Shown here one piece after another: positions 1 through 64,000 of a DNA stretch of 64,000 nt. Position numbers and translations under genes: made by a program. Origin of the DNA: an uncultured Sphingomonadaceae bacterium (GTDB lineage: Bacteria; Pseudomonadota; Alphaproteobacteria; Sphingomonadales; Sphingomonadaceae). The notes beneath the pieces were generated by a model. That model saw only the letters and a list, made by a program, of their open reading frames with translations, did no database searches and was not told the origin of the DNA. The stretch lies in the NCBI GenBank assembly GCA_947501695.1, contig CANMWO010000001.1:1364001-1428000 (forward strand). Direction: 5' to 3'. Within the stretch, counting starts at the first letter, position 1. The number at the start of each line of letters is the position of its first letter.

Positions 1-24
1 TGGGCGCAAAAGCAGACACGTGTC
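1..24. repeat. Short palindromic intergenic repeat, copy 1 (cut by window edge)
   Basis: The first bases, tgggcgcaaaagcagacac, match the loop and right arm of the complete copy at 1290-1329, with one base difference (agcAgaca for agcGgaca). The left arm lies outside the window. It is a REP-like intergenic element that would fold into a hairpin. Confidence 0.6.
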
Positions 25-87
25 CCGTCGTATGATTTTTCTCATTCTTAACCAATATTTTCTGATTTGAATTTAGAAAATATTCTT

Positions 88-1179
88 ATGTTTCAGAGAC
101 CTCACCTAATGAACCATTTAAAGGAAACTCTTTCTGATTTAAAACATCGCCCTGTTCTTTATGACCTGCTGCCACTGGTCATCATTTTCCTAGTGGTAAA
201 ATTGGTTGTGTTTCTGTTCGAGCGGATTGTTAGCTTCTCGGGCGGCGGATTGCGCGCTCCTTATCAAGTGTCCGGCGAAAGTTTGAATGGTCTGGGACTA
301 AGCGGTCCGGTGGGACAAAACGATATCGTTGAAGCTATTTCGGCCCAGCGCATAGACTTCGACACAGCCATTTTTAGCGCTTGGACGGAAAATTTACCTT
401 TACCGGAATGGGTATTTTTTGTCAGTTTTATCTGTGCATGGATGACACCCAGCCTATATTTTGTAATCACCATTTTGCAAAAAGGTGGGCTAACCGCTCG
501 GCGACGCACAATTGCAATAGGTATAACTTCTATATCTGGCCCGATCGCCGCTATTGGAATGTTGGCTGGAGGATACTCTGTTATTAGGCCAGATCAATTT
601 GCCGGAGCCTTTGGGGGAGCAATCATTTATGGAGCATTTCTGCTGCATCTTTTCACGGACCCAAAAACCAGACAAAGAAAATGGTGGCCCCGTATATTCG
701 GTGCATTTGTGTTCGTTCATCTGGTTGTCATAAATTTGATATCCACCGGCACGTTTTTTAGCAAAAGCGACCCTAATATTGAAAAGTTGAACGGAATTAT
801 TTCAAATGCCTATCTTTCCGGATGGATCGAAGAAGCTCATTTTCTGCTTGTTAGTGATGCTTCGCTAATAGGTCCGGTTTCCATTGGTTTGCTGACGCCG
901 TTGATCGCTTACGAGTTCATCAAAGACAAGGTTATTAAGCGTTCTCCATCACTTCATATGGTGCTCGTTGTTTTCTACTTGGCTCTCGTCGGTTGTATTG
1001 CGTCCATTTTGCTCGGTATGATTGTCTTAACACCATCGACGATGACATTTGGTATTCTTTCTACAATATGGCTCGGCATGAGTATTGCTGGACAGTTGGA
1101 AAAAACCCTTGACCAAAAGAACGAGACCAAAAAATATCTGGATAGAATAGAGAATTGGGCGAGCGTTCGCTTAAACTAA
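88..1179 (+). CDS. Multispanning membrane protein of unknown function
   Basis: I do not recognise the family. From the ATG at 88 the protein is 363 residues. It has about seven or eight hydrophobic stretches: one near residues 23-45, a pair at about 106-160, further ones at 168-225, and three in the last third. The tail is charged, with a Lys/Glu-rich end. One extracytoplasmic loop of about 60 residues follows the first segment. No catalytic motif is visible. The start is uncertain: TTG at 67, ATG at 88 and ATG at 109 are all in frame and none has a clear Shine-Dalgarno sequence. The gene looks more AT-rich than the following genes and is flanked on both sides by copies of the same palindromic repeat, so acquisition by transfer is possible. 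It has no partner genes. Confidence 0.7.
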   Translation: MFQRPHLMNHLKETLSDLKHRPVLYDLLPLVIIFLVVKLVVFLFERIVSFSGGGLRAPYQVSGESLNGLGLSGPVGQNDIVEAISAQRIDFDTAIFSAWTENLPLPEWVFFVSFICAWMTPSLYFVITILQKGGLTARRRTIAIGITSISGPIAAIGMLAGGYSVIRPDQFAGAFGGAIIYGAFLLHLFTDPKTRQRKWWPRIFGAFVFVHLVVINLISTGTFFSKSDPNIEKLNGIISNAYLSGWIEEAHFLLVSDASLIGPVSIGLLTPLIAYEFIKDKVIKRSPSLHMVLVVFYLALVGCIASILLGMIVLTPSTMTFGILSTIWLGMSIAGQLEKTLDQKNETKKYLDRIENWASVRLN

Positions 1180-1289
1180 AACTACCAAATTATGCTGCCA
1201 GTTGTCATCGGTTTATGCTGATCTTGCGCTTCTTTGATCCGCATTAGCAGTCTGGAGCAAGCTTGGCAGTTTTGAATATAGCAATCATA

Positions 1290-1329
1290 CGGCCAATGTC
1301 CGCTATGGGCGCAAAAGCGGACACTAGGA
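1290..1329. repeat. Short palindromic intergenic repeat, copy 2 (complete)
   Basis: Inverted arms TGTCCGCT (1297-1304) and AGCGGACA (1316-1323) enclose an 11-base loop, atgggcgcaaa. The outer bases on the right (ctaggaa) are shared with the copy at 6389-6425, which lies in the opposite orientation. It sits between two genes, as REP-type elements do. Confidence 0.75.
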
Positions 1330-1332
1330 ATG

Positions 1333-1370
1333 CACAAAAAAAGGGGCGTTGGGAGAACGCCCCTTTTCCC
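1333..1370 (-). terminator. Rho-independent terminator of the TonB receptor gene
   Basis: On the minus strand the perfect stem AAGGGGCGTT / AACGCCCCTT (1341-1350 with 1356-1365) has a 5-base loop and is followed by an uninterrupted run of T. It lies about 20 bases past the receptor stop codon. Confidence 0.85.
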
Positions 1371-1388
1371 TTCGCGCGAAAGCTCGGT

Positions 1389-3626
1389 CTACATTTCGAA
1401 GCCCAGTGTAATGCCCCAACGGCGTGGCGGGCTGATGTTGTGGAAAGCAAACAGGGTGCCAACGGGCGTGTAGGAGACTTCGTATAATTCCTTGTTCAGG
1501 TTTTTAACAAAGACCGACACATAAAATTGGTCGCCGGGCACATCCCATTTTATGCTGGCATCGATTACGTCATAAGACGGAATACGGCCATCCAATGCGC
1601 CGGTGACCAGCAAGTTTTGCTTACCCACATGCGTCCAGTCGCCGCGGAAGGTGAGCAGTCCAGCATCACCCAGATTTGCCGCATAGCTAATCCCGCCGCC
1701 GAGTGTCCATTTTGGCGCTCTCGATATTTCTAGATTTGAATTATCGGTGATAACGGTATCGCCATTCAAATCCGCTTGATATTCATCATAGCTGGCGTTG
1801 TTATAGCCAACCGAAAAATCAAGGTTTAAGCCATTGACCGGAACAGCAGATACTTCCAGTTCAACACCCTTAACGGTCGCACTAGCAGCATTGTCCGTCA
1901 CAGTTTCCTGATTATTGCCGCCGGTTTGGCCTTGAAGACTTCTGATAACGGTGCGCTGCAGATCTTTATATTTGTTATAATAGACCGCTACGTTTGTCCG
2001 AAGACGATTGTCAAACCAGTCTGCTTTCATGCCTCCTTCAAAGGCATCAACGCTTTCCTCATCAAATGGTCCCAAGGCACCCGGTGTACCACCACGACCA
2101 TTAAAGCCGCCGCTTTTGAAACCTTTTGAGTATTTCGCATAGAATAAGATGTCGTCACTTGCCTGATAATCAACGCCGACTGCTGGACCAAAGTTTGACC
2201 ATTTTTCATCTAGCTCAAACACCGGACCAAGATTGGGGAATGGCGTGAACAATGTAGCGAAGAAATCCTTTTTCTCAGTGGTATAGCGACCACCCAATGA
2301 GATCCGAAGCTCAGGCGTTACGTTATATTCTGCCTGCCCAAAGATCGCGAAATTCCTATGGGTCTGTCCGGTAATTGCGTTGTTACGCGCAGTAACGGGT
2401 CCGTTGAGAACGTTGAGGAATGTGTCCCTCCGCAAGAAATATTTCTGTCTGAAATAATATAAACCAGCAATAATATTCAGATCATCTGTGACGTCAGCAT
2501 TATATCTAAGCTCGCTCGAATATTGCTCATGCGGTTGATCGCGCAACGTTTCGAAAAATCCAGCGGTGGTGCCGTCCGTGTCGTTATTGTTAATATCCTT
2601 GGTTGTCTCGCGGTAGTTTGAAACGGATGTCAGTGTACCCGGACCAATTTGCCAATTTGCCTCGGCTGTGACGCCCCACACATCGATATCGCTTCGTCCG
2701 GGAACGTTGAAAGCAAAGGCGCGCACATTCTCATCCCGTCCGAATGACGGTACATCATAGAATATTTGCAGCAGATTATTGGGCGGCGAAACATTGATGG
2801 AAGGCAGATTTTCACTGCGCTCCCGGCTATATTCGCCGATGATCGTCAATTCGAAATTATCGGTTGGTGTAAAAAGCAGGGAAGGCCGGAACGTAAAGGT
2901 GTTGCTTTCACCAGCCGAAGTCGAACTGCGCCTTCCAGGAATACCGGAAAAAGTATTTGTGTAAAAGCCGTCGAGATGCTGAGAGAATGCAGCGACCTTA
3001 AAGGCCAATACATCCTCGATCAGCGGAGCCTCAGCTGCAAACCTGATGTCTCTTTGCCCATAGTCGCCAAGCGTGACCGCCCCGCGAAGGCCAAATTCAC
3101 CGGTTGGACGTTTGGTGCGGTAATTGACTGCGCCACCCGTCGTATTCCGGCCAAATAAAGTGCCTTGTGGACCGCGTAAAATTTCAACTTGCTCAACATC
3201 GAAAAGATCAAGCGAGCTGTTTGCCGTCCGCGGAATATAGACACCATCGACATAGATGCCGACAGAAGGGTCAACGGTAGAGTCGGGATCACCATTGCCG
3301 ATACCGCGAATAAAAACCGATACCGAACTGCCAAAGTTACCGATGGTGTTGATGGTCACATTGGGTGCTCGGCCGCTCAGGTCGGAAAGGTCGGTGGCGT
3401 TGATCCGCTCCAAACGTTCACCGCCAAGAGCAGTGACCGCTACCGGCGCTTCTTGCAGCCGTTCGGTTTTCTTGCGGGCCGTCACCACGATATCTTCGTT
3501 ACCGGAGCTTATTCTTTGTGATGTGTCATCAGCTTGCGCCATCGCTGGTGCAGCAAAACTGCCCATCAAGCTCAAAGCCGTACCATATGCCAAATACCGT
3601 TTAAACGTCGCACGCGATGTACCCAT
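1389..3626 (-). CDS. TonB-dependent outer membrane receptor
   Basis: The product is a 745-residue outer-membrane active transporter that imports a ligand using TonB energy. A signal peptide ends near APAMAQA (about residue 31). It is followed by a TonB box, DIVVTARKK, near residue 45, and then a plug domain with the usual VFIRGIGNGD and EVEILRGPQGTLFGRNTTGG motifs. The rest is a 22-strand-type barrel. The last residue is Met, not the usual Phe or Trp. The ATG at 3626 is preferred over an in-frame TTG at 3641 because GGGGAGG lies seven bases upstream of it. The gene is transcribed away from the DUF3604 lipoprotein gene, with 151 bases between them. This suggests a shared uptake-and-processing function, but the ligand cannot be told from the sequence. 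Confidence 0.93.
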   Translation of the reverse strand: MGTSRATFKRYLAYGTALSLMGSFAAPAMAQADDTSQRISSGNEDIVVTARKKTERLQEAPVAVTALGGERLERINATDLSDLSGRAPNVTINTIGNFGSSVSVFIRGIGNGDPDSTVDPSVGIYVDGVYIPRTANSSLDLFDVEQVEILRGPQGTLFGRNTTGGAVNYRTKRPTGEFGLRGAVTLGDYGQRDIRFAAEAPLIEDVLAFKVAAFSQHLDGFYTNTFSGIPGRRSSTSAGESNTFTFRPSLLFTPTDNFELTIIGEYSRERSENLPSINVSPPNNLLQIFYDVPSFGRDENVRAFAFNVPGRSDIDVWGVTAEANWQIGPGTLTSVSNYRETTKDINNNDTDGTTAGFFETLRDQPHEQYSSELRYNADVTDDLNIIAGLYYFRQKYFLRRDTFLNVLNGPVTARNNAITGQTHRNFAIFGQAEYNVTPELRISLGGRYTTEKKDFFATLFTPFPNLGPVFELDEKWSNFGPAVGVDYQASDDILFYAKYSKGFKSGGFNGRGGTPGALGPFDEESVDAFEGGMKADWFDNRLRTNVAVYYNKYKDLQRTVIRSLQGQTGGNNQETVTDNAASATVKGVELEVSAVPVNGLNLDFSVGYNNASYDEYQADLNGDTVITDNSNLEISRAPKWTLGGGISYAANLGDAGLLTFRGDWTHVGKQNLLVTGALDGRIPSYDVIDASIKWDVPGDQFYVSVFVKNLNKELYEVSYTPVGTLFAFHNISPPRRWGITLGFEM

Positions 3627-3777
3627 TATATTCCTCCCCAATGTCGGCCTATTGATTTTGGCCGTGTTCTATTTATTAAATGAATATATATTTATTTAAA
3701 TATGCAGCCCACGATCAAAACTGACAGGGCCGAGATGGGGTGCGAAAACTGCTATCGATGGAAAGCAGCAAGGGGGA

Positions 3778-5664
3778 ATGATGCGAGTTCGGAAAACCAT
3801 TGGATATTCTATGCTTTGGGGCATTGCAGCGGCTGCAATGACGGTCTCTGGCTGTTCCCAAAAATCAGAAGAGGGAAGCCAAAATGCTGCCTCTGTTGCA
3901 GTGACCGAATATCCCGAGCAAGTCTATTGGGGAGACCTGCATCTCCACACGCTCTATTCCTTCGACAGCTACAATTTTGGTAACAAAACGCTGGGGCCGG
4001 ATGAAGCCTATCGCTTTGCCCAGGGCGAAGAGGTTGATGCCCATGGCGGCAAGCGAGCAAAGCTGGAGCAACCGCTTGATTTCCTGATGGTCGCCGATCA
4101 TGCGGAGTTTACCGGCGTATTTCTTGGTTTGGAAAAAGGCAATCCGGATATTGTGGATACGCCTTTGGGAAAAGCCTGGGCTGCCATGAACGAGGCTGGT
4201 GATACTATAGGACCGATGAATGAAGTTGTCGCGTCGCTGCAAGAAGGAAAGGCCAAGCGACAACCGCCAGAAAAATTCAGAAGAACAATTTGGTCCGAGC
4301 TTGTGGAGGCAGCCGAACGCCATAATAAGCCCGGTAAATTTACGACTTTCGCAGGCTATGAATGGACCTCCATGCCCGGTGGTGGCAATCAGCACCGCGT
4401 TGTTGTTTTTAAGGATGACAAAGACAAGACGTTGCAAACCCTCCCGTTTTCGGCAGCGGACAGCAACAATCCAATGGATTTATGGCGTTATCTGGCTGGC
4501 TATGAAGAACAAACCGGCGGCGAAGTGATGGCCATTGCCCATAATGGCAACATATCCAACGGCAACATGTTCGGCGACGTACAAAGCGACGGCACGCCGT
4601 TTAATCAGGAATATGTCAATCTACGCGCGCGCTGGGAACCGCTTTATGAAACAACCCAGGTAAAAGGCGACGGAGAATCCCATCCCCTGCTATCGCCCAC
4701 CGATGAATTTGCGGATTTCGAAAGCTGGGATGAAAACAACATCTCCATGGTGGCTAAGCCAACCGAGCCGGCAACGTTACGGAAATGGCTTGCCGGTGAA
4801 TATGCCCGAGAAGGTTTGAAGCAGGGCTTGGATCTGCAGGAACGCTTTGGCGTCAATCCCTATCAATATGGCCTGATCGGAAGCACCGATGCCCATACTG
4901 GCCTTGCGACGTCGGATGACAATAATTTTTGGGGCAAATTTGTAGAATCCGAACCGAGTAAAGAACGCATCAATAGCAAAATGGGCGGACGTCTCTGGGA
5001 AAACTGGCGGCTGACAAGCTCTGGCTATATCGGCGCTTGGGCGAAAGCGAACACAAGAGAAGAGCTATTCGCGGCATTCAAGCGCAAAGAAGTGTATGCG
5101 ACGACAGGCCCCCGCATGGCCGTACGCTTTTTCGGGGGATGGGACTATCAGGCGTCTGATATGGAGCAATCCGATTATGCCCGCATCGGCTATGCCAAAG
5201 GCGTCCCAATGGGCGGTATGTTGACGGGCAGCGGTAGTGCGCCGCGTTTTATGGTGACGGCCTTAAAAGACCCCAATGGTGCGAATCTTGATCGCGTCCA
5301 AGTCATCAAGGGCTGGCGTAGCAGTGATGGCAAACTGCATGAGAAAATCTACGAGGTTGTCTTCTCGGGTGACCGCAAAATTGACCCAGCTACGGGCAAA
5401 ATTCCTGCCGTCGGTAATACGGTCAATATGAATGATGCGACCTATACCAATGATATTGGCGAAGCATTTCTTTCAACCATGTGGGTGGACCCGGACTTTA
5501 ATCCTAATGTGGCCGCATTTTACTATGTCCGGGTATTAGAGATTCCGACCCCGCGTTGGACGCTCTATGATGCAGTACAGTTCAAGGTGAAGCCGCCAAA
5601 GAATGCAGAATTGATTACGCAGCAACGCGCCTATAGCTCGCCTATTTGGTACCAACCGTCATAG
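3778..5664 (+). CDS. DUF3604 lipoprotein, PHP-like metal-binding domain
   Basis: The protein is 628 residues and belongs to the DUF3604 family. It opens with a lipoprotein signal (MTVSGC, Cys at about 26), so it is probably anchored in the outer membrane or periplasm. The mature part begins with YWGDLHLHTLYSFDS, a His-x-His metal motif like that of PHP phosphoesterases. Further metal-type residues follow in MVADHAEF, AHNGN and GSTDAHTG. The family's reaction is not established; a metal-dependent hydrolase is the likely role. AGGGGG lies just upstream of tandem ATGs at 3778 and 3781, so either could be the start. The divergent TonB receptor and the following TetR gene are its likely functional neighbours. 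Confidence 0.88.
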   Translation: MMRVRKTIGYSMLWGIAAAAMTVSGCSQKSEEGSQNAASVAVTEYPEQVYWGDLHLHTLYSFDSYNFGNKTLGPDEAYRFAQGEEVDAHGGKRAKLEQPLDFLMVADHAEFTGVFLGLEKGNPDIVDTPLGKAWAAMNEAGDTIGPMNEVVASLQEGKAKRQPPEKFRRTIWSELVEAAERHNKPGKFTTFAGYEWTSMPGGGNQHRVVVFKDDKDKTLQTLPFSAADSNNPMDLWRYLAGYEEQTGGEVMAIAHNGNISNGNMFGDVQSDGTPFNQEYVNLRARWEPLYETTQVKGDGESHPLLSPTDEFADFESWDENNISMVAKPTEPATLRKWLAGEYAREGLKQGLDLQERFGVNPYQYGLIGSTDAHTGLATSDDNNFWGKFVESEPSKERINSKMGGRLWENWRLTSSGYIGAWAKANTREELFAAFKRKEVYATTGPRMAVRFFGGWDYQASDMEQSDYARIGYAKGVPMGGMLTGSGSAPRFMVTALKDPNGANLDRVQVIKGWRSSDGKLHEKIYEVVFSGDRKIDPATGKIPAVGNTVNMNDATYTNDIGEAFLSTMWVDPDFNPNVAAFYYVRVLEIPTPRWTLYDAVQFKVKPPKNAELITQQRAYSSPIWYQPS

Positions 5665-5728
5665 CGTTTTTTGCGCTTACCTGCAGTCCATGTTGACCAA
5701 TGCAGTCATAATTGCGAACGGTAACCTA

Positions 5729-6367
5729 ATGACAACAAGTCCGGATAATTCAGCGCCATCTGTAAAAAGAGGACGTCCATTTGGAAGCAGCGCAAAAGCG
5801 ACGCGTGAGCGCCTGCTGAAGGCGGCCGAGAAGCACTTCAATCAGCAGGCCTACTCAGATGTGAGTATGGCAAAAGTCGCTAAATCCGCAGGAGTAACGG
5901 GTGCGGCCATCTATAATTATTTCGATTCGAAGGATGATCTGTTTGAGGCAACAGTGACAAATCGCATTCGAACCTACAATCAAGCCATAAATGAGGCAGT
6001 CGCTGGATCCGGTTCGTGGAAGGACAAATTTAACAGATTGCTGGACGCCGTTACGCCCTTGCAAGGAAACTCCTCGGGCTTTCCGATGATTGGGGTTGTT
6101 GTGATAAACAGGTTGCAGCAGGAGCCAGAAAAGTTTCAAGAAATCCGTGATCTACGTGAGGATTCTGCAAAGGTATTTCGCGCGTTGGTAGTAGAAGGAA
6201 TAGATTGCGGCGATCTACCAAAAGATACCGACATTGCCATAACCGGTGATCTGTTAATGGCCATCACGGCAGGCGCAATAAACACAGTCTCCTTCTATCA
6301 TCCCTCACTGGATGATATGAGTCCAATCATTACTTCGGTTAAAGCGCTGCTGGGCACTAGAAGCTAA
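5729..6367 (+). CDS. TetR/AcrR family transcriptional regulator
   Basis: The protein is about 212 residues. An N-terminal helix-turn-helix domain contains the TetR signature: RERLLKAAEKHFNQQAYSDV, then MAKVAKSAGVTGAAIYNYFDSKDDLF. The C-terminal ligand and dimer domain has no recognisable specificity. The basic leader KRGRPFGSS before the domain is typical. An upstream in-frame ATG at 5690 would add 13 residues; neither start has a strong ribosome site. It lies 64 bases after the DUF3604 gene on the same strand, so it could regulate that gene, the divergent receptor, or both. That is inference. Confidence 0.9.
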   Translation: MTTSPDNSAPSVKRGRPFGSSAKATRERLLKAAEKHFNQQAYSDVSMAKVAKSAGVTGAAIYNYFDSKDDLFEATVTNRIRTYNQAINEAVAGSGSWKDKFNRLLDAVTPLQGNSSGFPMIGVVVINRLQQEPEKFQEIRDLREDSAKVFRALVVEGIDCGDLPKDTDIAITGDLLMAITAGAINTVSFYHPSLDDMSPIITSVKALLGTRS

Positions 6368-6388
6368 TTCCGAGCGATATTTTTAAGA

Positions 6389-6425
6389 GTTCCTAGTGTC
6401 CGCTTTCGGGATATTGCGGACACAC
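6389..6425. repeat. Short palindromic intergenic repeat, copy 3
   Basis: Arms TGTCCGC (6397-6403) and GCGGACA (6416-6422) flank a 12-base loop. The 17 bases ttcctagtgtccgcttt at its left match the reverse complement of the right end of the copy at 1290-1329. The loop sequence differs (tttcgggatatt). Confidence 0.7.
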
Positions 6426-6483
6426 TTTACCTCGGTGCGTTGGCGGCACAATTTTCCCCACCATATTTCTGATTGCGCCTAAT

Positions 6484-6786
6484 TTACTCCAACATCTTAG
6501 GCGCTTCTTTCTGAAGCTTTTCCTTAATTTTGTTAGCAAACATCGCGAGCAACGGTGGCAGATCGAAAATGGCATAAACCTCGTCTTCGCGAACCTGCAT
6601 TTCGCCGCCGATCCGTTGGCCCATGGCTTCCAATGTACAATGCATCGTGTCACCTTCCCAATGATGGTCCGTCATAGTCGCGCCGGGAACAGACTCACTC
6701 AACGTATGAACGCCGTTGCCTATCCGGCTGCGGGCTTCTGTCAGTCCTAGTTTGTGCGGAATATTAACGGTTACCGGTGCGCCCAT
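6484..6786 (-). CDS. Polyhydroxyalkanoic acid system family protein
   Basis: This 100-residue cytoplasmic protein resembles the PHA_gran_rgn family, small proteins found with polyhydroxyalkanoate granules and often annotated as granule or system proteins. Visible features are an N-terminal [14 protein letters not shown], an alternating strand pattern ([20 protein letters not shown]) and a C-terminal helix with [27 protein letters not shown] lies nine bases before the ATG. It is divergent from trpG. No other PHA gene lies nearby, so the assignment rests on sequence resemblance alone. Confidence 0.72.
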
Positions 6787-6900
6787 AGTGCAATCTCCCC
6801 TTCCCCATCAATATCACCCCAATTGCCTCCGTCAAACGATCTGCGCGATATGCGGCAGAAAAACTTGGCCTGTCGTGTTTTTATCATTAGGCAGCTTTGC

Positions 6901-7485
6901 ATGATCTTGGTTATCGATAATTATGACAGCTTCACGTTCAATCTGGTCCATTACCTCATGGAACTTGGGGCAGAAGTTCGTGTTGAGCGTAACGATGCGA
7001 TAAGCGCCAGCGAAGCGCTAGCGACTGGGGCGGATGCATTTCTGATTTCGCCGGGCCCCTGCACACCCAATGAAGCGGGCATATCTCTTGATCTGGTGGC
7101 GGCGTGTGCTGATGCCGAAAAACCGCTGCTTGGTGTGTGCCTTGGCCATCAAAGCATTGGTCAGCATTTCGGCGGCAAAGTTGTACGCGGCGGGTTGATG
7201 CATGGCAAAACTTCGCCGGTTACCCATGATAATAGCGGCGTGTTTCAAACTATTCCATCACCCTATATCGCAACCCGTTATCACTCGCTGATTGTCGAGG
7301 ATATTCCTGATTGTTTGCCAATAAATGCCACCGCCGCAGATGGCTCTGTGATGGGATACCGGCATGAAAGTCTACCGATTCATGGTGTGCAGTTTCACCC
7401 GGAAAGCATCGCCACCGAATATGGCCATGAACTACTCGCCAATTTTATGCGTCTGGCTGGGCTAATGCCAAAGCAAATAGCATGA
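6901..7485 (+). CDS. trpG: Anthranilate / aminodeoxychorismate synthase glutaminase subunit
   Basis: The protein is a 194-residue class I glutamine amidotransferase that supplies ammonia to chorismate-using synthases. It starts with the typical [18 protein letters not shown]. The nucleophile is Cys80 in GVCLGHQ, and the His-Glu pair lies in VQFHPESI. An open frame continues upstream to 6754, but the family start fits the ATG at 6901. It leads a tightly overlapping trp run and shares four bases (ATGA) with the next gene. The large subunit trpE is not in this window. Whether it serves tryptophan, folate or both cannot be told from sequence, but trpD and trpC follow. Confidence 0.95.
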
Positions 7486-8015
7486 CTGAGAAACTGATCT
7501 TTACACCTAGCGAGGAAGACCTGCGCGCCGCTTATGGACTGCACATGAAACAACTTGGTTTCAAACGGATCGGCTATTTTCTTCTTTTCGGATTGGTCCT
7601 TGGCATTGCTTTAGCTGCATTTGGTGGCTTTGATCATGTGCCTCAAGCCCTAGGACTAATTACCGGGATGACGCTATGGGCCGGCCTTCTTGCCCTGATC
7701 ATGACCGTCTTTTTTCCGATCTGGTGGGTACCGAGGCTTGCCAGGAAAATCTACAAACAACAAAAAGACTTGCGTCTGGAAACCACCACCTGGTGGGATG
7801 ATGAAAAACTCTATTCGGGCAATGCGCAAGGCCACGCCCATTTGAACTTCGCGGATATGGCCAAATGGCGGACTGATGACAAAATCATTTTGCTTTATCG
7901 CTCCGATCAATTGTTCAATTTTCTACCTGTTAGAATATTCAAGGATCCGGCTCATAAAGATGGTTTGATCCGGCGGCTGCGCGATGCTGGCGTACCCGGA
8001 GAGGAAAAATCATGA
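7482..8015 (+). CDS. YcxB-like membrane protein inside the trp operon
   Basis: The protein is 177 residues. Two hydrophobic segments (about residues 30-50 and 57-85) are followed by a soluble C-terminal domain with the pattern typical of YcxB-like proteins: [19 protein letters not shown], then [19 protein letters not shown]. It overlaps trpG at its start and trpD at its end by four bases each, so it is translated together with tryptophan genes. Its function is unknown and nothing in it suggests a catalytic step of tryptophan synthesis. Confidence 0.82.
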
Positions 8016-9001
8016 TGGCCCTGCCCAATCCAGCGACACCGCTTTCCGAAACAGATGCGCGCGCGGCTTTTGCAGCGATATTGGATGGCAAAGTGGATGG
8101 CGATATCATTAGCAGTTTTCTGATCGCGCTTGCCGACCGCGGGGAAACAGCGACCGAAATTGCCGCCGCTGTTCAAGAAATGCGCGAGCGCATGGTCGCC
8201 GTCGATGCGCCTGCTGGTGCAATTGACGTGTGCGGCACCGGCGGTGATGGCAGTCACAGCCTGAATATTTCTACCGCCACTGCCTTGGTCGTTGCTGCCT
8301 GCGATGTGCCAATGGCCAAACATGGTAACCGCGCGGCGTCCAGCAAATCGGGAGCCGCAGACACATTGGAAGCTTTGGGCCTTGATCTGGCCAAGGCAGC
8401 GACCGGCGGCGAGCAATCCTTGCGCGAAATAGGGATCGCTTTTTTCTTTGCTCCCAATCATCATCCAGCGCTTGGTCCGCTGGCGCCCATTCGCAAAGCT
8501 ATTGGTCATCGGACAATCTTTAATCTGCTCGGCCCGCTGTGCAATCCCGCTCGGGTTAAGCGACAGCTTATCGGTGTTGCCTCCCCTGACTTGGTGGAAA
8601 CCTATGCCGAAGCAGCGGCGCAGCTAGGCTATGAGAAAATCATGATTGTCTCGGGAGAAGAAGGTCTTGATGAATTGAGTATTTCCGGTCCTTCCAAGCT
8701 GGCAATCGTCGAAGGCCAGTCGATTACGCACAGCCGGATTACGCCCGAAGATCTTGGACTGACACGCCATGGCGCCGAAGCTATTAAAGGCAGCGATGCC
8801 AATTATAATGCTGCAGCTCTGCAAGCTTTGTTGCTGGGCAAGCCATCGGCATATCGCGATGCTGTGGTGTTGAATAGCGCCGCCGCATTGATGGTCGCGG
8901 GCGAAGCCGATAGCTGGGAAACAGGAGCCGAAGAAGCGGCCGAAGCCCTCGACAAAGGGCTCGCAAATGCCTTGCTAAACTGCTGGATCGCCAATCAATG
9001 A
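8012..9001 (+). CDS. trpD: Anthranilate phosphoribosyltransferase
   Basis: This 329-residue enzyme joins anthranilate to PRPP in the second committed step of tryptophan synthesis. Family motifs are intact: [17 protein letters not shown] for [19 protein letters not shown], and [18 protein letters not shown] lies just upstream of tandem ATGs at 8012 and 8015. The start overlaps the upstream stop, indicating translational coupling. Confidence 0.96.
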
Positions 9002-9011
9002 GGTGCGACCA

Positions 9012-9806
9012 ATGAACAAACTCACCGAAATATGCGAAGCAAAACGCGACCATGTGCGCAATCGCCGGGCGAATATTTCTTCTTCGGCTATGCATGACCA
9101 GATCCGCCATCAGCCCGTGCCACGCGGTTTTATTAAAGCGATTGAGGAAAAGTCCGTAAATGGCTTTGCTTTGATTGCAGAAATTAAAAAAGCGAGCCCC
9201 TCCAAGGGACTTATCCGTGAAGATTTTGACCCCCCAAACCATGCTCGCGCTTATGAAGCAGGTGGCGCCGCCTGCCTGTCGGTTTTGACTGATATGCCTT
9301 ATTTTCAGGGTGCAGACGAATATCTTGTTGCGGCTCAGACCGCCTGTGCCCTGCCCTGCTTGCGTAAGGATTTCATGATCGACCCGTGGCAAGTGGAAGA
9401 ATCGCGTGCGCTGGGCGCCGACGCGATTTTGATCATCATGGCCGCACTTAATGATGCAACGGCTCAAGAGATCGAGAGCGCTGCTCTAGAACTGGGGATG
9501 GACGCTCTGATTGAGGTGCATGACGAGGAAGAGCTGGAACGGGCTTTGCGTCTAAAATCCAGGCTTTTAGGTATTAATAATCGCAATCTAAAAACCTTCG
9601 AAACCAGTCTGGAACAAACCGAACGCCTGTCCCTACTGGTTCCCGATGACCGGATCATGGTATCGGAAAGCGGTATTTTCACTCATGAAGATTGCCAGCA
9701 ACTATCCCGTTCTGGTGCACGCGCATTTCTAGTCGGGGAGTCGCTAATGAAACAGGATGATGTGGAGGCAGCCACTCAACTGCTCTTGACAGGCAGCGAG
9801 GCATAA
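9012..9806 (+). CDS. trpC: Indole-3-glycerol phosphate synthase
   Basis: This 264-residue TIM-barrel enzyme closes the indole ring in tryptophan synthesis. Key motifs are [12 protein letters not shown] (catalytic Lys), [20 protein letters not shown] and MVSESGI. The ATG at 9012 is favoured over a GTG at 9003 because GAGGT sits eight bases before it. trpD ends ten bases upstream. trpF, trpA and trpB are not in the window. Confidence 0.95.
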
Positions 9807-10277
9807 ATGAGCAAACTGACGCATATTGATGGCGATGGTGCGGCCCATATGGTCGACGTATCTGCCAAGAATGACACGATCCGCGAAGCCCATGCCGAAG
9901 GCGTCATCCGAATGAATGCCGAAGTGCTGGAGGCCATCAAGGCCAATGCGATGAAAAAGGGAGATGTGCTGGCTACCGCGCGGATTGCCGGGATTATGGC
10001 GGCGAAGAAAACGAGTGACCTCATACCGCTTTGTCATCCTCTGGCGCTTAGCAAGGTTGCCGTTGATTTTGAATTTCTCGATGACGGAATCAGAGCCAAA
10101 GCCATGGCTCGATTAACAGGCAAAACCGGTGTCGAAATGGAGGCACTGACCGCAGTATCGACCGCACTTTTGACCGTTTATGATATGTCCAAAGCCATGC
10201 AAAAGGACATGATCATCAGTGATATCCGCCTTTTGTCCAAATCTGGCGGCAAATCAGGAGACTGGACCGCCGAATGA
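9807..10277 (+). CDS. moaC: Cyclic pyranopterin monophosphate synthase
   Basis: The protein is 156 residues. It acts after MoaA in molybdenum cofactor synthesis and forms the pyranopterin ring. Conserved segments include [30 protein letters not shown], and [17 protein letters not shown], which carries the catalytic Asp and Lys. It begins directly after the trpC stop codon and overlaps moeA by four bases, so molybdopterin and tryptophan genes appear to share a transcript. Confidence 0.96.
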
Positions 10278-11458
10278 AATCCTTGCTGCCCTTGGAAGAA
10301 GCGCAACAGCGCCTGATTGGCATGGCACAGCGATTGCCATCAGAAACGGTTCCAGTGGGAGAAGCGCTCGGCCGCTATCTTGCCGAAGATCTCATCGCAA
10401 AACGTAGGCAGCCTGCAGCTGATATGTCGGCAATGGATGGCTATGCCATTTCATTTGAAGATCGGAATGGTCCTTGGGAACTAGTGGGAGAATGCAAGGC
10501 TGGAAGCCCCCCTTGCTCGGCAATTCAACCAGGTCAGACAGCGCGTATTTTTACCGGAGCCTTGCTGCCAGAAGACGCCGATACCGTTGTAATGCAGGAA
10601 AATGTCAAAGCAGACGACAGGATGATCCACCTGATCGAAGACCCGTCTCCGATCAAAGGCCGTCATGTGCGGCATGCTGGCGGAGACTTTAAGATCGGCG
10701 ACATCGCATTGAAAGCTGGCACGCAACTTAACGCTGCTGCCTTGGGCCATGCAGTCATCGCTGGCGCTGGTATGCTGGCCGTTGGCCGACGCCCCAGAAT
10801 AGCGATCCTTTCCACAGGTGATGAACTGGTAGCACCGGGCGCTGACACACTGCCGCATCAGATACCCGCTAGTAATGATGTCATGATAACCGCCATGTTG
10901 GATCAGCTACCTGCCCAATCCCGTTCGATCAGCCGCATAAAAGATGATATGGAAAGCCTATGTGCTGCGCTGGAAAACGCGCAGAATTGCGATATCATTG
11001 TCACCATTGGTGGTGCTTCCGTGGGTGATCATGATCTGGTCGCACCTGCATTCAAACGGCTGGGCGGCGAGACCGATTTCTGGAAGATAGCTATGAAGCC
11101 TGGCAAACCGCTCATGGCCGGAAAGCTTGGTAACAGTCTTGTCGTTGCCCTGCCCGGCAATCCCGGCTCCGCCTTTGTAACTGCGACCCTTTTCCTGATA
11201 CCTCTCATCCGCTATCTAGCCGGTGCGGCGAATTACATGCCAGTGATGCAAAGCGCGATCACGAATAACCCATTGCCCGCGACGCACCAACGAGCAGAAT
11301 TCCTGAGAGCAAAAGTAGATAGTTCGGGCATTACCGCCTTTGATAGTCAGGATAGTGCCAAGCTTTCAATACTAGCGGCAGCCAATGCTCTTCTCTATCG
11401 CCCGGCCCAAAGCCCCGAGCAGCAGAAAGGCGCGAAAGTTTCTTATATCGAAATTTGA
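10274..11458 (+). CDS. moeA: Molybdopterin molybdenumtransferase
   Basis: This 394-residue enzyme inserts molybdate into adenylated molybdopterin. Recognisable motifs in order are [58 protein letters not shown] and [10 protein letters not shown]. The start overlaps moaC (ATGA). It is the last gene before the 68-base lexA promoter region. Confidence 0.96.
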
Positions 11459-11493
11459 ATTATGCTTGACTTGGCACCATTTGTTTCATAATT

Positions 11494-11508
11494 GTTCTTT
11501 ATTCGTTC
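11494..11508 (+). promoter_or_regulatory. LexA (SOS) operator upstream of lexA
   Basis: The sequence GTTCTTTATTCGTTC is an exact GTTC-N7-GTTC match, the LexA operator form known from alphaproteobacteria. It ends 18 bases before the lexA start codon and so fits autorepression. Confidence 0.85.
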
Positions 11509-11526
11509 CCGATAAGGACATGAAAT

Positions 11527-12219
11527 ATGCTCACACCGAAACAACATGAACTGCTGTGTTTCATCCACAATAGCTTGGAAGAATCTGGCGTATCTCCGTC
11601 TTTTGAAGAAATGAAGGACGCGTTGGGATTGAAATCCAAATCCGGTGTCCATCGGTTGATCAGCGCTTTGGAAGAACGTGGATTTTTGCGGCGACTTCCC
11701 AATCGTGCTCGGGCTTTGGAAGTTACGAAGCTTCCGGAAGGCGGCAATTTGAAACCGGCTCCATCCAATGTCGTAAATATCATGCCCGACACAGTTCGCT
11801 CTGCTCCGTTGAAAGAGATTCCGGTTGCTTCCAATGATGTTATCGAAATCCCGCTTCACGGCAAGATTGCAGCGGGCGTTCCGATTGAGGCGCTTGAGGG
11901 CCAATCTGCCCTCAGTGTTCCGGCGGCCCTGCTAGGTTCTGGGGAACATTACGCGCTGGAAGTATCCGGCGATTCAATGATCGAAGCCGGTATATTGGAC
12001 GGCGACTATGCGTTGATCCAGCGCACAGAAACTGCGCGTAATGGTGAAATTGTTGTGGCACTGGTCCATGATGAAGAAGCCACGCTCAAATATCTGTTTA
12101 AAGATAATGGGCAGGTTCGTCTTGACCCGGCGAACCCTGATTATGAACCGCAGGTATTTGGTGCGGGGGAAGTCCGGATACAAGGTAAAATGGCTGGTTT
12201 ATTGCGGCGCTATAACTAG
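11527..12219 (+). CDS. lexA: LexA repressor / self-cleaving protease
   Basis: The protein is 230 residues and represses the DNA-damage response. An N-terminal winged helix ([14 protein letters not shown], then [17 protein letters not shown]) is followed by a linker and an S24 peptidase domain. The autocleavage pair is Ala116-Gly117 in KIAAGVP. The catalytic dyad is Ser150 in VSGDSM and Lys188 in ATLKYL. Its own operator lies at 11494-11508. The last 21 bases overlap the end of the convergent comEC gene. Confidence 0.97.
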
Positions 12220-14481
12220 GCCCTGACTAGCCCTATTGGGCATCGGCTTTTTTCGAACCGGTTTGTCTGGATCCTTAAAACGAGTCCATGAATGACGCCC
12301 TGTATGTTTTTCTGTGGTCGTGACTTGTTGGCTTTCAAGATCAATCGTCATGCCGCCAACCTGCTGTAAAAACGTGCGATCTGCTCTTATCCAGCGCGGC
12401 TGGCAGCTTGCCGGAAGCCGGCGTTCACTGATAACAATATCTGCCCGTCGACAGGCAGCGGACAACGCCAAGGCCGGAATATAGTGAGTACTGCGTGTCG
12501 CCAAAATGTGCCAATGTCTATCCGAAGCCTCTATTGTTATAGAGCAGCTATCTGCATTACACTGGGCATTGGGCCAATCATCCAATGCCCGAGCCTCACC
12601 ATCCACACCGGCATTTTCCAACAATATATCACGCACGAAACCGCTTTTGCTGGTCCGCAACATTGCAAGTTCTCCCGCCTGATTGCGAATACCGACATGC
12701 CGTCCATCACTTGCAATATAGATATCCGGCGGACGGTTCGTAGCGACAATCAGCGCCCCACAACATATCGGTACCAGTCCCCAAATCCGCCAACGCTGGG
12801 TCCACAGCGCCAACCACAATCCGCCTGAAATCAACAGACCAAAAGCGATCAATGGCATTGTTGGCAGCATCGTGACTGATCCTGGGCTGCTGGATACATA
12901 ATGGGCTAGGATCAAAAGGCTGTTGAGCGCCTTTTCACAAATCCACCAGATGGGAGCGCCCAATCCGACCGTATCGAGCAGCAAAGCCACGGCTTCGAGC
13001 GGCATAATGACGAATGTCGTGAGCGGAATTGCTACAATATTAGCCAATGCACCGTAAATTCCTGCTTTATGAAAATGAAACAGCGCGATCGGCATTAATG
13101 CCAATTCCACGACAAGTCCCGTAAGAAAAAGAGCCAGTATCCCGCGACCAAAACGCTTCCAGATGCCTTCATCCCTTCTTGCAAAAAGAGACTGGACCTT
13201 GGGATGTGTATGGAGTGCAATAATCGCTGTCACAGCCGCAAAACTCAATTGAAAACTCGGGCCAACCAACGACTCCGGCCAAAAAACAAGCACCAACAAA
13301 GCGCCTGCAGCCACCATCCGAAGGGTAATAGCACTACGCCCAATGATGAGGGCTGTTAGCACAAGTAGAGCCGCAATACAGGCGCGGATTGTTGGCACCT
13401 GCGCACCGGTTAGTAATGTGTAGCTGAGTGCAGCCACCGCCGCACAACTCGCGGCGACCAGCGGTAATCGTAGGCGCAAAGCCAAGGGTGGAAACAATGC
13501 TAATATCCGTATCACCAGTAAATAAACCGCACCAACAACCGCCGTCACATGCAATCCGCTGATCGACAAAAGATGGGCAAGCCCGCTACGGCGCATCGCC
13601 TCTGCATCTTCATCCTTAATCGCTCCACGATCGCCAGTTGCAAGCGTCGCACCAATGGCTCCTGCTCCACCTTTCATCTGCAACTGAACATGGTTCGAGA
13701 GCCGTTGGCGATATTCGGGCATTGCAGAATATGGCCCCCATAGCGGTTCTGCCGCCTCGACGACCTTTATATCACCCAATATTTGCCCAGTCGCGCCCAG
13801 TCCCATGAACCAGGCCCGACGGGAAAAATCATAGGCACCCGGCAGGGACGCCATAGCTGGGGGCATCAACCTGGCCCGCAACTGAATGACAGCGCCGGCC
13901 TGCAAATCCATGGCCGCTTTGTCGATTGGCACATTCACCCGCACACGGGGCGGCAAATCCTGTTTTTCATGGGTATCAAGAGTGAGGCGAACCATGTCAC
14001 GCGCGCTCACCACTTCTATCTTTTCTATCTCTGCATAGAAGGACGCAACGGTAGGACGTTCCAATACCGGCGTGGCCACAGACCAAGATCGTAGCCATAT
14101 TATTGCACAGCCTACGCCAAGTAATAGAAGGAACCAGAAGACTGCCGAACCAAGCCGTGTCCCCTGTCCTATCAATTTGACAAAAACAGCCAAACCAGCA
14201 CAGAGCGCAATAAATGCGGTCCAAAAGTGAGAATCAGCTAATAAAAACCAGCTCGCGATTCCTGCTCCGATACCGACGGGGACCCAAAGCGGTAGCTGGT
14301 CACGCTCTTTTTCCAGTTGGAATTCGAACTGTATGAAAATTTGCGAATTTCTAACATATTCAGGCAATTGTCGTGCGCGAAACAGCATGCTAAGGGCCTT
14401 GCCAACTGCATCAGCAATGGTGACCTTTTTAAAATTTTCATGCGCCACGTCAGAGCTATTTGGATCAAAGCTACTCGGCAT
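12199..14481 (-). CDS. comEC: ComEC/Rec2-family DNA uptake channel protein
   Basis: This 760-residue inner-membrane protein would form the channel that moves single-stranded DNA into the cytoplasm. After a cytoplasmic lead and a pair of membrane segments comes the soluble N-terminal domain (about residues 140-240). The competence domain follows, with [17 protein letters not shown] and many membrane helices. The C-terminal soluble region (about 570-740) corresponds to the metallo-beta-lactamase-like part of longer ComEC proteins, but no HxHxDH metal motif is visible. No other competence gene is nearby. It starts 19 bases from the divergent gltX. Confidence 0.9.
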
Positions 14482-14500
14482 CGCATCGGCCTAACACAGG

Positions 14501-15931
14501 ATGAAATCAAGCGTGACTCTTAAAGAAACCGACCCCGTCGTCACACGTTTTGCCCCCTCACCCACAGGTTTTTTGCATATCGGTGGGGCACGCACAGCGA
14601 TGTTCAATTGGCTGTTTGCGAGGCATCATGGCGGCAAAGCGCTGCTGCGGATCGAAGATACCGACAAAGCGCGTTCGACCCAAGAAGCGATTGATGCCAT
14701 TTCGGAAGGGCTTGAATGGCTCGGGCTGGATTGGGATGACGAACCTGTTTTCCAATCCGAACGTGCCGCGCGTCATGCGGAAGTGGCACATGAGCTGCTC
14801 GCCGCTGGAAATGCCTATAAGTGCTTTGCCACGCCTGAAGAATTGACGGCCATGCGCGAACAACAAAAGGCTGAGAAAAAGCCAATGCGCTATGACGGGC
14901 GCTGGCGCGATCGCGATCCGTCCGAAGCATCCGAAGGTGCCCCCTATGTGATCCGGCTAAAAACCGAAACCGACGGCAAAATGACAATATCCGATGCAGT
15001 TCAAGGCGACGTGTCTGTTCAAAATAGCGAAATTGATGATTTCATCCTGCTGCGCTCCGACGGCTCGCCTACTTATATGCTAGCGGTTGTGGTCGATGAT
15101 CACGACATGGGCGTCACCCATTTAATCCGCGGCGATGACCATCTCAACAATGCGTTCCGGCAACTCGCCATGATCCGCGCCATGGGATGGAAAGAGCCTG
15201 TTTATGCGCATATTCCCCTGATCCACGGCAATGACGGCGCGAAGCTTTCCAAGCGCCATGGTGCACTGGGTGTCGAGGCCTATCGCGATATGGGTATCAT
15301 GTCGGACGCTATGTTTAACTACCTGCTCCGTTTGGGCTGGGGCCATGGGGATGACGAGATTATTTCGCGCGAACAGGCAATTGAATGGTTCGGACTATCC
15401 GGCGTTGGCAAATCACCATCGCGCTTTGATGCTAGGAAGCTTCAAAACCTGAATGGCCAATATATTCGCGAGGCCGATGACAGCGTACTTGAGACGCTGA
15501 CTGTACCTTGGATTGAAGAAGAACTAGGAACGAAACTGGCTCCCACGGACAGCGATTTACTCGTCCAAGCGATGCCAGTTTTGAAAAGCCGGGCAAAAAA
15601 CCTTATCGAATTGGCTAATAATAGCCTTTTTCTCTATAAAAAACGACCACTTGACCTCGACGAGAAGGCACAATCTCTGCTAGATGCTGACGCACGGCAA
15701 CTGCTTGAATCGATTCATTCTACCTTGACTGACCTTGACGATTGGACGCTTGAGGCAACAGAGGACAGAGTGAAGGCTATAGCAGAAGCCGCCGAATTGG
15801 GGTTAGGAAAGCTTGCACAACCTATGCGAGCTGCCTTAACCGGCAGTACCAGTTCACCCGGAATTTTTGACGTGCTGATACTCTTAGGCAAGAAAGAGTC
15901 ATTGGATCGTCTTGCAGATCAAATAAAATAA
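14501..15931 (+). CDS. gltX: Glutamyl-tRNA synthetase
   Basis: This 476-residue class I aminoacyl-tRNA synthetase charges glutamate. The HIGH-type motif is FLHIGGART and the KMSKS-type motif is AKLSKR (about 247-252). The C-terminal half is the helical anticodon-binding domain. Starts are possible at ATG 14501 or GTG 14513; the latter has AGGA about 11 bases upstream. Alphaproteobacteria often carry two GltX paralogues, and whether this is the discriminating one cannot be told here. gltA follows 33 bases later. Confidence 0.95.
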
Positions 15932-15964
15932 CCTGAGTTTTTCAGGAGCAGAAAGGACAATATT

Positions 15965-17251
15965 GTGGGCAACAATAGCGCATCATTCGGCCTCGGCGGC
16001 GAAAATTACGAATTCCCCGTCATGCAGGGTACCGAAGGACCGGACGTCATCGATATTCGGAAATTATACGGGCAAACTGGTGCGTTCACCTATGATCCCG
16101 GCTTTAAATCAACAGCCAGCTGCGAGTCAGAATTAACCTTCATCGATGGCGGCGAAGGCGTATTGCTGCATCGTGGTTATCCAATTGGTCAACTGGCTGA
16201 AAAAAGCACATTTATGGAAGTATCCCATTTGCTGCTTCGCGGAGAGCTTCCGACAGCCGACGAATATGCCGATTTCACAAATACAATTACCCGTCACACA
16301 ATGTTGCACGATCAATTTGCTACCTTTTATAATGGTTTCCGCCGGGACGCGCACCCGATGGCGATCATGTGCGGCGTCGTCGGTGCTCTATCCGCTTTCT
16401 ATCATGATAGCACCGATATCAGCGATCCCGAGCAACGGATGATCGCAAGCCACAGACTGATTGCAAAAATGCCCACCATCGCAGCCATGGCTTATAAATA
16501 TTCTGTCGGCCAACCCTTTATGCATCCAGACAACAGCCTGTCTTATACAGGAAATTTTCTGCGCATGACCTTTGGCGTTCCAGCTGAGCCTTATGAAGTG
16601 AACCCGGTCATAGAACAGGCAATGGACAGAATTTTCATCCTTCATGCCGATCATGAGCAAAATGCTTCGACGTCGACGGTGCGACTTGCTGGTTCTTCCG
16701 GTGCCAATCCTTTCGCTTGCATAGCGGCGGGCATTGCCTGCTTGTGGGGTCCAGCGCATGGCGGAGCCAATGAGGCGGCGCTCAACATGCTCCACGAAAT
16801 CGGGCACCCTGATCGCATCCCTGAATATATTGCACGCGCAAAAGACAAAAATGACCCGTTCCGTCTCATGGGCTTTGGTCATCGCGTCTATAAAAATCAC
16901 GACCCTCGCGCGACAGTCATGCAGAAAACAGTTCGCGAAGTATTTGATGCATTAAAAGTTTCGGATCCGGTTTTCGAGGTTGCTTTGCAACTGGAAGAAA
17001 TGGCGCTCAACGATCCTTATTTCATTGAGAAGAAACTGTTCCCGAATGTGGATTTCTATTCCGGCATCATTCTTTCAGCCATCGGATTCCCCACTTCTAT
17101 GTTTACCGCACTCTTCGCACTCGCTCGGACAGTTGGCTGGGTGGCTCAGTGGAACGAAATGATCTCTGATCCTGGTCAGGTTATCGGGCGTCCGCGTCAG
17201 CTTTACACTGGCCCGACTCATCGTGATTATGTGGAAATCGGCGACCGTTAA
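15965..17251 (+). CDS. gltA: Citrate synthase
   Basis: This 428-residue, type II (hexameric, Gram-negative style) citrate synthase condenses acetyl-CoA with oxaloacetate at the entry of the TCA cycle. The family motifs [25 protein letters not shown] and NVDFYSG supply the catalytic His, His and Asp. It uses a GTG start, with CAGGAG and AAGGA stretches upstream. A terminator-like hairpin follows the stop codon. Confidence 0.97.
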
Positions 17252-17267
17252 CTCGGAAAATAGTGAT

Positions 17268-17300
17268 ATAAAAAAGGGGGCGTTGTTGCTCCCTTTTTTG
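17268..17300. terminator. Bidirectional terminator between gltA and the kinase-like gene
   Basis: The stem AAAAAAGGG / CCCTTTTTT, with a loop of about 12 bases, carries a T run on the plus strand and, read the other way, on the minus strand. It lies between two convergent genes and can serve both. Confidence 0.75.
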
Positions 17301-17303
17301 TGC

Positions 17304-18704
17304 CTAAATGAGGCGAGTTGGTAGACTCAATTTAAACGTAGAGCCTTTGCGAAGAACGCTATCCACCGTCAGGCTACCGTCCATTGCATTCGCCAGACGA
17401 CGGGAAATAAACAACCCCAAGCCGCTACCACCATCGCCCGAGCGGCCCAATCTTTCAAACTTTTCAAAGATACGCTGATGATCTTCTTCGGCAATACCGT
17501 CCCCTTGATCGCGAACAGTTACCGATGAAGTTTCTCCATCATTTATCACCTGCAATTTTATCACCGAACCATCGGGTGAATAGCGGATCGCATTGCCGAT
17601 AAGGTTGACCAATATCTGCAAAACTCTGCGAAACTCGCCTTTTACCGGCATTTCTAAATCTTTGTCGGGAAGGTCAATTCGAATTTGGTGATCCGCTGCT
17701 TTGACCGCAAGCAATCCTGCAGCACGATGCGCGAGATCAACCAGATCAATATCATCAACGGCAACTGAAAAACTCGTCCGCTGGATCGCTTCCAGATCAG
17801 ATAGGTCGTTGACTAGATCCATCAAATGGCGGCCAGCAGAGGCGATGTCTTTTGCATAGTCGGAATAATCACCGCGCAGCGGTCCTTCCAAACGGCTGCC
17901 GATTGTTTCAGCGTTAGCAATGATCTTGCCCAAAGGCTGACGCAAGGCCGGCCCCAGTTGTGAACCAAACAAGGAATCGCTAATGAGATCGCCCTGACCA
18001 AAGCCCATTCCGGCATCATCGCGACTTTCATCAGCGACCTGTGTGTCGTCTAGTTCAAGCGAGAAACGATAGCCCGAGAAAAGCCCTTCGTTATCTATCA
18101 GGGGTTGCCCCGAAAGAGTGTAGAACGATTTCTTTCCATGCCGCTGACGTACATGTTGGCCACGCACTGGTTGACGCTCTGAAATGGATTCGACCAATAC
18201 ACTTTGTTTTGATGGCTCGACAAAGTCGAGGACATCCAAAAGGGAATGACCAATGTAATTTTCGACAGCGTCGAGATCACCGGGTAACGATAAAGCCATG
18301 ATCCGCAAGGAAGCATCAGTACGGATAGCACCTCGCCCGTTCAATCGGTCAAAATCACGGCGTCGCCCTGGCTCTTCGCGGTTCGTAGAAGGCGCTGGTG
18401 ACTCCTTCCAGTCAATGATGTTGATTGTAATAGCTCCGTCCTGCGATCCACGGTGAAGTCGGATTTCGACCCACATATTGATTAAATTATCTTCATCAGC
18501 AGCCTGGACCGACCGCGACAAGTTCATGTCCAACTGACGGCTCAATCTGCAAAGACTCAAAAGTTGGGGAACGGCAAGCGGACCGCCTTCATATCCACCG
18601 CAATGCAAATGCAAACGAAGCAAAGGTGGATCGGCCGAAACCAAACGGCCATCGGCATCCAATTGCCCGCGCACGGGTTCAGCCAGATTGCCAGAGGCTG
18701 TCAT
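17304..18704 (-). CDS. Histidine kinase-like protein lacking the phospho-acceptor His
   Basis: The protein is 466 residues from the ATG at 18704, whose A is the last base of the preceding TAA stop. The N-terminal half is a PAS-like sensory region without membrane segments. A HisKA-like helix reads LGPALRQPLGKI, where the usual form is xSHELRTPLxxI, so Pro252 replaces the phosphorylated His. The ATPase domain looks complete: N box NLIGNAIRYSP, G1 DQGDGI, F box FEKFERLG and G2 GGSGLGLFIS. It may bind ATP and act as a pseudokinase or scaffold, or phosphorylate something else; that is inference. It is coupled to the DUF2336 gene. Confidence 0.88.
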   Translation of the reverse strand: MTASGNLAEPVRGQLDADGRLVSADPPLLRLHLHCGGYEGGPLAVPQLLSLCRLSRQLDMNLSRSVQAADEDNLINMWVEIRLHRGSQDGAITINIIDWKESPAPSTNREEPGRRRDFDRLNGRGAIRTDASLRIMALSLPGDLDAVENYIGHSLLDVLDFVEPSKQSVLVESISERQPVRGQHVRQRHGKKSFYTLSGQPLIDNEGLFSGYRFSLELDDTQVADESRDDAGMGFGQGDLISDSLFGSQLGPALRQPLGKIIANAETIGSRLEGPLRGDYSDYAKDIASAGRHLMDLVNDLSDLEAIQRTSFSVAVDDIDLVDLAHRAAGLLAVKAADHQIRIDLPDKDLEMPVKGEFRRVLQILVNLIGNAIRYSPDGSVIKLQVINDGETSSVTVRDQGDGIAEEDHQRIFEKFERLGRSGDGGSGLGLFISRRLANAMDGSLTVDSVLRKGSTFKLSLPTRLI

Positions 18705-19759
18705 TAAGCGGGCATACCCGCAAGATGAGCATTTAATCGAAGTTGCGCATCCTGATAAAGCATATTGGTCGACCAACTGGAAACAAGTTCAAGTGCCTGT
18801 GCTTTGTCTATCTCACCATAGGAAGCGCGCGTTAGCGATTGTCCACCACCGTCAAGTGCACTGAAAATCGACAATGCTTGGTCCTCCGGAATGTCGACGG
18901 CTCGCATAGTCAGAACAAGCCGCACCATATTGGGTTCGGCTGTAAACAGAACGAGCTGATCATCGGATAATCCCGAGCGTCGCGCCAAACGGGACAGAAA
19001 TAAATCGATTCCGTCGTGCATAGGGTGCAAATTCTGTTCGCTGCCAGCGGCTTGATCGATTAGTTGTGCCAGTCTCGCTGATCGATTTTGCGTGCCGACT
19101 CCCTCGTCATGTTCGCCCAGCAGCTTTTCTGCAGCCTTTTTGAGTTCTGGCCCCTCATCGCCCGACAATTTCTGCAAAGCAGCTACGATCGGCCACGTCA
19201 TCGCGAATAATATCTCGGCCGGTAAATTTGTTATATGCGCTTGAAAGGAACCAGGTCCGGCATTGTCGCGACTTTGAGCGACTAGCAATGCCATGGCAGC
19301 ATCGGCAATCGACGCATCTTCATCATCAAGATACCGAGTTAAAACCGATTCAAGATCAGCTTGCGACATTTTCTGCAATAGACGCGAACCCAGTTCAACA
19401 CGCTGAACGGAAGTAAAAACATTATCGAGCAGCGCCTTACCTTCCAACAATCCTGCATTTTGGAGCAATGCATAGCTGTGAACTCTGCCGCTATTTCCAA
19501 TTTCGATAATTGTATCCTGCTGCATACCAAAGTCTTTGGCCGCGATCATGCAAATTTCAGTCTCGATTTCCTGTACAATGGCACGGAGATATTGGCGGCC
19601 ATTAGACAGCATCCGATCGGACAGAATAACCTCAGATTTCGGGAATAAAGCTGACGCGAGATCATAAGATATATACGCGCTGGATGAGCCTATCTCAGCA
19701 GCTTGCTGGACAAGGTCAATACCTGGATTCCGATCCATTGAAAAATCTCGCTTCGCCAT
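18704..19759 (-). CDS. DUF2336 domain-containing protein
   Basis: The protein is 351 residues, soluble and mainly helical. It resembles the alphaproteobacterial DUF2336 family, in which HEAT-like helical repeats are expected. The visible pattern is repeated amphipathic helices rich in Leu and Ala, such as DLESVLTRYLDDEDASIADA and ARRSGLSDDQLVLFTAEP. AGGG lies nine bases before the ATG. It lies upstream of, and is coupled to, the kinase-like gene, so a shared signalling role is plausible. No biochemical function is established. Confidence 0.8.
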   Translation of the reverse strand: MAKRDFSMDRNPGIDLVQQAAEIGSSSAYISYDLASALFPKSEVILSDRMLSNGRQYLRAIVQEIETEICMIAAKDFGMQQDTIIEIGNSGRVHSYALLQNAGLLEGKALLDNVFTSVQRVELGSRLLQKMSQADLESVLTRYLDDEDASIADAAMALLVAQSRDNAGPGSFQAHITNLPAEILFAMTWPIVAALQKLSGDEGPELKKAAEKLLGEHDEGVGTQNRSARLAQLIDQAAGSEQNLHPMHDGIDLFLSRLARRSGLSDDQLVLFTAEPNMVRLVLTMRAVDIPEDQALSIFSALDGGGQSLTRASYGEIDKAQALELVSSWSTNMLYQDAQLRLNAHLAGMPA

Positions 19760-19810
19760 AGAGTTAGCCCTACGCTAATGTGGTTAAAATCTCGCTAAGT
19801 GCAATATCCA

Positions 19811-21013
19811 CTATTTGGCAGGGTCATCCTGTGATTCTTTGGTGCCACGAGCATTCTGCGCAATCATGAGATAAGCCAGGCACATTAGGGCAGAAAGATA
19901 GAGACCAGTCGAAAAAAGACCAAAAGTAGCCGCCGCCGACAACACTAATAAAATCAATGGAGTATCAGGCATGATTCCTCTCAATCTGCTGTTGTCCGAT
20001 AGAGTGTTAGCAAGCCACAAATTACCGACCAGCAAGAGCAATATGGTTATATCTGCTGCCAATGACTCTGGCTTCGCATGATGGACTACCGCAACTGTCA
20101 AGACGGCCGCTGCGAGCAAGCGAAAACACAGATCAACTAAATGAGCTCTTTGGTCTTGTACCGAAAAAATCGAGATTCGTTGGTGAACTACCAGCGTAAC
20201 AGATGCGATGAACAGTAAACTCAGTGATGGAGCTGGCCAGCCCAGTAGCCCCAACACAACAGCAACAGTTGCAGCGGCGAGGCTGGCGAAACCACTATAG
20301 CTTTTTGAGCTAGGAGATTTCCAAAGAAACGGCATCAACTTGCGCATCAGTGGCCAAGTTACGAACTTTTCAAAAAAATTCTGTTTTGGAAAATCAATCT
20401 CGCCGAGTTGCCTCTTGGCAAAAGATTCAGTCTCTTCCAAATTCAGCAATTGCGGCACAGCGTCTGCTTGCATCTCCGGATCAGAAACCAGTTCTCTTTT
20501 ACATTCTGCCTGTACAGCGGTTCGCAGCAATGCCGATCCAATATCCCAGTCATCAGGAATTTCGGCTATTTCTGCAAATCGTTCCGTTTTCAACATGGCG
20601 ATACCGAGCCATCTATGAGTCAGGTCAATACGCTCAAAATTTTCGTAATTGTCGGCGTTGGAGACAACATAAATCAACTCGTCGGATTGTCCGTGTAGCT
20701 TCTGTTCAATCGAATGATTCGGGAAAATGCCCTCGCCAAGGAAGATCAAATCATCGCCTTGCGACATATATTGCTGCAAATCCATGGCCGTTCGGGCAAT
20801 ATCAGCTTGGATATCATGTTTTTTCAGATCGTCGGCATATTGCAATAGTTCACTATGCATCGTTGGGCTCAAGAAAATGATTTTTTCTGCGCCCATCTGC
20901 CTGACTGATTGCACTTGCATTGAAAGGACGTTGCTATCGAAAAGAGGCAATAGGCCCACGGGGACATTTCCCGCAGAATTATCGGCAGATAACGAAATTA
21001 GTGCAAGTCTCAA
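19811..21013 (-). CDS. Degenerate nucleotidyltransferase-like domain fused to a membrane region
   Basis: The protein is 400 residues. Residues 1-150 have the alternating strand-helix layout of sugar-phosphate nucleotidyltransferases (LALISLSADN, PVGLLPLFDSNVLSMQVQSV, then GAEKIIFLSP), but the Gly-rich GxGTR loop and the PKP motif are absent. The C-terminal 170 residues hold about five or six membrane helices in two groups. The layout recalls enzymes that join a cytidylyltransferase to a CDP-alcohol phosphotransferase, but no CDP-alcohol motif is present. It starts with TTG; GGGA lies seven bases upstream. Function unknown. Confidence 0.75.
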   Translation of the reverse strand: MRLALISLSADNSAGNVPVGLLPLFDSNVLSMQVQSVRQMGAEKIIFLSPTMHSELLQYADDLKKHDIQADIARTAMDLQQYMSQGDDLIFLGEGIFPNHSIEQKLHGQSDELIYVVSNADNYENFERIDLTHRWLGIAMLKTERFAEIAEIPDDWDIGSALLRTAVQAECKRELVSDPEMQADAVPQLLNLEETESFAKRQLGEIDFPKQNFFEKFVTWPLMRKLMPFLWKSPSSKSYSGFASLAAATVAVVLGLLGWPAPSLSLLFIASVTLVVHQRISIFSVQDQRAHLVDLCFRLLAAAVLTVAVVHHAKPESLAADITILLLLVGNLWLANTLSDNSRLRGIMPDTPLILLVLSAAATFGLFSTGLYLSALMCLAYLMIAQNARGTKESQDDPAK

Positions 21014-21120
21014 TAAAACATCCCAAATAGCTAGTCGAACGACCTTAGCTTCATATAGGATTTACGGCAGCAGCATCAAAGCGATATCTGCTGACAGTCT
21101 ATCGCTGGCAATTGATCTGC

Positions 21121-21429
21121 TTAGTCGCGATGGGTTTCGATAGCCGCAATCGCATTTTCAAGCCTTCTCAGCACAGTGGGCTCACCGGGAGCCGCATTTG
21201 CTGCTTCTTCAGCTAAGTTTAGCACATGGGTTGCGCCGAAACTGGCTGCTAAGCCTTTCAAGCGCCAAGCGGCATATTGCCAATTGGCGTCACAACGCGC
21301 CCGATGCAGCAAATCAACTTGCCGCTTCGCGCTATCCAAAAAGGCTGTGCGTAGCTCGGCGATAAGTGACTGATCGTCACCAACAGCTGCGGCCAATGCC
21401 GCGTCGAGCGCTCCGTAATCAAATGACAT
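21121..21429 (-). CDS. HPt-like protein with Trp in place of the phospho-His
   Basis: This 102-residue, all-helical protein resembles histidine phosphotransfer domains. The core motif reads WRLKGLAASFG, matching HxLKGxAxxxG everywhere except at the phosphorylated residue, where Trp55 (codon TGG) stands. It could bind a receiver or kinase domain without carrying phosphate. It lies in the same direction as the nucleotidyltransferase-like, DUF2336 and kinase-like genes, and is divergent from the coiled-coil gene. Confidence 0.75.
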   Translation of the reverse strand: MSFDYGALDAALAAAVGDDQSLIAELRTAFLDSAKRQVDLLHRARCDANWQYAAWRLKGLAASFGATHVLNLAEEAANAAPGEPTVLRRLENAIAAIETHRD

Positions 21430-21489
21430 GAGGCGTTTCTAAGACGCTATGGTTAACTTATGGTTTCTCCGAACGGTTTTTAATGGTAA

Positions 21490-23844
21490 ATGCGACTCAT
21501 GACAGGTGGATCAAAAATTATCGGAATCAGGCGTGACCGGGGCACGGAGCCTCACATGGAGCATGTCGAAATTGACGAAACAGATGGCAGCGAAGCCCTC
21601 GAGCTCAGCGACGAAGATCGCGCGAGTGCTGAGGAAATCGATGTGGATCAACAGGTTGATGAGTCCAGCGGCGATGATGACTGGAGTCACTATGGTGACG
21701 AGGATGTCATTTCTCCATCGAAAGCGCCCTATATAGCGCCGACGCTATTGGGACTTTCCATAGCAGTTTGGACCGGCTTGTTCCTTTGGGTCAATCGCGA
21801 CATATTTGCCACGATTCCTTCTATGAAGGGCGGAATCGATCTTTTCTCGCAATATTGCATGCCAGTGGCAACGTTGGCCGTCTTATATATGCTGTACATG
21901 CGCAACAGCACCCGGGAAGCGAAACGCTTTGACGATGTGGGTTCATCATTGCGGGCAGAATCCGAGCAATTGGAGTATCGCTTGAAGACAGTGAATAACG
22001 AACTGGCAATGGCGCGAGAATTTCTAGCCGGCGAAACCAGAGAGCTGGAAACATTGGGAAGCCAGTCTTCCGAAAAATTGAACAAAGCAGCGAGCAACAT
22101 AAAAACTGCTCTGAGTGACGGCCTTTCCAAGATGAAGAAATTGGATGATGTCGGCGGCGCAGCTTATAAAAACCTCGAGCAGCTGCGTGAGCATCTGCCG
22201 GTAGTGATCAATACCGCCAAGGACGTAACCAACCAGATCGGAAATTCAGGCAGGTCTGCGCAGGCAGAAATTGCTGCTATGGTTACCACGCTGACGCGTG
22301 TTGGAGATGTTGGCACTGCGGCGAAGAAAAGTCTCGATGAGCTGACTCAGCGATCGGAAGAATCGTTGGAGAATCTTGCGACAACTGCGGAAGACATCAA
22401 AAAGAAATTCACCACGCAGTTGGCTGAGGCCGAAACCGGAACCAATCGTATCGCAAGCGTATTGAAGAACACGTCGGCCGAAGTGATCGAAGCGCTGCAT
22501 GAAGCACGCACCGGACTGGCAACAGAAACTTCGGAAAGCTCACAGGCAATCAAGGCTGATCTTACGGCATTGGAAGAGACTCTTGCCACGGTTGGCAAGG
22601 CCGCTGATGACGAAGAAACTCGTCTGAAAGAGTTGGTAGCTGAGCTAGATCAGAACATAATCCAGATCTCTACCAAAGTCGAAACACTGGATAACGAAAG
22701 CGGCGAGAAAACCGCTAAGCTTGCCTTTGCAATGACCGCGCTCGAACAGAATAGCGCCGCACTGCAAAAATCCATCGAGGAAGGCCATGGTACAGCCGAT
22801 GGAATGATAGAGCGGATAGAGAAGCTTCTGGTCGCACTCGATAGCAGCGCTCGAGAGCTTGATGAGACGCTACCAGCAGCCTTTGATCGGATGAACGAAA
22901 AAACAGACGGTAGCTTTGCTTCATTCAGCCGGATGTCTGAGGAAGCAGCAAAAGTCGGCACTGTGGCAGAAGAAGTCACCGCGAAGATTGAAAAATCTGA
23001 TGAAGCGATTGAAGAGCAGCGCGTGAAACTTGCGAAACTAAGCCATGATGGCGAGGTCGCTACCGACAATGTTCTTGGTAAAATAGAAGGTCTTGCGAAA
23101 GAACTGCAAGACGTGCGGGATCAAAATGAAGCTCTCGCCGAAAGCGCTGGAGAGAAATTGATCAGTGCCCTGCTCCGCGTGAAGGATACTGCGAGACAAG
23201 CGTCTGAGCATTCCCGCAAGGCACTGGAGAACTCTATTTCCGGCTCTGCGGAAGCGTTTGAGAAAGTCAGCGAAGATGCCTTGAACAAAATCATCGACGA
23301 GAAGATTACGTCTATTGCACCCAAGTTGGAAAAAGCGGTATCCAATGCCGTCGCGACAACTGAGTCAACTGCAGGCCATCTGACCAATCAGCTCAATTCC
23401 ATTGAAGAAATGACAGTTAAGCTTGAGCAACGCATTCTGTTTGCCAAAGAAAAGGCAGAACAGAGCAGCGAAGAGAATTTCACTCGCCGTGTTGCATCAC
23501 TGACTGAATCACTAAACTCCACTGCGATCGATGTTACCAAATTACTATCTAATGAGGTGACCGATACAGAGTGGGCAGCATATCTGAAAGGCGATCGCGG
23601 CATCTTTACACGCCGTGCCGTGCGCTTGCTCGATGCCGGGGAGGTTCGTGAGATATTGTCAGAATATGACAATAACACCGAATTCCGCGAGCATGTAAAT
23701 CGTTACATCCATGATTTCGAAACCATGCTCCGTGGCGTCCTCGCGACACGCGATGGCAGTGCTGTAAGCGTTACCTTGCTATCGTCTGACATTGGTAAGC
23801 TCTACGTCGCATTGGCGCAGGCAATCGAACGGCTTCGCAGCTAA
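21490..23844 (+). CDS. Large membrane-anchored coiled-coil protein
   Basis: The protein is 784 residues and of no recognised family. Residues 1-75 are acidic. Two membrane helices lie at about 80-103 and 116-138. About 550 residues of near-continuous heptad-like sequence follow, rich in Ala, Glu, Lys, Leu and Thr, with methyl-accepting-like stretches (for example EEVTAKIEKSDEAIEEQRV). A short globular end (about 690-784) includes DTEWAAYLKGDRGIFTRRAV. The end resembles a folded cap rather than a chemotaxis signalling tip. It could organise envelope or polar structures. A second in-frame ATG lies at 21499. It is divergent from the HPt-like gene, with 60 bases between them. Confidence 0.8.
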   Translation: MRLMTGGSKIIGIRRDRGTEPHMEHVEIDETDGSEALELSDEDRASAEEIDVDQQVDESSGDDDWSHYGDEDVISPSKAPYIAPTLLGLSIAVWTGLFLWVNRDIFATIPSMKGGIDLFSQYCMPVATLAVLYMLYMRNSTREAKRFDDVGSSLRAESEQLEYRLKTVNNELAMAREFLAGETRELETLGSQSSEKLNKAASNIKTALSDGLSKMKKLDDVGGAAYKNLEQLREHLPVVINTAKDVTNQIGNSGRSAQAEIAAMVTTLTRVGDVGTAAKKSLDELTQRSEESLENLATTAEDIKKKFTTQLAEAETGTNRIASVLKNTSAEVIEALHEARTGLATETSESSQAIKADLTALEETLATVGKAADDEETRLKELVAELDQNIIQISTKVETLDNESGEKTAKLAFAMTALEQNSAALQKSIEEGHGTADGMIERIEKLLVALDSSARELDETLPAAFDRMNEKTDGSFASFSRMSEEAAKVGTVAEEVTAKIEKSDEAIEEQRVKLAKLSHDGEVATDNVLGKIEGLAKELQDVRDQNEALAESAGEKLISALLRVKDTARQASEHSRKALENSISGSAEAFEKVSEDALNKIIDEKITSIAPKLEKAVSNAVATTESTAGHLTNQLNSIEEMTVKLEQRILFAKEKAEQSSEENFTRRVASLTESLNSTAIDVTKLLSNEVTDTEWAAYLKGDRGIFTRRAVRLLDAGEVREILSEYDNNTEFREHVNRYIHDFETMLRGVLATRDGSAVSVTLLSSDIGKLYVALAQAIERLRS

Positions 23845-23857
23845 CTGCAACTGCAAG

Positions 23858-24139
23858 CTATCTACCGAGACGTTCTCTACTACCAAAAAAATCGATGTCT
23901 TCGACCGTTATCCATTGATTCGTATAGTTGAAATAGAACAGCAGAAACGCCAACGTCGCGAGCAAGGTCGTATATGATAGCACCTTGCCTGGCCTGAAAT
24001 TTACCGGCGCGCCATCAGCTTGGCCCTTGATCATATCGGCACCAGTTTCCGCATGACTACGAATACCTATTGGTAGCACGATGAATGCAGAAATCACCCA
24101 AAACAGTACATATATGGCAAGAATAGATGTCCAGTCCAT
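23858..24139 (-). CDS. DUF1467 family membrane protein
   Basis: This 93-residue protein has two membrane helices (about 5-25 and 58-78), a short loop containing SHAETGADMIKGQADGAPVN, and a charged C-terminus. It is typical of the DUF1467 family of alphaproteobacteria. It begins four bases after the rnj stop codon and ends the long nuo-birA-coaX-rnj run. Function unknown. Confidence 0.85.
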   Translation of the reverse strand: MDWTSILAIYVLFWVISAFIVLPIGIRSHAETGADMIKGQADGAPVNFRPGKVLSYTTLLATLAFLLFYFNYTNQWITVEDIDFFGSRERLGR

Positions 24140-24143
24140 AGCT

Positions 24144-25784
24144 TCAGGCCTCTACCACCAATACAGCAACGATCGGCTTTTTCCCGGTCCATTCGGTGGC
24201 GCTGCGCCGGACCATCAGCCGGACATCTTCGGAAAATTTGTTGATATCGCCAACCGGTTTTTTGAAGGTTTTTTTGATCTTTGCGCAAATATCATCGAGA
24301 AATTCTTCCTCATCTTCCTCCAACGGAACACCGGATAAGCGCAGCAAAGGTTGGCCGGATATTCTGCCTTTGGTATCAAGGCCTATGGCCACCGAGATCA
24401 TACCATTATACGCAATTTTCCGTCGCTCGTTAAGCGTCTTACCATCGGCGGGAATGATTACATCACCGTCAACAACGAGCCGTCCAGTCCGTTCTTGACC
24501 CACGGTTTTCGGCCCATTCGGTGAGAGACGAACGACGTCGCCATTCTGCTGGAACATCGTTTGGGGAACACCTTGTTCCTCCGCGAAGCGCGCCTGCTCC
24601 TTCATATGTCGAATTTCGCCATGGACGGGCACCAATATCTCTGGACGAATCCATTTATACATTTCGGCTAATTCAGGCCGACCAGGATGTCCCGAAACAT
24701 GGATATGTTCCTGCCGATCAGTGATCATTACGATCCCCTTGGCAGCAAGCTGATTTTGGATGCGGCCAATGGCGATTTCGTTGCCCGGTATCTGCTTCGA
24801 AGAGAATAAAACGTTGTCGCCCTCTGTCAGTTTAATCTTGTGAGTATCGCCAGCAATACGGCCCAATGCTGCCCGCGCCTCTCCCTGCCCGCCAGTTGCA
24901 ATGATCATAATCTCGTCGCGTGGAATATTCATCGCATCGTCAAAACTGACCGTCTCGGGAAAGCCTTTCAGATAGCCGTTTTCGCGAGAGTTTTCGATCA
25001 TCCGATCAAGCGATCTCCCGGCAACACATAATTGCCTTCCAGATTGCTTCGCCACCTCACCAAGCGTTTGAAGCCGCGCTGCGTTAGACGCAAATGTCGT
25101 TACCAATACCCGATTATCAAGGCCCTCAACGACACGTATCAAATTGCGATACACATCGCCTTCGGAACCAGAAGCCGAGTCATTAAACACATTGGTAGAA
25201 TCGCAGACCATCGCCAATATGCCTTCATCACCAACAGCAGTGAACTGCTCCGGCGTTGACGGCACACCCAACATCGGTTCATCATCCAATTTCCAGTCGC
25301 CTGTGTGGAAGATTTTGCCATAAGGCGTGTCGATCAACAGCGCATTGCCTTCTGCAATACTGTGCGCAATTGGTAAGTAACGGAATCCGAACGGTCCTAG
25401 GTCAAAGCTGCCCTCATTTGGAATGATGTTCAACTCGACATCATTTTCCAGACCAGCTTCTTCCAATTTCCGCCTTATCAGTCCCGCCGTAAACGGTGTC
25501 GCATAGAGTGGAACATCTAATTCACCAGCAAAGTAAGGTATCGCGCCGATATGATCTTCATGGCCATGAGTCAGGACAATCCCGAGTAAGTTCTTCGATT
25601 GTTTTTCAATGAACTCCAGATCAGGCAGAATGAGGTCAATACCGGGATAGCCGGGGTCAGCGAAGGTCATGCCGAGGTCAACCATGACCCACTTGCCATC
25701 GCAACCATATAGATTGACGTTCATGCCAATCTCCGCTGACCCGCCAAGAGCCAGGAAGAGAAGTTCGTTTTTTGGTTTTATCAT
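24144..25784 (-). CDS. rnj: Ribonuclease J
   Basis: This 546-residue metallo-beta-lactamase/beta-CASP ribonuclease acts in mRNA decay and rRNA 5' processing. The metal motif LTHGHEDHIGA and later DWKLD, CDSTN and VHGEIRHM motifs are present. The C-terminal domain is complete. Its ATG overlaps the coaX stop (TAATG). Alphaproteobacteria commonly carry both RNase J and RNase E. Confidence 0.95.
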   Translation of the reverse strand: MIKPKNELLFLALGGSAEIGMNVNLYGCDGKWVMVDLGMTFADPGYPGIDLILPDLEFIEKQSKNLLGIVLTHGHEDHIGAIPYFAGELDVPLYATPFTAGLIRRKLEEAGLENDVELNIIPNEGSFDLGPFGFRYLPIAHSIAEGNALLIDTPYGKIFHTGDWKLDDEPMLGVPSTPEQFTAVGDEGILAMVCDSTNVFNDSASGSEGDVYRNLIRVVEGLDNRVLVTTFASNAARLQTLGEVAKQSGRQLCVAGRSLDRMIENSRENGYLKGFPETVSFDDAMNIPRDEIMIIATGGQGEARAALGRIAGDTHKIKLTEGDNVLFSSKQIPGNEIAIGRIQNQLAAKGIVMITDRQEHIHVSGHPGRPELAEMYKWIRPEILVPVHGEIRHMKEQARFAEEQGVPQTMFQQNGDVVRLSPNGPKTVGQERTGRLVVDGDVIIPADGKTLNERRKIAYNGMISVAIGLDTKGRISGQPLLRLSGVPLEEDEEEFLDDICAKIKKTFKKPVGDINKFSEDVRLMVRRSATEWTGKKPIVAVLVVEA

Positions 25785-26563
25785 TAGGTGTTGGTTGCTC
25801 TCTGGTAGAGGATTAATAGTCCGCGCAGTGTAAGATCGGACTCTAGATGATCAAATACGTCTGTATGTTCATCAAATAACACGGCAAGGCCACCGGTGGC
25901 GATAACTTTGGTCGGCCGCCCTATTTGCAATTTGGTGCGTTTAACCAGTCCCTCAATCATTCCGACATAGCCCCAAAATATGCCAATCAGCATCTGGCTC
26001 TCGGTCGTGCGTCCAATAACATTCTCATCATCTGGCGCCTCTAGCGCAATGCGTGGCAATTGGGCGGTCTTGCCGACCAATGCATCGAGCGACAGGTTGA
26101 TGCCGGGCGCAATCACACCGCCTTTATAAGCGCCATCATAGTCTGCGACATCGAAAGTCGTGGCTGTGCCGAAATCGATTATCACGATGTCCTGCTTATA
26201 AGTTTCGTGTGCAGCTATGATATTCAGGACGCGGTCAGCTCCCACCGTATCGGGTTGTGCTACATCCAGTGCTACGCCCCATTCCGCGTCTCCGCGGCCG
26301 GCTACTAAAGGTGTCACGCCAAAATATTTCTCTGACAACACAGTCAGGTTATGCAATGCGCGCGGAACCACCGTGCCAATAATTACCGCCTCAACGTCAT
26401 CCAGGCCCAGATCGTTTAATTCCAGCAACTGCCGCAACCATACGACATATTCATCAGCCGTGCGGCGGGGATCAGTAGCGATCCGCCAACGAGCCTTGAT
26501 TTCAGAGCCATCGAAAAGTGCAAATACGACATTGGTATTGCCGGCATCTATAGCGAGTAGCAT
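25784..26563 (-). CDS. coaX: Type III pantothenate kinase
   Basis: This 259-residue ASKHA-fold kinase performs the first step of coenzyme A synthesis. It has the [14 protein letters not shown] phosphate motif, the GADRVLN motif, [11 protein letters not shown] and the C-terminal [11 protein letters not shown]. It follows birA by 15 bases and is coupled to rnj. Confidence 0.96.
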
Positions 26564-26578
26564 GGTTGACCCTTTCTT

Positions 26579-27295
26579 CTATCCGACATCGACATCGCCG
26601 GCATGTATCTCGATAAGCGTTCCGTCGGGCTTTCTCAAGCGCAGTGCGCCGACATCCGAAAGACCCGCATATTCACCTTCTATGCGTTCCCCATTTGCAT
26701 CACTGGTCGACAAGCCGGTGCCCAATGGGTGCGCTCGCTGCTGCCATTCACTCAAAATCGCGGCCAGACCCATCTGTCGCCAGTCATTCAGCGTATCGGC
26801 AAAACATCGCGCTAGTGACTCCAGAAACTCTGCTGCAGTAAGATCAGCTTTGCTTCCTGCCTGATGTAGACTGGTAACGATACGTCCGTCCACCTCCGGC
26901 GCGATCGCAACGTTCACTCCAATCCCCACGACCACTGCATCGCCAGAGCGTTCTAACAGGATACCGCAGATTTTTAGGCCAGAGACCAATATATCATTCG
27001 GCCATTTCAACCAGACATCCTCATGTGAAAGATGCGCACTGATCGCTTTATGCACTGCAACTGCGGCTACAAAAGACAATGTTGAAAGCGCTGGGTCTTC
27101 GCGGTGACACGTTACTATAGTGCTGCAATAGAGATTGCCTTCCGGGCTTTCCCATTTACGACCTAATCGCCCAACACCACCACTTTGCTTTTCTGCACGG
27201 AGCCAGAGTCCTTCCTCGGCACCGTTTAGAGCGCGCGCTTTCATATCCGCATTGGTCGATGCAGTTTCAGCTATTGTTTCTATATTGAGGGTCAG
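26579..27295 (-). CDS. birA: Biotin-[acetyl-CoA carboxylase] ligase, apparent non-AUG start
   Basis: The enzyme attaches biotin to carboxylase carrier proteins. It has no N-terminal DNA-binding domain, so it is a monofunctional ligase. Motifs are GGVGRLGRKW (biotinyl-adenylate loop), WLKWPNDI and GVGVNV. The first AUG, at 27244, would remove the conserved opening strand. Reading upstream in frame gives LNIETIAETASTNADMKARA, which matches the ETxSTN start of the family. No ATG, GTG or TTG exists in that stretch. The best candidates are CTG at 27293-27295, which forms CTGA with the nuoN stop, or ATT at 27296-27298. I use CTG. The product would be 238 residues. Confidence 0.85.
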   Translation of the reverse strand: MTLNIETIAETASTNADMKARALNGAEEGLWLRAEKQSGGVGRLGRKWESPEGNLYCSTIVTCHREDPALSTLSFVAAVAVHKAISAHLSHEDVWLKWPNDILVSGLKICGILLERSGDAVVVGIGVNVAIAPEVDGRIVTSLHQAGSKADLTAAEFLESLARCFADTLNDWRQMGLAAILSEWQQRAHPLGTGLSTSDANGERIEGEYAGLSDVGALRLRKPDGTLIEIHAGDVDVG

Positions 27296-28746
27296 AATAA
27301 GGCCTGGGCCGCCGTCGCTGTAACCGGAGCCAACAGCGGAATTGCTAGATAGCCCAGCGGTGAAACAGCCAGAGCCATTAGCGCAATCAACCCATTTTCA
27401 GTTTTATGTCCGGTCTGAACAATTTGGCCAGCTGGATCATCGAAATAGATGATCTTGACGACTTTGATGTAATAGAAAGCGCCAATAACCGATGCCGCAA
27501 TACCAATCACCGCAAGCGGCAACATACCTGCAGCAACAGCAGCATCAAAGACGAGGAACTTACCCCAGAAACCAAATAGCGGTGGAATACCAGCAAGCGA
27601 GAACATGAATACAGCAAATGCAGCCGCTAAGCCCGGACGAGTTTGTGACAAGCCGGCAAGGCTGGATAATGATTCAAGTGGTTTGCCTTCAGCATCCCGC
27701 ATTTCCATAACGCAGATAAAGCTGCCCAGCGTCATCGCCAGGTAAATGACCAGATAGAAAAGCATCGCGGAGATGCCCTGCTCTGTACCGGCAGCAAGAC
27801 CGATGAGCAGGAAGCCGACATTGTTGATCGAGCTAAAGGCCAGCAGACGTTTAATATTCTGTTGCCCGATGGCCGCGACGGCGCCCAGTACGATGGATGC
27901 CAAGGCCACAAAGACAATGATCTGCTGCCATGTTGAAGTCTGGCTACCAAAGGCATCAATAATCACCCGAACGGTGAGCGCTATAGCCGCCACTTTGGGC
28001 GCGCTTGCAAAAAAGGCGGTAACCGGTGTTGGGGCACCCTCATAAACATCAGGCGTCCACATATGGAAAGGTACGGCACTGATCTTAAATGCCAGACCTG
28101 CAAGGACCAAAACCACGCCGATTAGCGGTCCGGTGGCAAGCTGGCCGGTTAGCGTATCGCTAATGACCGAGAAGCTGGTGGATCCTGCGAAGCCATAAAC
28201 CAGTGACATACCAAAGAGCAGCATACCACTCGCCAAAGCGCCCAATACGAAATATTTCAGGCCTGCCTCGGAAGAGCGGACATCGTTGCGGATGAAGCTC
28301 GCCAATACATAGGCAGACAAGCTGTTTAGTTCGAGACCGATATAGAGCGTCATCAGATCGACGGCGGACACCATCATCCCCATGCCGATGGTAGCAAACA
28401 GGATCAGTACCGGATATTCCGGACGATAGGCACCGCTATCCTTGAAGAAACGCGGAGCGACCATCAAGGAGACAATGGCGGCAAAATAGATCAGCAGCTT
28501 CGCAAAACTGCCAAAACCATCCATGCGGTATAGCCCGTAAAACGCATCACCGCCCAATTCATAGGACGGGTTAGTCAGAAACTCAAACGCACAAGCAGAC
28601 GCGCCGAATAGCGCTGCGACAGAGAGTATCGTCACAAATCGCGCCGATTTAACGCCGCCAAAGGCCGCGACAAGCAGCAAAATTAGACTGCTGACTGTCA
28701 GGATGATTTCGGGCAGTGTAAATATCAGTGAACGACCATAATCCAT
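27292..28746 (-). CDS. nuoN: NADH-quinone oxidoreductase subunit N
   Basis: This 484-residue antiporter-like subunit of complex I has about 14 membrane helices. Conserved Lys/Glu helices are visible around MTLYIGLELNSLSAYVLASF and KISAVPFHMWTPDVYEGAP. It helps translocate protons across the inner membrane. Its ATG overlaps the nuoM stop, and its own stop overlaps the proposed birA start. Confidence 0.96.
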   Translation of the reverse strand: MDYGRSLIFTLPEIILTVSSLILLLVAAFGGVKSARFVTILSVAALFGASACAFEFLTNPSYELGGDAFYGLYRMDGFGSFAKLLIYFAAIVSLMVAPRFFKDSGAYRPEYPVLILFATIGMGMMVSAVDLMTLYIGLELNSLSAYVLASFIRNDVRSSEAGLKYFVLGALASGMLLFGMSLVYGFAGSTSFSVISDTLTGQLATGPLIGVVLVLAGLAFKISAVPFHMWTPDVYEGAPTPVTAFFASAPKVAAIALTVRVIIDAFGSQTSTWQQIIVFVALASIVLGAVAAIGQQNIKRLLAFSSINNVGFLLIGLAAGTEQGISAMLFYLVIYLAMTLGSFICVMEMRDAEGKPLESLSSLAGLSQTRPGLAAAFAVFMFSLAGIPPLFGFWGKFLVFDAAVAAGMLPLAVIGIAASVIGAFYYIKVVKIIYFDDPAGQIVQTGHKTENGLIALMALAVSPLGYLAIPLLAPVTATAAQALF

Positions 28747-30296
28747 TAGTGCGACTCCCCGTGACCGGTGTCGGTCTCATGATCTTTTGTAGCCGCCTTA
28801 GCCTGCCCCATTTTCAAATGCGCGTCCCCCTCTGGCGCAGCCCGATCAATCCGGGCGACGATCGCCCCGACATCACCGCGGATCGGTGCCATGAAACTTT
28901 CCGGATATACACCCATCCACATAACCGCAGCAGCGATCGGGGCCAGCAATGCCATTTCACGTGCCGAAAGATCCGGCATCGCTCTGACATCATCATGAAC
29001 CAGTTCACCAAAAGCGACCCGGCGATAGAGATAGAGCATATAGCCCGCCCCCAATATGATGCCAGTTGTGCAAACGAGCGTAACCCAGCTGCTAACCTCA
29101 TAAATCCCGATCAGAGCGAGAAATTCGCCAACGAATCCGCTGGTGCCCGGCAACCCGATGGAAGCCATTGTGAACAATAGGAATAAGACAGCATATTTCG
29201 GCATGTTGATCGCCAGCCCGCCATAGCGCGAAATTTCTCGCGTATGCAGCCGGTCGTAAATTACGCCAACGCAGAGGAACAAGGCGCCGGACACCAAGCC
29301 GTGGCTCAGCATCACAATGATCGCGCCCTCAATACCCTGACGGTTAAACGCGAACAGGCCGACTGTCACAATCGCCATATGGGCAACCGAACTATAGGCG
29401 ATAAGCTTCTTCATATCCTGCTGCACCAAGGCCACAAGCGAGGTGTAAATCACCGCTACCATCGACAGTCCAAGGATTAACCAGATAAACTGCTCGGACG
29501 CTTCCGGGAACATCGGGATGGAGAAACGCAGGAAGCCATAGCCACCCATTTTCAGGAGCACCCCGGCCAAAATCACAGAACCGGCTGTTGGTGCTTGAAC
29601 GTGAGCATCGGGGAGCCAAGTATGCACCGGCCACATCGGCATTTTTACTGCAAAGCTAGCGAAAAACGCGAGCCAGAGCCAAGTCTGTGCCTCAGGCGCA
29701 AAGTCATAGTTGAGCAAAGTCGGTATATCGCTGGTTCCGGCATCCTGCACCATCCACAACATCGCGATCAGCATCACAACCGAGCCAAGCAAAGTGTAGA
29801 GGAAGAATTTATAACTCGCATAAATCCGGTTCGCACCGCCCCAGATGCCGATGATCAAATACATCGGGATCAGGCCCGCTTCAAACAAGATGTAGAATAG
29901 GAAGATGTCCTGCGCCGCAAAGACACCGATCATCAGAACTTCCATGAACAGGAAGGCCGCCATATATTCGCCAACGCGGTCCTTTATCGACTCCCAGCTC
30001 GCACCGATACAAATCGGCATCAGGAACACCGTCAGCATTATAAGCATCATCGAAATGCCATCTATGCCCAGCGCCCAAGCAAAGTTGCCGAAAAACTCGA
30101 CGCGCTCGACATATTGCCATTGCGGGCCGCCAATATCATAATTGGCCCAAAGCACTACACCGAGAGCAAACAGAACCAACGTTGTGACAAGCGCCAGCAA
30201 CCGAGCAGCATGTGCGCCAACAAACAAACAAATGATAGCGGCCAGCATCGGCAGGCCCATCATCAACGACAGGATTGGGAAATCAAGCTGGTTCAT
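28746..30296 (-). CDS. nuoM: NADH-quinone oxidoreductase subunit M
   Basis: This 516-residue proton-pumping membrane subunit carries the typical segment PVHTWLPDAHVQAPTAGSVI and a helix-embedded Glu (FLFMEVLMIGVF). The ATG at 30296 shares one base with the nuoL stop. An upstream in-frame start at 30323 would lie inside nuoL and is less likely. The C-terminus is His/Asp-rich (KDHETDTGHGESH). Confidence 0.96.
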   Translation of the reverse strand: MNQLDFPILSLMMGLPMLAAIICLFVGAHAARLLALVTTLVLFALGVVLWANYDIGGPQWQYVERVEFFGNFAWALGIDGISMMLIMLTVFLMPICIGASWESIKDRVGEYMAAFLFMEVLMIGVFAAQDIFLFYILFEAGLIPMYLIIGIWGGANRIYASYKFFLYTLLGSVVMLIAMLWMVQDAGTSDIPTLLNYDFAPEAQTWLWLAFFASFAVKMPMWPVHTWLPDAHVQAPTAGSVILAGVLLKMGGYGFLRFSIPMFPEASEQFIWLILGLSMVAVIYTSLVALVQQDMKKLIAYSSVAHMAIVTVGLFAFNRQGIEGAIIVMLSHGLVSGALFLCVGVIYDRLHTREISRYGGLAINMPKYAVLFLLFTMASIGLPGTSGFVGEFLALIGIYEVSSWVTLVCTTGIILGAGYMLYLYRRVAFGELVHDDVRAMPDLSAREMALLAPIAAAVMWMGVYPESFMAPIRGDVGAIVARIDRAAPEGDAHLKMGQAKAATKDHETDTGHGESH

Positions 30297-32299
30297 CAGT
30301 TCGCTCCCCGCACGATAAGCCACGTCACCGCGGCCGCCAATCCGAGCAGCATGATGAGCGCATAGCTATAAAGATACCCTGTCTGGAACCGTTTCGCGAG
30401 GCCAGCACCGCTCGCCACGACAGCAGCAACTCCATTAGGACCAAAGCGATCAATCGTGCCTTCATCGCCTGCTTTCCAGAAAAACCTTCCAAACCAAAAG
30501 GCCGGACGAACAAAGATCAGATCATATAGCTCGTCAAAATACCATTTGTTGAAGAAGAAATTATAGACCGGCTGGAAGGTCGCTGCCAAACGCGCTGGAC
30601 GATCTTTCCCACGGAAGTACATCAGATATGCGATCAGCAATCCAGTCAACATTGCAACGGTTGACGCTAGCTTCACCCAAAGCGGTACTTCATGAATGGC
30701 ATGCATTAGATGACGATCGAACGCCAAGCTGCCCGCCCAGAAGCGGAATCCTTCGGTCGCATCGATAAATTGATTGTGGAACAGAAAGCCCGCCGCAATT
30801 GCGCCGAAAGCGAGGACTCCGAGAGGGATAAGCATAGATACAGGACTTTCATGCGGATGATAGCCACCTGTAGAATCTTCGGCCGTTTCCGGAGTCTTGT
30901 GAACACTGAGCTGAATATGTTCGGACTGAATCCAGCGCGGTGTTCCCCAGAAGGTCAGGAACATCAAACGCCAGCTGTAAAAGCTCGTTAACAAGGCGGC
31001 GAGCACACCGATCGCAAAAGCAAATTGCCCAGTGCCCGTACCGCTCGCGAAAGCAGCCTCAATAATAGCATCCTTGGAATAGAAACCCGCAAAACCGCCA
31101 AGCCCAACAATACCAACACCAGTAATTGCCAAAGTACCCGCCATCATCGCCCAGAAGGTCAGCGGAATTTCTTTCCGCAGGCCGCCATAATAGCGCATGT
31201 CCTGTTCATGATGCATCGCGTGGATCACCGAGCCAGCGCCAAGGAATAACAACGCTTTGAAGAAGGCATGAGTAAACAGATGGAACATCGCAGCGCTATA
31301 AGCTCCCACGCCAGCGGCAAAGAACATATAGCCCAGTTGCGAACAGGTTGAATAAGCGATCACGCGCTTGATATCGGTTTGCACAAGACCAACAGTCGCC
31401 GCAAAAATCGCGGTACAAGCGCCAACCACAGTAACGACCGTCAAGGCCACGTCACTGGTTTCGAACATCGGTGACAACCGGCAAACCATGAAAACACCTG
31501 CCGTAACCATCGTCGCAGCATGGATGAGCGCGGACACCGGCGTCGGCCCTTCCATCGCGTCCGGCAACCAGGTGTGCAGGCCCAATTGCGCCGATTTGCC
31601 CATCGCGCCGATGAACAGCAGCAGGCAGAGGATGGTCATCGTATCGAGACGCATACCGGCAAAGGTAATCGTTGATCCCGCCATCGCCGGAGCCGCTTCC
31701 AGAATTTCGGGAATGGAGACAGTTCCAAAGACTAGGAAGGTTCCAAAAATACCGAGCATGAAGCCAAGATCGCCAACCCGGTTGACCACAAAGGCTTTGA
31801 TCGCTGCCGCGCTCGCGCTCGGCTTCTTGAACCAGAAACCGATGAGCAGATAGGAAGCAAGACCAACACCCTCCCAACCAAAGAACATCTGAACCAGATT
31901 GTCCGCAGTCACCAACATCAACATCGCAAAGGTAAACAGCGACAAATAAGCAAAAAACCGCGGTTGATCAGGATCCTCATCCATATAGCCCCAGCTATAA
32001 AGATGGACCACAGCCGAAACCGTAGTCACCACAACCAACATCACAGCAGTCAGCGCATCAACGCGCAACGCCCATTCAAAATTGAGATCACCCGACTGTA
32101 CCCATGTCAGCACCGGCACCACTTCGGCGGCACGGGACAGCATGATAAAGTCGATGAATATCGGCCAACTAAGCGCACAGGACACGAACAAAGCGGCTGT
32201 TGTGACAAATTTCGCTGGAACATTGCCAATCATACGATTGCCAAAGCCTGCGACTATTGCTGCCAGCAAGGGCAGGAAAACGATAAGCTGGATCGTCAA
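30296..32299 (-). CDS. nuoL: NADH-quinone oxidoreductase subunit L
   Basis: This 667-residue distal proton-pumping subunit has the long lateral C-terminal helix. Motifs include [19 protein letters not shown] and [20 protein letters not shown]. The start is TTG at 32299, giving [15 protein letters not shown], which matches the family; the next in-frame ATG would remove 22 conserved residues. nuoK ends four bases upstream. Confidence 0.95.
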
Positions 32300-32303
32300 G
32301 TCC

Positions 32304-32609
32304 CTAACCCTTCATCCGGTTGACGTCATCAACGGCGATCGTGCCGCGCTGACGGAAATAGATAACCAATATCGCAAGCCCGATTGCTGCTTCACCCGCT
32401 GCAACCGTTAGGACGAACATCGCAAAAATCTGACCAGTCATATCGCCCAAAAAGGCACTGAATGCCACGAGATTCAAGTTGACCGCGAGCAAGATCAATT
32501 CAATCGCCATCAATATGATGATAATATTCTTACGGTTCAGGAAAATGCCAAGCATTCCCATTACAAACAGGATGGAACTCACCACCAGATAATGTTCAAT
32601 GCCGATCAT
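32304..32609 (-). CDS. nuoK: NADH-quinone oxidoreductase subunit K
   Basis: This 101-residue subunit has three membrane helices with the two buried glutamates expected for the family ([14 protein letters not shown] and [13 protein letters not shown]). It overlaps nuoJ by four bases. Confidence 0.97.
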
Positions 32610-33220
32610 AGCTCGACCCCTTTGCCCACTTCAGGCTGCGTATTATGCGTGGCATCTTCAGGACGCCGATTGACCTGATCTCTTATGTTCTGAATCCGAA
32701 CGCCACCGCGCTTACGGTTAGTGAGAACGATAGCTCCGACCATGGCGACCAACAGGATCATGCCTGCAGCCTCAAACAAAAAGACATATTTGGTATAAAG
32801 CAAAGTGCCCAACGCTTCGATATTGGAAGGTCCACCGGCTGGAGGACCAACCACCGCAGTAGCTTCGCCCATGCCCTCAGAGGACCAAGACAGCGCACCA
32901 AAAATGACAAATTCTGCTGCGAGTATCAACGCCAAAACCAAACCCAAGGGCAGGTTTTTCATGAAACCTGCACGCAGCTCGGCAAAATCTATGTCGAGCA
33001 TCATCACTACGAACAGGAAGAGGACCGCCACAGCACCAACATAAACTATAACCAGCAGGGCGGCGATAAATTCAGCCCCCACTAACAGCATCAATCCAGC
33101 AGCGTTAAAAAACGCCAAAATCAGCCACAAAACGCTGTGCACAGGATTACGCGCAAAGATACAAAAAGCCGCGCTGGCAATGACAATCGATGCGAACAGA
33201 TAGAAAGCAAATATTTGCAT
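32606..33220 (-). CDS. nuoJ: NADH-quinone oxidoreductase subunit J
   Basis: This 204-residue membrane subunit has about five helices, including the conserved [19 protein letters not shown] region whose bulge is linked to proton coupling. The cytoplasmic tail is charged. It follows nuoI after 41 bases and overlaps nuoK. Confidence 0.96.
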
Positions 33221-33261
33221 TATAACGGTTTCCGTAACCCCCTTAGAATCTTGTCAGCGCC

Positions 33262-33747
33262 TTAACGATAGGGCGCGTCGGCGGCAAGGTTGGATGCGAT
33301 GGCTCGCTCCCACTTGTCACCATTTTCAAGCAGTTTCTCTTTATCGTAAATTAGTTCTTCGCGTGTCTCGGTCGAATATTCAAAGTTAGGCCCTTCAACC
33401 ACCGCATCCACCGGGCAGGCTTCTTGGCAAAAACCGCAATAGATACATTTCGTCATGTCAATGTCATAACGTGTGGTCCGGCGGCTGCCATCTTCGCGCG
33501 GCTCGGCTTCAATGGTAATCGCTTGCGCCGGACAAACTGCTTCGCACAACTTGCAAGCAATGCAGCGCTCTTCCCCATTAGGATAGCGGCGCAGCACATG
33601 CTCTCCCCGGAACCGTGGCGAAATTGGGTTCTTCTCATAGGGGTAGTTGATCGTCTTCTTCTTTTTGAAGAAATATTTCAGCGTCAGCATGTGCGCCAGG
33701 ACGATTTCATATAGCGTGAACGCTTTGACGATTTCTAATATTCTCAT
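33262..33747 (-). CDS. nuoI: NADH-quinone oxidoreductase subunit I (two 4Fe-4S)
   Basis: This 161-residue ferredoxin-like subunit passes electrons toward cluster N2. Two 4Fe-4S motifs are intact: [12 protein letters not shown] and [12 protein letters not shown]. An amphipathic N-terminal helix lies at the membrane. The ATG at 33747 overlaps the nuoH stop (ATGA); an in-frame start at 33756 would add three residues. Confidence 0.97.
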
Positions 33748-34796
33748 AGCGGCCACCCAAATTTATCAACCATGACATATCCGCTGACCAGAACGACCCA
33801 GAATATACTGATTGGCAGAAATATTTTCCAACCCAGACGCATAAGCTGATCATAGCGATACCGCGGAACAGTAGCCCATGCCAAACCGAAGATGAAAAAG
33901 ATCACGAACATCTTCAAAAACAACCAAATGATGCCAGGCACAGCATAAAGTGGTTCCCAATCAATCGGCGGCAACCATCCACCCCAAAACAGGATCACAT
34001 TGAGCGCACACATCAGAAGGATATTGGCATATTCACCCAACCAGAACAGCGCGAAGGACATGGATGAATATTCGGTCTGATATCCAGCGACTAACTCGCT
34101 CTCTGCTTCAGTGAGATCAAAAGGTGCGCGCGCCGTTTCCGCCATAGAACTGATAAGAAACATCACCGCCATCGGAAAGAGCAGCGGATTGAGCCCGTAA
34201 GCATTTACAACACCGAAAATATGGCCTTCCTGGGCTCTTATGATTTCATTGAGATTGAATGTACCAGCGAACAGCACCACCGAGATCAGGATAAAGCCAA
34301 TAGAAACTTCATAAGAGATCATTTGCGCGGCTGCGCGCATGGCCGAGAAAAAAGGATATTTGGAGTTACTCGCCCATCCTGAAATCACGACACCATAAAC
34401 ACCGAGCGAGCTTATCGCGAGAATGTAGAGCAGACCGATATTGATATTCGCTAGGACCATGTCCTCGCTAAACGGAACCACTGCCCAAGCCAGCAAGGCC
34501 ACGGTGAAGGTAATGATCGGCGCCAGCAGGAACAGGCCTTTATTGGCACTGGACGGAATGATCGTTTCCTGAAGGAATACCTTCAAACCGTCGGCAAAAC
34601 TCTGCAGCAAACCGAATGGCCCAACCACATTAGGGCCGCGACGCAATGCCACTGCGGCAATAATTTTGCGATCAACATAGATGATCATCGCGACGGCCAA
34701 CATAAGTGGCAGCGCGATAAGTAGGATTAGAGCGAGCGTGGCAACAAGCCAGCCAACCTCAGGGCCTAGAAAAGTCGATTGGAGATATTCAGTCAC
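33744..34796 (-). CDS. nuoH: NADH-quinone oxidoreductase subunit H
   Basis: This 350-residue membrane subunit contributes the quinone chamber. Conserved parts are [39 protein letters not shown] and the charged loop [16 protein letters not shown]. It overlaps both its neighbours by four bases. Confidence 0.97.
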
Positions 34797-35077
34797 TTAC
34801 TATCTCCCAAATCACTCGACGGCGCGAGCCGATTCCAGAACCGGATCAGGAAGTCGAACAATATACCATTCGCCGCAATCCAGATTGAATCAAGAAATCC
34901 CTGCAAAATTGCTCTCAATAGCGCGGCTCTGACTATCGGACTGTCCTCCGGTCCAAAAGGCATTTGAGCTGATTTAACCTCGTAATATGTCATCCAAAAT
35001 GTCGCAAAAAAGACTAGAACGGCGAGCACATAGAAAATTTTGGGTGCTCTTACGAGGATATCAGGTAGCTGATTCAT
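34793..35077 (-). CDS. Small membrane protein between nuoG and nuoH
   Basis: The protein is 94 residues and of no recognised family. One clear membrane helix ([21 protein letters not shown], about 14-34) is followed by an amphipathic helix ([19 protein letters not shown]) and a second hydrophobic part. It overlaps nuoG and nuoH by four bases each, so it is translated with complex I. It may be an assembly or accessory factor; that is inference from position only. Confidence 0.75.
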
Positions 35078-37086
35078 TCTGCCGCCTCCAGCATATCATC
35101 CCCATGAAGCAATTCAGCCGAACAGCGCTGCATCGTCGCGCTGGCACGGGCGATACTATTGGTCAGATAGAAATCTTTGATCGGATGAACGCCCTGCCCT
35201 TTTGGCTTGTCCGGCAATCCTGATGGTGGTGCCCAATCAAAGGAAACAAGGCCTTCTTCCGCCATTTCCGGATGATCTTTGTGCATTTTACCGCGCAACT
35301 CTTCAAAACTGTCAAACGGCAAAGTCTTTCCGATCACCTCGGACAAAGCTCGCAGGATGCTCCAGTCTTCGCGTGCATCACCTGGGGCGAAAATCGCTTT
35401 GGTGGAACGTTGCACGCGACCTTCAAGATTCACATAAGTCCCATTTTTCTCAGTATATGCAGCCGCTGGCAGGATGACATCTGCCGCATGCGCGCCCGCA
35501 TCACCGTGATGTCCGATATAAACTTTGAAGCTTTTTTCGAACGCATCGTAGTTCATTTCATCCGCGCCGAGCGAGAAAAGCAGCTTAGGCTTCTTCGCAG
35601 CAATCGCTTTGATGCCGCCTTCATAGGCATAGCCGAGCATTAATCCGCCGGTGCGCGAGGCACCAATGTGGAGCACGTTAAAACCATTCCAGTCATCCCG
35701 GACCAGCTTATATTTTGTTGCCAGTTTCAAAGCAGCGCCATGAGCGCCCTCTACACTCAAAGCGCCACCGCCCAATATGAGAGCAGGCTTCTCAGCATTT
35801 TTTAGAGCATCCGCCGCCGCTTTTGGGAGCTTGGCCAGCAAGCCCATATCGTCGCCCAACCATTCCACCGGATAGGTTTGATCCGCTTCTGGCCCAATGC
35901 CGAAGACTTTCGCTCCGCCCTTGCGCACTGCTTTGCGGATCCGCGTATTGACGAGCGAGGCTTCCCAACGTGGGTTGCTGGAGACCAGAACGATTACGTC
36001 GGCCTCTTCAATGCCAGCGATGGTCGTATTGAAATTCACAGCAGCCAGATTGGAAACATCGTATGACAGTCCAGTCTGACGCCCTTCCAGCATATCAGAG
36101 CGCATGGACTTCAAAAGCCGCTTGGTCGCATACATGGTCTCGCAATCAACGAGATCGCCAGCAATAGCAGCAACCGAGCTACCTGCTTTGATCGCAGCAA
36201 TGGCTTCAAATGCTTCGTTCCAGCTCGCGGGCATCAATGTGCCATTTTGCCGGATATAGGGTTTATCGAGGCGACGCTTCATCAAGCCATCAACCGCGTG
36301 GCGCGTCTTGTCGGTCGCCCATTCTTCATTTACGTCATCATTGACGCGAGGCAGCGCGCGCAATACTTCACGGCCGCGGCTATCGATGCGAATATTGGTA
36401 CCAACGCCGTCCATGACATCAATGCCCATGGTCTTGGTAAGCTCCCAAGGCCGCGCTTCAAAAGCATAGGGTTTACTGGTGAGCGCGCCAACGGGGCAAA
36501 GATCAACAACATTGCCGCTCAACTCACTATGCACAGCGCCTTCGAGATAAGAGGTAATCTCCATCCCCTCACCGCGGCCAATAGCGCCAATTTCTTCCAC
36601 GCCAGCCACTTCTTCGGCAAAGCGCACGCAGCGGGTGCAATGGATACAGCGGGTCATGATCGTCTTGACCACGGGGCCCATATATTTCTCGGTCACCGCG
36701 CGCTTATTCTCTTCATAGCGCGATCCGCCCTTGCCATAAGCAACGGCCTGATCCTGCAAATCGCACTCGCCGCCTTGATCGCAAATCGGGCAATCCAGCG
36801 GATGGTTGATAAGAAGAAACTCCATCACCCCTTCGCGCGCCTTTTTCACCATTGCGCTATCGGTACGAATTTCCTGTCCCTCGGCAGCAGGCAGCGCACA
36901 ACTGGCCTGCGGCTTCGGCGGCCCGGGTTTTACTTCAACCAAACACATGCGGCAATTGCCAGCGATGCTCAGGCGTTCATGATAACAGAAACGCGGAATT
37001 TCCTTACCGGCAAGCTCTGCAGCCTGCAGCACAGTTGCGCCCTGTGGAACGTCCAGTTCAATACCATCGACGGTGACTTTAGGCAT
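35074..37086 (-). CDS. nuoG: NADH-quinone oxidoreductase subunit G
   Basis: This 670-residue iron-sulfur subunit carries a 2Fe-2S domain (CYHERLSIAGNCRMC), a His-ligated 4Fe-4S site (HPLDCPICDQGGECDLQD) and a 4Fe-4S site (CIHCTRCVRF), then a molybdopterin-oxidoreductase-like domain without cofactor. The ATG at 37086 is chosen because GAGG lies about eight bases upstream and MPKVTVDG matches the family. The first eight bases overlap the small gene upstream. Confidence 0.96.
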   Translation of the reverse strand: MPKVTVDGIELDVPQGATVLQAAELAGKEIPRFCYHERLSIAGNCRMCLVEVKPGPPKPQASCALPAAEGQEIRTDSAMVKKAREGVMEFLLINHPLDCPICDQGGECDLQDQAVAYGKGGSRYEENKRAVTEKYMGPVVKTIMTRCIHCTRCVRFAEEVAGVEEIGAIGRGEGMEITSYLEGAVHSELSGNVVDLCPVGALTSKPYAFEARPWELTKTMGIDVMDGVGTNIRIDSRGREVLRALPRVNDDVNEEWATDKTRHAVDGLMKRRLDKPYIRQNGTLMPASWNEAFEAIAAIKAGSSVAAIAGDLVDCETMYATKRLLKSMRSDMLEGRQTGLSYDVSNLAAVNFNTTIAGIEEADVIVLVSSNPRWEASLVNTRIRKAVRKGGAKVFGIGPEADQTYPVEWLGDDMGLLAKLPKAAADALKNAEKPALILGGGALSVEGAHGAALKLATKYKLVRDDWNGFNVLHIGASRTGGLMLGYAYEGGIKAIAAKKPKLLFSLGADEMNYDAFEKSFKVYIGHHGDAGAHAADVILPAAAYTEKNGTYVNLEGRVQRSTKAIFAPGDAREDWSILRALSEVIGKTLPFDSFEELRGKMHKDHPEMAEEGLVSFDWAPPSGLPDKPKGQGVHPIKDFYLTNSIARASATMQRCSAELLHGDDMLEAAE

Positions 37087-37324
37087 CTTGATTAACCTCA
37101 AATAGCTTCCATTTGATATCTGCGATCATTTGAACCACCAAACCAAACAAACTCGTCAAAATGGCGCCGATCATTGCTGGAACCAGTGAAACTATAGCAA
37201 ATGCGCCCTGGCTATCGCCCAATTGCGAATAAGTATCCAATGCAAACAAACCAGAAGCCAGCCAGACTAGGCCTACAATGTAGAAAGCTATTGCGAGTTT
37301 AGAAACTGGGGGCTTGGTGCTCAC
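37079..37324 (-). CDS. Small membrane protein between nuoF and nuoG
   Basis: The protein is 81 residues from a GTG at 37324, which forms GTGA with the nuoF stop; the longer frame back to 37420 would run inside nuoF. Two membrane helices ([19 protein letters not shown] and [20 protein letters not shown]) are followed by an amphipathic end. Its last eight bases overlap nuoG. The family is not recognised. Its position points to a role linked to complex I. Confidence 0.7.
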
Positions 37325-38631
37325 TCCGCCGCCTCCATCACTTCTGGCTGTGCGCCATTCTCGCGAATACGCCGTTCCATCTCCGGACGGAAATGGCGGA
37401 TTAAGCCCTGAATCGGCCAAGCCGCAGCATCGCCGAGCGCGCAGATCGTGTGGCCTTCAACCTGTTTGGTCACTTCATAAAGCGTATCAATATCGCCAAT
37501 CTCGGCATCACCATCCCGCATTTTTTCCATCACGCGCCACATCCAGCCTGTGCCTTCACGGCATGGCGTGCACTGGCCACAGCTTTCATGCTTATAGAAA
37601 TAGCTGAGCCGGGAAATGGCGCGAACGATGTCGGTCGACTTATCCATTACGATAACCGCTGCCGTGCCAAGACCGGAGCCCAAATCCTTGAGCCCGTCAA
37701 AATCCATCGGCGCGTCCATGATTTGCTCGGCCGGTACCAGAGGCACAGACGAACCACCGGGAATAACCGCGAGCAGATTGTCCCACCCTCCGGTAATGCC
37801 GCCGCAATGCTTTTCGATCATATCGCGAAACGGGATCGACATGGCCTCTTCAAAAACTGCCGGCTTGTCGACATGGCCGGATACCTGAAATAATTTCGTG
37901 CCGTGGTTATTCTCACGCCCAAAGCTCGCAAACCACGAAGCCCCTCGCCGTAATATCGTCGGAACGACCGCGATTGATTCGACATTGTTGACCGTCGTCG
38001 GGCAACCATAAAGACCAGCGCCCGCAGGAAATGGCGGTTTCAGGCGCGGCTGACCTTTTTTGCCTTCAAGGCTTTCGATCATCGCGGTTTCTTCACCACA
38101 AATATAAGCGCCTGCACCGCGATGGACAAAGACGTCGAAATCATAGCCGGATTTGGAAGCATTTTTGCCGATCAGTCCTGCGTCATAGGCTTCCTTGACG
38201 GCAGCCTCCATGACCTTGGCTTCCATGATATATTCGCCGCGAATGTAGATATAGGCTGCGCGCGCGCGCATCGCGAAGCCAGCGATCAAAGCGCCCTCAA
38301 TCAATTTGTGCGGATCATTACGCAATATTTCACGGTCTTTGCAGCTGCCGGGTTCAGACTCATCGGCATTGATGACCAGGAAGCTCGGCCGACCATCGGG
38401 CGACTCTTTCGGCATGAAGGACCATTTCAGGCCGGTAGGAAAACCCGCTCCGCCGCGACCGCGCAGGCCGCTTTCCTTCATCTCGTTGATTATCTTGTCA
38501 TTGCCGCGCTTGATAATATCGGCGGTCTTGTCCCAATCACCACGCTTTTGGGCAGCCTTCAGGTCCCATGACTGAAAGCCATAGACATTGGTAAATATCC
38601 GGTCTTTGTCCTGGAGAAAGTCAAACGCCAT
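37321..38631 (-). CDS. nuoF: NADH-quinone oxidoreductase subunit F (FMN, NADH site)
   Basis: This 436-residue subunit oxidises NADH. The FMN/NADH Gly-rich segment [18 protein letters not shown] and the 4Fe-4S ligands [13 protein letters not shown] plus the Cys in HTICALGD are present. Its ATG shares one base with the stop of a 30-codon gene upstream. Confidence 0.97.
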
Positions 38632-38723
38632 TATTTCTTACTCCTGCGGCCCCAGAGACCACCCGCAACCGCAATCGCGACAACCGCTAGCGCAACCCAT
38701 CCTGCATATCCGTCGAGCAGCAT
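38631..38723 (-). CDS. 30-residue single-pass membrane peptide between nuoE and nuoF
   Basis: The frame opens with ATG at 38721-38723 and reads [20 protein letters not shown], then [10 protein letters not shown] and TAA. AAGGAG lies seven bases before the ATG, inside the end of nuoE. The stop TAA shares its last base with the nuoF ATG, the same coupling as the other junctions in this operon. One hydrophobic helix is followed by a basic end, so an N-out/C-in topology is expected. The peptide is too short for usual gene-calling cut-offs. Function unknown. Confidence 0.75.
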
Positions 38724-38724
38724 C

Positions 38725-39390
38725 TTACCACTCCTTCCGATAATCGTGATTGGCCTTGACCATATCTTTCAAAATCACCGGACCGCCTTTGGGTTCACTG
38801 GTCTTGCGGCCAATTTGCGAACCGACTTTGATTTTTTTACCCTCGGCTAGATCTTCCAATATGCGCGTCATGATATCGTAATCGAGATCTTCGTAATTAT
38901 CGTCGTTAATCTGAACCATCGGCGCATTGGAGCAATTGCCCATGCACTCGACTTCGGTCAACGTGAACAGGCCATCTGGTGTCGTTTTGCCTTTGGCCAT
39001 ACCCTTATTCTTGCAAGCCGCCATCACATCATCGCTGCCCCGCAGCATGCAAGGCGTCGTGCCGCAGACTTGCACATGAAAACGACCCACCGGTGCGAGA
39101 TTATACATAGTGTAGAAGGTGGCGACTTCGTAGGCGCGCATATACGGCATATCCAGATAGGCGGCGACATATTCGATCACTGGAACCGGCAACCAGCCCT
39201 GCGTTTTGGTGTCCGCACCAACCTGACGTTGGGCCAGATCAAGCAATGCCATAACCGCCGATTTTTGACGGCCCTCGGGATATTTCGCGATCTGCCATTT
39301 GGCGAGTTTTTCGTTCGTTGTCGTGAACTTAAAGTCACCCCATTTGGCGCGTACTTCAATCTCATCTGGGATATTTGGTGCTTCAGCCAT
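38725..39390 (-). CDS. nuoE: NADH-quinone oxidoreductase subunit E (2Fe-2S)
   Basis: This 221-residue thioredoxin-like subunit holds cluster N1a. Ligands lie in VCGTTPCMLRG and VECMGNCSNAP. Residues after about 165 form a longer Lys-rich C-terminal extension. The start overlaps the preceding small gene by eight bases. Confidence 0.96.
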   Translation of the reverse strand: MAEAPNIPDEIEVRAKWGDFKFTTTNEKLAKWQIAKYPEGRQKSAVMALLDLAQRQVGADTKTQGWLPVPVIEYVAAYLDMPYMRAYEVATFYTMYNLAPVGRFHVQVCGTTPCMLRGSDDVMAACKNKGMAKGKTTPDGLFTLTEVECMGNCSNAPMVQINDDNYEDLDYDIMTRILEDLAEGKKIKVGSQIGRKTSEPKGGPVILKDMVKANHDYRKEW

Positions 39391-39634
39391 CTACATCACT
39401 TTTGTTTCGCGTATCAAAACGCGCTTCCCCAATTTCGTCCCAATGCTTTGAAAAATAGATATTTAACCAGAAACCGGCAACTATTATACCCAAAGTCAGC
39501 GTCAATAATATGATGTTCCAAACCATATTCGCCGGCCGCCACAATTCCCAAAGCAACATGATTGCGACGATTACAAACACTGTTGCGCCGCCACCAAGCC
39601 GCCATCTTTTCGATGTGTCGGGAGCCTCAGCCAT
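39383..39634 (-). CDS. Small membrane protein upstream of nuoE
   Basis: The protein is 83 residues with two membrane helices (ATVFVIVAIMLLWELW and VWNIILLTLTLGIIVAGFWL) and charged ends. Its last eight bases overlap nuoE and its ATG shares one base with the lipoprotein stop upstream. The family is not recognised. Confidence 0.7.
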   Translation of the reverse strand: MAEAPDTSKRWRLGGGATVFVIVAIMLLWELWRPANMVWNIILLTLTLGIIVAGFWLNIYFSKHWDEIGEARFDTRNKSDVDG

Positions 39635-40161
39635 TAAAAATATCTCGCTTCTGGATCACGAGAATAACTCAAATTTTGACTTTCCATCAGTACGATCTGA
39701 CTGATCTTAGGTTTCTTGTTATCTACATATACGTTGATAACTGAATGGCTTAATTCACCTACTCCACAATCATGGGTTTCTAGTTCAACCACATTTCCGT
39801 TAATAATGTCGGTTGTATACCAGCCACCAAATGATCCCCAGAAACCAACGGTAGCATTGTCCGACGAAGCGCCAATCATTCTCATCCCCTGAGAATGCAG
39901 CAGGTTTGAAATCTCACCAACTATATTTTTTGGCCCTGAGACAATCTTCAGATCATCAAATTTCACAAATGTAAGTTTTGACTTTTCATGCAAGATATCA
40001 GCGGCTTCATCAAGTTTTCGACGCGCTATCAATCCAAAAAAATCTTTGCTTGGAATTCCAAAAGTCGAGTCCGCCGATGGCGAGCAGGCGGAAAGGCCGC
40101 TTGATGCAGTTAACGCACCCGCCAATCCAGCCCCAAACAACAAATCACGTCGTTCGATCAA
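39634..40161 (-). CDS. Lipoprotein-like protein within the nuo operon
   Basis: The protein is 175 residues. The N-terminus ([19 protein letters not shown], then SGLSAC) has a lipobox with Cys26. The twin Arg before the hydrophobic stretch also resembles a Tat signal. The mature part is a mixed alpha/beta domain of about 145 residues without a motif I know. It overlaps both neighbouring small genes. An exported protein coded inside a complex I operon is unexpected. Confidence 0.7.
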   Translation of the reverse strand: MIERRDLLFGAGLAGALTASSGLSACSPSADSTFGIPSKDFFGLIARRKLDEAADILHEKSKLTFVKFDDLKIVSGPKNIVGEISNLLHSQGMRMIGASSDNATVGFWGSFGGWYTTDIINGNVVELETHDCGVGELSHSVINVYVDNKKPKISQIVLMESQNLSYSRDPEARYF

Positions 40162-40352
40162 CTTTCAGCCCTCCGCAAACTTAATTTCCGTTCCAGAAAA
40201 CGACCACTATAAAACCCGATCACCGCTGCAAAGGCATTAGACAGGACTTCCTTCAGGCTAATCTCGCCATGGAATGCGGCCATGTAACCGGCCACAGCCG
40301 ATGCGAACACTGCAAATGCTGCGATAAAAATGACTATCTCACGGCCAATCAC
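40158..40352 (-). CDS. Small membrane protein directly after nuoD
   Basis: The protein is 64 residues: one hydrophobic helix ([19 protein letters not shown]), a short polar link, a second weaker helix ([13 protein letters not shown]), and a basic end [14 protein letters not shown]. It overlaps nuoD and the lipoprotein gene by four bases each. The family is not recognised. Confidence 0.68.
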
Positions 40353-41581
40353 CGATCACACTCCCCGAACACGATATCCATCGCGCCCAAAATAGCAGTG
40401 GCGTCGGACAGCATATGTCCTTTGGACATGAAATCCATCGCCTGCAAATGCGAGAAAGCGGTCGGACGGATTTTACAGCGGTAAGGTTTGTTGCTGCCAT
40501 CGCTGACCAGATACACGCCGAATTCGCCCTTAGGACTTTCGGTCGCAACATAGACTTCACCAGCGGGGACGTGGAAACCCTCGGTGTAAAGCTTGAAATG
40601 ATGGATCAAAGCTTCCATCGATTGCTTCATTTCACCGCGCTTGGGTGGAACAACTTTGCGATCGCTGCTCGAAACAGGCCCCTCTGGCATGTCGTTCAGA
40701 CACTGCCGCATGATACGGGCCGACTGGCGCACTTCCTCAACCCGAACCATGAACCGATCATAGCAATCGCCGCGCGTGCCAACCGGCACATCAAATTCCA
40801 TGCGATCATAAACATCATAAGGCTGCGACTTGCGCAAATCCCAAGCGATGCCGCTACCGCGGATCATCGGGCCAGAAAAGCCCCAACGCACAGCGTCTTC
40901 TTTGGACACGGTGGCAATATCAACATTGCGCTGTTTGAATATGCGGTTGTCAATGACGAGGCTCATCGCATCTTCGAACAAGGTCGGAAACTCGTCGAGC
41001 CAATCAGCCATATCGGTGAGCAATTTCAGGGGTACGTCCTGATGCACGCCGCCGGGCCGGAACCAGGCGCTATGCATGCGCGCGCCGCTGGCCCGCTCAA
41101 AAAACTCCAGGCACTGCTCGCGAATTTCAAACACCCAGATATTGGGCGTCATGGCACCGACATCCATAACATGGGCGCCAATATTGAGCATGTGATTACA
41201 GATGCGAGTCAGTTCCGCGAATAACACCCGCAGATATTGACCGCGCAACGGCACTTCGAGATCAAGCAATTTTTCGATCGCCAGCACATAGCTGTGCTCC
41301 ATCGCCAGCGGCGAGCAATAATCTAGTCGATCAAAATAAGGCAAAGCCTGCAAGTATGTTTTATGCTCGATCAGTTTTTCAGTACCGCGGTGGAGCAAGC
41401 CAACATGGGGATCGAGCCGTTCGACGATTTCACCATCCAGCTCCATCACCAACCGCAAAACGCCATGAGCCGCGGGATGTTGCGGGCCAAAGTTAATCGT
41501 GTAATTCTGGATTTCCAGATCACCAACTGTCGGATCAGCCTCGTCCGCCAAATGGTCCATTTCGTCGAGATAATCAGCCAT
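40349..41581 (-). CDS. nuoD: NADH-quinone oxidoreductase subunit D
   Basis: This 410-residue 49-kDa-type subunit helps form the quinone site. [16 protein letters not shown] near the N-terminus and the C-terminal [12 protein letters not shown] are diagnostic. Its ATG shares one base with the nuoC stop. Confidence 0.97.
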
Positions 41582-42231
41582 TATGATTTGGCTCCCTTAT
41601 CGTCACCATCACCTGACTTTTCATCGCTTTTTTCATCTCCAGGCAAGATGTAATCCGCGCCTTCCCAAGGTGACATAAAGTCAAAACTGCGAAAATCTTG
41701 TGCCAGTTTAACCGGTTCGTAGACTACGCGCTTCGCTTCTTCGGAATAGCGCATCTCGACATAACCCGTGAGCGGGAAATCTTTGCGGAACGGGTGCCCC
41801 TGAAAACCGTAATCGGTCAGAATGCGCCGTAGGTCAGCGTTACCATCAAACAACACGCCGTAAAGATCGAAGACTTCTCGCTCCAGCCATCCAGCGACTT
41901 CCCAGATATGGGTGACTGTCGGCACCGGCGTATCTTCATTGGTCGTAACCTTGACGCGGATACGATGGTTTTTCGTCAGGCTGAGCAGATGATAGCAGAC
42001 CTCGAACCGCTCGGGCCGTTCGGGGTAATCAACACCAGCTATCTCAACGAGTTGCTGATATTCATGCTTGTCGCGCAGCTTTTCCATCACGGCGGGCAAT
42101 TTCTTGCGATCCACCGTAAAGCTGATTTCACCATAAGCTTCAACCGTATCAAGCACAGCCGCGCCCAAAGATTTGGCTAGCGCCGCAGCAACGCCTTCGT
42201 TGCTGGAAATTATGGGGGCCCCGTTTGCCAT
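41581..42231 (-). CDS. nuoC: NADH-quinone oxidoreductase subunit C
   Basis: This 216-residue 30-kDa-type subunit has the signature [20 protein letters not shown], then [22 protein letters not shown]-terminal tail rich in Asp, Lys and Gly (residues about 195-216) is unstructured in appearance. nuoB ends one base upstream. Confidence 0.97.
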
Positions 42232-42232
42232 A

Positions 42233-42799
42233 TTAGCGCTCGAACGTCCCGATACGGCGGATTTTCCGCTGCAGCTGCATTACGCCGTAAAGCAAAGCTT
42301 CGGCCGTAGGCGGGCATCCAGGTACGTAAATATCGACCGGAACGATCCGATCACAGCCGCGCACTACAGAATAGCTGTAGTGATAATAGCCGCCGCCATT
42401 GGCACATGATCCCATAGAGATCACATATTTTGGTTCAGACATCTGGTCATAAACCTTGCGCAGCGCCGGTGCCATTTTGTTGCACAACGTTCCGGCCACA
42501 ATCATGACATCAGACTGTCGCGGACTAGCGCGCGGTGCGGCGCCAAATCGCTCCATGTCATACCGTGGCATGTTGACGTGGATCATCTCAACCGCGCAGC
42601 AAGCTAAACCAAAGGTCATCCACCAGAGCGAGCCGGTGCGCGCCCATTGGAACAGATCTTCGGTGGACGTGACAAGGAAGCCCTTGTCATTCACTTCCGA
42701 ATTCAGGTCTTTGAAAAACGCTTCATCGGGCTGCGTATTGGGCGCCATCGGCGTACCATCCGCATTCACGATTACGTTGCTGCCTACCTCTACTCCCAA
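42233..42799 (-). CDS. nuoB: NADH-quinone oxidoreductase subunit B (cluster N2)
   Basis: The subunit holds the terminal 4Fe-4S cluster N2. The tandem Cys are in GLACCAVEM and the remaining ligands in [18 protein letters not shown] and [10 protein letters not shown]. The start is uncertain. TTG at 42799 has GGGAG seven bases upstream and overlaps the nuoA end by ten bases. ATG at 42820 and GTG at 42769 are alternatives. I use 42799, giving 188 residues. Confidence 0.95.
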
Positions 42800-43164
42800 T
42801 CGAGCGCTCCCATTTTCCATTCGTAAATAAATCCAACCGTCAGGATAAACAGGAAGATCATCATCGACGACCAACCGATCCAGCCGATTTGGCCTAGTGA
42901 AACCGCCCAAGGAAACAGAAAGGCTGCCTCCAGATCAAAAATGATAAACAGGATCGCGACCAAGTAAAAACGTACGTCAAACTGGCTGCGAGAATCTTCG
43001 AAAGCAGGAAAACCGCATTCATATTCGGACAGCTTCTCTGGATCCGGGCTATGCGTTCCAGTCAACCGTGACACACCCATGGGCAGAAAAACAAACAGGG
43101 CGGATAGACTTAGAGCAACTGCAAGAAAAAGCAGTATTGGCGCATATTCAGTTAGATCGACCAC
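42790..43164 (-). CDS. nuoA: NADH-quinone oxidoreductase subunit A
   Basis: This 124-residue, three-helix membrane subunit has the conserved loop [21 protein letters not shown]. It uses a GTG start and heads the nuo operon. The 106 bases upstream, to the phosphatase gene, must hold the promoter; TTGCAG-N17-TAAAAG on the minus strand is a weak candidate. Confidence 0.96.
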
Positions 43165-43270
43165 AAAAGACTCGTTTCTCTAGAATTCAGGGCCGCTTTT
43201 AGGGATAGGCTCGACAAGCTGCAAGGGCCAAATAGCCCGAATTGGCCGTACAATCAGCTTAGTTTCTAAT

Positions 43271-44089
43271 TTAGAGCAGCGACTTCGCGAGAATTTTGTG
43301 CAACTTGCTGTGGAGCGCTTCGTTTGATGCCAATATTTCACGCTGTCCGATGGGTTGGTCACCCCCCGTATAATCGCTCACAAAACCACCAGCTTCGCGC
43401 ACCATCAAGATGCCTGCCGCCACGTCCCAAACCTGCAAATCCGCTTCCCAGAAACCATCGTAACGACCAGCTGCTAGCCATGCCAGGTCAAGCGATGCTG
43501 CGCCATTACGGCGGATGCCAGCGACTTGCGGCGCGATAGAACCAAAAATACGAGACCATTCATTGAGGTCTCCATGGCCTTTGAAGGGAATGCCCGTGGC
43601 GATTACGGCTTCAGACAAATCGCGCCGAGCAGAAACCCGCAAGCGCTTATCACCTAGATAAGCGCCCTTATCCATTTCCGCCCACCAAGTTTGATCAGAA
43701 ACGGGCTCGTAAATCAGACCGCTGGTAATCTTACCCCAACCCTGTCCGTCAAAGGACCGCTCTTGCACAGCGATGGAAATCGCGAAATGCGGAATCCCGT
43801 GGAGAAAATTCGTAGTGCCATCAAGCGGATCAACTATCCAGCGTGGCTTGCCTTCTTCGCCCTCAATCATGCCGCCTTCTTCCAGAACAAAACCCCAACC
43901 CGGGCGGACTTTCATCAGCTCATCGTAAAGGATACGTTCTGAACGCATATCGGCCTTGGATACAAAATCTGCTGGGCCTTTTTTAGACACCTGAAGATGC
44001 TCAACTTCACCAAAGTCCCGGCGCAGCCGCGATCCAGCCATGCGAGCGGCGCGTTCCATAACGGTGATAAGGGCGGAATGTGCTGGCAT
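43271..44089 (-). CDS. suhB: Inositol monophosphatase family protein
   Basis: This 272-residue Mg-dependent sugar or inositol phosphatase is of the SuhB type. The metal motifs are VLEEGG (usually EESG), WIVDPLDGTTNFLHG and QVWDVAAGILMVREAGG. In other bacteria SuhB also binds transcription complexes; nothing here decides that. It lies between efp and the nuo operon in the same direction. The symbol rests on family membership. Confidence 0.9.
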   Translation of the reverse strand: MPAHSALITVMERAARMAGSRLRRDFGEVEHLQVSKKGPADFVSKADMRSERILYDELMKVRPGWGFVLEEGGMIEGEEGKPRWIVDPLDGTTNFLHGIPHFAISIAVQERSFDGQGWGKITSGLIYEPVSDQTWWAEMDKGAYLGDKRLRVSARRDLSEAVIATGIPFKGHGDLNEWSRIFGSIAPQVAGIRRNGAASLDLAWLAAGRYDGFWEADLQVWDVAAGILMVREAGGFVSDYTGGDQPIGQREILASNEALHSKLHKILAKSLL

Positions 44090-44208
44090 TTAATTTTCCA
44101 TATTCAACGGGTTTAGATCCAGAACCAACAGTTCCGAGCCATTTAACAGACGCTCTGCGTCAAATCAGCGTGGTTCGACAAACGCGCCACTAGCCGACAT
44201 CGATATTC

Positions 44209-44772
44209 TTACGATACTTTACCGACATACTCACGGGCATAAACGTCAACAATGATCCGTGTACCGGCTGAAATAAACGGCGGCACCATAACTCGAACGC
44301 CGTTGTCGAGCACCGCAGGCTTATAGCTGGAAGAAGCCGTCTGACCTTTAACAACCCCATCCGCTTCGACAATTTCGGCTTCAATCTGGTCGGGCAACTG
44401 CACGGAAATCGGTTTTTCTTCGTAAAGCTCAAGCTGCACATCCATACCGTCTTGCAAAAACTCAACGGCATCACCGAGTAAATCGGCAGGCAATGTGATT
44501 TGCTCGTAATTTTCTTTGTCCATGAAAGTCAGCATATCACCGTCGGCAAAAAGATACTGAAACGTCTTCGTATCCAGACGGACCTTTTCCACCGTATCGG
44601 CACTGCGAAAGCGAACATTGGTTTTGCGGCCATCAACCAGGTTCTTCATTTCCACCTGCATATACGCACCGCCTTTACCGGGCTGGGTATGCTGAATTTT
44701 CGCTACCTTCCACAGGCCTTTTTCATAATCCAATATGTTGCCGGGACGGATATCTACGCCGCTGATTTTCAT
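44209..44772 (-). CDS. efp: Elongation factor P
   Basis: This 187-residue translation factor relieves stalling at polyproline. Its three beta-barrel domains are complete. The tip of domain I reads [10 protein letters not shown], with Lys33 at the site that is modified in Lys-type EF-Ps. The ATG at 44772 ([12 protein letters not shown]) is chosen over the longer frame to 44871. The C-terminus has the usual [16 protein letters not shown]. Confidence 0.95.
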
Positions 44773-44905
44773 GGAACTTCTCGCTTTCGGAAATCTTGTG
44801 TTGCGGCCCTGTATAACGATGGGCGCAGTTAGGCAAGCATAGCGGAGACCGTATATGGCGATTTCATACAATAGATTTCCCTAAGAGCAATCTAAGTAAA
44901 CAGCG

Positions 44906-45127
44906 ATGGAAAAAATCTCGGCCCCGGTGTCGCTTGAAGAAACATTGGCTCCTGCTGCTGGCTTGTTCAGCGGGACGACAGCCCGCGTCCGCAACCCAAC
45001 ACCGCCAACTTATCGCGGGTTTCTTAGCGAAATAGAACAAATGCCTCATTTCGGCATACCCTCTGAGGCCAGCTTCGTGAGAAATTTTATGAAAGGGCGT
45101 AAAGGGATTTTTAGAGCCGAACCATAA
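44906..45127 (+). CDS. Small protein of unknown function, first of a related pair
   Basis: The protein is 73 residues. I do not recognise it. It has no signal or membrane segment. It contains AAGLF and, later, FLSEIEQMPHFGIPS. The next gene, 62 bases downstream, has the same features in the same order (AAGLF, YVRELEQLPNFAQPS). That makes both frames likely to be real. It is divergent from efp. The ribosome site is weak. Confidence 0.6.
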   Translation: MEKISAPVSLEETLAPAAGLFSGTTARVRNPTPPTYRGFLSEIEQMPHFGIPSEASFVRNFMKGRKGIFRAEP

Positions 45128-45188
45128 TTTTATGCAGGCTGTCCTTTTCGTACAATACGTCACACTGACATCAATGTAATTAGAGCTC

Positions 45189-45434
45189 ATGGCACAAGCA
45201 GAACCTCTAGAACGCACCAAAATCCGTTTCCATATTGGAACAGAGTCGGACAAACCTGTTGCAGCTGGTTTATTCGGTTACTCCATTCGGGACGGCGCGA
45301 CTTCGTGTTTCGTACCCCTACCCGGTTATGTTAGGGAATTGGAACAATTACCAAATTTTGCACAGCCTTCGATTGATCGTTTTATGGCGCAATATGTTAG
45401 GTCCCATATTGGCGTGACCAGAAGCTCATCCTAA
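45189..45434 (+). CDS. Small protein of unknown function, second of a related pair
   Basis: The protein is 81 residues. It resembles the upstream 73-residue protein: AAGLF near residue 25, then a helix GYVRELEQLPNFAQPSIDRF and a C-terminal QYVRSHIGV. Its N-terminus differs (KIRFHIGTESDKPV). No membrane or signal sequence is seen. It ends six bases before the end of the convergent thiE. Function unknown. Confidence 0.62.
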   Translation: MAQAEPLERTKIRFHIGTESDKPVAAGLFGYSIRDGATSCFVPLPGYVRELEQLPNFAQPSIDRFMAQYVRSHIGVTRSSS

Positions 45435-45440
45435 TCAAAA

Positions 45441-46070
45441 TTACTCTGCGGACAATATCTCGGTAAATCGCTTCACTGCATGCGCCGGCCCCTTGGGATC
45501 ATTCCAAACCGATCCACTAACCGCCAGAAAATCGGCCCCAGCGTCAACCAGCAACTGGCAATTATCCGTTGTAATACCGCCAATGGCGACACAAGGAATC
45601 TCCATAATATTTGACCACCACTGCAGCACATCGACCTCTGGCCGGTAATGCGTTTCCTTGGTTTCGGTTGGAAAAAAAGCTCCAAAGGCAACATAATTCG
45701 CTCCGCCCTCACCGGCCTCCATCGCCAGATGACGGCTATCGTGACAGGTAATCCCTATCTGAACTTGATCACCCAGTTCCGCTCGCGCATCCTTAAGGGC
45801 TTCATCACCCTGCCCCAGATGAACCCCGTCAGCACCAAGCTGCTTAGTTAGCGCGACATCATCATTCACGATAAACGCAACATCATGCGCATCACAAATC
45901 TCTTTGAGTGGAATGGCCAAGCGCAAGGCTTCGTCCTGTTCGATATTTTTTACGCGAAACTGAAAGGCCGCAACCGGCCCCTCTTCCAACGCAGATTGCA
46001 AATGCTCCGGAAAATCTCCACCAACATCGAGCGGCGAAATCAGATAGAGCTGGCAAGATGGTATTTTCAT
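45441..46070 (-). CDS. thiE: Thiamine phosphate synthase
   Basis: This 209-residue TIM-barrel enzyme joins the pyrimidine and thiazole halves of thiamine. Typical segments are FQFRVKNI, FIVNDDVAL, GVHLGQGDE and VAIGGITTDN. It is the last gene of a central-carbon operon, 12 bases after the methyltransferase. No thiamine riboswitch is visible before it. Confidence 0.93.
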   Translation of the reverse strand: MKIPSCQLYLISPLDVGGDFPEHLQSALEEGPVAAFQFRVKNIEQDEALRLAIPLKEICDAHDVAFIVNDDVALTKQLGADGVHLGQGDEALKDARAELGDQVQIGITCHDSRHLAMEAGEGGANYVAFGAFFPTETKETHYRPEVDVLQWWSNIMEIPCVAIGGITTDNCQLLVDAGADFLAVSGSVWNDPKGPAHAVKRFTEILSAE

Positions 46071-46082
46071 AATTGTTGTCCC

Positions 46083-46760
46083 TTAGTCATCCCGAACAAT
46101 CCCAAGCAGGAACCCATCCCATTTTTTCGAACCAACAGTTTGAATAGCCGTTGCATCAACACGCGGGTGATTTTGCAATGCCTTATAAAGTTCGCGCGTT
46201 CCCGGAACCTTGGGATCAGAACTGGCGGGATCAATCACCCCGCCCTCTCGCACAACATTGTCAAAGACCAGCATCGCTCCTGGTCGTGACAGCTGCACGG
46301 CGCAATCCAGATATTTCGAATAATTTTCTTTGTCGGCATCTACGAAAATAAAGTCAAACCGAGGCACTTTATTCGCTTCCAGCACAGCCAAAGAGCCGAC
46401 CGCCTCACCAACCATTATTTCAACCTTGTCAGCCAGCCCCGCTCTTTCAATATTGGAACGCGCCACCGCCGCATATTCCGGTTCCAGTTCCAACGAGACT
46501 AGACGACCGTCATCAGACAGCGCACGGGCCAGCCAAATAGTCGAATATCCGCCCAACGTGCCAATTTCGAGAATCTGCTTCGCCCGCACACCTCGGGCCA
46601 ACAGTTCAAGCATCCGACCTTGGGCGGGCGAAACGTCAATAGCGGGAAGGCCCTCGCGCATATTGGCCGCCAAACATGCGTCCTGTATAGGATCGTCGCC
46701 GATCAGGTGCTGGACGATATAATCATCCACCTCTGACCAACTAGGATCTAACTTTGCCAA
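46083..46760 (-). CDS. O-methyltransferase, class I SAM-dependent
   Basis: The protein is about 225 residues and resembles the caffeoyl-CoA/catechol O-methyltransferase family (Methyltransf_3). The SAM site is ILEIGTLGGYSTIWLA; the metal-type residues are FIFVDADKENY and MLVFDNVV. TTG at 46760 is preferred because AGGGA lies about nine bases upstream, just past the aldolase stop; a longer frame to 46844 would run inside the aldolase gene. The substrate is unknown. Confidence 0.85.
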   Translation of the reverse strand: MAKLDPSWSEVDDYIVQHLIGDDPIQDACLAANMREGLPAIDVSPAQGRMLELLARGVRAKQILEIGTLGGYSTIWLARALSDDGRLVSLELEPEYAAVARSNIERAGLADKVEIMVGEAVGSLAVLEANKVPRFDFIFVDADKENYSKYLDCAVQLSRPGAMLVFDNVVREGGVIDPASSDPKVPGTRELYKALQNHPRVDATAIQTVGSKKWDGFLLGIVRDD

Positions 46761-46773
46761 AATGCGTTGTTCC

Positions 46774-47667
46774 CTAAACCTTAACGGTCGAAGCTTTCTG
46801 GATTTGATCGATAGCACCACCAAGAGACTGATCAAACTCTTCATCGGTCATGGGATGACGTAAATCCTGCAGCAGCGCCCGCGAGAAACTCGCGATCATG
46901 CCGCGGTTCTTAGCTAGTTCTGCACAGGCCTCATCACGGGAGAAACCGCCGGAAAGCGCAACAACGCGTGCGACACGCGGATGATCGACTAGCGGCGCAT
47001 AGAGATTGGCTTCCGTTGGAATCGACAATTTCAGCATCACTTTGCGATCCGCTGGCAAAGCGTCGAGCTGTTTCTTGATCTCTTCGAGCAATATGGCGTC
47101 ACATTGCGCACGCTCTGCACTCTTGATGTTCACTTCCGGCTCAATCATCGGCATCAAGCCGTGATCCAAAATCTGTCCGGCAACTTCAAATTGCTGCTTT
47201 ACGATGGCGGCAATGCCGGTTGGTGACGCCAGATTGATAACCGAACGCATCTTGGTACCAAATACGCCTTTTGCCTTAGCCCGCTCCAGCAATTCACTTA
47301 GTCCGGGATTAGGTTTCATCAACTGAACGCCGTCAGCTTCGTCTTCCAAACCTTTGTCGACTTTCAAAAAGGGTACAACACCGCGTTCCCAAAGCAATGC
47401 CGGCACAGGCTTCCCGCCCGCTTCGCCGTCCATGGTTTTTTCGAACAGGATCGCGCCGATAACCTTTCCGCTGCCAAAGCTCGGCGCGGTTACGATCCGG
47501 CTGCGCATGTCATGGATCAGAGCAAACATCTCATCATCATTCGAAAAGGCATCCGCATCGACGCCATATCCAGCCAATGCTTTTGGCGTGGAACCACCGC
47601 TCTGGTCCAAAGCCGCGATAAAGCCGGCCCCATTTTCGATTTTGTCCATCATCTTCGGATCATGCAT
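46774..47667 (-). CDS. fba: Fructose-bisphosphate aldolase, class I
   Basis: This 297-residue Schiff-base aldolase of the short bacterial class I type interconverts fructose-1,6-bisphosphate and two triose phosphates. Recognisable parts are GFIAALDQSGGSTPKAL, PFLKVDKG, and KVMLKLSIPTEANLY with the likely Schiff-base Lys. GAGGA lies nine bases before the ATG at 47667. It sits in one operon with pgk, gap and tkt. Confidence 0.93.
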   Translation of the reverse strand: MHDPKMMDKIENGAGFIAALDQSGGSTPKALAGYGVDADAFSNDDEMFALIHDMRSRIVTAPSFGSGKVIGAILFEKTMDGEAGGKPVPALLWERGVVPFLKVDKGLEDEADGVQLMKPNPGLSELLERAKAKGVFGTKMRSVINLASPTGIAAIVKQQFEVAGQILDHGLMPMIEPEVNIKSAERAQCDAILLEEIKKQLDALPADRKVMLKLSIPTEANLYAPLVDHPRVARVVALSGGFSRDEACAELAKNRGMIASFSRALLQDLRHPMTDEEFDQSLGGAIDQIQKASTVKV

Positions 47668-47682
47668 CAAGTTTGTCCTCGT

Positions 47683-48186
47683 TTAGTTAGATTGCTCGGC
47701 AAGAATTTTGATATCCCGCCATATAATACGTTCATTTGGAACCATGGTTCCATAAAGATCTTTGTCGTCTATCCCGTCGGCCATGCCGCCAAGGCGGGCA
47801 TATAGGTCTTTTGCGCGATCATTTCCGACAACGACATGTAGCCAGATTGCTTTCCGGCCATTTTCCTCGGCAGCACCAGCGGCGGCGGCAAGCAATTTGC
47901 GACCTATACCCTTGGAACGACCATCGCTGCGAACGTGGAGATTGTCGATATAGGGCATCTCATCATCCCAGACGGCAACAAAGCCTTGAACCTGATCATC
48001 TTCGGCCACCAGCACGACATCCTGCGCGCCAATTTCCGCATTTTTCCAGCGCTCGGCCATTAACGTTGGGATCTGCTGATCCAGCAAATCTGCGGGCAAG
48101 TAGTCACGATAGTTTTCCTGCCAGCTACGGGCATGGATTTCGGCGATTATCGGCCTATCTTTATCTTCTGCAGGCCGGATATTCAT
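47683..48186 (-). CDS. GNAT family N-acetyltransferase
   Basis: The protein is 167 residues. The acetyl-CoA motif is [18 protein letters not shown], followed by [20 protein letters not shown], both typical of GNAT enzymes. The ATG at 48186 overlaps the pgk stop (ATGA). The substrate is unknown. Its place between pgk and the aldolase gene is unusual. Confidence 0.88.
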
Positions 48187-49373
48187 TTTTGTAGCGCCTT
48201 CACACCGGGCAGGTCTTTGCCTTCCATCCATTCGAGGAAAGCGCCACCAGCAGTAGACACGAAGCTGAAATCATCGGCCACACCGGCATGATTAAGCGCA
48301 GCCACCGTATCACCACCGCCTGCCACCGAGAGCAAAGAGCCCTCTTTGGTCAGCGCAGCAGCAGTTTTTGCTAGTGCCACCGTTGCCATATCAAAGGGCG
48401 GTGTCTCGAAAGCGCCCATGGGACCGTTCCAAACAAGCGTTTTGCAGGTTTTCAGGACATCGGACAGAGCTTCAACCGCTGCAGGACCAACATCAAGGAT
48501 CATTTCATCCGCTGCGACCTCATGCACATTCACCGTGCGAGTTGGCGGATTGGGCGCAAATTCCTTTGAAACCACGACATCATAAGGCAGATGCACCGTG
48601 CAATCGGCTTTATCAGCCGCTTCCAGTATCTCATTGGCTGTATCGGTCAGATCATGCTCGCAGAGCGATTTACCGACATCAACGCCGCGTGCAGCCAAAA
48701 ACGTATTGGCCATACCGCCGCCGATGATCAGATGATCCACTTTTTCGACCATTTGCCGCAATACATCGAGTTTGCTTGAGACTTTCGCGCCGCCGACCAC
48801 AGCAACCACCGGATGTTCTGGATCACCAAGCGCCTTGTTGAGCGCGCTAAGCTCCCGTTCCATAGAGCGCCCGGCATAGGCTGGTAAGTGTTCCGCCAAG
48901 CCAACGGTTGTAACATGGGCCCGATGTGCTGCCGAGAAAGCGTCGTTGACGTAAAATTCGCCAAAGGAAGCGATGGCTTTGGCCATTTCTGGGCTATTTT
49001 TTTCTTCACCCGGCGCAAAGCGGCTGTTCTCGACGACAACGATGCTGCCATTTGGCAGAGCATCAATCGTATCACGATCGGGCATTTGCATGAAACCAAC
49101 GTCGCGGCCCAGGATCTTGGCCAGCGGTGCAACCACCGGTTCAAGCGAATATTGCATATCCGCCTTGCCCTTTGGCCGACCGAAATGGGCCAGCAACAAA
49201 ACCTTTGCACCGCGATCCGCCAATTCGGTGACAGTTGGAACAACGGCTTTCAACCGCGTATCGTCGGTAACCTTACCGTCTGCCATCGGGACATTCAGGT
49301 CCACCCGGATCAAGCCAGGCTTTCCAGTGGCATCACCCAAATCATCTAGTGTTTTAAAATTGTTACCAGCCAT
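48183..49373 (-). CDS. pgk: Phosphoglycerate kinase
   Basis: This 396-residue two-domain kinase transfers phosphate between 1,3-bisphosphoglycerate and ADP. The N-terminal RVDLNVPM, the Lys-rich hinge [12 protein letters not shown] and the C-terminal [20 protein letters not shown] are intact. It follows gap by 18 bases. Confidence 0.97.
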
Positions 49374-49391
49374 TGCTCAGAACCCTTCTGT

Positions 49392-50396
49392 TTAGAGCAA
49401 GCCTGCCATGACGCCTGCCGTATCAATCATACGGTTTGAGAAACCCCATTCATTGTCATACCAGCTAACAACGCGGACCAACTTGCCGTCCATCACAGTA
49501 GTTTCAAGGCTATCCACCGAGGAACTGGCTGGCTGATGATTGAAATCGCTGGATACCAGTGGCTTGTCTTCAAAGACCAGCACACCTTTCATAGGCCCGT
49601 CAGCCGCGGCTTTCAGGGCTCCGTTGATTTCCTCAACGCTTGTGTCGCGGTTCGGCGTGATTACCAGATCGACCAGACTGACATTCGGTGTCGGCACGCG
49701 AACTGAAGATCCGTCGAGCTTACCGTTTAGTTCTGGCAGAACCAGACCAACAGCGCGAGCGGCGCCGGTTGTGGTCGGGATCATGTTGACTGCGCCAGCG
49801 CGAGCACGGCGCATGTCACTGTGCATCTGATCCAGCATGCGCTGGTCATTGGTATAGCTGTGAATTGTTGTCATGAAGCCGCGTTCGATACCGACGGCGT
49901 CGTTCAACACCTTGGCAACCGGTGCAAGGCAGTTTGTGGTACAAGATGCATTAGAAACAATGACATCCGCTGACGTCAATACGTCATGGTTCACGCCATA
50001 TACGACCGTTTGATCAACATTTTTGGCTGGAGCGGAGATCAAAACGCGTTTTGCGCCAGCATCAATGTGCGGCTGCGCTGCCTCTTTGGACTGGAAGAAA
50101 CCCGTGCACTCCAGAACAATATCAATGCCCATCTCACCATGAGGCAGATTGCCGGGGTCACGCTCTGACGTCACAGCGATTTTCTTACCATTGACTGAGA
50201 TGCTATCGCCATCGGCGGTCACTTCGCCCGGAAAACGGCCGTGGACGCTGTCATAACCAAACAAAAGCGCATTAGCGTCCGCATCAGCAAGGTCGTTAAT
50301 CGCTACCAGTTCTAGGCCACAGTCCGGGCGCTCCAGGATGGCGCGGGCGACGAGACGACCGATACGACCAAATCCGTTAATTGCTACTTTTGTCAT
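49392..50396 (-). CDS. gap: Glyceraldehyde-3-phosphate dehydrogenase
   Basis: This 334-residue NAD-dependent enzyme has the Rossmann start [12 protein letters not shown], the catalytic Cys in [12 protein letters not shown] and the C-terminal [12 protein letters not shown]. The residue after the second strand (INDLAD) fits NAD preference. It lies 36 bases after tkt. Confidence 0.97.
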
Positions 50397-50432
50397 GATG
50401 TTGCTCCTTTGAATTCCAGTTTATAGCTGTTT

Positions 50433-52412
50433 TCAGCTTAGTTTAGCTATTATTTGCGGTGTAATTGCATTTGCGGTGAGACCAAAATGCTGGAACAGGT
50501 CGTTAATCGGAGCAGAAGCTCCGAAACTATCTATGCCGAAGCGCAGACCGTTCAACCCCGTATAACGTTCCCAACCAAATGTTGTTCCAGCCTCGATCGA
50601 AACCCGCAGGATATCATCGCCACCAAGCAGTTCCGATTTATAATCATCAGATTGCGCATCGAATAATTCAGTGCAAGGCATGGAAACGACTTCCGCACCG
50701 ACACCCTTGGCCTCAAGTTGCGCTGCCACATCCACTGCCAGCGAAACTTCAGAACCAGTGGCAACTAAGACCACCCGTTTAGCATTTTCGGCCGATTTAA
50801 TAGAATAAGCGCCTTTTTCACAAAGGTTTACGCTGACGTCATGGCGCAAGGGCGGCAGGCCCTGACGGGTCAAAGCCAGTGTCGAAGGTCCGTCCGAACG
50901 CTTAATGGCAAGCGCCCAACATTCCGCTGTCTCAATCGCATCGGCTGGCCGGAAGACATGCATATTCGGCATGAGACGCAGGCTCTGAACATGTTCAATC
51001 GGTTGGTGCGTCGGTCCATCTTCACCCAATCCGATGCTGTCGTGAGTCATTACATAAATCGCGCGTGTGTTCTGAATAGCCGAAAGCCGCATCGCGCCGC
51101 GGCAATAGTCGGTAAATACCAGGAATGTACCGCCATAAGGAATGATACCGCCGTGTAGCGCCATGCCATTCATAGCAGCGGCCATACCAAATTCACGGAT
51201 ACCATAATAAATATAGCGCCCAGAATAATCATCTTTAGTCAAAGGCTTAGTAGAAGGAGTTTTGGTATTATTTGACCCTGTCAAATCGGCGCTACCGCCC
51301 ACCATTTCAGGCAATGCTGCGGTAATCGCGCCCAATGCCATTTCCGAAGCCTTACGGGTTGCCACCTTTGGCGGATCCTGCGCCAGGCTTTCAAGATAGT
51401 CCTGCATCGCACCGCTATCAGGCAACGCGCCAGATATACGCCGTTCAAACTCTTCAGAAAGAGCGTGAGCTTTCAAACGCGCCTCCCATTCGGCTCGTTT
51501 TACAGCACCTTTTTCACCGATCTGCTGCCATGACGCCAATATATCATCTTGAATTTCAAAGGGTTTATCATTCCAACCCAATTGTTGCCGGGTTGCGGCG
51601 ACTTCATCTTCACCAAGCGCTGCGCCGTGAGTTGCAGAGGTTCCCTGCTTGTTAGGAGAGCCGTAACCGATCACGGTTTTACAAGCGACCAAGGAAGGTC
51701 TTGGATCGGCCTCCGCTTCGCTTAGTGCTTTGCGAATATCGTCAAAATCATGCCCGTCGCAGCTGACAACATGCCAACCAGAGGCACGATAACGAGCTGG
51801 AATATCCTCGCTGGTCGATAAATCCGTTCCACCATCGATGGTTATGCCATTATCATCCCACAACACGTTCATGCGGCCGAGGCCCAAATGCCCCGCCAAA
51901 CCAACAGCTTCGTGATTAATGGCCTCCATAAGGCAGCCATCGCCCGCGATAACCCAAGTTTTATGGTCTACCAGATCATCGCCGAAATGCGCGTTTAAGT
52001 GCCGTTCAGCAATTGCCATGCCCACGGCCATGGCAAAACCCTGTCCCAATGGACCTGTAGTAGCTTCGACGCCTTCCAGCTTGAAATTTTCAGGATGGCC
52101 CGCACAAGGCGACGATAATTGCCTGAAATCCTTGATATCCTGCATCGTAGGACGCTCATAGCCCGTTAGGTGCAAGAGCGAGTAGATCAGCATGGAACCA
52201 TGGCCTGCCGAAAGCACAAACCGGTCACGATCCGCCCATTTCGGTGCCTTCGGATCAAATTTCAGAAAATCGCTAAACAGCACCGTTGCAACGTCTGCCA
52301 TTCCCATAGGCATGCCTGGATGGCCGCTATTGGCCGCTTGCACAGCATCCATCGAAAGAGCGCGAATTGCGTTAGCCATTGTTTTTTCAGAGATTTTTTC
52401 GGAAGCGGTCAT
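50433..52412 (-). CDS. tkt: Transketolase
   Basis: This 659-residue thiamine-diphosphate enzyme serves the pentose phosphate pathway. The cofactor motif is GDGCLMEAINHEAVGLAGHLGLGRMNVLWDDN and the Glu of the ThDP site lies in YYGIREFGMAAAMNGMALHGG (quoted parts are separate conserved stretches). The ATG at 52412 is preferred over a TTG at 52439. It is the first gene of the tkt-gap-pgk-GNAT-fba-OMT-thiE run. Confidence 0.96.
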   Translation of the reverse strand: MTASEKISEKTMANAIRALSMDAVQAANSGHPGMPMGMADVATVLFSDFLKFDPKAPKWADRDRFVLSAGHGSMLIYSLLHLTGYERPTMQDIKDFRQLSSPCAGHPENFKLEGVEATTGPLGQGFAMAVGMAIAERHLNAHFGDDLVDHKTWVIAGDGCLMEAINHEAVGLAGHLGLGRMNVLWDDNGITIDGGTDLSTSEDIPARYRASGWHVVSCDGHDFDDIRKALSEAEADPRPSLVACKTVIGYGSPNKQGTSATHGAALGEDEVAATRQQLGWNDKPFEIQDDILASWQQIGEKGAVKRAEWEARLKAHALSEEFERRISGALPDSGAMQDYLESLAQDPPKVATRKASEMALGAITAALPEMVGGSADLTGSNNTKTPSTKPLTKDDYSGRYIYYGIREFGMAAAMNGMALHGGIIPYGGTFLVFTDYCRGAMRLSAIQNTRAIYVMTHDSIGLGEDGPTHQPIEHVQSLRLMPNMHVFRPADAIETAECWALAIKRSDGPSTLALTRQGLPPLRHDVSVNLCEKGAYSIKSAENAKRVVLVATGSEVSLAVDVAAQLEAKGVGAEVVSMPCTELFDAQSDDYKSELLGGDDILRVSIEAGTTFGWERYTGLNGLRFGIDSFGASAPINDLFQHFGLTANAITPQIIAKLS

Positions 52413-52606
52413 ATTTTTCGGATCCCCAGCAGTGATCAAGTGATGACAACGGTGGACTTAGGAAATCTACCGATTCGCCATTTTCACACACCCTTTGCTG
52501 GCCTGCGCTCATATCGTCAAGGCTACGCTTCACCGATCTCCTGTTTACGCGGCAGCGTTAGATTGTTATCAATGAAACACAATAACTTATATGTCGGAAC
52601 CAAGTC

Positions 52607-52798
52607 ATGGAAAACGAACGAGTGATCCTAGCGATAGGTCGCATAGAACGGGCTCTCAGTCGCATTCAAGCGACTAAGGAAGCAGCGGTCGGCCAACAAC
52701 CTGATCAAGCGCTCGAACAGCGCCATGCGGCCTTAAAAGAAGAAATGAAACAAGCCATCCACACAATAGACGGGCTGATTGCTCGGCAGGAGCATTGA
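52607..52798 (+). CDS. Small coiled-coil protein upstream of zapA
   Basis: This 63-residue, fully helical and charged protein has a heptad-like pattern: RVILAIGRIERALSRIQ, then LEQRHAALKEEMKQAI. Its stop codon lies one base before the zapA ATG. Its size and coiled-coil nature recall ZapB-type partners, but it is not clearly homologous. A cell-division role is inference from position. Confidence 0.72.
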   Translation: MENERVILAIGRIERALSRIQATKEAAVGQQPDQALEQRHAALKEEMKQAIHTIDGLIARQEH

Positions 52799-52799
52799 T

Positions 52800-53153
52800 A
52801 TGGCTCAGGTAAAGTTGGAAATTGGCGGTCGTTCCTTCATGGTGACCTGTCAGGACGGTGAAGAAGAACATCTAGGCAAACTAGGCGCTATGGTCGACGC
52901 AAAAGCCGGAGAAGCTGGCGATCCTGCGGGATTGACCGAAAGCCGGATGCTTCTGTTTACATCGCTTTTGCTCGCTGACGAACTCCACGGCTCCAAGTCC
53001 GCAACTGCCAATACACCAACGCCTCAACCAGCAATCCCATCAGCCGCTAAAGCTCAGAAAACCAGCGATGCTGAGGATGAACGTGTGTTGACTGCATTGG
53101 AAAAACTCGCTGATCGCGCAGAAGCTTTTGCGAACAGCCTTGAGCAGAACTGA
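52800..53153 (+). CDS. zapA: Cell division protein ZapA
   Basis: The protein is 117 residues. ZapA binds and bundles FtsZ at the division site. The N-terminal beta-alpha domain reads VKLEIGGRSFMVTC and GEEEHLGKLGAMVDAKAGE. A Pro/Ala-rich link leads to a C-terminal helix (RVLTALEKLADRAEAFANSL). AGGAG lies eight bases before the ATG at 52800; an upstream start at 52779 would overlap the previous gene. Confidence 0.9.
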   Translation: MAQVKLEIGGRSFMVTCQDGEEEHLGKLGAMVDAKAGEAGDPAGLTESRMLLFTSLLLADELHGSKSATANTPTPQPAIPSAAKAQKTSDAEDERVLTALEKLADRAEAFANSLEQN

Positions 53154-53164
53154 AATCATCCCTA

Positions 53165-53362
53165 GATAGTGAGGCGACGGGTACTGCCTGATACGAGCTA
53201 GAAGCGAACATCCCTGAGGCGATATAACAACATAGGGAGCTGTCCCTGCCCGGATTGCGGATTTCTTCGGAAGTCGGGTCCGAAGCATATGGCGCCCACC
53301 TGACGTAATAGGCGTCAGAGGATTTTCCGGCAAACGACCATGGCGGTCCCGTCACCTTTCCC
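53165..53362 (+). ncRNA. ssrS: 6S RNA
   Basis: The roughly 200-base gap between zapA and the 5-formyl-THF cyclo-ligase gene is the standard place of 6S RNA in proteobacteria. It contains ccctgaggcgatat, closely matching the conserved CCCTGAGCCGATAT of known 6S RNAs. The ends pair: GGCGACGGG (53173-53181) with CCCGTCACC (53348-53356), one mismatch, extended by ACTGCC with GGCGGT. A long, mostly paired middle is expected. 6S RNA binds RNA polymerase in stationary phase. The ends given are approximate. Confidence 0.88.
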
Positions 53363-53377
53363 AAGAAAGATATTTCT

Positions 53378-53962
53378 TTGAATAGCTTATCAGAACAAAA
53401 GAAGAAATTGCGTGAAGAGTTTAGACGGCGACGTGATGCCTTTCACAGCCAATTGGATGCCGCAACACGCGGCCTCGCTTTCCGCCGCCCACCATCCCCT
53501 CTAGCAAAGCTGATCGAACAGAGTGAAACCATCGGACTCTATAGCTCGATGGGCTCAGAAGCGCCAACTCTCAGGCTAGCCGAATATCTCATGGAAACGG
53601 GAAAAACCTTAGCTTTTCCTGTAGTTATTGGTGATGCCCCCTTGGAATTTCGCCATGTCGACAATATCGATCTGCTCGAATCAGGATTTAAGAATATCTC
53701 CGAACCCGGGTCAGATTGTCCTTTGGTCGCGCCAGATCTGATCATTGCTCCAATGGTTGCGTTTGACCGGTCTATGGGACGACTCGGACAAGGCGCTGGC
53801 CATTATGACCGGACCTTTGAAAAATACCCTGAAGCCACCCGAATAGGGTTCGCCTGGTCGGTGCAGGAAACCGAAAATATACCCATGCAGCCCCATGACG
53901 TGCCTTTGCACATGATTGTCACAGAATGTGAAATAATTGAGCAGGTTAGCATGACGTCATGA
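53378..53962 (+). CDS. 5-formyltetrahydrofolate cyclo-ligase
   Basis: This 194-residue enzyme returns 5-formyl-THF to 5,10-methenyl-THF, at the cost of ATP. The diagnostic C-terminal motif MGRLGQGAGHYDR is present, along with KLREEFRRRR at the N-terminus. It starts with TTG; the ribosome site is weak. It lies just after 6S RNA, as ygfA does in E. coli, and is likely cotranscribed with it. Confidence 0.93.
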   Translation: MNSLSEQKKKLREEFRRRRDAFHSQLDAATRGLAFRRPPSPLAKLIEQSETIGLYSSMGSEAPTLRLAEYLMETGKTLAFPVVIGDAPLEFRHVDNIDLLESGFKNISEPGSDCPLVAPDLIIAPMVAFDRSMGRLGQGAGHYDRTFEKYPEATRIGFAWSVQETENIPMQPHDVPLHMIVTECEIIEQVSMTS

Positions 53963-54210
53963 CGACAGAACCAGACAAGCAAACGCCGCATAATCCCCCT
54001 GATGCACCAAACTGGCGCATACCCTTTGGGATGATTTTGATATTGGTCTTCATTCTGATCTGGTGCGGTATTGTAGTCAGCCTGATGGACTGGATCAGCA
54101 ACTTGGGCTTTTGGCTACAGTTGCCAATCTACATATTCGCTGGGATAGTCTGGATATTTCCCATCAAACCATTGCTATTGTGGATGAATACTGGGAAATT
54201 CCGGCCCTGA
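53959..54210 (+). CDS. DUF2842 family membrane protein
   Basis: This 83-residue protein has two membrane helices (PFGMILILVFILIWCGIVVS and FWLQLPIYIFAGIVWIFPI) and the family's C-terminal WMNTGKFRP. It overlaps the cyclo-ligase gene by four bases. Function unknown; the family is typical of alphaproteobacteria. Confidence 0.87.
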   Translation: MTTEPDKQTPHNPPDAPNWRIPFGMILILVFILIWCGIVVSLMDWISNLGFWLQLPIYIFAGIVWIFPIKPLLLWMNTGKFRP

Positions 54211-54212
54211 AC

Positions 54213-54234
54213 CGCCATTCCAATATTTAAGGAA

Positions 54235-54239
<5 letters not shown>
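54213..54239. repeat. Perfect 9-bp palindrome covering the tRNA-Asp 3' end
   Basis: CGCCATTCC (54213-54221) pairs with GGAATGGCG (54231-54239) around a 9-base AT loop. The right arm includes the encoded CCA of tRNA-Asp on the minus strand. It could stop transcription of the DUF2842 gene or form the tRNA trailer hairpin. No T run follows on the plus strand. Confidence 0.6.
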
Positions 54240-54311
<72 letters not shown>

Positions 54312-54354
54312 TTACCTACCGGCATGTGTGCCGGTTGTGCAGTGGAGAAGCGCA

Positions 54355-54381
54355 AGTATAAGAGCTCTGCCTGACTGTCAA
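54355..54381 (-). promoter_or_regulatory. Promoter of tRNA-Asp
   Basis: On the minus strand TTGACA (54381-54376) and TATACT (54360-54355) are separated by 15 bases. The spacing is short but both hexamers are near consensus. The predicted leader contains a 7-bp hairpin, ACCGGCA / TGCCGGT (54318-54335), just before the tRNA. Confidence 0.6.
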
Positions 54382-54712
54382 CAACACTCTTGCAATGAAG
54401 CAAAGAAAATTTGGTTCGCGCTGATTTGGTTCGGTAATTCCAACCACCAATCTGATCTATCTGACGTCATTTTGACAGGTTCGGTCTGAATTCGAACGCG
54501 TCGATCAGAAACATCCAAATTGGATGTAAATGTTACAAGCGTTTGCCTAAGTTACAAATGGTTACAGCTAATTACGCGTTAACTAAAACCTAAAATATCG
54601 TCATATTATGTGAATAAATCCCTGATTTAAAGGATTTTTCGTGATGTTGCCGTCACCAAGTTTCTGACGTCATCTTTACGAAATATTTGCCTTTTTCCTG
54701 CATATCAAGCCC
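54382..54712 (+). promoter_or_regulatory. Upstream regulatory region of the secreted-protein cassette
   Basis: No gene is seen here. It holds a perfect inverted repeat, ACATCCAA-A-TTGGATGT (54511-54527). There are three GTTACA hexamers (54532, 54551 and 54561). Two identical CTGACGTCAT words (54461-54470 and 54664-54673), each with a palindromic TGACGTCA core, lie 203 bases apart and bracket the region. The stretch 54565-54640 is AT-rich and probably contains the promoter. Confidence 0.55.
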
Positions 54713-55747
54713 ATGAATTATGCATCCGAAGCAACATTGATCGGTTTTAAACGATCCAAAAGCCGTCCTGCGATCCGTGGCGCCATGGCGCTCGCTATGA
54801 GTATATCCGCTCTCGCGATTGGTTCTACTACGGCTCACGCGGCTGGTACCATTGCTGGCACTGACATATTAAACACCGCGCAAGCGTCGTATGACGGTCC
54901 GAGCGGTCCTGTCGTAATCGATTCTAACACCGTGACGATTAAAGTTGATGAGCTGCTAGATGTTACAGTGGCATCCAGCGATCCCGGTGACATCGCTGCA
55001 GATAGCGGCGCCACACAGCAAGTCACGACCTATCAGGTAACTAACACTGGTAACGGCAACGAAGCTTTTACGCTCACCGCCGATACAGCCAAAGGTGGCG
55101 ACGACTTTGATACCAGCAATGCGGTTATCTACATTGATACTGACGATAATGGTGTTTTTGATGCCGGTGTAGACACTCTATACTCTCCGGGCTCAAATGA
55201 CCCCGTTCTAGCACCAGATGCTAGCGTCAACATTTTCATTCTTTCCGACGTACCTGCGGCAGCCACTGATGGGCAGCGCGCAGAAGTAGAGCTTTTGGCA
55301 GTAGCGGTAACTGGCAGCGGTACACCTGGTACCAGCTTTGCTGGACAGGGCGATGGCGGTGGAGACGCAGTTGTCGGCTCAACCGGCGCGGATGGCGAAG
55401 CCAGTAGCTTTTTCCTTATTCAAGCGGCGCAGGTTGCTTTGGTAAAAAGCGCGACGGTCATTGATCAATTTGGCGGAAGTCAGGCGGTACCAGGTGCAAC
55501 CATCACTTATCAGCTGGTTGCAACAATCACTGGTTCAGGCAGCCTCACCAACCTGAATATCACCGATGATATCCCCGCAGACACTACTTACACCGCAGAA
55601 ACCATCACACTGGAGGGCACAGGCCTGACCGATAGCGATGCCGATGCTGATGCGGGTTCTTTCGATGGCAGCGAAATTGCAGTCAGCCTGGGCACTGTTC
55701 CCGGCGGACAAACTCGCACCATCACCTTCCAAGTAACAATTGACTGA
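54713..55747 (+). CDS. Secreted DUF11-like beta-sandwich protein A
   Basis: The protein is 344 residues. A long signal peptide (cut near TTAHAAG, about residue 43) is followed by a module opening NTAQASYDGPSG, then SNTVTIKV. A middle domain has an Asp-rich turn (YIDTDDNGVFDAGVDT) that may bind calcium. The C-terminal DUF11-like domain runs VPGATITYQLVATITGSGSL to TFQVTID. It is acidic, Thr/Ser/Gly-rich and lacks Cys in the mature part. It is a full-length relative of the protein at 56309-57409. No anchor is seen, so it is exported and perhaps held by the large outer-membrane protein downstream. Its exact role is unknown. Confidence 0.8.
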   Translation: MNYASEATLIGFKRSKSRPAIRGAMALAMSISALAIGSTTAHAAGTIAGTDILNTAQASYDGPSGPVVIDSNTVTIKVDELLDVTVASSDPGDIAADSGATQQVTTYQVTNTGNGNEAFTLTADTAKGGDDFDTSNAVIYIDTDDNGVFDAGVDTLYSPGSNDPVLAPDASVNIFILSDVPAAATDGQRAEVELLAVAVTGSGTPGTSFAGQGDGGGDAVVGSTGADGEASSFFLIQAAQVALVKSATVIDQFGGSQAVPGATITYQLVATITGSGSLTNLNITDDIPADTTYTAETITLEGTGLTDSDADADAGSFDGSEIAVSLGTVPGGQTRTITFQVTID

Positions 55748-55756
55748 GGACTGAGA

Positions 55757-56239
55757 ATGATGATGAAAATCAATCTTTTAAAGCGTCTGGCTATATTGGC
55801 TGCCGTGGCAATCCCAGGAACAGCGTTGGCCGCTAACAATGTTTCGCTTTCCAGTGACGTTTTTGTAGAACGCACAGTGGAAAAGCCGGATGGCAAGACT
55901 GCGGTCATGCTCGAAGAACCAAAAACGGTCATTCCGGGCGACAATCTCGTCTTCGTGGTCAAATATAAAAATGTCGGCAGCACGCCAGCAACAGATTTCT
56001 CTGTCACCAATCCGCTCCCCAAAGCGGTTGCGTTCAATGGAACGTCTGATGGCACCGAAATTGTCTCCGTTGACGGAGGCAAAAAATGGGGGTCGCTCGC
56101 GACTCTTACATATACGCGCGAAAATGGGGAGGTCCGCCCTGCCCTTATGAGCGACGTCACGCATATCAAGTGGAAATTTAATCGTGCCCTTTCAGTGGGT
56201 TCTGAAGGGAAACTTGTATTTCGCGGCACTGTGAAGTGA
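55757..56239 (+). CDS. Secreted single-domain DUF11-like protein B
   Basis: The protein is 160 residues. The signal peptide ends near TALAANN. One beta-sandwich domain has the DUF11 pattern: VIPGDNLVFVVKYKNVGSTP, then FSVTNPLPKAVAF. It ends LVFRGTVK, like the ends of proteins A (TFQVTID) and C (LLFRATVD). Three ATGs lie close together at 55757, 55760 and 55763, with GAGGA upstream. It is ten bases after protein A and clearly in one operon. Confidence 0.8.
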   Translation: MMMKINLLKRLAILAAVAIPGTALAANNVSLSSDVFVERTVEKPDGKTAVMLEEPKTVIPGDNLVFVVKYKNVGSTPATDFSVTNPLPKAVAFNGTSDGTEIVSVDGGKKWGSLATLTYTRENGEVRPALMSDVTHIKWKFNRALSVGSEGKLVFRGTVK

Positions 56240-56308
56240 CCGCAAAACCGTATCGGATCGCCGCGGGGGTTTGGCGATTCAAATTTAAAATGAACCAGGA
56301 GAACAGTA

Positions 56309-57409
56309 ATGACCAGTAAACTGAAGCTTCTCGCTACCGCGGGTGGCGTCTCTGCATTAATGCTGGGTGCAAACCCAGCTTTTGCAGCAGGCACAACCGC
56401 AGGCGATGCAATAACCAACAATGTTTCCGTCGCCTATCAAGTTGGCGGCGTAGATCAAACGGCTGAAACCGATTCAGATACGTTCACAGTCGATCGCAAA
56501 CTCGACCTGACTGTTTCTGAAGCCAATGGAGCGGCTCAATCGGTTACTCCAGGCCAGACCGCAGGAGCGCCTAATCCGGCCTTCCTGACATATACAGTGA
56601 CCAACGATTCAAACGACGTTGTCGACTTTGAACTGACCGCTGCACAACAAACAACCGGAGCGGCTACTCCTTTCAGTGGCACCGATGACTTTGATGTTAC
56701 CGGCCTTCTCATTTTCGTCGAATCTGGCGCAACTCCTGGCTACCAGCCAGCTGAAGATACCGCGACATTCATTGACGAGCTTGCTGAAGATGCAAATGCC
56801 ACCGTCTATATCGTCGGTGACATCCCGCTCGGCCTAGCTACTGGTGATGCCGCAGGTATCACGCTGACAGCCGCTATCAAAGAGGGTGACACAGCTGCTA
56901 CTCTTGGTGGTGATTATACTGTCAACGCAGGTGCAAATACCGAAGATGGCACCGTCAATGCTGCGAATATCGACAATGTCATCGTGAACGCATCAGCTTC
57001 CGATACGGATAACTTTGTTATTTCCGCCGCTAACGTTAGCGTTGTGAAATCAAGTGCTGTTCTTTGGGATCCGGTAAACGGTAGCACAAACCCGAAATCA
57101 ATTCCGGGTGCGGTTATCGAATATTGTATCGCTGTAACCAACGCTACAGGCAGTGCAACTGCAACCAGCGTCAGCATTTCGGATGATATTTCAACGCTTG
57201 ATCTATCGTTCTATGCGACGGCTCCGGCATCCGGACCAGCCACTATTCCGGCTGCGAACGGTGTTCGTTCTGCTCTGGCATGTGATGGTACAGGTACCAA
57301 CGCTGATGCAGGTACTCTTGCTGAAGCATCCGGTGTCATCACCGGCGACCTCGGCGATGTCGCTGCAGGCGTTACCGAAACGCTGCTCTTCCGGGCAACG
57401 GTAGACTAA
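56309..57409 (+). CDS. Secreted DUF11-like beta-sandwich protein C
   Basis: The protein is 366 residues. A signal peptide (NPAFAAG, about residue 27) is followed by an opening module, TNNVSVAYQVGG, then DSDTFTV, similar in layout to protein A. The C-terminal DUF11-like domain reads IPGAVIEYCIAVTNATGSAT and ends LLFRATVD. Two Cys in this domain could form a disulfide. AGGAG lies seven bases before the ATG. Proteins A and C look like old duplicates of one gene. Confidence 0.8.
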   Translation: MTSKLKLLATAGGVSALMLGANPAFAAGTTAGDAITNNVSVAYQVGGVDQTAETDSDTFTVDRKLDLTVSEANGAAQSVTPGQTAGAPNPAFLTYTVTNDSNDVVDFELTAAQQTTGAATPFSGTDDFDVTGLLIFVESGATPGYQPAEDTATFIDELAEDANATVYIVGDIPLGLATGDAAGITLTAAIKEGDTAATLGGDYTVNAGANTEDGTVNAANIDNVIVNASASDTDNFVISAANVSVVKSSAVLWDPVNGSTNPKSIPGAVIEYCIAVTNATGSATATSVSISDDISTLDLSFYATAPASGPATIPAANGVRSALACDGTGTNADAGTLAEASGVITGDLGDVAAGVTETLLFRATVD

Positions 57410-57423
57410 AAATTGAGGATTGC

Positions 57424-57468
57424 GGCGGCTTACCGGGATTTCCGGTAGGTCGCCGTCACCTCTTTTTT
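57424..57468 (+). terminator. Terminator-like hairpin inside the cassette
   Basis: A 13-bp stem, GGCGGCTTACCGG / CCGGTAGGTCGCC (57424-57436 with 57442-57454, two G-U pairs) with loop gattt, is followed by cacctctttttt and a second T run at 57475-57481. It lies between protein C and the large gene, so it may reduce read-through into the latter. Confidence 0.7.
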
Positions 57469-57483
57469 GGCTCCTTTTTTTGG

Positions 57484-60400
57484 ATGCGTTGGTTAACCAA
57501 TCTTTTTAAGCCAGTCAGTCTGGCACTTGCTGCAGGAGCGATGATCGCGCCTGCCTCTATAGTACCTGCATATGCGCAAAGCTTTCCCCTTATAAGCAAT
57601 GTCGCAGAGGCAGAGTGGGATGTCGGCAACCAACGCCTGCAAACCCCATCTAATCGCATCGAAATCCAGGTTGTAGCACCCCCAACAGTGCCGCCTGAAA
57701 TCACATTATACCGTTTTGATGATCCGCCAGGTGCGGAACAGCTTTCCCTCCCGGGAACAATCTGCAGAGGCTCCGGTGGCAATGTCCCCGTTGAGCTCCG
57801 TGGTGTTTTTGCGGGAACCAATACCAATCCAGCTGCTATTGCTCCGACAAGCATGATCCGCGCTGGAGAGCCCCTAATTGTCTCAGTTCTTGCCCCAAAC
57901 AGGAATCTGAACAGTGCCGCTATCGATAGCTTCGATATTGTTCTCACGACGCCCTCTGGCGACCGTGAGACCATCAATGTCGTTGAAACCGACGTCAATA
58001 GCGGTCGTTTCGTTGGCATGATCAATACCGCAGCGATACCGCCTGCGCCGGTCCAGGGTGATTGCGTCCTTTCCGTGCAGCCTGGCGATCAGCTGAACGT
58101 CGGTATTGACGAAGTCAGCGGTAATGCAATCGGTACAGTTGAAATCGGGATTTTGATCGATCCCTTTGGTGAAACCTTTGACAGCGGCGATGGTAGCCCT
58201 GTTGATGGCACGCGGGTAACGCTTATTGACGTTGCTACGGGCCTGCCAGCAGATGTTTTCGGTGATGACGGTGTTTCTGTGTTCCCCAGCACAGTGATTT
58301 CCGGCGGATCTGTAACGGACAGCGGCGGCAATGTGTATAATTTCACCGAAGGCTTCTATCGCTTCCCGTTTGCCCGTCCCGGGCAATATAGGCTCTTGAT
58401 AGAGCCTCCGGCGCCTTATACGGCGCCGTCTGCCGCCACTCCGGCGGAATTAGCTGGCTTTCAGCGCACTGACGGACAGCCGTTCACAATCGTGGATGGT
58501 TCCTACGGCGGTATTATAACGCTGAATGACCCCGCGCCCGTGCGGGTCGATGTCCCGCTGGACAGACCGGGCGTACCGATAACCATCACAAAGGCGGCAT
58601 CCACTGCGATTGCTGTGCCCGGTGATGCTATCCAATATCGGGTAACCGTGCAAAATAGCGATCCGGTGCGCACCACCGGCGCGATTACGATTGAGGACCA
58701 GCTGCCGAACGCCATGCGCCTGCGCATAGACACCGTTCGTTACAATGGCTCTCTCGTGACGCCCGTCGTGCAGCCCAATGGACAGAATTTCACGGTCAGC
58801 GTCCCCGCTCTAGCCCCTGCGGCGAGCGGATTACTGACATATTTGGCGGAAGTTCGCCAAGATGCCCAGCCTGGCGACGCCATCAACACCGCCCAAGCTC
58901 GCGATAATCGCGGCGCAGAAAGCCTGGTGACCAGCGTGCCCGTTCGTATCGAACGAGACGGCATTTCCGAAAGATTCACGATTATTGGCCGTATTACCGA
59001 CGGCGGCTGCAACGTAGATCCCCGTAAAGCCAATGGAATTGGCGGAATTCGGGTCATGTTGCAGGATGGAACCTACGCCATCACCGATGAAGATGGTCGT
59101 TATCATTTTGAAGGCATCAAACCGGGTCTGCACGTCATGCAGGTCGATCCGTCGACTTTCGCGGCCGATATGGCTCCGATTAACTGCGCTCAGAACACAC
59201 GCGCCGCTGGCAGCGACATTTCCCGCTTTGTTGAAGGCCGTGGCGGCGCTCTGAAACGCGCAGATTTCCGTGCCCACAAAGTGGCAGCCCGTGAAATTCA
59301 GGCTATCGAAACATATCAAAAACCAGAAATTCTCTCAGATCCTGAAGCTGCAGGCGCTGAGCGTAACTGGCTTGCCGGACAGGCACCTGGCATTGGCTGG
59401 GTTTTCCCGGAAACCGGCTATAATCCTCGGGTTAAGTCACTTCGTGTAGCTATCAAACATGGCAAAGGTCAACGTGTAGAGCTAACCTTAAACGGCGATG
59501 CGGTGAACCCGCTGTCGTTTGACGGTAAGGACAAAAGCGCAAATGGTTCAGTTCAGGTCAGCGTTTGGCGCGGCCTGGATATCAAGACCCGTAAAAACAC
59601 TCTTGTTGCTCGGGTTTTGGATAAAGATGACAAGTTGGTCGAGGAATTGACCCGCGAAGTCCATTATTCGGCAAGCCCGCTGAACGCAGAATTGCTGAAA
59701 GAACGCTCTGTGCTCGTTGCAGACGGCGTAACGCGACCAGTTTTGGCCGTCCGCCTGACCGACCGTGATGGCAAACCAGCCCATCATGGCGCCACAGGCG
59801 ATTTCAGCGTTCCATCGCCCTATGCACCTGCCATTGAGGTAGATGCGCAGCAGGCGAACCAACTTTCCGGTCTAGAACGCGGTGCCCCTGTGTGGCGCGT
59901 AGAGGGCGATGAGGGTATTGCTTACATCGAACTCGCTCCAACAACGGCTTCCGGCTCAGTCAGCATCACTTTCCCATTCCAGGATGGTGAAGTATCGCGC
60001 GAACAGCGCATCGAAACATGGCTTGATCCCGGCAATCGTCCTTGGACTGTTGTTGGCTTTGCCGCGGGGACCGTAGGCTTCAACACATTGGACGAGCGTC
60101 TCGAAGACCTCGCCGATGATGATGACAATATCAACGTGGATGGCCGCGTTGCGCTTTATGCCAAGGGTCGTGTAACCGGCAAATGGCTGATGACATTGGC
60201 CTATGATACCGACAAAAAAGAAGATGAAACCCGCTTTGCCGGCGTTATCGATCCGCGCCGCTACTACACGGTATATGCCGATCGTTCCGAACAACGTTAC
60301 GACGCCGCTTCGGTCCGCCGCCTGTATCTGAAACTCGAACGCCCGCAGTTTTATGCGCTGTTTGGTGACTATGAGACCGGTATCAATGAACCTGAACTGG

Positions 60401-62583
60401 CTCGCTACCAGCGTGCCTTTAACGGTGTGAAAGCCGAATATCGCAGCGATCAGGTTAGCGCCCTCGCCTTTGGTGCGGATGCTGCCAATCGTTTCCGCCG
60501 TGAGGAAATTCAAGGCAATGGCCTCTCCGGTCCTTATGCTCTCTCAACTCGTGATATTATCGCGAATAGCGAGCGGATCACGCTGGAAACGCGCGATCGT
60601 CTGCGCTCTGATCGGATTGTGGAGCGGCGTGAACTGATCCGTCATATCGATTATGACATCGACTATCTCGCTGGCACGTTACGCTTCCGTGAACCTATTC
60701 TCAGCCGCAGCAGCGGTCTTGATCCGCAGTTCATCATCGCCGAATATGAAGTATTGGGCGTCGGTGGCCGTGATCTAAACGCCGGTGGCCGCCTAACTTA
60801 CGAGTCCAAAGACAAGAAGTTCAAAATCGGTGCGACCGCCATTCATGACGAAGACGAAAGCGTGAAAAGCGATCTGTTGGGCGTTGATGTCCGCTATCGC
60901 CCTAATCTGAAAACAGAGTTTCGCGCAGAAGTTGCCTCGACCGATAGCGAAGCTAAAGCCGCCAGCACACTGACCGGTGAGCCGCAGGGCGTGGATAGCG
61001 CTGTCGCATGGCTGATCGAAGCAGAGCATCATGGTTCGAAATTCGATGTACTCGCTTATGTCCGCCAGCAATCCGCCGGCTTCGGTTTGGGTCAGCTCAA
61101 CGCTGCCGAAAGCGGAACACGCAAATTTGGTATCGACACACGCGTCCGCCTGAGTGACAAGCTTTCACTGGCTGCCAGCGGTTATCAGGAGAATTTCCTA
61201 ACCACCAATGCGCGTCGGCGTTCTGGCACGGCGGAAGTTGAATATCGCAACAAGAACACTGCCCTGCGCGCTGGTGTGATCCATGCCGAAGACAGATTGT
61301 CCGACGGCAGCATAAATCGTTCTACTTTGGCACGCCTTGGTGCAACCCAGAAATTATTCGACGGCAAGTTGGAACTGGATGCACAAACCGAATTCGCGCT
61401 TGGCGGACAGGATGAAAGCATCGACTTCCCTGCTCGTCACAGTGTGACCGCTCGCTATGCCATCACCAACGATATCAAACTGGTTGGCACCTATGAAATA
61501 GCCGATGGTGAAAATATCGATGCGCGCACCGCTCGCATTGGTGTCGATGTCGCGCCATGGGACGGTGCCCGCGCCGTGGTTAGCGCCAATCAGCAAGAAA
61601 TTACCGAGTTTGGACCACGTACCTTTGCGGCTTACGGACTGACGCAGAGCATTCCGCTCAACGACAAGTGGACGATTGATTTCTCACTCGACGGCAACGA
61701 AACCTTGGGGGGTTTTGACCGCAGCGATGTGATTAATGACGCACAGCCAGTCGCTTCAGGCGGTTTCCTGGGTAATGATGGTTCGCTGACGGAAGATTTC
61801 GTCGCTGTCACCGCCGGGGCGACCTTCAGAAACGATGACTGGAGCTGGGTATCGCGCGCAGAATATCGCGATGGTGATATCAGTGAACGTTATGGCTTCA
61901 CCTCCGCTGTTTTGAAACAGATTGGTGAAGGCAGTTCTTTGGGAGCATTGGGCAGCATCTTTCACGCGAAAGATGAAACCGGAACCAGTACGCAAGTGAT
62001 CGAGGCAGAAGCCAGTTGGGCGCATCGCCCGGCCGACAGTCAATGGTCCTGGCTTGAAAAACTCGAGTTCCGCGAAGACAAAGTCCGCAATGCCGTCGCT
62101 GGCACGTCCGGACCGATTGGTGGCGCACCGTTGCTCGTCAACGGAAACGTCACTTCTCGTAGAATTATCAATAGTTTAAGCGTCAATTATACGCCGATTG
62201 ACGCGGATGACGGCATCTTTACCGAAGCCGGAGAATATAGTTTCTTTTGGGGAAGCCGCTATGTTTTCGACAAATTTGGTGAAGATGATGTCAAAGGCTG
62301 GAGCAATGTGATCGGGGCGGACGTCAAGTTCGATCTATCCGATACCATTGACATCGGCGGACAGGCGACCGCGCGCATAGGCACTGATTTTGATACAATT
62401 GCCTATAGCGGGGGACCGAGCATCGGGATCACGCCATTTAAAAACGGCTATATCTCGCTCGGCTATAATGTGGTGGGTTTTGAAGACCGCGACTTTGAAG
62501 AAAGTCGCTATACCAGAGATGGGCCCTTCATCACCTTCCGCTTGAAATTTGATCAGCAAACGCTCGGGAATTTGGGGTTCTAG
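57484..62583 (+). CDS. Very large outer-membrane protein: DUF11, carboxypeptidase-regulatory-like and beta-barrel domains
   Basis: The protein is 1699 residues. The signal peptide ends at PAYAQS (about 32). The opening module (SNVAEAEWDVGN, then SNRIEIQV) echoes those of proteins A and C. A DUF11 domain follows at about 363-485 (AVPGDAIQYRVTVQNSDPVR). An SdrD-B/carboxypeptidase-regulatory-like domain lies at about 497-555 (IRVMLQDGTYAITDEDGRYH). Ig-like regions extend to about 845. From about 850 to the end the sequence alternates polar and hydrophobic residues like an outer-membrane barrel and closes with Phe, as barrels often do. There is no TonB plug or usher signature. No Shine-Dalgarno sequence is evident before the ATG. 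It may anchor or export the three small proteins; that is inference. Confidence 0.82.
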   Translation: MRWLTNLFKPVSLALAAGAMIAPASIVPAYAQSFPLISNVAEAEWDVGNQRLQTPSNRIEIQVVAPPTVPPEITLYRFDDPPGAEQLSLPGTICRGSGGNVPVELRGVFAGTNTNPAAIAPTSMIRAGEPLIVSVLAPNRNLNSAAIDSFDIVLTTPSGDRETINVVETDVNSGRFVGMINTAAIPPAPVQGDCVLSVQPGDQLNVGIDEVSGNAIGTVEIGILIDPFGETFDSGDGSPVDGTRVTLIDVATGLPADVFGDDGVSVFPSTVISGGSVTDSGGNVYNFTEGFYRFPFARPGQYRLLIEPPAPYTAPSAATPAELAGFQRTDGQPFTIVDGSYGGIITLNDPAPVRVDVPLDRPGVPITITKAASTAIAVPGDAIQYRVTVQNSDPVRTTGAITIEDQLPNAMRLRIDTVRYNGSLVTPVVQPNGQNFTVSVPALAPAASGLLTYLAEVRQDAQPGDAINTAQARDNRGAESLVTSVPVRIERDGISERFTIIGRITDGGCNVDPRKANGIGGIRVMLQDGTYAITDEDGRYHFEGIKPGLHVMQVDPSTFAADMAPINCAQNTRAAGSDISRFVEGRGGALKRADFRAHKVAAREIQAIETYQKPEILSDPEAAGAERNWLAGQAPGIGWVFPETGYNPRVKSLRVAIKHGKGQRVELTLNGDAVNPLSFDGKDKSANGSVQVSVWRGLDIKTRKNTLVARVLDKDDKLVEELTREVHYSASPLNAELLKERSVLVADGVTRPVLAVRLTDRDGKPAHHGATGDFSVPSPYAPAIEVDAQQANQLSGLERGAPVWRVEGDEGIAYIELAPTTASGSVSITFPFQDGEVSREQRIETWLDPGNRPWTVVGFAAGTVGFNTLDERLEDLADDDDNINVDGRVALYAKGRVTGKWLMTLAYDTDKKEDETRFAGVIDPRRYYTVYADRSEQRYDAASVRRLYLKLERPQFYALFGDYETGINEPELARYQRAFNGVKAEYRSDQVSALAFGADAANRFRREEIQGNGLSGPYALSTRDIIANSERITLETRDRLRSDRIVERRELIRHIDYDIDYLAGTLRFREPILSRSSGLDPQFIIAEYEVLGVGGRDLNAGGRLTYESKDKKFKIGATAIHDEDESVKSDLLGVDVRYRPNLKTEFRAEVASTDSEAKAASTLTGEPQGVDSAVAWLIEAEHHGSKFDVLAYVRQQSAGFGLGQLNAAESGTRKFGIDTRVRLSDKLSLAASGYQENFLTTNARRRSGTAEVEYRNKNTALRAGVIHAEDRLSDGSINRSTLARLGATQKLFDGKLELDAQTEFALGGQDESIDFPARHSVTARYAITNDIKLVGTYEIADGENIDARTARIGVDVAPWDGARAVVSANQQEITEFGPRTFAAYGLTQSIPLNDKWTIDFSLDGNETLGGFDRSDVINDAQPVASGGFLGNDGSLTEDFVAVTAGATFRNDDWSWVSRAEYRDGDISERYGFTSAVLKQIGEGSSLGALGSIFHAKDETGTSTQVIEAEASWAHRPADSQWSWLEKLEFREDKVRNAVAGTSGPIGGAPLLVNGNVTSRRIINSLSVNYTPIDADDGIFTEAGEYSFFWGSRYVFDKFGEDDVKGWSNVIGADVKFDLSDTIDIGGQATARIGTDFDTIAYSGGPSIGITPFKNGYISLGYNVVGFEDRDFEESRYTRDGPFITFRLKFDQQTLGNLGF

Positions 62584-62707
62584 GGTATTTGCTGAACGAA
62601 AAGTCCTCTTTCAGGGGCACGACAAAACCAGCTGACATGGATCAGCGTGAAATTTAACAGGCCAGAGCCTTTGGGGGGCAATGGGATTTGTTAAATTGGC
62701 CGCGCTA

Positions 62708-64000
62708 TCAATCAGCGAACAACAGCACAGGTGTCTCAAGCAAATGCTTGAGCGCTTGCACATAGCTGGCGGCATCATAGCCGTCCACGACCCTGTGATC
62801 ACACGAGATCGACAGATTCATGAGCTTGCGCGCCTGAATCTCGCCGTCAATGATCATGGGGCGCTCTACGATCTTATTAGGACCGATAATCGCAACCTGT
62901 GGGCGCTGAATCACGGGTGTGGTAGCAATACCGCCCAAGGGCCCCAGAGACGTCAATGTCAGCGTAGATCCTGACAATTCCTCGGGTTTCGCGCTCCCAT
63001 CGCGTGCAGCAGCCGATAAACGGCCGATATCAGCGGCCAATTGCCATATATTCTTATCCTGAGCATCCCGTATAACGGGCACCATAAGCCCCTGATCGGT
63101 CTGTGTAGCCATTCCAAGGTGGACAGCGCCATGACGCGTCACAAGGCCAGCCTCGTCGTCATAGATGGCGTTTAGCATCGGAAATTGTGGCAATGATTTG
63201 CAGATCGCAACGATCATCAAAGGCAACATGGTGATCTTTGGACGGTCGCCGCGATTGGCATTGAGGTCCGCGCGCATGTCTTCTACCGCCGTCATATCAA
63301 TCTCATCGACATAAGAAAAATGCGGAATATGACGCTTTGATTCAGCCATGTTCTGAGCGATCTTGCGACGCATGCCGATGACCTTGATCGTCTCGTCATT
63401 ACGCTTCTGCGAGGCACCCGAAGGACGATAGCCCTGCCCGCTGCCATAGCTAAGATAAGCATCCAGATCGCTGTGTCGGATATGCTCGCCCTGCGCTTTG
63501 ACAAGGCTCAAATCGACACCCAGATCAGCGGCGCGCTTGCGCACTGCGGGGGTAGCCAGAACCTTTGCGGACGGCTTGGAATCAGCCGCCATGACGTCAG
63601 TTTCCGGTGGCTTAGGCGCTGGTTCGGGCGTTTTCGGCGGCGCAGCAGGAACAACCGGCTGTACTTCAATTTTCTCCTTATTTTCAATGCTTTGAACCGA
63701 CGCCACGGCGTCACGATTGCCAGAATCGGAGCCACTCTGGCCTTTCGCTTCTTCCGCTTCCACGGCATCTTCGCCAACTTCAGACTCTATCTGAACAAGC
63801 ATCGATCCAATAGCAATGATATCGCCTTCTTCACCAGCAACAGCGATTACCGTTCCAGTCACCGGAGCTTCCATTTCAACGGTTGCTTTATCGGTCATCA
63901 TGTCAGCAATCTGATCATCTTCTTCGACCCGATCACCGACCTTCACATGCCAAGCGACAATCTCTGCCTCGGCAATGCCTTCACCAATGTCAGGCAGGTT
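62708..64000 (-). CDS. Dihydrolipoamide acyltransferase (E2) of a 2-oxo acid dehydrogenase, 5' end outside window
   Basis: The 430 visible codons stay in frame to the window edge; the start is missing. An N-terminal lipoyl domain (LPDIGEGIAEAEIVAWHVKV, lipoyl-Lys in MTDKATVEM) is followed by an acidic, then Pro-rich linker. An E3/E1-binding domain (TPAVRKRAADLGVDL) comes next, then the catalytic domain ending with SCDHRVVDGYDAA. DIGEGIAEAEI favours the branched-chain oxo acid dehydrogenase type (bkdB-like) over the pyruvate type. It is convergent with the large outer-membrane gene. Confidence 0.92.
   Translation of the reverse strand, partial: NLPDIGEGIAEAEIVAWHVKVGDRVEEDDQIADMMTDKATVEMEAPVTGTVIAVAGEEGDIIAIGSMLVQIESEVGEDAVEAEEAKGQSGSDSGNRDAVASVQSIENKEKIEVQPVVPAAPPKTPEPAPKPPETDVMAADSKPSAKVLATPAVRKRAADLGVDLSLVKAQGEHIRHSDLDAYLSYGSGQGYRPSGASQKRNDETIKVIGMRRKIAQNMAESKRHIPHFSYVDEIDMTAVEDMRADLNANRGDRPKITMLPLMIVAICKSLPQFPMLNAIYDDEAGLVTRHGAVHLGMATQTDQGLMVPVIRDAQDKNIWQLAADIGRLSAAARDGSAKPEELSGSTLTLTSLGPLGGIATTPVIQRPQVAIIGPNKIVERPMIIDGEIQARKLMNLSISCDHRVVDGYDAASYVQALKHLLETPVLLFAD

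Follow-up and report, generated by a model that had tools for sequence, protein, structure and literature searches.

Four co-directional open reading frames, A, B, C and then D, lie on the forward strand of the analyzed 64,000-nucleotide stretch of Sphingomonadaceae DNA (the window), as originally predicted (Table 1). All four products look exported. The original prediction described three DUF11-like proteins preceding a large barrel protein. An AlphaFold2 model of D residues 500–1699 backs the barrel, and profile searches support the DUF11 assignment for A and B but not for C, which has no DUF11 match as a whole protein. Among whole proteins searched with Pfam and NCBIfam, DUF11 was found in A, B, and D only: TIGR01451 (NCBIfam) is above its cut-off in all three, PF01345 scores of A and B (21.0 and 21.8 bits) are both under the Pfam cut-off of 24.6, and the isolated terminal domain of A reaches 28.4 bits. 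A BLASTP alignment spanning nearly all of both proteins (30% identity, E 1.7e-20) confirmed the predicted kinship of A and C. BLASTP gave no further significant pair among A–D, the next best being C–D (E 0.031), over DUF11.

Table 1. Features of the locus, with positions in the window; "donor" and "acceptor" denote predicted roles.
Feature	Position	Strand	Details
Gene A	54713–55747	+	344 aa; signal peptide (by eye), donor hairpin, middle sandwich, truncated DUF11 acceptor
Donor hairpin of A	54845–54952	+	Residues 45–80; Asn54 in NTA motif; profile homology to C and D hairpins; matches DUF11 tail
Truncated DUF11 acceptor of A	55427–55744	+	Residues 239–344; Lys245, Asp285; Pfam match ends at profile position 84/114, residue 343/344
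Gene B	55757–56239	+	160 aa; signal peptide (by eye) and acceptor-type domain only
Gene C	56309–57409	+	366 aa; A homologue: donor hairpin, middle region, truncated acceptor
Donor hairpin of C	56387–56500	+	Residues 27–64; Asn37; from profile comparisons
Truncated DUF11-like acceptor of C	57008–57406	+	Residues 234–366; Lys247, Asp292; ending same as unlinked E proteins
Terminator-like stem-loop between C and D	57422–57456	+	16 pairs, T-rich after; z -5.2
Gene D	57484–62583	+	1699 aa; signal peptide (by eye), donor hairpin, Ig-like domains, giant outer-membrane beta-barrel
Donor hairpin of D	57580–57675	+	Residues 33–64; Asn39; from profile comparisons
Complete internal DUF11 of D	58579–58959	+	About residues 366–492; PF01345 match 366–474, 35.8 bits (cut-off 24.6)
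CarboxypepD_reg/SdrD_B-like domain of D	59026–59172	+	Residues 515–563; under Pfam cut-offs
Predicted barrel of D	60424–62544	+	About residues 981–1687; 36 strands of at least 7 residues, counted from the AlphaFold2 model strand list

By fold comparison, residues 82–238 of A look like an alpha-2-macroglobulin-MG/sialidase-Ig-like sandwich (MG Z up to 8.8, sialidase Ig Z 8.4), although Z values near 8 may reflect merely a common arrangement. The A-B-C reading frame was folded as a single chain (pLDDT 75.7, pTM 0.49), and residues 240–348 of this model resemble 5fx8 (Z 9.1) and BcpA, RrgB, Cna, and Ace (Z 7.7–8.3).

The end shared by A, B, and C, also part of the original prediction, proved exact. 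Counting the alignments that reach the last residues of the query (74/75 A, 74/74 B, and 71/75 C orthologues), 0–1 residue lies beyond this end in 74/74 A proteins and none in 73/74 B and 71/71 C proteins. The ending of C recurs in a further group, the E proteins, which are acceptor-only and encoded away from the locus. Their heads are varied and adhesin-like, including CshA_NR2, SpaA, P-domain, H-type lectin, AgmC-like, and Big_9/cadherin domains.

A common opening of A, C, and D had likewise been predicted, and comparison of family profiles bears it out (hhalign probabilities of 98.3% for A–D, 97.2% for A–C, and 93.8% for C–D). An HMM of the A opening alone matches 39/49 D and 35/52 C orthologues, and one of the D opening matches 51/53 A and 16/52 C orthologues; the C-only HMM matches 29/53 A, but 0/49 D orthologues. 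HMM searches did not find the hairpin in B (0/51 orthologues) or in E proteins (0/10, and 0/37 E-type rows, 34 of them distinct). Inspection by eye of 20 far D-type N-termini gave the hairpin Asn in 15, Ser in three, Gly in one, and no clear hairpin in one.

The opening aligns with the tail of DUF11. A pooled hairpin profile falls on columns 87–120 of a 124-column profile of complete DUF11 (15 internal domains, 13 from E-type and two from D-type proteins), with Asn on Asn and a score of 22.7. The maximum of a column-shuffle null was 16.5, and 0/150 shuffles reached 22.7. Separate profiles fall in the same tail (A, 89–120; C, 88–99; D, 91–120), the C hairpin over merely 12 columns. The hhalign probability of hairpin against DUF11 tail is only 21.6%, and at most 2.7% against D's own DUF11.

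Joining a hairpin to the A acceptor extends the DUF11 match. When the A acceptor is followed by the A hairpin, the Pfam match grows from 11–84 to 11–98 and from 28.4 to 32.9 bits; the D hairpin extends it to 11–96 (31.2 bits) and the C hairpin to 11–114 (33.5 bits), compared with 28.9 bits for a scrambled hairpin control. Joining the A hairpin to the acceptor of E1 brought no material gain (24.1 to 24.6 bits), and a search of PDB sequences with this chimera found no DUF11 structure; with the C acceptor there was no DUF11 match before or after. In four of seven distant A/C-type proteins scanned, the DUF11 match ends at profile position 83–84, no more than two residues from the protein end; the match in L229 breaks off at 75, and L223 gives no match. 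An internal acceptor is present in three distant A-type proteins (L233, L238, and L108). L233 is a natural fusion by profile, with an acceptor at 198–316 (E 1.9e-7) and then a hairpin at 323–356 (E 2.5e-5), and hairpin-like sequence follows the internal acceptor by eye in L238 and L108. Since the internal Pfam match of L233 ends at 84 despite the hairpin sequence after it, ending at this position does not alone demonstrate a truncated domain. The opening and the end are most plausibly two pieces of a single DUF11 domain, its missing tail and its truncated body: A, B, and C look as if they end just before the final hairpin of a DUF11 ("CLIPPER") domain, and A, C, and D have mature N-termini similar to that hairpin.

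Both halves are present in A and in C, and these two proteins might be monomers in which the protein's own hairpin closes its own terminal domain, as a circularly permuted DUF11, while D and E use the fold for other docking. The A hairpin is modeled with fair confidence (block means 85, 73, and 87 over residues 51–80). Self-closure is impossible, however, for D, which has only a hairpin, and for B and E, which have only an acceptor, and the fusion in L233 links an acceptor to the hairpin that follows it. We therefore consider self-closure distinctly improbable and favor complementation between chains.

The residues that would make an isopeptide bond follow the same division. In 9IFR, a DUF11 structure, the triad is Lys715-Asp748-Asn806 (PMC12617251). 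The internal DUF11 of D has an intact triad, with Lys370, Asp405, and Asn468 each present in 49/49 orthologues; Lys370 and Asn468 align to 9IFR residues 91 apart, like Lys715 and Asn806, in a weak alignment (E 0.077) that places the Asp one position away from its published number. Of 16 D homologues, 11 match the isopeptide-forming model TIGR04226 (best E 2.2e-8). In A, C, E, and the hairpins, judging from the alignments, the triad is divided between chains, with Lys and Asp in the acceptor and Asn in the hairpin. The acceptor Lys is present in 53/53 A, 52/52 C, and 30/34 E proteins and the Asp in 53/53, 51/52, and 28/34, respectively; the hairpin Asn is found in 52/53 A, 51/52 C, and 47/49 D orthologues (two gaps in D). 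Hand-picked far acceptors (n = 38) have Lys in 35 and Asp in 38. In the acceptor, Lys (97% of 139) and Asp (95% of 139) belong to the most conserved columns; in the hairpin, no column is more conserved than that of Asn (99% of 146). Because the triad is divided in this way, the joints probably seal covalently, by Lys–Asn bonds and without a sortase.

Strand complementation could also be real yet non-covalent, with Lys, Asp, and Asn kept for folding only. Bond formation is not universal among DUF11 domains (PMC12617251), Lys is absent in 4/34 and Asp in 6/34 E proteins, and Ser or Gly replaces Asn in some far D hairpins. The conservation of the triad columns argues against this possibility, as does protein B, in which the position of the catalytic Asp is occupied by Asn (N85; Asn in 50/51 close orthologues). 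This change is not universal: 15 distant B proteins have Asp in six cases, Asn in five, and other residues in four. On balance, we regard purely non-covalent joints as unlikely.

We also analyzed gene order and co-occurrence. Regular occurrence of the large protein without A–C was the pattern that the original prediction had set against itself, and close homologues do not have it: the order A-B-C-D is kept in 72/73 loci with sufficient sequence upstream of D. An assembled surface structure with a dedicated outer-membrane partner is the best-supported reading, although neither assembly itself nor an interface between chains was observed. The original prediction did not include the complementarity of the two shared segments, the recurrence of the ending on unlinked adhesin-like proteins, or the divided isopeptide triad. 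A distant set comprised 22 regions picked by the analyst, mostly where the D match is long; A/C-type neighbors occur in 19 of the 21 evaluable regions, and D is split over two genes in the other two. Barrels that are shorter and similar to just a part of D exist without A and C (for example, G083 has a partial D match and no A/C match), and on Sinorhizobium and Eleftheria plasmids a partial-D barrel lies beside a giant DUF11/SdrD_B neighbor in place of A/C. Besides Sphingomonadaceae, the hairpin/acceptor grammar extends to plasmids of Rhodobacterales and Acinetobacter (one each) and to other families of the phylum.

Across 147 genomes of the family, the C/E-type ending is found in 48/50 with a D match and 0/97 without. 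DUF11 itself occurs in 54/147, nearly confined to genomes with D; given this confinement and the kinship of the genomes, the co-occurrence does not count as separate evidence for each of the proteins. DUF11 is frequent in adhesin stalks (PMC12617251), and shared descent of domains among ordinary DUF11 fibrillar adhesins, without any special mode of assembly, might account for the proteins. The exact ends despite unrelated heads, the orphan halves, and the strict synteny with D make this highly improbable.

The C-terminus of D is the barrel, without a terminal acceptor. Its fold matches are generic outer-membrane barrels, PapC and FimD among many, and the sole solved chain touched by the D profile is a glycoside hydrolase (E 0.14). 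Residues 853–979 are strongly conserved, yet have pLDDT <50 in the AlphaFold2 model. A single C-terminal domain on many different heads, present within the family only alongside D, would also suit a role for D as a dedicated translocon or surface anchor, with the DUF11-like domain as a sorting signal (as in type IX) and A–C and E as independent cargo. The giant predicted barrel is in keeping with this role, and the SprA model TIGR04189 weakly matches 5/16 D homologues (best E 0.015). D itself, however, scores 9.6 bits where the cut-off is 200 bits, none of the 50 listed fold matches is SprA, and SprA kinship is not established. Moreover, a translocon would leave the mature N-terminal hairpins of A, C, and D and the divided triad unexplained. 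We consider this explanation unlikely.

Between C and D lies a terminator-like stem-loop with compensatory change in 9/17 pairs (15 sequences), which may limit D relative to A–C. Terminator-like sites overall are not enriched (8 versus 9.3 in shuffles), and only the C–D site has more than seven pairs. By a strict count, a strong hairpin ahead of a T-run is present in 20/73 C–D gaps, which marks the stem-loop as a trait of the closer relatives. The B–C gap has no special fold (z 0.50). A promoter scan found none upstream of A and gave 2 sites, fewer than the 6.5 in shuffles.

We propose that A–D and the unlinked E proteins make a head-to-tail surface fibre through split DUF11 (CLIPPER) domains on D, with joints that are probably self-sealing; overall, we think this proposal is probable, if well short of certain. 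The C-terminal DUF11 of each subunit would lack its last two strands, and these would come from the N-terminal hairpin of the next protein, exposed by signal-peptide cleavage. D, with its hairpin, its outer-membrane barrel of ~36 predicted strands, and no terminal acceptor, would be the base, and might also export the subunits. A and C, having both hairpin and acceptor, would polymerise, and E proteins, with varied adhesin-like heads and an acceptor but no hairpin, would be tips or cargo. B, which has an acceptor alone and Asn in place of the catalytic Asp, could be a non-covalent cap or a hairpin chaperone. A bolder version, whose chances we judge to be about even, is a widespread sortase-free covalent Gram-negative pilus with joints that are natural equivalents of the engineered SpyTag/SpyCatcher, its first subunit on the D hairpin, exchangeable adhesins at the other end, and B, which in this family lacks the catalytic Asp, capping hairpins unreactively.

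No description of such a split-domain fibre was found in the open-access literature searched; papers on type 11 secretion, lipid mutants, and F-ENA proved irrelevant to it. If correct, the proposal would add an undescribed way to build bacterial hairs and a new fibre class whose joints are possibly covalent without an enzyme, and would explain a role for many proteobacterial proteins annotated as "DUF11 domain-containing". Base, shaft, and tip would be readable from sequence by a simple rule (hairpin, acceptor, or both), and naturally split isopeptide pairs would make useful protein-ligation tags.

The predicted logic resembles that of chaperone-usher pili (type 1, P), in which a mature N-terminal donor completes the incomplete Ig-like domain of a neighbor, tip adhesins are acceptor-only, and an outer-membrane barrel serves as base. 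Here, in contrast, a DUF11 domain would be completed by a two-strand hairpin bearing the triad Asn, and the barrel has ~36 predicted strands and itself bears the first donor. At E up to 1 (Pfam, NCBIfam), D has no usher-family match, and A, B, and C, the locus proteins searched, have no PapD-type chaperone match. Type IX secretion employs the giant barrel SprA, and its many cargo proteins share a single kind of C-terminal Ig-like domain. The giant barrel and common C-terminal domain are points of likeness, but the SprA model match of D is far under cut-off, and the type IX system is not known to have donor hairpins. Sortase-assembled Gram-positive pili are covalent head-to-tail fibres of isopeptide-containing Ig-like domains; A, B, and C instead have no C-terminal sorting signal and stop at an FxxTVD-type last strand.

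The archaeal threads of Sulfolobus (Saci_0406) combine donor-strand complementation with an isopeptide bond that is proposed to run between subunits: Asp24, through its N-terminal amino group, appears to be joined to Asn57 of a molecule two subunits away, and no sortase is known (PMC9715654). Being archaeal, they are without an outer-membrane barrel, and the available text of that report does not mention DUF11. DUF11/CLIPPER fibrillar adhesins such as 9IFR share both the domain family and the Lys/Asp/Asn triad with the present proteins (PMC12617251). In those adhesins the bonds are intramolecular and lie in complete domains, as far as the available text describes them, whereas here domain and triad appear to be divided between proteins.

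The original prediction had taken the four genes of the cassette, encoding A (344 aa), B (160), C (366) and D (1699), to be a unit whose co-occurrence could be checked, and this expectation was borne out among close relatives. Among loci with at least 3.1 kb of upstream sequence, from 80 loci fetched, the order A-B-C-D is kept in 72 of 73; the sole exception, L133, has no B match. In 147 near-relative genomes, D was matched in 50, A in 49, C in 48, and B in 61, the last because B-like paralogues also occur on their own (one solitary paralogue in the source genome is listed in the table). Since B-like genes are also found in genomes with no D match, B-type proteins may have a role wider than the cassette. 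A profile of the acceptor, the C-terminal DUF11 domain without its last hairpin, gave 2–7 matches per genome (A and C counted) in 48 genomes, all D-positive, and none in the 97 near-relative genomes without a D match. D-positive but acceptor-negative were G008, a fragmentary assembly, and G083, where the D match is partial and confined to the barrel region. The DUF11 family, used as a control, occurs in 54 of the 147 genomes and therefore itself mostly tracks D here; G004, G052, G072, and G106 have DUF11, with D and the acceptor ending absent at the thresholds used. The one-contig genome G022 has interrupted D and B genes, reflecting decay or sequencing error, together with A- and C-type matches; seven acceptor-ending matches also remain.

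The genes follow a tRNA-Asp gene in the 3.6 Mb source genome and are all co-directional, with intergenic spacings of 9 (A-B), 69 (B-C), and 74 bases (C-D). All four proteins have, by eye, signal-peptide-like starts ending in AxA-type sites. Named relatives of D at 75–94% identity include Parasphingorhabdus, Sphingorhabdus, and uncultured Sphingomonadaceae. The C-D gap holds a terminator-like stem-loop and folds better than shuffled sequence in 200 of 200 comparisons, with compensatory change in 9 of 17 consensus pairs across 15 close-relative sequences; 20 of 73 C-D gaps satisfy a strict count. This element could keep the level of A-C over that of D, matching the expectation for a shaft versus its base.

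Features of the cassette and related loci
Feature	Location	Strand	Description
tRNA-Asp gene	54235-54311	minus	
Cassette A-B-C-D	54713-62583	plus	four genes
Stem-loop	57422-57456		C-D gap; terminator-like, 16 pairs
E protein	C1:201619-203610		own genome; P-domain + DUF11 head
E protein	C1:1616785-1618680		own genome; CshA_NR2 + SpaA head
E protein	C1:1762265-1763719		own genome; H-type lectin head
Solitary B-type paralogue	G000:C3:235717-236406 (L089 3718-4407)		own genome
Interrupted cassette	G022:C1:192293-200147		
E-type protein behind D	L092:2373-4940	minus	AgmC-like N-terminal domain + acceptor ending

The shared modules proposed at the outset also held. A and C are related over nearly their full length (30% identity, E 1.7e-20), profile comparison shows the opening segment common to A, C, and D to be homologous (98.3, 97.2, and 93.8%), and the common end of A, B, and C is positioned exactly to one residue. 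An HMM of the opening built from C alone matched none of 49 D sequences. Judged from sequence, these openings and ends look like two halves of a single domain. At the C-terminus of A, a domain matches positions 11–84 of the 114-position Pfam DUF11 model, and the protein stops one residue further; internal DUF11 domains of D and other proteins run further, to 96–114, into an NxA...N hairpin. The opening segments of the three proteins A, C, and D resemble this hairpin. When compared with 15 complete DUF11 domains, a pooled hairpin profile lands on their tail (columns 87–120 of 124), Asn over Asn, with a score matched by 0 of 150 column shuffles and a modest hhalign probability (21.6%). Joining a hairpin to the A acceptor lengthened the Pfam match with a small gain of 2.8–5.1 bits (scramble, 0.5); the E1 (an adhesin-like protein) and C acceptors showed no such gain with the DUF11 model. 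With the related model DUF7507, the A hairpin raised the A acceptor from 24.2 to 35.5 bits and the C acceptor from 20.1 to 25.2, and neither the C nor the D hairpin improved the A acceptor (23.8, 24.4).

Processing would place the hairpin close to the mature N-terminus: counted from the closest signal-peptidase-like site, its Asn lies 10 residues further on in 49 of 52 A (set of 53) and 36 of 50 C sequences (set of 52) that were scored, and 4–8 residues further on in 38 of 44 scored D sequences (set of 49). Among distant A/C-type proteins, the DUF11 match stops at 83–84, at most 2 residues from the C-terminus, in 4 of 7; it stops at 75 in L229, is lacking in L223, and in L233 is best for an internal domain, stopping at 84 despite hairpin sequence after it. 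The long A-type proteins of L233, L238, and L108 look like two subunits in a single chain: an internal acceptor comes first, then hairpin sequence, more domains, and a C-terminus without a domain tail. A profile detects the internal hairpin significantly in L233 (E 2.5e-5); in L238 and L108 it was recognized by eye.

D carries a hairpin without an acceptor, A and C carry both, and B and the unlinked adhesin-like E proteins carry an acceptor without a hairpin. Hairpin profiles matched 0 of 51 B, 0 of 10 E, and 0 of 37 rows (34 distinct) in a wider E-type set. E proteins, three of them in the source genome, share the ending of C, which lies 0–15 residues from the C-terminus in 37 of 37 E-type rows; where 15 residues follow it, as happens in five rows, the match ends at profile position 122 of 132. 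An E gene directly follows D in 7 of 17 mapped family loci, L090-L106 (L092-L095, L098, L099, L101); the AgmC-like match in L092 (NCBIfam NF047640, E 1.8e-41) falls under its cut-off. Three tandem E-type genes (602–610 aa) lie behind the cassette on the opposite strand in L273/L105 (G066:C3), which suggests that heads are exchangeable.

The engineered SpyTag/SpyCatcher pair establishes that the parts of a split isopeptide domain are able to react in trans. The acceptors of A, C, and E hold Lys and Asp, and the Asn-bearing hairpin is missing there; the N-terminal hairpin has Asn in 52 of 53 A, 51 of 52 C, and 47 of 49 D sequences. This division of acceptor Lys/Asp versus hairpin Asn is the requirement for an intermolecular bond, and a Lys-Asn isopeptide bond is predicted in the A, C, D, and E proteins. 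Among close orthologues of B, 50 of 51 have Asn in place of the Asp, though not every distant B does. PMC12617251 describes the recent change of name from DUF11 to CLIPPER and, in structure 9IFR, an isopeptide triad of Lys715, Asp748, and Asn806. All 49 D sequences carry K370, D405, and N468 in the internal DUF11 domain. This domain aligns weakly to 9IFR (E 0.077): K370 falls at chain position 10 and N468 at 101, a spacing of 91 equal to that of Lys715-Asn806, and D405 pairs with the Asp of chain position 44, which differs by one from the published numbering.

An AlphaFold2 model of D 500–1699 from a 56-sequence alignment (pLDDT 71.1, pTM 0.49) contains, by our count, 36 strands of at least 7 residues at about 981–1687; a conserved stretch ahead of them is poorly modelled. 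Its fold matches are generic outer-membrane barrels, among them Deinococcus SlpA, LptD, BtuB, AlgE, PapC, and FimD.

Across the phylum, the D profile matches 54 of 398 genomes (E 1e-20 or better). We inspected 20 regions from 19 of these 54, mostly with long matches and covering a minority of the genomes that match D in part, and added plasmids of Acinetobacter haemolyticus (CP085288.1) and Pacificitalea manganoxidans (NZ_CP021408.1). With L235, which begins at D, left out of the neighbour count, 19 of 21 evaluable regions have A/C-type neighbours; none was found in L239 and L240, where D is divided over two genes. By eye, 15 of 20 distant D-type N-termini with the region present have the hairpin with Asn; the others have Ser (L221, L224, L225), Gly (L238), or no clear hairpin (L229). 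In a hand-picked set of distant acceptors, Lys is present in 35 of 38 and Asp in 38 of 38. The acceptor profile has a match in 16 of 24 distant genomes, including proteins on other contigs, and misses at least G517 despite its A- and E-type genes. A second arrangement occurs on plasmids of Sinorhizobium meliloti (L109) and Eleftheria terrae (L110): a giant DUF11 or SdrD_B protein comes first, the directly next gene encodes a protein of 1261–1405 aa that includes a barrel segment resembling that of D, and no A-C is annotated beside it. On Acinetobacter haemolyticus plasmid p4 (L107), annotation divides the A-type region into several short adjoining ORFs; on its flanks are genes of types B, D, and E and one of the OmpA family.

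The cassette is real, conserved, and widespread. Head-to-tail complementation is the likeliest mechanism, and we consider it probable; the chance that the joints also self-seal through isopeptide bonds is about even. Searches of open-access text, a body that takes in a minority of subscription papers and bioRxiv preprints, yielded no account of the cassette, of DUF11 strand exchange, or of a split DUF11 isopeptide domain, and the cassette is apparently without earlier description. No tested component falls in a described assembly family. Because the donor-strand fibre principle is already known, we place the cassette among donor-strand fibres. The closest printed precedent found is the archaeal thread (PMC9715654).
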